14,778 bases of DNA from Gammaproteobacteria bacterium (lineage in GTDB: Bacteria; Pseudomonadota; Gammaproteobacteria; Arenicellales; Arenicellaceae): positions 1 through 14,778 of the forward strand of contig DNHK01000295.1 in assembly GCA_003485905.1 (NCBI GenBank), in the 5' to 3' direction. The notes under the pieces are model-generated. The model was not told the origin of the DNA, did no database searches, and was given only the letters and a program-made list of their open reading frames with translations. Positions 1-14,778 of the stretch are shown here, one piece after another; position 1 is the stretch's first letter; each line of letters opens with the position of its first letter. Made by a program: the position numbers and the translations under genes.

Positions 1-268
1 CATCAGCCGCAACAACCAGCAATACGGCGTCGATCCCGGTGGCACCCGATATCATGGTACGAATAAAGTCCTCATGGCCAGGGACATCGATAAAGTCCAC
101 CGTTCCAGATTCATTCTCTAAATAAGCAAATCCAAGCACAATCGACATTCCACGTCGTTTTTCCTCCTCTAATCTATCGGTATCAGCACCCGTCAAAGCT
201 TTCACTAGTGACGTCTTTCCATGATCCACATGACCCAATACACCAACTGTGAGCTGCTGTGCTGACAT
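1..268 (-). CDS. selB: SelB, selenocysteine-specific elongation factor (N-terminal part, truncated by window edge)
   Basis: SelB is the EF-Tu-like GTPase that carries Sec-tRNA(Sec) to the ribosome at UGA codons marked by a SECIS hairpin. The 89 visible codons start at ATG 266-268 and cover the start of the G domain. The P-loop GHVDHGKT is at residues 12-19. The SelB-type switch segment [13 protein letters not shown] is at 31-43, where ordinary translation factors have a different pattern, and the G3 motif DVPGHED is at 61-67. The rest of the G domain, the later beta-barrel domains and the winged-helix SECIS-binding domains lie outside the window. The gene is 61 bases downstream of selA on the same strand, the usual selAB order. 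I see no strong Shine-Dalgarno sequence before the ATG, so translation may depend on the selA transcript. Confidence 0.95.
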
Positions 269-329
269 TTTAGGCTAACCGACCAGTTAAATTATTTTCC
301 ATCTCTAATATAAAACGTCAAACTAATCG

Positions 330-1718
330 TCAGTCTAGATCAGTTAGCGCGCTCACAATAAAGCCAGTCTGTTCAGGCATAACCGTTCGCAAATCAATAA
401 CAAACGCATTGTCGGAAATACGCCCGATAACTGCTGGTCGATGCTTGCGCAATACTCTAGCTATCTTGTCCACTGAAAACACCTTGGATTCAATTTTTAT
501 CACGCTGGTCGCTAATTCGTTCATTGGGGCTGAACCCCCGCCAATAAAGCTAGTTCCATCCTCAATATAAGCCTCTATGGAATCCTGCTTGTTCAATTGT
601 TTAAGCAGAGCATTCGCCCTTTTCTTCACGGAAGATTTTTCTTCGCTTATCATTCTGAGAATTGGTACACGATCTATCGCTAACTCCGGAAAAAGGTAGA
701 GACCGAGCGTCGCTTCTAAAACTGCCAAAGAAATCTTATCAATACGCATGGCCCTTAAAAGCGGGTTCTTTTTAATTGCAGCAATCACTTCTGCTTTCCC
801 AACGATTATTCCCGCCTGCGGGCCTCCAAGCAATTTATCACCACTAAACATCACCGCATCTACGCCATCACGCACTATCTGCTGTACCGTGCGCTCGCCA
901 GTTACACCAAACTGGGTCAAATCAATTAAAGAACCGGATCCCAAATCATCCACCATATACAGTCCCTTGCTATGGGCAAGATCAACCAGTTCCTTCAAGG
1001 TCGGGCTTTCAGTAAACCCTACCACTTTAAAATTACTGCAATGATTTCTTAAAATAACCTTCGTATCTTCCGTAATTGCATTCTCGAAATCAGCGATTCG
1101 AGTTTTGTTAGTAGTACCAACCTCCTTCATAATCGCTCCGGTAGCGGTGATTACGTCTGGCATTCTAAATCCACCACCGATCTCAATTAACTCACCCCGC
1201 GATACCAACAACTCCTTGCCCTTACTCAGCGTATTTAAACTAACCAGTACTGCCGCAGCACAATTATTGACCACCACCGCAGCTTCGGCACCAGTTATTT
1301 TCTTCAAGAGGCCCTCAATGTGCATATATCTAGAGCCTCGCTTCCCCGAAGCCAAATTAAACTCGAGGTTTGAATACCCTAATGCTGCTTCGCGCACTGC
1401 ATCTATCGCCTCTAGCGGCATTGGTGCGCGTCCCAAGTTTGTATGCAAGATGATGCCAGTTGCATTTACAACGAGCTTTAAAGAACGCTCCCTTGCGCCA
1501 CTAATCTCGTTCTCAATTACTGTAGCAAAAGTATCATCAAAAAAATCTGGCACCACATAGTCTGGGTTTGTGAGTATCTGCTTCCGGACAAACTCCAAAT
1601 AAGATCTTAGTGACGAGACCACCTCATCCCTTGAGTACTGATCACACAGGCTGCATATAGCCTTCTGCTCTAACAAAAGCTGAGTATTAGGAATTGCTCT
1701 TAACTGCTGATTATTCAT
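330..1718 (-). CDS. selA: SelA, L-seryl-tRNA(Sec) selenium transferase
   Basis: SelA is a PLP enzyme that converts seryl-tRNA(Sec) to selenocysteyl-tRNA(Sec) with selenophosphate as selenium donor. The 462-residue length matches the bacterial family. The N-terminal domain (about 1-80) binds tRNA(Sec). The fold-type I PLP core follows, with NATGIILHTNLGRAP at 85-99, NNCAAAV at 151-157, the aspartate-containing MVDDLGSGS at 255-263 and the lysine motif SGDKLLGGPQAG at 292-303. Lys295 falls at the same number as the PLP lysine of the E. coli enzyme. The start is ATG 1716-1718 with only a poor Shine-Dalgarno sequence. It lies directly upstream of selB and is probably cotranscribed with it. A selenoprotein gene that needs this machinery ends about 1.4 kb away, on the far side of an oppositely oriented gene. 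Confidence 0.97.
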   Translation of the reverse strand: MNNQQLRAIPNTQLLLEQKAICSLCDQYSRDEVVSSLRSYLEFVRKQILTNPDYVVPDFFDDTFATVIENEISGARERSLKLVVNATGIILHTNLGRAPMPLEAIDAVREAALGYSNLEFNLASGKRGSRYMHIEGLLKKITGAEAAVVVNNCAAAVLVSLNTLSKGKELLVSRGELIEIGGGFRMPDVITATGAIMKEVGTTNKTRIADFENAITEDTKVILRNHCSNFKVVGFTESPTLKELVDLAHSKGLYMVDDLGSGSLIDLTQFGVTGERTVQQIVRDGVDAVMFSGDKLLGGPQAGIIVGKAEVIAAIKKNPLLRAMRIDKISLAVLEATLGLYLFPELAIDRVPILRMISEEKSSVKKRANALLKQLNKQDSIEAYIEDGTSFIGGGSAPMNELATSVIKIESKVFSVDKIARVLRKHRPAVIGRISDNAFVIDLRTVMPEQTGFIVSALTDLD

Positions 1719-1821
1719 TAAACCGATTAAATTTGATTAGCAAAGCCGACCCTCACGCTACATGGAGTCGAACAAATTAGGCCGATAGTATTTGCCTTGA
1801 ATTGGCTTTAAATTAGCTTAC

Positions 1822-1850
1822 TTCCTTTATTGTGTAAGCAATTCTATACT
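1822..1850 (+). promoter_or_regulatory. Candidate sigma70 promoter for the exported FAA-family gene
   Basis: The segment between the divergent selA and FAA-family genes contains TATACT at 1845-1850, one base from the -10 consensus. The hexamer 17 bases upstream (TTCCTT, 1822-1827) is a poor -35 element. The predicted transcript would start about 30 bases before the ATG at 1886. This is pattern matching only. Confidence 0.3.
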
Positions 1851-1885
1851 AGTCCGCCCATTTTATGAGAGGAAAACAAACCGTC

Positions 1886-3034
1886 ATGCGAAACTTCCTA
1901 GTCTCCACACTAATATTACTACTTTCTGTTCCCGCATTGAGCGTAGCTCAAAGCGGACCGCTAAGTACCACCAGCGTTGAACCCTTTAAACTTGGCACCT
2001 TTGAGATAAATGGTGCTCCCGCCGTTGGGGTTGTGCTTCGCGATCAACTTGTTATTGATTTAAATGCTGCGAATAGCGCACTAGAATCAAACGCGGACTA
2101 CCCCCAGATACCGATGCCCTCAGACATGCTCGATCTGATAGCGCGCTACGATTATGGCCTTAAATACCGGTTATATGAACTAGTTAACTATCTAGTTGCT
2201 GAAGACATGTTAGATGGCAGCAATGCATCAGAGTTCGTATATCAATACGACACCCTTCACACCTTTCCTCCGATAATGTATCCGAGCAAAATTCTAAATG
2301 CTGCGGTCAATTTCCTTAGTCATGTTGACGAGAGAGGCTCAGAAGCCGAACGAGCTGAGATACAAAGACAGAGGATAGCAAACCGAGGAGTTCCCTATTT
2401 ATTTCTCAAACCAACCCGCGGCGCGGTAGTCGGCGCCAGTGATGCGATAATCATTCCGTACGGACGTGATCAAATAGATTGGGAAGTTGAACTCGGCACA
2501 GTAATCGGAAGAACGGCTAAATATGTTTCAGCGACCGACGCGCCAGATTACGTTTTTGGTTACACGGTAACAATGGATATTTCAGATAGAGGCGGACGAC
2601 CACCCGGTGGTACAGCAACTCGATCTGATTGGTTCGTGGGCAAAGGTCATGATACTTTCGCGCCAATGGGGCCATGGATCATCCCAAAAGAATTTTACGG
2701 TGATCCAATGGAGAACCTCCGTCAGACACTTACTGTGGATGGCGAAGTCATGCAGGACGCAAAGGCCGGCGACATGATTCATTCGCTATGGGAACTTGTT
2801 GAATACGCTTCATCAATCGTTACCTTGTATCCAGGTGACGTAATAAATAATGGTACTTCAGGTGGAACTGGTGCCGGCACCGCCGTACGTGGGGAACAAC
2901 GCTTCCTACAGCCTGGTGAAATTGTCGAGGCTACAATTGAAGGAATTGGTACAATGCGCATGCCTGCCGTCGCAGAGGAACAGCCTGCAGATGCCACAGG
3001 TTCACGTCTCCCGCCAATTAATTCTTATAAGTAG
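1886..3034 (+). CDS. Exported fumarylacetoacetate hydrolase (FAH) family protein
   Basis: FAH-family enzymes cleave or decarboxylate C-C bonds in acylpyruvates and related 1,3-dicarbonyl acids with a divalent metal. The start chosen is ATG 1886, because an AGAGGAAA sequence lies about 12 bases upstream and a clean signal peptide (MRNFLVSTLILLLSVPALSVA) begins there. The ATG at 1865 is in frame but has no ribosome site and only adds seven residues. In the 382-residue product, His146 and Glu149 (LSHVDE) occupy the family's NY..H..E position. Glu200 and Glu202 (DWEVELG) and Asp231 (TMDIS) match the metal ligands, and DTFAPMGPWI (256-265) is the conserved loop. The FAH core is about 130-360. Family members are usually cytosolic, so the signal peptide is unusual. 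The substrate is unknown. The gene is monocistronic, ends at a strong terminator and converges on the selenoprotein gene. Confidence 0.88.
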   Translation: MRNFLVSTLILLLSVPALSVAQSGPLSTTSVEPFKLGTFEINGAPAVGVVLRDQLVIDLNAANSALESNADYPQIPMPSDMLDLIARYDYGLKYRLYELVNYLVAEDMLDGSNASEFVYQYDTLHTFPPIMYPSKILNAAVNFLSHVDERGSEAERAEIQRQRIANRGVPYLFLKPTRGAVVGASDAIIIPYGRDQIDWEVELGTVIGRTAKYVSATDAPDYVFGYTVTMDISDRGGRPPGGTATRSDWFVGKGHDTFAPMGPWIIPKEFYGDPMENLRQTLTVDGEVMQDAKAGDMIHSLWELVEYASSIVTLYPGDVINNGTSGGTGAGTAVRGEQRFLQPGEIVEATIEGIGTMRMPAVAEEQPADATGSRLPPINSYK

Positions 3035-3088
3035 TGGCTAGCATTCAGTTTCGGGAAGAGTCCTGAATAAGAGCTAGTTAAAGAACGT

Positions 3089-3120
3089 AAAAAAAGGCCC
3101 GGAATTTTCCGGGCCTTTTT
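3089..3120. terminator. Bidirectional rho-independent terminator
   Basis: An 8-bp GC-rich stem (GGCCCGGA, 3096-3103, with TCCGGGCC, 3108-3115) closes a 4-base loop. It is flanked by seven A on the left (3089-3095) and five T on the right (3116-3120), so it can stop transcription both ways. It lies between the convergent FAA-family gene and the selenoprotein gene, 55 and 23 bases from their stop codons, measured to the nearest edge. Confidence 0.93.
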
Positions 3121-3142
3121 AATACTTACTGAATTATATCCT

Positions 3143-4393
3143 TTAAGATGCGGGCCCGCCTCTACCACCCGGGCGACCGGCCCCTCCTTCGCCACCAGGA
3201 CGTCGACGACGATTGCCGCCACCGACAATGTTTCCATCAGCGTCAGTAGTGATCGTATTACCATGACTGGTATCTCTAGCCAATGTGATCTGATAGTCCT
3301 GCTGCACGGGAATACAAAAGGTCAATTCATCATCACAGGCGAAATATTTAACCGTAAGATCAACAACGCCACCCGCTTCAGCCGAATCAACTTCAACTAA
3401 AAACTCCCGCGGATCGGCATCCGCTTCTTCTTCAGGATCCGGGCCGACAATCTTATTTGGTGTAATACTAATACCGTCTGGTGTCGAAATCTCAAACTCT
3501 AGAGGCGGAGCTTCGTTGTTCCAGTGAACACGATATAATGGATCCAAGTGAAAGCCTATATACATTATGCCTTTGCCTGTCTCATACAACTCTTGAGAGC
3601 CTTCAGCACGCAGCTTGGTATAGAAAGGAACTTTTGCCGTCTCTTCGTTTGCAACCGTTTCCATCGGCAAAAAGCGACCTTCTGGCTTCACAACCCGCGG
3701 CACAATACCTTTAGCGACCGTGCCAATCACTGGTTGAGTCGGCAGGTTCAAGTCTGCAATTTGAGTTGGGTTTTCTACCGCTCCGACTGCGGCGGCTATA
3801 TCTACCCTGAGTGCGTCTGGGTCACTCCATGAACGTGCCGCAAGTACGACACCATCAGGGCCGACTAAAATCTCACTATTCGGCGTCTCACCACTTGCTT
3901 GGTGGTAAGTATTATCCATAGTGTCAGAAAGCCACGTGATACTGCTTCCCAATCTACGTTTTGCCTCTTCGATATGCATTAAGCGTTCTTTGAGGTTAAT
4001 TGGACTCACATAACCCTGAAATTCGGGATGCGCCAATGGCTTGTATATATAGTAGAAATTTACCTTATCTTCGTAATCAAGTTTGACAGTCTCCATACTG
4101 GGGACTTTGCGAATAAAAGGTGGTCAAGTAAGGCACCCTAAGACAAACACGGAATAATTGTCTTTGCTAAGGTTGCGTATGCTAACCGAACTACCTGTAT
4201 CGTCTAATATAGTCAGATCAGGCACCATATCTCCGACTTTAGGGCCTAGTTCAACAAAACGGGGAATATCTCCGGAGGGCCCGCCTCTGCCACCCTGCGC
4301 CTGAACCGCACTCAATGGCAGCATTACCGCTACCCCGAGCACAATCGCAGTACTGGCGACCTTCCTCGCTAAACTACTTCGTTGCTTCGTCAT
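3143..4393 (-). CDS. Secreted deiodinase-like selenoprotein with DsbD-alpha-like C-terminal domain (in-frame UGA = Sec90)
   Basis: This is one reading frame of 416 residues if TGA 4124-4126 is read as selenocysteine. An automatic caller would split it into 4124..4393 and 3143..4096, which are in the same frame with nine sense codons between the TGA and the second ATG. The start is ATG 4391-4393 with AAGGAAA about 9 bases upstream. Residues 11-33 are a signal peptide and mature positions 34-40 are Gly/Arg-rich. Residues 50-200 form a thioredoxin-like domain. Its GCLTUPPF (86-93) matches the iodothyronine deiodinase active site (GSCTUPPF type), giving a Cys87-x-x-Sec90 redox pair. YIYKPLAHPEFQGY (116-129, His122) and WLSDTMDN (154-161) match the deiodinase EAHPSDGW and LDTMAN segments. 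Residues about 260-370 resemble the DsbD alpha domain, with Cys353 and Cys360 in YFACDDELTFC. The tail (from 394) is Arg/Gly-rich. The product is probably a periplasmic oxidoreductase or reductive dehalogenase. Its substrate cannot be inferred. Confidence 0.9.
4088..4126 (-). promoter_or_regulatory. UGA Sec codon with bacterial-type SECIS hairpin
   Basis: In the mRNA the UGA (4124-4126) is followed, after 17 bases, by a hairpin inside the coding sequence. AGUC (4103-4106) pairs with GACU (4088-4091). A single C.A mismatch follows, then CC (4100-4101) pairs with GG (4093-4094). The loop is AGUAU (4095-4099). The loop has a G at its second position followed by U, and it begins 24 bases after the UGA. 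Both fit the known bacterial SECIS pattern, a short stem with G/U in the apical loop about 16-37 bases downstream. The stem is modest in length. The pairing was drawn by eye and no folding energy was calculated. Confidence 0.75.
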
Positions 4394-4420
4394 AATATGT
4401 TTTCCTTAATAAAGTGAAAA

Positions 4421-4426
4421 ATTATA
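4421..4426 (-). promoter_or_regulatory. Possible -10 element of the selenoprotein gene
   Basis: On the minus strand this reads TATAAT, a perfect -10 hexamer, 28 bases before the selenoprotein start codon. No good -35 hexamer sits at the right spacing. The 128-base gap between this gene and the upstream sulfatase shows no terminator, so readthrough from the sulfatase is also possible. Confidence 0.3.
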
Positions 4427-4521
4427 AAACGCACTATAAAACGTTGGTAGAACAAACTCCCTAATCAAATACTAAGTCAAGTAGGGCAAAAAATACAATT
4501 AGAACAATGAGTTAGCTGCGT

Positions 4522-6045
4522 TTAATCTGGTACTACCAGTTCAGCTAATCTTGCTTTCAAATCTTCGTGACTCTGAATAGCTTCCTCGGTCAATGATGCA
4601 TCCAACAAGTTCTGCGTTTCATACGGATCTTCAACAAGATCGAAAAGTTCTTCAGTATCGTTACCAAAGTCCCGCACCAACTTATATCGCTCGGTACGAA
4701 TCGCACGCTCGTCTGAGTTGCCGTTGCGCGTTGCACCAAAATGATCCGCGTAGTTAAAGTCTCTTAAGCTAGACCCACCAGAGAGGATGGGTACCATGCT
4801 AACTGAATCTATAACGACGCCCTCAGGCAGGGTGCTTGATGCGTTGGACCCAGCCAATTCCAGTATAGTCGCAAACATATCTACGGAGTTGGCGAGCTCG
4901 GTGTTGGAACCTCGTTCAAAACCTGGGCCCTTTACAATTAGCGGCACATTGACACCACCTTGATACACCGTTCCTTTGGCTCGTGCTCGATCGAACGGCG
5001 CCTTAGCGACATTACCAGGAGTACCATTATCACCCATAAAAATAACATGAGTATTCGCTAGTACCTCATCACCAATGTTTTCTAATAGACGACCGATTTC
5101 GGTATCCATAGCTTCAATCATCGCATTGTAATAATCGTGCAAATCACCATTACTACCATCCGCCTTCAACGCGAGCGACGCTTCACTCTTCAAAAGCTCT
5201 GCTGGTGGTAATTGAATTGGCGTATGTGGGGCATTAAACGCCACCCATAAGAACCACGGTTCGTCGCCGCGATCATTCAGCCATGCAATTCCATCATCAA
5301 TAATGTCAGTAGTCGCATAACCTGTCTTGCCAACCGGGTCGGCACCATCAACCACCTTCGACCAACCATAATAATTTTCAACCGCAGCCTTTAAACCGCC
5401 AGAATAATAATCAAACCCAACACGATTTGGGTGTCCTAGAGCACCGTTCTCATCATTCGCTAAATGCCACTTACCAACAGCAGCGGTCGAGTAACTTGCA
5501 TCCTCATCAAGCTTCAGCGCTTGCAGCATAGTCCAAGCATCAGGCCGCAGACCAGGTCGGCCAGACCGTCCACCCTGATTCGCCTGTCTATTACCGGCAT
5601 TCGGACGTCTTTGCCCCTCGCCTCCTACTTCCCCTCTCCGGTTCGCCGCCCCGGCTCCTGGACCTCCACCACCCAAATCGGGATAAGCGGCATTGGCTTC
5701 AGGTACTACCCAATCAATATTAGTCGGCGTTCCTGCCGGTGTACCTACTCCGTTTCGAAACCCAAATTGACCTGTGAGCAGCGTTGCTCGGGTCGGAGAG
5801 CAGACGGGTTGTGCCCAGAACCTATCGAATCTAACTCCTTCTTCGCATAAACGATCAATATTTGGTGTATGTGCAGTGTCTCCACCTACCCCATAGCAAT
5901 TAAGCGTTTCGACAGCCATATCATCGCCAATTAACAATAAAAAGTTGGGGGGCGCATCATTTTGAGTACTGGCAAGTTTTACTGCCAATACAATTATTGT
6001 AGTAACAATAAACAGAAAGATAGAGCGTTGATTAGCGATTTTCAT
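4522..6045 (-). CDS. Secreted formylglycine-dependent sulfatase with Arg/Gly-rich insert
   Basis: This is a type I sulfatase, hydrolysing sulfate esters in the periplasm or outside the cell. The start chosen is ATG 6043-6045. A GTG at 6055-6057 in the same frame would add four residues, and neither has a clear ribosome site. Numbered from the ATG (507 residues), a hydrophobic signal or anchor segment spans about 8-27. The metal ligands are Asp41-Asp42 (GDDM). CSPTRATLLTG begins at Cys82, the cysteine oxidised to formylglycine. GKWHLA has Lys192 and His194, NAPHTP follows, and GDNG contains Asp339-Asn340. Between the active-site helix and GKWHL lies a Gly/Arg/Asn-rich insert (about 124-167) that ordinary sulfatases lack. 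It resembles the tail of the neighbouring selenoprotein. The C-terminal LFDLVEDPYETQNLL is typical of the family. The sulfated substrate cannot be told from the sequence. Confidence 0.93.
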   Translation of the reverse strand: MKIANQRSIFLFIVTTIIVLAVKLASTQNDAPPNFLLLIGDDMAVETLNCYGVGGDTAHTPNIDRLCEEGVRFDRFWAQPVCSPTRATLLTGQFGFRNGVGTPAGTPTNIDWVVPEANAAYPDLGGGGPGAGAANRRGEVGGEGQRRPNAGNRQANQGGRSGRPGLRPDAWTMLQALKLDEDASYSTAAVGKWHLANDENGALGHPNRVGFDYYSGGLKAAVENYYGWSKVVDGADPVGKTGYATTDIIDDGIAWLNDRGDEPWFLWVAFNAPHTPIQLPPAELLKSEASLALKADGSNGDLHDYYNAMIEAMDTEIGRLLENIGDEVLANTHVIFMGDNGTPGNVAKAPFDRARAKGTVYQGGVNVPLIVKGPGFERGSNTELANSVDMFATILELAGSNASSTLPEGVVIDSVSMVPILSGGSSLRDFNYADHFGATRNGNSDERAIRTERYKLVRDFGNDTEELFDLVEDPYETQNLLDASLTEEAIQSHEDLKARLAELVVPD

Positions 6046-6134
6046 AGGGTATGCCACAGATATTCGATATATTTACCATTAAACCATAATTCTGATCTGT
6101 AAAGGACATTAACGTTTCAGCAAATGCGCAGGCA

Positions 6135-6162
6135 CAAAAAACGGCTACATTAGTAGCCGTTT
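6135..6162 (-). terminator. Rho-independent terminator of the ricin-type lectin gene
   Basis: ACGGCTAC (6141-6148) and GTAGCCGT (6153-6160) form an 8-bp stem with a 4-base loop, extendable by two A-T pairs. On the minus strand it is followed by a run of six T (complement of 6135-6140 plus 6141). It lies 53 bases past the stop of the minus-strand gene at 6215 and separates that gene from the sulfatase. Confidence 0.85.
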
Positions 6163-6214
6163 CATTGAACCTCAGGAATTGTCCAACCCAAATCTAAAAC
6201 GAAGCAAATGGATT

Positions 6215-6748
6215 TTAATTTAACCCGACTTGCCAAATAGAGCGTTCGGCATCAACTGATTCGCAATTCTGGATGCTAAGCACTCGCCAAATATGGCTGG
6301 GACCAGAAGCAGCAGTGCTTTCAGTACCTGCAGCAAGGCATAAATTTGTCTCACCTAGCTTAATTTGACCGTTGGTTTCTAAACTCATTGCCTGCAAGGG
6401 TGTATCAGTACAAGTCCTAGCAATAATTGAAACGCCGGCCAAGGGTTCTCCGGATGAAACAGCCGCTTGTAAACATCGATCCGTATCGCCGACAGTAATC
6501 TTGCCATCGATAACCGTAAATAATTGATCGGCAGGTTCTGCACCCTTACAGGTGTGAGCCTGCAGAGGATCCTCCAACTTCAAATGATCCCCCCACCCAG
6601 ATAGGTCTAGACAGTAAAATTCGGGCTCATCAAGAGGATCAACTAACCTTACTAAATCTCCGTTCGCGGCTTGGACTGGAACCGAAGCAAGTGACATCAC
6701 AAAAACACTAACTAAAAACTGTACCCCAAAAACTCTAAAATCTTTCAT
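6215..6748 (-). CDS. Secreted ricin-type beta-trefoil (lectin-like) protein
   Basis: This 177-residue protein has a signal peptide (residues 1-28, ending VQA-A) followed by one beta-trefoil. Three internal repeats can be seen, each opening with Cys-Leu and closing with a second Cys: Cys46/Cys67, Cys92/Cys113 and Cys137/Cys162. Each is followed by the family's Q-x-W/F-type strand (DQLFTV, LQAMSL, SIWQV). The regular spacing suggests one disulfide per lobe. Ricin-B domains usually bind galactose or other sugars, but no catalytic domain is attached here, so it may be a free sugar-binding or scaffold protein. The start ATG 6746-6748 is preceded by GAGGAG at about 10 bases. It has its own terminator and is divergent from the RidA-family gene. 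Carbohydrate binding is inferred from the fold only. Confidence 0.75.
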   Translation of the reverse strand: MKDFRVFGVQFLVSVFVMSLASVPVQAANGDLVRLVDPLDEPEFYCLDLSGWGDHLKLEDPLQAHTCKGAEPADQLFTVIDGKITVGDTDRCLQAAVSSGEPLAGVSIIARTCTDTPLQAMSLETNGQIKLGETNLCLAAGTESTAASGPSHIWRVLSIQNCESVDAERSIWQVGLN

Positions 6749-7035
6749 TATGTTGGCTCCTCTATAAAATACTTACTCAGTTACCAGCCTATTTAGCCAA
6801 TCACTATCAAATCGTTGCACTTGTTTTTTAAAAAAAATTCAAAGCGTAAGGTCCAACTTCCTAGACCTCTACATTTGGTTTGTATACCTTAAAGCTTAGC
6901 GTAGGTTCAGTCCTCAGGTCGTAACAAATTATTGCTTTTGCCCGTTAGCCAAGGGCTGTTAATGGTATCTTTCTGTGCAACCGCAATTTTAAGTTACCTT
7001 ACCCGGAAAAAAATATTCGCAACAGGAGAATTAAT

Positions 7036-7557
7036 ATGAATGTAGGACAAACAAAAGTGCGCGTACTATTGATAGCAGTGGCGTTTTTCATACCAACCAT
7101 TGTATATGCCCAAACAAACAACCCGTCGTCGGGAACAATGGAGGAATCCGTAAACTTGTCACCCGCTATCGAACACATTAATCCAGAAGGTATCAGTGCC
7201 GCGCCCCATTTTGCCCCAGCCATAATAACTAGCAGTCAAAAAGCGGTATATGTGTCGGGCATGACCGGCCAAGACAACCAAAACTCAAACCCACTCGAGG
7301 AATACGAAACCCAACTTCGACAGGCTTATGAAAAAATTGGTATCACTCTAAAAGCAGCCGGGGCAAGCCCACAAGATGTAGTTCGACAACGAGTACTGAT
7401 CGTTGGCATTAGTCAACAACACGCCGCGGTAACTCGCAAGGTGATGCAAGAATTTTATGGTAACGCCCGACCAACCAGCACAGCAACAGGCACTTCTGGG
7501 TTATTTAATCCTGATTTAGTCGTAGAAGTTGATGTGACCGCAGTGCTACCAAACTAG
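7036..7557 (+). CDS. Exported RidA/YjgF/UK114-family protein lacking the canonical arginine
   Basis: This 173-residue protein has a signal peptide (residues 1-25, ending VYA-Q) and a RidA-fold domain (about 43-172). Family marks are VYVSGMTGQD (71-80), the helix with QLRQAYEKIG and LKAAGAS, and the C-terminal strand LVVEVDVTAVLP. Classical RidA hydrolyses reactive enamines and imines in the cytosol using an arginine in PARS and a glutamate further on. Here the segment reads ARPTST, so Thr147 takes the place of that arginine, while Glu164 is kept. It therefore belongs to one of the non-RidA branches of the family, and deaminase activity should not be assumed. Export is also atypical. The start is well supported by AGGAG about 8 bases before the ATG. 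It stands alone, divergent from the lectin gene. Confidence 0.87.
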   Translation: MNVGQTKVRVLLIAVAFFIPTIVYAQTNNPSSGTMEESVNLSPAIEHINPEGISAAPHFAPAIITSSQKAVYVSGMTGQDNQNSNPLEEYETQLRQAYEKIGITLKAAGASPQDVVRQRVLIVGISQQHAAVTRKVMQEFYGNARPTSTATGTSGLFNPDLVVEVDVTAVLPN

Positions 7558-7613
7558 ATCAAATACAGTTCAAAGGAGAACAATTCGATCGGTTGGACTT
7601 CTCCGCTACCGCA

Positions 7614-7847
7614 TTAGTATGCCGCAACCGAGGTTCCTGCCCTACTCGTCCAATAAGTGTTTAATTCCACAGGAGCAGTGAATATTGCAGCATCGCTAAT
7701 CGTCATCATATAATCTAGTCGATCGCCATTACTGCTAACGGTAAATCGATCTAAGATCTCAATCGCAGGAGTAATGGGGATTTCTGTGGGTTCTATATGT
7801 GCTGTATACTTCCTATTCCTTGAAGTACTTGTCAGCTCGCTTAGTCT
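7614..7847 (-). pseudogene. Remnant of a DUF6152-type secreted protein gene (C-terminal end only)
   Basis: An open stretch of 77 codons lies between an in-frame TAG (7848-7850) and a TAA (7614-7616), with no upstream start codon. Its last 50 or so codons read PAIEILDRFTVSSNGDRLDY, then TISDAAIFTAPVELNTYW. This aligns well with the C-terminal end of the intact protein at 12763-13776 (VIMERFTLSSDGTELDW, then EIADPVNFTEPVVMTGTW). The first 25 or so codons show no likeness. The remnant stops at Tyr, where the intact copy continues with Asn-Cys. I infer a decayed relative whose front part has been lost. An alternative is a start at the Met-Met pair inside it, but that would give a peptide with no signal sequence and half a domain. 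Confidence 0.65.
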
Positions 7848-7976
7848 CTAGACTAGCATTCGGTGTGAGGAATTGTTTGTTATACGGGTAGCTGATTAGC
7901 TGCTGTTTTAATTCAAACCATTAAAAACGGTTTATCCACCGTTAGCCCAATTAGGGATAACCCAAAAATCTCTCAA

Positions 7977-8075
7977 TCAGAGAATGAATGGTGCCAGCAA
8001 GAAGAGCGCGAACACGCCGACAGAAGCGATGCTCAGGAGATCAATTTTTACGTTGCGAATACTCATGGCAGGCAT
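7977..8075 (-). CDS. Possible 32-residue small membrane protein
   Basis: The ORF runs from ATG 8073-8075 to TGA 7977-7979 and reads MPAMSIRNVKIDLLSIASVG followed by a Phe/Leu/Ala-rich end. A short charged N-terminus precedes one hydrophobic segment (about 13-32), as in single-pass small membrane proteins. A second ATG is at codon 4. Neither start has a clear Shine-Dalgarno sequence, and I recognise no relative. It follows the YeiH-like permease on the same strand but with an inverted repeat between them. It may be chance or a gene remnant. Confidence 0.25.
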   Translation of the reverse strand: MPAMSIRNVKIDLLSIASVGVFALFLLAPFIL

Positions 8076-8101
8076 AATACGGAAAATGTCTTGAGCCGTG
8101 A

Positions 8102-8126
8102 AATAAGCATTTTCTATATGCTTATT
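8102..8126. repeat. 9-bp perfect inverted repeat, possible weak terminator
   Basis: AATAAGCAT (8102-8110) and ATGCTTATT (8118-8126) form a 9-bp stem with a 7-base loop. On the plus strand two bases separate it from seven T (8129-8135). On the minus strand the T run is short. The adjacent gene that needs a terminator is the minus-strand permease ending at 8199, so the orientation fits poorly and the stem is AT-rich. Confidence 0.4.
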
Positions 8127-8198
8127 ACTTTTTTTGTAACTTCTTGTGCGCCTCGTCTGCCCTAGCTCAATGCACTGGCATCCCTATTCAAAATTCAG

Positions 8199-9137
8199 CT
8201 AAGCCAGTTTCATCACCAGTAGTAGCGTCAAGGGTACTACTAGAGCCCAAAGCAAAAGGCCGTGAATTAACACCCGCCCACGCAAGCCCCGGAGCGTTTT
8301 CCGGCTAATTTCGGTTCCAATACAGAATAGCGCAACAACTAGCAATATCTTGCTGAGAGCGGACGCTGTGTACGTGATTACTTCTGGGAGTTGAACTAAA
8401 GAACCTAGACTTGCGGCCAGAACAAACAGAAAAATGAAACCTGGAATTCGAAGCTTTGCCGTGCCAGCACGTTGGAATATGCTAGCCACCAAAAGCAGTG
8501 GAATAAGCCAAAGCGTCCGACCAAGCTTGACCGTTGTTGCGACTTTTGCAGCTTCCTCTCCGTAGATCGCACTGGTAGCCACTACAGATGATGTATCGTG
8601 TATTGCAATTGCCGCCCACACGCCAAACTGTTCCTGACTCATCGATAAGAACTCACCAACCATAGGAAAGGTAAATAACGCCACTGCATTAAGCAGGAAT
8701 ACCAGAGTGAGTGCCACACCAGTTTGCTCAGGCTTTGCGTTAATTACGGGAGAGAGACTGGCTATAGTAGTCCCCCCACAAATTGCAGTACCAGAAGCGA
8801 TTAGCTGGCTGCATTTTTTATCGCAGTTTAATGCTGCGCCCACACCTAAGCCAATAAATAGGGTCAGCAAAACATACCCGGTTACAAGCAGACTATAATC
8901 TGCGCTAATCTGAACCAATTGGCTAGCATTTAGCTTTAGGCCAAGTAAAACGATAGCGCTTTGCAACGCATACTTACCAAGTATATTTGCGTGGGGAATG
9001 ACGGTTTTATTGAATATCAAGGAAACTGCTGCGCCCACCAGTAATGCAATGGCAGGATTGTTGAAATACAGCACGAGAGGCAACAGAGCGATTGCAAGAA
9101 TCGTTTGCGGTGCCTTCCATTCGCGAGCTGTATTCAA
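8199..9137 (-). CDS. YeiH-like putative sulfate exporter family permease (UPF0324)
   Basis: This 312-residue integral membrane protein has about ten hydrophobic segments spread over its whole length and no soluble domain. It matches the YeiH/UPF0324 family through LLGLKLNASQL (64-74), SGTAICGGTTIASLSPVINA (114-133) and the IHDTSSVVATSAIYG segment (about 178-192). The family is annotated as putative sulfate exporters, but few members have been tested. The start is TTG 9135-9137. An in-frame TAG lies 9 bases upstream, so the protein cannot be much longer, and no clear ribosome site is visible. The gene lies between two sulfatase loci, where sulfate is released, which would suit an anion permease; that link is inference. 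It is divergent from the second sulfatase. Confidence 0.88.
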   Translation of the reverse strand: MNTAREWKAPQTILAIALLPLVLYFNNPAIALLVGAAVSLIFNKTVIPHANILGKYALQSAIVLLGLKLNASQLVQISADYSLLVTGYVLLTLFIGLGVGAALNCDKKCSQLIASGTAICGGTTIASLSPVINAKPEQTGVALTLVFLLNAVALFTFPMVGEFLSMSQEQFGVWAAIAIHDTSSVVATSAIYGEEAAKVATTVKLGRTLWLIPLLLVASIFQRAGTAKLRIPGFIFLFVLAASLGSLVQLPEVITYTASALSKILLVVALFCIGTEISRKTLRGLRGRVLIHGLLLWALVVPLTLLLVMKLA

Positions 9138-9463
9138 GATATCTATCTAATTATTGCAGCCGCTGCCCGCATCAGGTTCGGCACTTTTATTGATAATATA
9201 GTTTAAGTATATACTACCGCCCGTACAGCACCCTTCAAATTTTTTTAATACTGTTAGTGAAGTTATATGGTGGTTTTTAAGCTGCGCATCAGTATCCACT
9301 CAAAGGAATATATTAATGATACTGTATAGCTCACAGGGTTCTTGCTCGTTTACTTCACACACCACTCTGCTTGAAGCTGACGGCCATTTCGAACGTATTA
9401 AATTAAATTTCGGCACAACTAGAAAGTTGATTTAGAGTCCAAAACACACTGAGAATTTCAATA
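9138..9463. other. Intergenic region between divergent permease and sulfatase genes
   Basis: These 326 bases are AT-rich and contain a perfect 10-base palindrome AGTATATACT (9206-9215), a TATATT/TATTAT-rich stretch (about 9188-9202) that could hold promoter elements for the permease, and the short GST-like ORF described separately. No terminator or other structure was recognised. Confidence 0.5.
9316..9435 (+). pseudogene. 39-codon fragment of a glutathione S-transferase N-terminal domain
   Basis: The ORF runs from ATG 9316-9318 (AAGGA 8 bases upstream) to TAG 9433-9435. It begins MILYSSQGSCSFTSHTTLLE and continues ADGHFERIKLNFGTTRKLI. This follows the start of bacterial GSTs (MxLYxSPGSCSLxxHxALEEAGxxFExxxVDL) through beta1, alpha1 and beta2, including the Ser-Cys-Ser active-site region. 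A full GST has about 200 residues, and nothing after the TAG looks like the rest in any plus-strand frame I checked. It is most likely the truncated end of a lost gene. Because its start, ribosome site and first 39 codons are undamaged, a short expressed peptide is possible. It lies 28 bases before the second sulfatase. Confidence 0.6.
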
Positions 9464-10960
9464 ATGAAAACAGATCACTACTCTACTTTTATTAAGAATC
9501 AATTATCTCTTTTAGCGTTTTTACCTTTAATTTTTGTAAGTGTTGTTAAGGGTGCTGGTGATACCCCTAACGTAGTATTTATCATCGCCGACGATCTAGG
9601 TTTTAATGATGTTGGGTACAACGGTAGTGAAATAAGGACACCCAGGCTCGACGCCATGGCGAATGAGGGTCTACAACTGGACCGCTTTTACGCACATCCA
9701 GTATGCAGCCCTACTCGTGCCGCATTGATGACAGGACAATCACCTACCCGGCTAGGCGTCATCAGGCCAATTTCAAAAATTGAAAAGAAAGGTCTGCCTC
9801 TCGATCGAACAATACTCCCGCAATTCTTTTCCGAGGCTGGGTATCAAACATTGATGGTTGGCAAATGGCATTTGGGGCATGCCCGCACCGAATACTTACC
9901 AACCTCTCGTGGCTTTGAGCATTTCTATGGGCACGTTACAGGCGGTATAGGCTTCTGGGATAAGGTTCACGGCGGTGGTTATGATTGGCAACGAAATGGT
10001 ACTACCGTGCGAGAAGACGGTTACACCACGCATTTAATTGCCGACGAAGCAGTGCAATTAATTGAAGATCGAGATACTGCTCGTCCGCTATTTTTATATG
10101 CTGCCTTTAATGCGCCTCATCTACCCAACGAAGCGCCTGAAGAAACAATCAACAGCTATCCTGATATAGAAAATATTAATCGTCGCACTCATGCAGCCAT
10201 GGTTACTGAGTTAGACACCGCCGTTGGTCGAATTATTGATGCGCTTGGTGCCGCGGACATGCTAGATAACACGATAGTCTGGTTTATTAGCGACAACGGT
10301 GGCCTAATCCCGGGTCTATATAGTGCCCGAACAGCAAATTTATTGGACAGGGACGGCAATCCGCTTTTACCTGATAGCCCTAAACCAGAAAAATTCATTG
10401 AATTTATAAACATAAATAACACTCTGGGAACCAGCAACAATCATCCCTATAAGAAAGGAAAATCTTTTGCTTATGAAGGTGGAATACACGTACCCGCAAT
10501 AATTTGGTGGCCAGAGCAATATCAAGCCAGACGCGTCACCGACATGATAACCGTCGAAGACATCCTGCCAACTTTACTGAGCATCGCTGGAATACCCAAT
10601 CATGTTAATCAACAATTTGACGGTGCCGATCAGTCAAACGTGCTCACACAAAACAGGCAGACCAATAGACCGGATTTTCATGTTCGATCGTTTGATGGCA
10701 GCACGATAATACGTAACCCATGGAAGCTTACTGTACCCCCCAGAGGCACTCCAAAACTCTATAATCTTGAAGACGACCCGACAGAAGAGATGGAGATTGC
10801 GGATAATAACGCTGATATAGTGCAAACCTTATTAGCGGCGATAGAAGCCTTTCCGAAGGGCAAACTTATTGGGCCTCCTGCCCATGAAGCTATGTGGGAC
10901 CCGGATTTTTTTGGTGGCGAAGAAGATCGTGCGCCATGGGCAGACGTGGTAGACAAATAA
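9464..10960 (+). CDS. Secreted formylglycine-dependent arylsulfatase-type sulfatase
   Basis: This 498-residue type I sulfatase has a signal peptide at about 1-31 (charged start, then LSLLAFLPLIFVSVV, ending at GAG). The metal ligands are Asp43-Asp44 (ADDLGFNDVGYNG). CSPTRAALMTG begins at Cys81, the formylglycine cysteine. GKWHLGH contains Lys134 and His136, NAPHLP contains His219, and SDNGG contains Asp277-Asn278. KGKSFAYEGGIHVPAIIWWP is the conserved lysine and Gly-Gly segment. The C-terminal KLYNLEDDPTEEMEIADN is typical of arylsulfatases A/B and N-acetylgalactosamine sulfatases. Unlike the other sulfatase in the window it has no Arg/Gly-rich insert. The ATG has only a weak GAGA ribosome site. 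A hydrolase gene follows 105 bases later on the same strand, so the two may be cotranscribed. The substrate is unknown. Confidence 0.95.
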   Translation: MKTDHYSTFIKNQLSLLAFLPLIFVSVVKGAGDTPNVVFIIADDLGFNDVGYNGSEIRTPRLDAMANEGLQLDRFYAHPVCSPTRAALMTGQSPTRLGVIRPISKIEKKGLPLDRTILPQFFSEAGYQTLMVGKWHLGHARTEYLPTSRGFEHFYGHVTGGIGFWDKVHGGGYDWQRNGTTVREDGYTTHLIADEAVQLIEDRDTARPLFLYAAFNAPHLPNEAPEETINSYPDIENINRRTHAAMVTELDTAVGRIIDALGAADMLDNTIVWFISDNGGLIPGLYSARTANLLDRDGNPLLPDSPKPEKFIEFININNTLGTSNNHPYKKGKSFAYEGGIHVPAIIWWPEQYQARRVTDMITVEDILPTLLSIAGIPNHVNQQFDGADQSNVLTQNRQTNRPDFHVRSFDGSTIIRNPWKLTVPPRGTPKLYNLEDDPTEEMEIADNNADIVQTLLAAIEAFPKGKLIGPPAHEAMWDPDFFGGEEDRAPWADVVDK

Positions 10961-11065
10961 CCGAATCCGGTTAACTGATCGCCATCGCCAGGAAAATGGG
11001 GGTTCATTGTTAATTGCGTAGCCGATAACATAGATTAATTGATCAAAAAACAGGGTAAAACAATC

Positions 11066-11965
11066 GTGCCAATATCAGTATTAATCAGCCAAACGAAAAT
11101 TGTACGTATATTATTAGCAGTATGTATATTGTTGTTATACCCCGCTTTTCCAGCGCTTGCGCAACAGTATGGAAATAACCAGCACATTGAGTTTCAGGTA
11201 GGTGACACGCTACGAACGGCGGAGATGTATATGCCTCCAAATTTAAGTACTAACGCTGCATCACCTTTGGTTATCAATTTACATAGCACCGGCGGACGAC
11301 CAGAAGGTCAGGAGAGAATTTCGGGTATGTCTCTTATTGCCGATCGGGAGAACTTTATTTTGCTTAGTGGCATGGCGAGCTATTTACGAGCAGATGGAAG
11401 TCGGACTTGGAACGCTGATCTTGACCCAGATGGAGTAAGTGACGTCAGTTACATTTTGGCCGCTATTGAGGCCGTAGATGCCCAATCTTCAGTCGATCGA
11501 AATCGAATCTATGTAACCGGCTTCTCCGGCGGCGCTAGAATGGCCAGTCGTCTTGCTTGCGAACTGTCAGATATTTTGGCCGCGGTCGCCCCTGTTGCAG
11601 GTGTGCAGTTCGCAAAAAATTGCGATCCATCCAGGGCAATACCCATAATTACCTTTCACAGCGAGGATGATCCCGTTAACACGTACTACACAGGGAATGT
11701 AGACCGCAATCCGAGCTGGATTGATGGTGTCGAATTAGCCATTTCCAACTGGGCAGAAAGCAATACATGTTCTGCATCGCCTCTAGATGAGTTTATTACT
11801 CAAGAAATTACCCGACTTACTTATATTGATTGTTCTGGCCAATCGACCGTTGTGTTTTATCAGCTAGATCGTGGCGGCCATGCCTGGCCTGGGACATCTT
11901 CAATTACGGATATTAATGCGAGTGAGCTTATTTGGGAGTTTTTCGAAGAGCACCAGCTGCCTTAA
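11066..11965 (+). CDS. Exported alpha/beta hydrolase, PHB depolymerase/feruloyl esterase-like (LpqC type)
   Basis: This secreted serine esterase belongs to the polyhydroxybutyrate depolymerase/feruloyl esterase group. The start chosen is GTG 11066, which has AGGG about 10 bases upstream and gives a compact signal peptide ending PALAQ. An in-frame TTG at 11039 would add nine residues and has no ribosome site. Numbered from the GTG (299 residues), LVINLHSTGG (68-77) is the oxyanion-hole region. GFSGGARMAS (152-161) holds the nucleophile Ser154. Asp201 or Asp202 in SEDDPVN is the likely acid and His272 in GGHAWPG the base, so the triad is complete. Four cysteines in the mature part suggest disulfides. 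Cleavage of ester-linked plant or algal phenolics or of polyesters is inferred from the family. It lies downstream of a sulfatase and converges on the VIT transporter. Confidence 0.85.
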   Translation: MPISVLISQTKIVRILLAVCILLLYPAFPALAQQYGNNQHIEFQVGDTLRTAEMYMPPNLSTNAASPLVINLHSTGGRPEGQERISGMSLIADRENFILLSGMASYLRADGSRTWNADLDPDGVSDVSYILAAIEAVDAQSSVDRNRIYVTGFSGGARMASRLACELSDILAAVAPVAGVQFAKNCDPSRAIPIITFHSEDDPVNTYYTGNVDRNPSWIDGVELAISNWAESNTCSASPLDEFITQEITRLTYIDCSGQSTVVFYQLDRGGHAWPGTSSITDINASELIWEFFEEHQLP

Positions 11966-11968
11966 AAC

Positions 11969-11985
11969 GGGCACGAGCGCCCTTT
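11969..11985 (+). terminator. Weak candidate terminator after the esterase gene
   Basis: GGGC (11969-11972) and GCCC (11979-11982) could form a 4-bp stem with a 6-base loop followed by TTT, just after the stop codon. The stem and T run are both short, so this is a marginal call. Confidence 0.25.
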
Positions 11986-12046
11986 ATGGTGTAAAGAACC
12001 GGATAACGTAAACAAGAAGCTTTAATTTCTGCACGGCCCTTTAGTA

Positions 12047-12736
12047 CTAAGTAACAGTACCAAATGCTGACCCGACTCCTGCGGTTACAGCCATAGCAAG
12101 TGCGCCCCAAAAAGTTACCCGTAATGCTCCGATGGCTTTTGGTGCTCCTCCAGCTTTCGCCGCCAATACGCCAAGCACGGCTAAAGACAGCAGCGAACTA
12201 ATTGAAACGAAGATCACTAGCTGCGACTGCGGTGAGAAATAAGCCACAATTAATGGAAGAGATGCGCCTACGCTAAAGCTAATCCCTGATGACACTGCAG
12301 CTTGTAGCGGTTGCGCCCTACTTGAATCCAAAATACCTAATTCATCCCTGGCATGCGCCCCCAACGCATCATGTTTCATCAATTTTTCCGCCACTTGATC
12401 AGCTAGCTGACGACCAAGGCCACGCTCGCGATAAATTGCTGCTAGCTCTTCTAGTTCAAACTCGGGGTACTCTTCTATATGACGCCGCTCTAATTCCAAA
12501 TCTGCTTTTTCTGTATCGGATTGAGAGCTTACTGATACGTACTCTCCTGCAGCCATAGACATCGCTCCTGCGACCAACGCAGCAACTCCCGCCAACAAAA
12601 TGCTTTCACTAGAAGCAGCCGCGGCTGCGACACCAACTATTAGACTTGCTGTCGAAACAATCCCATCATTCGCACCGAGAACAGCCGCCCGCAGCCAAGA
12701 TATTCGATGCGACTTATGCGTAAAATTGTGATCCAT
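12047..12736 (-). CDS. VIT1/CCC1-family iron/manganese transporter
   Basis: This is a 229-residue membrane protein of the vacuolar iron transporter family, which moves Fe2+ or Mn2+ out of the cytoplasm. The N-terminal part WLRAAVLGANDGIVSTASLIVGVAAA (about 14-39) is the family signature with the conserved Asp-Gly. GAMSMAAGEYVSVSSQSDTEKADLELER (about 57-84) is the second conserved helix with its metal-site Met and Glu. The segment at about 82-125 is the Glu/His-rich cytoplasmic region (ERRHIEEYPEFELEELAAIY) that binds metal in relatives. Three further membrane segments follow from about 145. There is no ferritin-like domain as in MbfA. The ATG has GGAG 6 bases upstream. It is 26 bases downstream of the DUF6152 gene on the same strand and is probably in the same transcript. 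Confidence 0.9.
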   Translation of the reverse strand: MDHNFTHKSHRISWLRAAVLGANDGIVSTASLIVGVAAAAASSESILLAGVAALVAGAMSMAAGEYVSVSSQSDTEKADLELERRHIEEYPEFELEELAAIYRERGLGRQLADQVAEKLMKHDALGAHARDELGILDSSRAQPLQAAVSSGISFSVGASLPLIVAYFSPQSQLVIFVSISSLLSLAVLGVLAAKAGGAPKAIGALRVTFWGALAMAVTAGVGSAFGTVT

Positions 12737-12762
12737 AATTACTCCATTACGGATTCTTGGGA

Positions 12763-13776
12763 CTAGCCCTCATCTGGTAACGCGCAGTTAAACGGTTTTA
12801 TTTCATGACCGGGAATCCATATCCAAGTCCCGGTCATCACCACCGGCTCGGTGAAGTTAACTGGATCTGCGATTTCGGCATGCCAATCAAGCTCGGTTCC
12901 ATCTGAGCTTAGTGTAAACCGCTCCATGATTACCGCGTCTTCACTCTGAGGTGTACCAAGATCATCAACGTATCGCCAACCAATATTTGACGTGTTAACA
13001 ATCAAACTATCACCTTCCCAACGGCCAGTAGAATACCCCATACGTGGTTGAACTGGCTCCACAGACCCGGCAGCATTCATATTAATAGTCCGCACTCCAT
13101 CCCATTCCTCAAGACGCATAACGATTGTGTCTCCCTGATCTATGAATTCAATCGGATAGGGATTGTCCATAGCCGTCGGTACCCCTGGCGGAATGCATCG
13201 TAACGCCGGATCCTCGGCTGCATCCCATTGTAACTGTGCAGCTAAACCGACATCAGTTAATGGGTATTCAGTGGTGCCTGCGCCGGTGTTTGGACGCTCG
13301 CCTGGCAACCAAACCCTAAAGATATCGGCGCGTAACTCCGAATCAACGGCCCGTGCATCGCTTAGAGCGTTCTCGGTCAATCCATATCGCTGTGCCGACG
13401 GCGCCTGCAATACCAACTCCTCGCCTGTAGATAGGGTCAAAGCATCAGCAAACATTACCGGACGTCCGTTACGGCCTAAATCTCCAGAGATTGTCACCTG
13501 ATCGCCAACATTCAATTTGTCTCGAGATACCCCTAGCCGCTCTACAGTATTAACTGAACCAAACTCGACCTGCCACTCTTGTGCCTCGCCACTTTCACTA
13601 CTAACTACAATCCCTAAACGCACGTGGGGATTACGCCAGAAAATAGTAGATATATCGCCTTTGATTTCTCCTACGGTATTTCGATCGTAGAGTCCTGCCC
13701 CCGCATGATGGGCATTCACTCTAAATCCGGCAAATAGAACACAAAACAGAATAGCTGTAGGAATTAATCTCATCAT
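12763..13776 (-). CDS. Secreted DUF6152-family protein of unknown function
   Basis: This 337-residue protein has a signal peptide (1-22, ending VNA) predicted to leave His23-His24 at the mature N-terminus. Residues 23-120 match DUF6152: HHAGAGLYD, then the strand GEIKGDISTIFWRNPHV, WQVEFG and VGDQVTISGDLGRNGRP. The larger C-terminal part (about 150-337) has RCIPPGVPTAMDNPYPIEF, MRLEEWDGVRTINMN, RWEGDSLIVNTSN and the end EIKPFNC, a domain I know only as uncharacterised. A decayed relative of this C-terminal part lies at 7614-7847. The function is not known. The exposed His-His end could bind a metal such as copper, which is speculation. It probably shares a transcript with the VIT transporter 26 bases downstream. 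The start is one of two adjacent ATGs, with no good ribosome site. Confidence 0.8.
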   Translation of the reverse strand: MMRLIPTAILFCVLFAGFRVNAHHAGAGLYDRNTVGEIKGDISTIFWRNPHVRLGIVVSSESGEAQEWQVEFGSVNTVERLGVSRDKLNVGDQVTISGDLGRNGRPVMFADALTLSTGEELVLQAPSAQRYGLTENALSDARAVDSELRADIFRVWLPGERPNTGAGTTEYPLTDVGLAAQLQWDAAEDPALRCIPPGVPTAMDNPYPIEFIDQGDTIVMRLEEWDGVRTINMNAAGSVEPVQPRMGYSTGRWEGDSLIVNTSNIGWRYVDDLGTPQSEDAVIMERFTLSSDGTELDWHAEIADPVNFTEPVVMTGTWIWIPGHEIKPFNCALPDEG

Positions 13777-13791
13777 GATTTCAGGCCCAAC

Positions 13792-13819
13792 AATGTCGAC
13801 GAATCGACATTAAACTATA
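13792..13819 (-). promoter_or_regulatory. Perfect 8-bp inverted repeat overlapping the probable transcript start of the DUF6152-VIT pair
   Basis: On the minus strand AATGTCGA and TCGACATT (outer limits 13792-13811) flank TTCG. A -10-like TATAGT lies at 13814-13819, so transcription would begin inside the repeat. This is the usual place for a repressor operator. Alternatively the RNA would form a hairpin with a stable UUCG loop at the 5' end, about 16 bases before the start codon. No convincing -35 element is visible, and the regulator, if any, is unknown. Confidence 0.45.
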
Positions 13820-13973
13820 ACAAAAGTTATTTGGCGAGTTCGGCCGTAACTGGCCACTAAGAACGTTCGACAACAAAGCATACGCGGCTTACGAAAAACT
13901 AATCCCAAAATAAGAATTAGAAGCTGCATAAGTTCAATTAACCTTGGCAGTATTTAGGATATAAAGACAGTAT

Positions 13974-13995
13974 AAAAGGCCGTCACAAGACGGCC
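13974..13995 (-). terminator. Rho-independent terminator of the NHL-repeat gene
   Basis: GGCCGTC (13978-13984) and GACGGCC (13989-13995) form a 7-bp stem with an ACAA loop. On the minus strand it ends in four T. On the plus strand it is followed by C and five T, so it could also work in that direction. It is 23 bases past the stop codon of the minus-strand gene at 14019. Confidence 0.88.
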
Positions 13996-14018
13996 CTTTT
14001 TAGAAATTTTAGCTTGAT

Positions 14019-14778
14019 CTACCATACACCAGGCCAAGGTTTACCCACCATAAACTCCTGGTTAGCACCCGCTCTTGGCCTAAATTTCTGAATCCGACCA
14101 TTATTTACAGAAGCGGTATAAAAGTTACCTTCGTTGTCCGTAGACATACCGTGTACACCCCACATACCACCAGCATATTCACCCCAACTTCCCCAAGAGT
14201 AAAGATAGTGCCCTTCTAGGTCATAACCTAGTATTTTGTGGGTACCTTGATCAGCCGCCCAAAGTTTCTGATCGCTCGTCACGATAAAACTATGAATATC
14301 CTGTGGCGCACCACGTCTGCCTTTCCAGAAGTTCCATTCGCGAAGATAATTTCCATTTTCATCAAAAACTTGTACACGACCGTTATCACGATCGTTCACG
14401 AACACCTCTCTAGTTGTTGGGTCTACGGCGATACCGTGAACGTTATTCCAATACCCCGGACGAGTTTCTTTACCCTCACCGACACCTTTCTGGCCCCACT
14501 GCGCCAATATATTGCCATCCATGTCGTACTTGATAATCCGTGTATTGTCGTAACCATCAGCCAGATACATGGTGTTTTCATCCATGAATACGAGAAAAGT
14601 TGGTCTGCGAAAATGAGTATCATCCTCACCCGGCTCACCTGGAGTACCCAGAGTCATAACCAACTCGCTGCCGTCATTGGTAAACTTCGCAACAAAGTGA
14701 CCGTCGGCATCAACAATCCAAACATGTTTTTCAGGATCGTAAGGGCTAATTTCAATATCATGCGGTCGATACCAAAGG
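14019..14778 (-). CDS. NHL-repeat beta-propeller protein (3' part, truncated by window edge)
   Basis: The frame is open from the right edge to TAG 14019-14021, giving 252 C-terminal residues. A TTG at 14661-14663 is internal, because clear propeller sequence (HVWIVDADGHFVAKF) continues upstream of it. At least five NHL blades can be seen, each with the pattern hydrophobic-V-D-x-D/N-G then F/Y-D-x-x-G: HVWIVDADGH, MYLADGYDNTRIIKYDMDGN, VHGIAVDPTTREVFVNDRDN, LWAADQGTHKILGYDLEGHY and VHGMSTDNEGNFYTASVNNG. The arrangement resembles the six-bladed propellers of peptidyl-amidating lyase relatives and other secreted NHL proteins. Whether it has an enzyme activity cannot be judged without the N-terminus. 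It is the gene upstream of the DUF6152 gene on the same strand, but a terminator separates them. Confidence 0.88.
   Translation of the reverse strand, partial: LWYRPHDIEISPYDPEKHVWIVDADGHFVAKFTNDGSELVMTLGTPGEPGEDDTHFRRPTFLVFMDENTMYLADGYDNTRIIKYDMDGNILAQWGQKGVGEGKETRPGYWNNVHGIAVDPTTREVFVNDRDNGRVQVFDENGNYLREWNFWKGRRGAPQDIHSFIVTSDQKLWAADQGTHKILGYDLEGHYLYSWGSWGEYAGGMWGVHGMSTDNEGNFYTASVNNGRIQKFRPRAGANQEFMVGKPWPGVW

Follow-up and report, generated by a model that had tools for sequence, protein, structure and literature searches.

Animal thyroid-hormone deiodinases appear to depend on a reductant from outside the enzyme, which is not known to have been firmly identified. Bacterial deiodinase-like selenoproteins were described in 2005 from the Sargasso Sea, with a probably different, perhaps redox, function according to the part of that paper used here (PMC1088965), and the available parts of a 2026 review count 119 families and subfamilies and give the deiodinase-like one as UxxC (PMC13188914). 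In the table of that review (section 7, parts 1–2 of 3) no row combines PF00837 with either CxxU or DsbD_N, the nearest idea in those parts being a rhodanese/DsbD fusion-like selenoprotein, TsoB, and in the open-licence PMC literature we found no description of a CxxU deiodinase-like/DsbD_N-like selenoprotein. The split gene reported here, at 3143..4393 on the minus strand of the window (the whole stretch of 14,778 nucleotides that was analysed), is almost certain to encode a single redox enzyme that contains selenium and is exported. This enzyme would be a relative of the animal thyroid-hormone deiodinases, from which it differs in its active-site pair and in a further domain that possibly supplies it with electrons.

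The gene comprises 416 codons and a stop. Two ORFs (4124–4393 and 3143–4096, minus strand, table 11) lie in the same frame and are interrupted only by the TGA at 4124–4126; with this codon taken as selenocysteine (Sec) they give a 416-residue protein with U at position 90. Re-reading the sequence confirmed what the first-pass annotation had recorded, namely one 416-residue gene with this single TGA, the surrounding GCLTUPPF, His122, and DTMDN at residues 157–161. A Shine-Dalgarno-like AAGGA (4403..4407, minus strand) can be read 9 nt ahead of the ATG at 4391–4393, and residues 1–32 (4298..4393, minus strand), ending in LPLSAVQA, resemble a signal peptide by eye; pLDDT in the predicted structure is below 50 for residues 1–39. 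Behind the gene, a terminator-like palindrome with a T run was read by eye on the same strand (3089..3120), and is absent from the hairpin scan list, the scan requiring a loop of 3–8.

A bare open frame across the UGA was dropped as evidence, as the window holds 15 UGAs with 30 open codons on either side. Comparison with the closest relative (locus L001 in genome G001, an Arenicellaceae MAG, 89% identity) is more discriminating: 11 of the 15 have a match there, and codon 90 has the top identity (91.8%, E 1e-35) with its UGA kept, and some of the remaining ten are also opposite a stop in L001, but with identities of 49–82%. Between the window and L001 copies, dN/dS is 0.054/0.62 for residues 48–89, 0.058/0.71 for residues 91–205 and 0.039/0.90 for residues 206–375. 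Eight further pairs, including one Cys-form pair, likewise have dN lower than dS in all three parts; the ratio for the part before the UGA ranges from 0 to 0.39, over only 40–42 codons, and is highest for L002 and L003 (0.132/0.34). Homology and purifying selection thus lie on both sides of the in-frame UGA, the pattern by which a bacterial selenoprotein is recognised.

A profile search of a genome collection, led by the window protein, gave 38 related loci. The codon at the active site is TGA in 29 of them and TGC or TGT, encoding Cys, in eight, and L038 begins past the site. The proposal that the gene is a single one with UGA read as Sec is supported by this comparison, as it is by structure prediction: the recurrence of the TGA in 29 of the 38 loci speaks against a sequencing error, and the Cys forms continue through the site where homologs might instead have ended. 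The TGA is followed by PPF in 28 loci and by PPY in L005, and the Cys forms all read GCLTCPIF. Cys at position 90, which the first-pass annotation had suggested seeking, is also usual among the database relatives that show the site. Two protein searches listed 239 relatives other than the window protein itself (the top 120 hits out of 683 and the top 120 out of 404, one being common to both); 73 of them show the site, 72 with Cys and one with Ser (P0094). In the other 166 listed relatives the site is not visible, and 148 of these have K-x-LAH within their first 30 residues; they start just past the UGA, and much of the family is therefore mis-annotated.

A quick maximum-likelihood tree was built from 111 rows, leaving out those without a visible site, and was midpoint-rooted for drawing only. 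In it the 30 Sec copies and the Ser copy form one group (SH-aLRT 100) with the 80 Cys copies outside, so that a single Sec/Cys change is enough to account for the sequences on this tree. In P0094 Ser replaces Sec (GCLTSPPF), and since this copy sits on a long branch among the Sec copies, it probably reflects a later loss of the active selenol. UGA-form copies occur under Pseudomonadota, Acidobacteriota, Planctomycetota, Verrucomicrobiota and Poribacteria titles. A search of 61 relatives of G001 found the full-length gene in G001 only, with shorter first-half matches in five others, and the family is therefore patchy there. A plasmid search gave one distant match, a Mycolicibacterium 'deiodinase-like protein' that aligns to 35% of the query at 26% identity. 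The closest relative's copy carries an in-frame TAG at its codon 27 (L001:10079), which is either an assembly error or the mark of a broken gene.

Genes for decoding Sec lie beside the gene. The window encodes selA, the L-seryl-tRNA(Sec) selenium transferase, at 330..1718 on the minus strand (TIGR00474, 551 bits against a cut-off of 268), and the start of selB at 2..268, also on the minus strand, which runs off the window; its TIGR00475 score of 123 bits over 89 residues is under the whole-protein cut-off of 242 because the gene is partial here. A scan of the window for Rfam families and tRNAs gave no match and no tRNA. In G001 the gene, selA, selB, tRNA-Sec and selD all lie within 8 kb on one contig, which, for this closest relative, answers the concern that selC and selD might be absent. 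Among 28 UGA-form genomes, 23 pass the cut-off for selA and 25 that for selB, and 24 have a tRNA-Sec match of at least 60 bits; at least one of the three is present in 26, the two without any (G005 and G010) both being MAGs. Only one of eight Cys-form genomes (G032) has Sec-decoding genes (Fisher p 3e-5 for the UGA- versus Cys-form counts, entered by hand and excluding G037, in which the site is not visible). The 60-bit threshold for tRNA-Sec was our own choice, made because matches of 47–52 bits occur several to a genome and resemble other tRNAs; with the Rfam cut-off (47 bits) instead, a match is present in 27 of 37 genomes (26 of the 28 UGA-form genomes, adding G003 and G005, plus G032) and in five of 14 controls. 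Of seven genomes searched for selD, five have it over the cut-off (G001, G005, G023, G026 and G032) and two do not (G010 and G034).

The start of selA is no more than 3 kb from the site in nine of 30 UGA copies (the window, L001, L002, L003, L008, L009, L010, L015 and L017) versus none of eight Cys copies, a count in which several loci of both forms have flanks under 3 kb. These nine represent three arrangements in two phyla. L002 has two selA-selB-tRNA-Sec sets on one contig, flanking the gene on either side.

Just past the UGA is a candidate hairpin (AGUCCCC-AGUAU-GGAGACU; 4088..4106, minus strand), found by alignment and folding, with 24 nt from UGA to loop. The published bSECIS model, in the part of the review consulted for it, has a loop N1-G-[G/U]-N-N2 with N1 and N2 paired, 16–37 nt past the UGA, G in the first two loop positions, and a minimum free energy of at most -7.5 kcal/mol (PMC13188914). 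The window loop AGUAU fits this pattern and its spacing is within the range; the free energy of the 45-nt segment, -7.0, falls just short of the -7.5 kcal/mol limit. The 30 UGA rows align without gaps, the G at column 29 is invariant among them, and the seven-pair hairpin (columns 21–27 with 33–39) is formed in 83.3% of their cells, against 28–54% for slid versions and 35.7% for the same columns in the eight Cys rows. Covariation is limited to one pair and three cells, three of the seven pairs never vary, 24 of 29 distinct rows have a C.A mismatch within the stem, and three of eight UGA rows that were folded prefer another structure. The stability of the window hairpin gives no signal against shuffled sequences (z -0.15 and -0.96). 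We therefore describe the element, which the Cys forms lack, only as SECIS-like, and as weak.

These observations bear on two other accounts of codon 90. Were the UGA a genuine stop, the upper piece would be a pseudogene or encode a truncated protein, with the 317-residue lower frame as a separate gene, much as the database gene calls that begin past the UGA have it; such starts, however, are the usual behaviour of gene callers at a UGA, the Cys-form relatives run through the site, dN is lower than dS on both sides of it, and both the export signal and the beginning of the thioredoxin fold lie in the upper piece, the lower one having neither. We consider a genuine stop highly improbable. Reassignment of UGA to an amino acid other than Sec appears even more remote: the frame would be open under any sense reading, but in six loci (L012, L014, L020, L025, L028 and L029) the UGA-form members themselves terminate at a TGA in frame, so that UGA still acts as a stop there, and the genomes contain Sec-decoding genes while the residue in relatives is Cys. 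From the sequence comparisons there is thus very little doubt that UGA codon 90 would be decoded as Sec, by the Sec system encoded alongside.

Residues 44–205 (3779..4264, minus strand) form a thioredoxin/deiodinase-like domain by Pfam match, structure prediction and structural alignment. The predicted structure has the deiodinase variant of the thioredoxin fold, and its closest structural alignments are with DIO2 and DIO3, in agreement with the earlier suggestion of a deiodinase-like protein. The window protein scores 20 bits against Pfam T4_deiodinase (PF00837), under the gathering cut-off of 27, and is therefore deiodinase-like and not a filed member of that family, although two Cys-form relatives reach the cut-off (P0186, 29.7; P0173, 27.0). 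At E <= 1, T4_deiodinase matches 36 of 53 rows, Redoxin 36 and AhpC/TSA 35. Among NCBIfam models, only NF038285 (deiodinase family protein) is listed for the window protein, matching residues 49–166 with 46 bits against a cut-off of 250. The alignment places a CxxU redox pair, C87-L-T-U90, at 4124..4135 (minus strand), with its UGA at 4124–4126.

The second domain, residues 240–375 (3269..3676, minus strand), is a beta-sandwich in the predicted structure and resembles DsbD_N in profile comparison. It carries a conserved Cys pair, C353-x6-C360 (3314..3337, minus strand): Y350, A352, C353 and C360 are invariant in 27 aligned domain pieces, and in the full set all 38 rows have C353 and 37 of them C360, the exception (L011) being a match that ends at residue 358. 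At E <= 1, DsbD_N (PF11412) has matches in 11 of the 53 rows and in 10 of the 27 domain pieces, and one relative (P0222, 26.7) passes the gathering cut-off of 25 bits; the window's second-domain piece alone matches no Pfam family and does not reach the DsbD_N cut-off. A profile of six DsbD_N domains, all over the Pfam cut-off (five from DsbD-type proteins of five genomes and one from a fusion in L003), matches the second domain at a probability of 85.7%, the Cys of both being in register; two controls reach 0.2%. The match to the immunoglobulin-like DsbD-alpha fold in a fold search with this domain was not specific, and its profile gave no matches up to E 10 against PDB sequences. On these profile comparisons, kinship with DsbD_N is likely. 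DsbD_TM genes are present in all five genomes searched for them, yet also in 10 of 14 controls.

Related fusions were seen elsewhere. At L003:2802–3965 (+), 1.3 kb downstream of the L003 copy, is a gene with an in-frame UGA (ADWUPYC) whose product joins an AhpC/TSA domain to DsbD_N (35.9 bits, domain alone), which suggests that several selenocysteine thioredoxin folds have been fused to DsbD_N. A TlpA/ResA-like gene at L017:2790–4289 (+) also has an in-frame UGA (ASWUAGC), scores 66 bits against NF041054 (cut-off 300), and has a C-terminal HWNNE...YYVCEDADGQC resembling the second domain of the window protein. The polypeptide with the redox domains also bears EF-hands in L016 and L027 (before the thioredoxin domain), as it does in many listed database relatives.

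Taken together, these features suggest a mechanism. One selenoprotein would be made from the gene at 3143–4393 and presumably exported. Judging from the CxxU pair and the fold, Sec90 would then quite probably attack an oxidised substrate, with Cys87 resolving the intermediate as a selenenylsulfide. On domain similarity and the conserved Cys pair, it seems marginally favoured that the DsbD_N-like domain, through Cys353/Cys360, would reduce the 87–90 bond with electrons from a DsbD-type membrane protein, in which case the enzyme carries its own electron-relay domain. As a whole, we regard an exported CxxU selenoenzyme with a fused DsbD_N-like relay as a reasonably probable explanation of what is encoded. 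Its likeliest substrates, oxidised thiols or hydroperoxides outside the cytoplasm, are a tentative guess.

The gene neighbourhood helps little toward the substrate. The window has two sulfatases with PVCSPTR sites (4522–6057, minus; 9464–10960, plus), and the ORF cluster holding them recurs near 11 of the 38 copies; in several Bryobacterales loci its ORFs face the gene, and the one other member scanned (in L018) is a sulfatase. A ricin-B-type beta-trefoil lectin domain is encoded at 6215–6748 (minus), with a very similar ORF in the same place in L001. Four loci (L032, L035, L036 and L037), all Cys-form and all from Opitutales, have MsrP, a methionine sulfoxide reductase (436–443 bits), starting 2.1–2.8 kb past the site, and MsrQ-like genes under the cut-off are present in the two of them that were scanned (L036 and L037).

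The enzyme might instead be a selenol peroxidase, its CxxU reducing hydroperoxides in the manner of a two-Cys peroxiredoxin and the second domain serving as reductant. That Redoxin and AhpC/TSA match as many rows as T4_deiodinase would agree with this, as would the UGA-containing AhpC/TSA-DsbD_N fusion in L003 and the MsrP and MsrQ-like neighbours, but the best structural alignment is with deiodinases and not peroxiredoxins, and the MsrP neighbours, being confined to Opitutales, may be plain synteny; we consider a peroxidase rather unlikely. The DIO2 and DIO3 alignments, and the T-U-PPF, AHP and DTMxN held in common, could point to an extracytoplasmic reductive dehalogenase that applies deiodinase chemistry to halogenated organics. 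Deiodinases, however, have Ser three before Sec and Glu before AH where this family has Cys and Leu, no known dehalogenase is among the scanned neighbours (the window ORFs and ten ORFs from other loci), and four of 12 genomes searched have separate deiodinase-like genes over the Pfam cut-off, all of which makes dehalogenation improbable. The specific version in which the DsbD_N-like domain re-reduces a CxxU deiodinase-fold site engaged in extracytoplasmic reductive dehalogenation of natural organohalogens is a long shot, although if true it would give animal deiodinases a common ancestry with exported bacterial dehalogenases that have a built-in reductant.

Set against DIO2 and DIO3 (PDB 9h48 and 4tr3; PF00837), the predicted CxxU selenoenzyme has part of the deiodinase signature. 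Of the motif counterparts claimed in the first-pass annotation, AHP and DTMxN hold, whereas the full EAHPSDGW is absent (LAHPEFQGY here, with only AHP in common; YKPLAHPE in place of YIEEAHPSDGW) and the active site is CxxU where deiodinases have SxTU; the window protein also adds the signal-peptide-like start and the second domain, the latter overlooked in the first-pass annotation. It resembles the deiodinase-like selenoproteins of 2005, as far as the part of that report consulted describes them, in being bacterial and deiodinase-like with Sec and Cys forms (PMC1088965). A bacterial deiodinase-like example (L045, site near nt 1600, reverse strand), from the genome that also contains the Poribacteria locus L024, differs from it in reading GSFTUPPF...EAHPMDGW with no Cys three before Sec, and its open frame of 195 residues is too short for a second domain; L045 has a further in-frame UGA near its start (KTSUV). 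The UxxC given in the consulted parts of the review table does not fit the window family, in which position 93 is occupied by Phe in 37 of 38 rows and by Tyr in L005; overlap with the review's representative, MFL2763324.1, and with the 2005 sequences was judged by motif alone, from those parts of the two sources (PMC13188914). In comparison with DsbD_N (PF11412) and its fusions, the Cys pair is in register, spaced C-x6-C in the window and C-x4-C in some rows, and the DsbD_N-like part follows a selenocysteine domain, whereas in DsbD it precedes the membrane part. With its own CxxU pair and a fused DsbD_N-like domain, this family would make the electron route of a deiodinase fold directly testable in bacteria.
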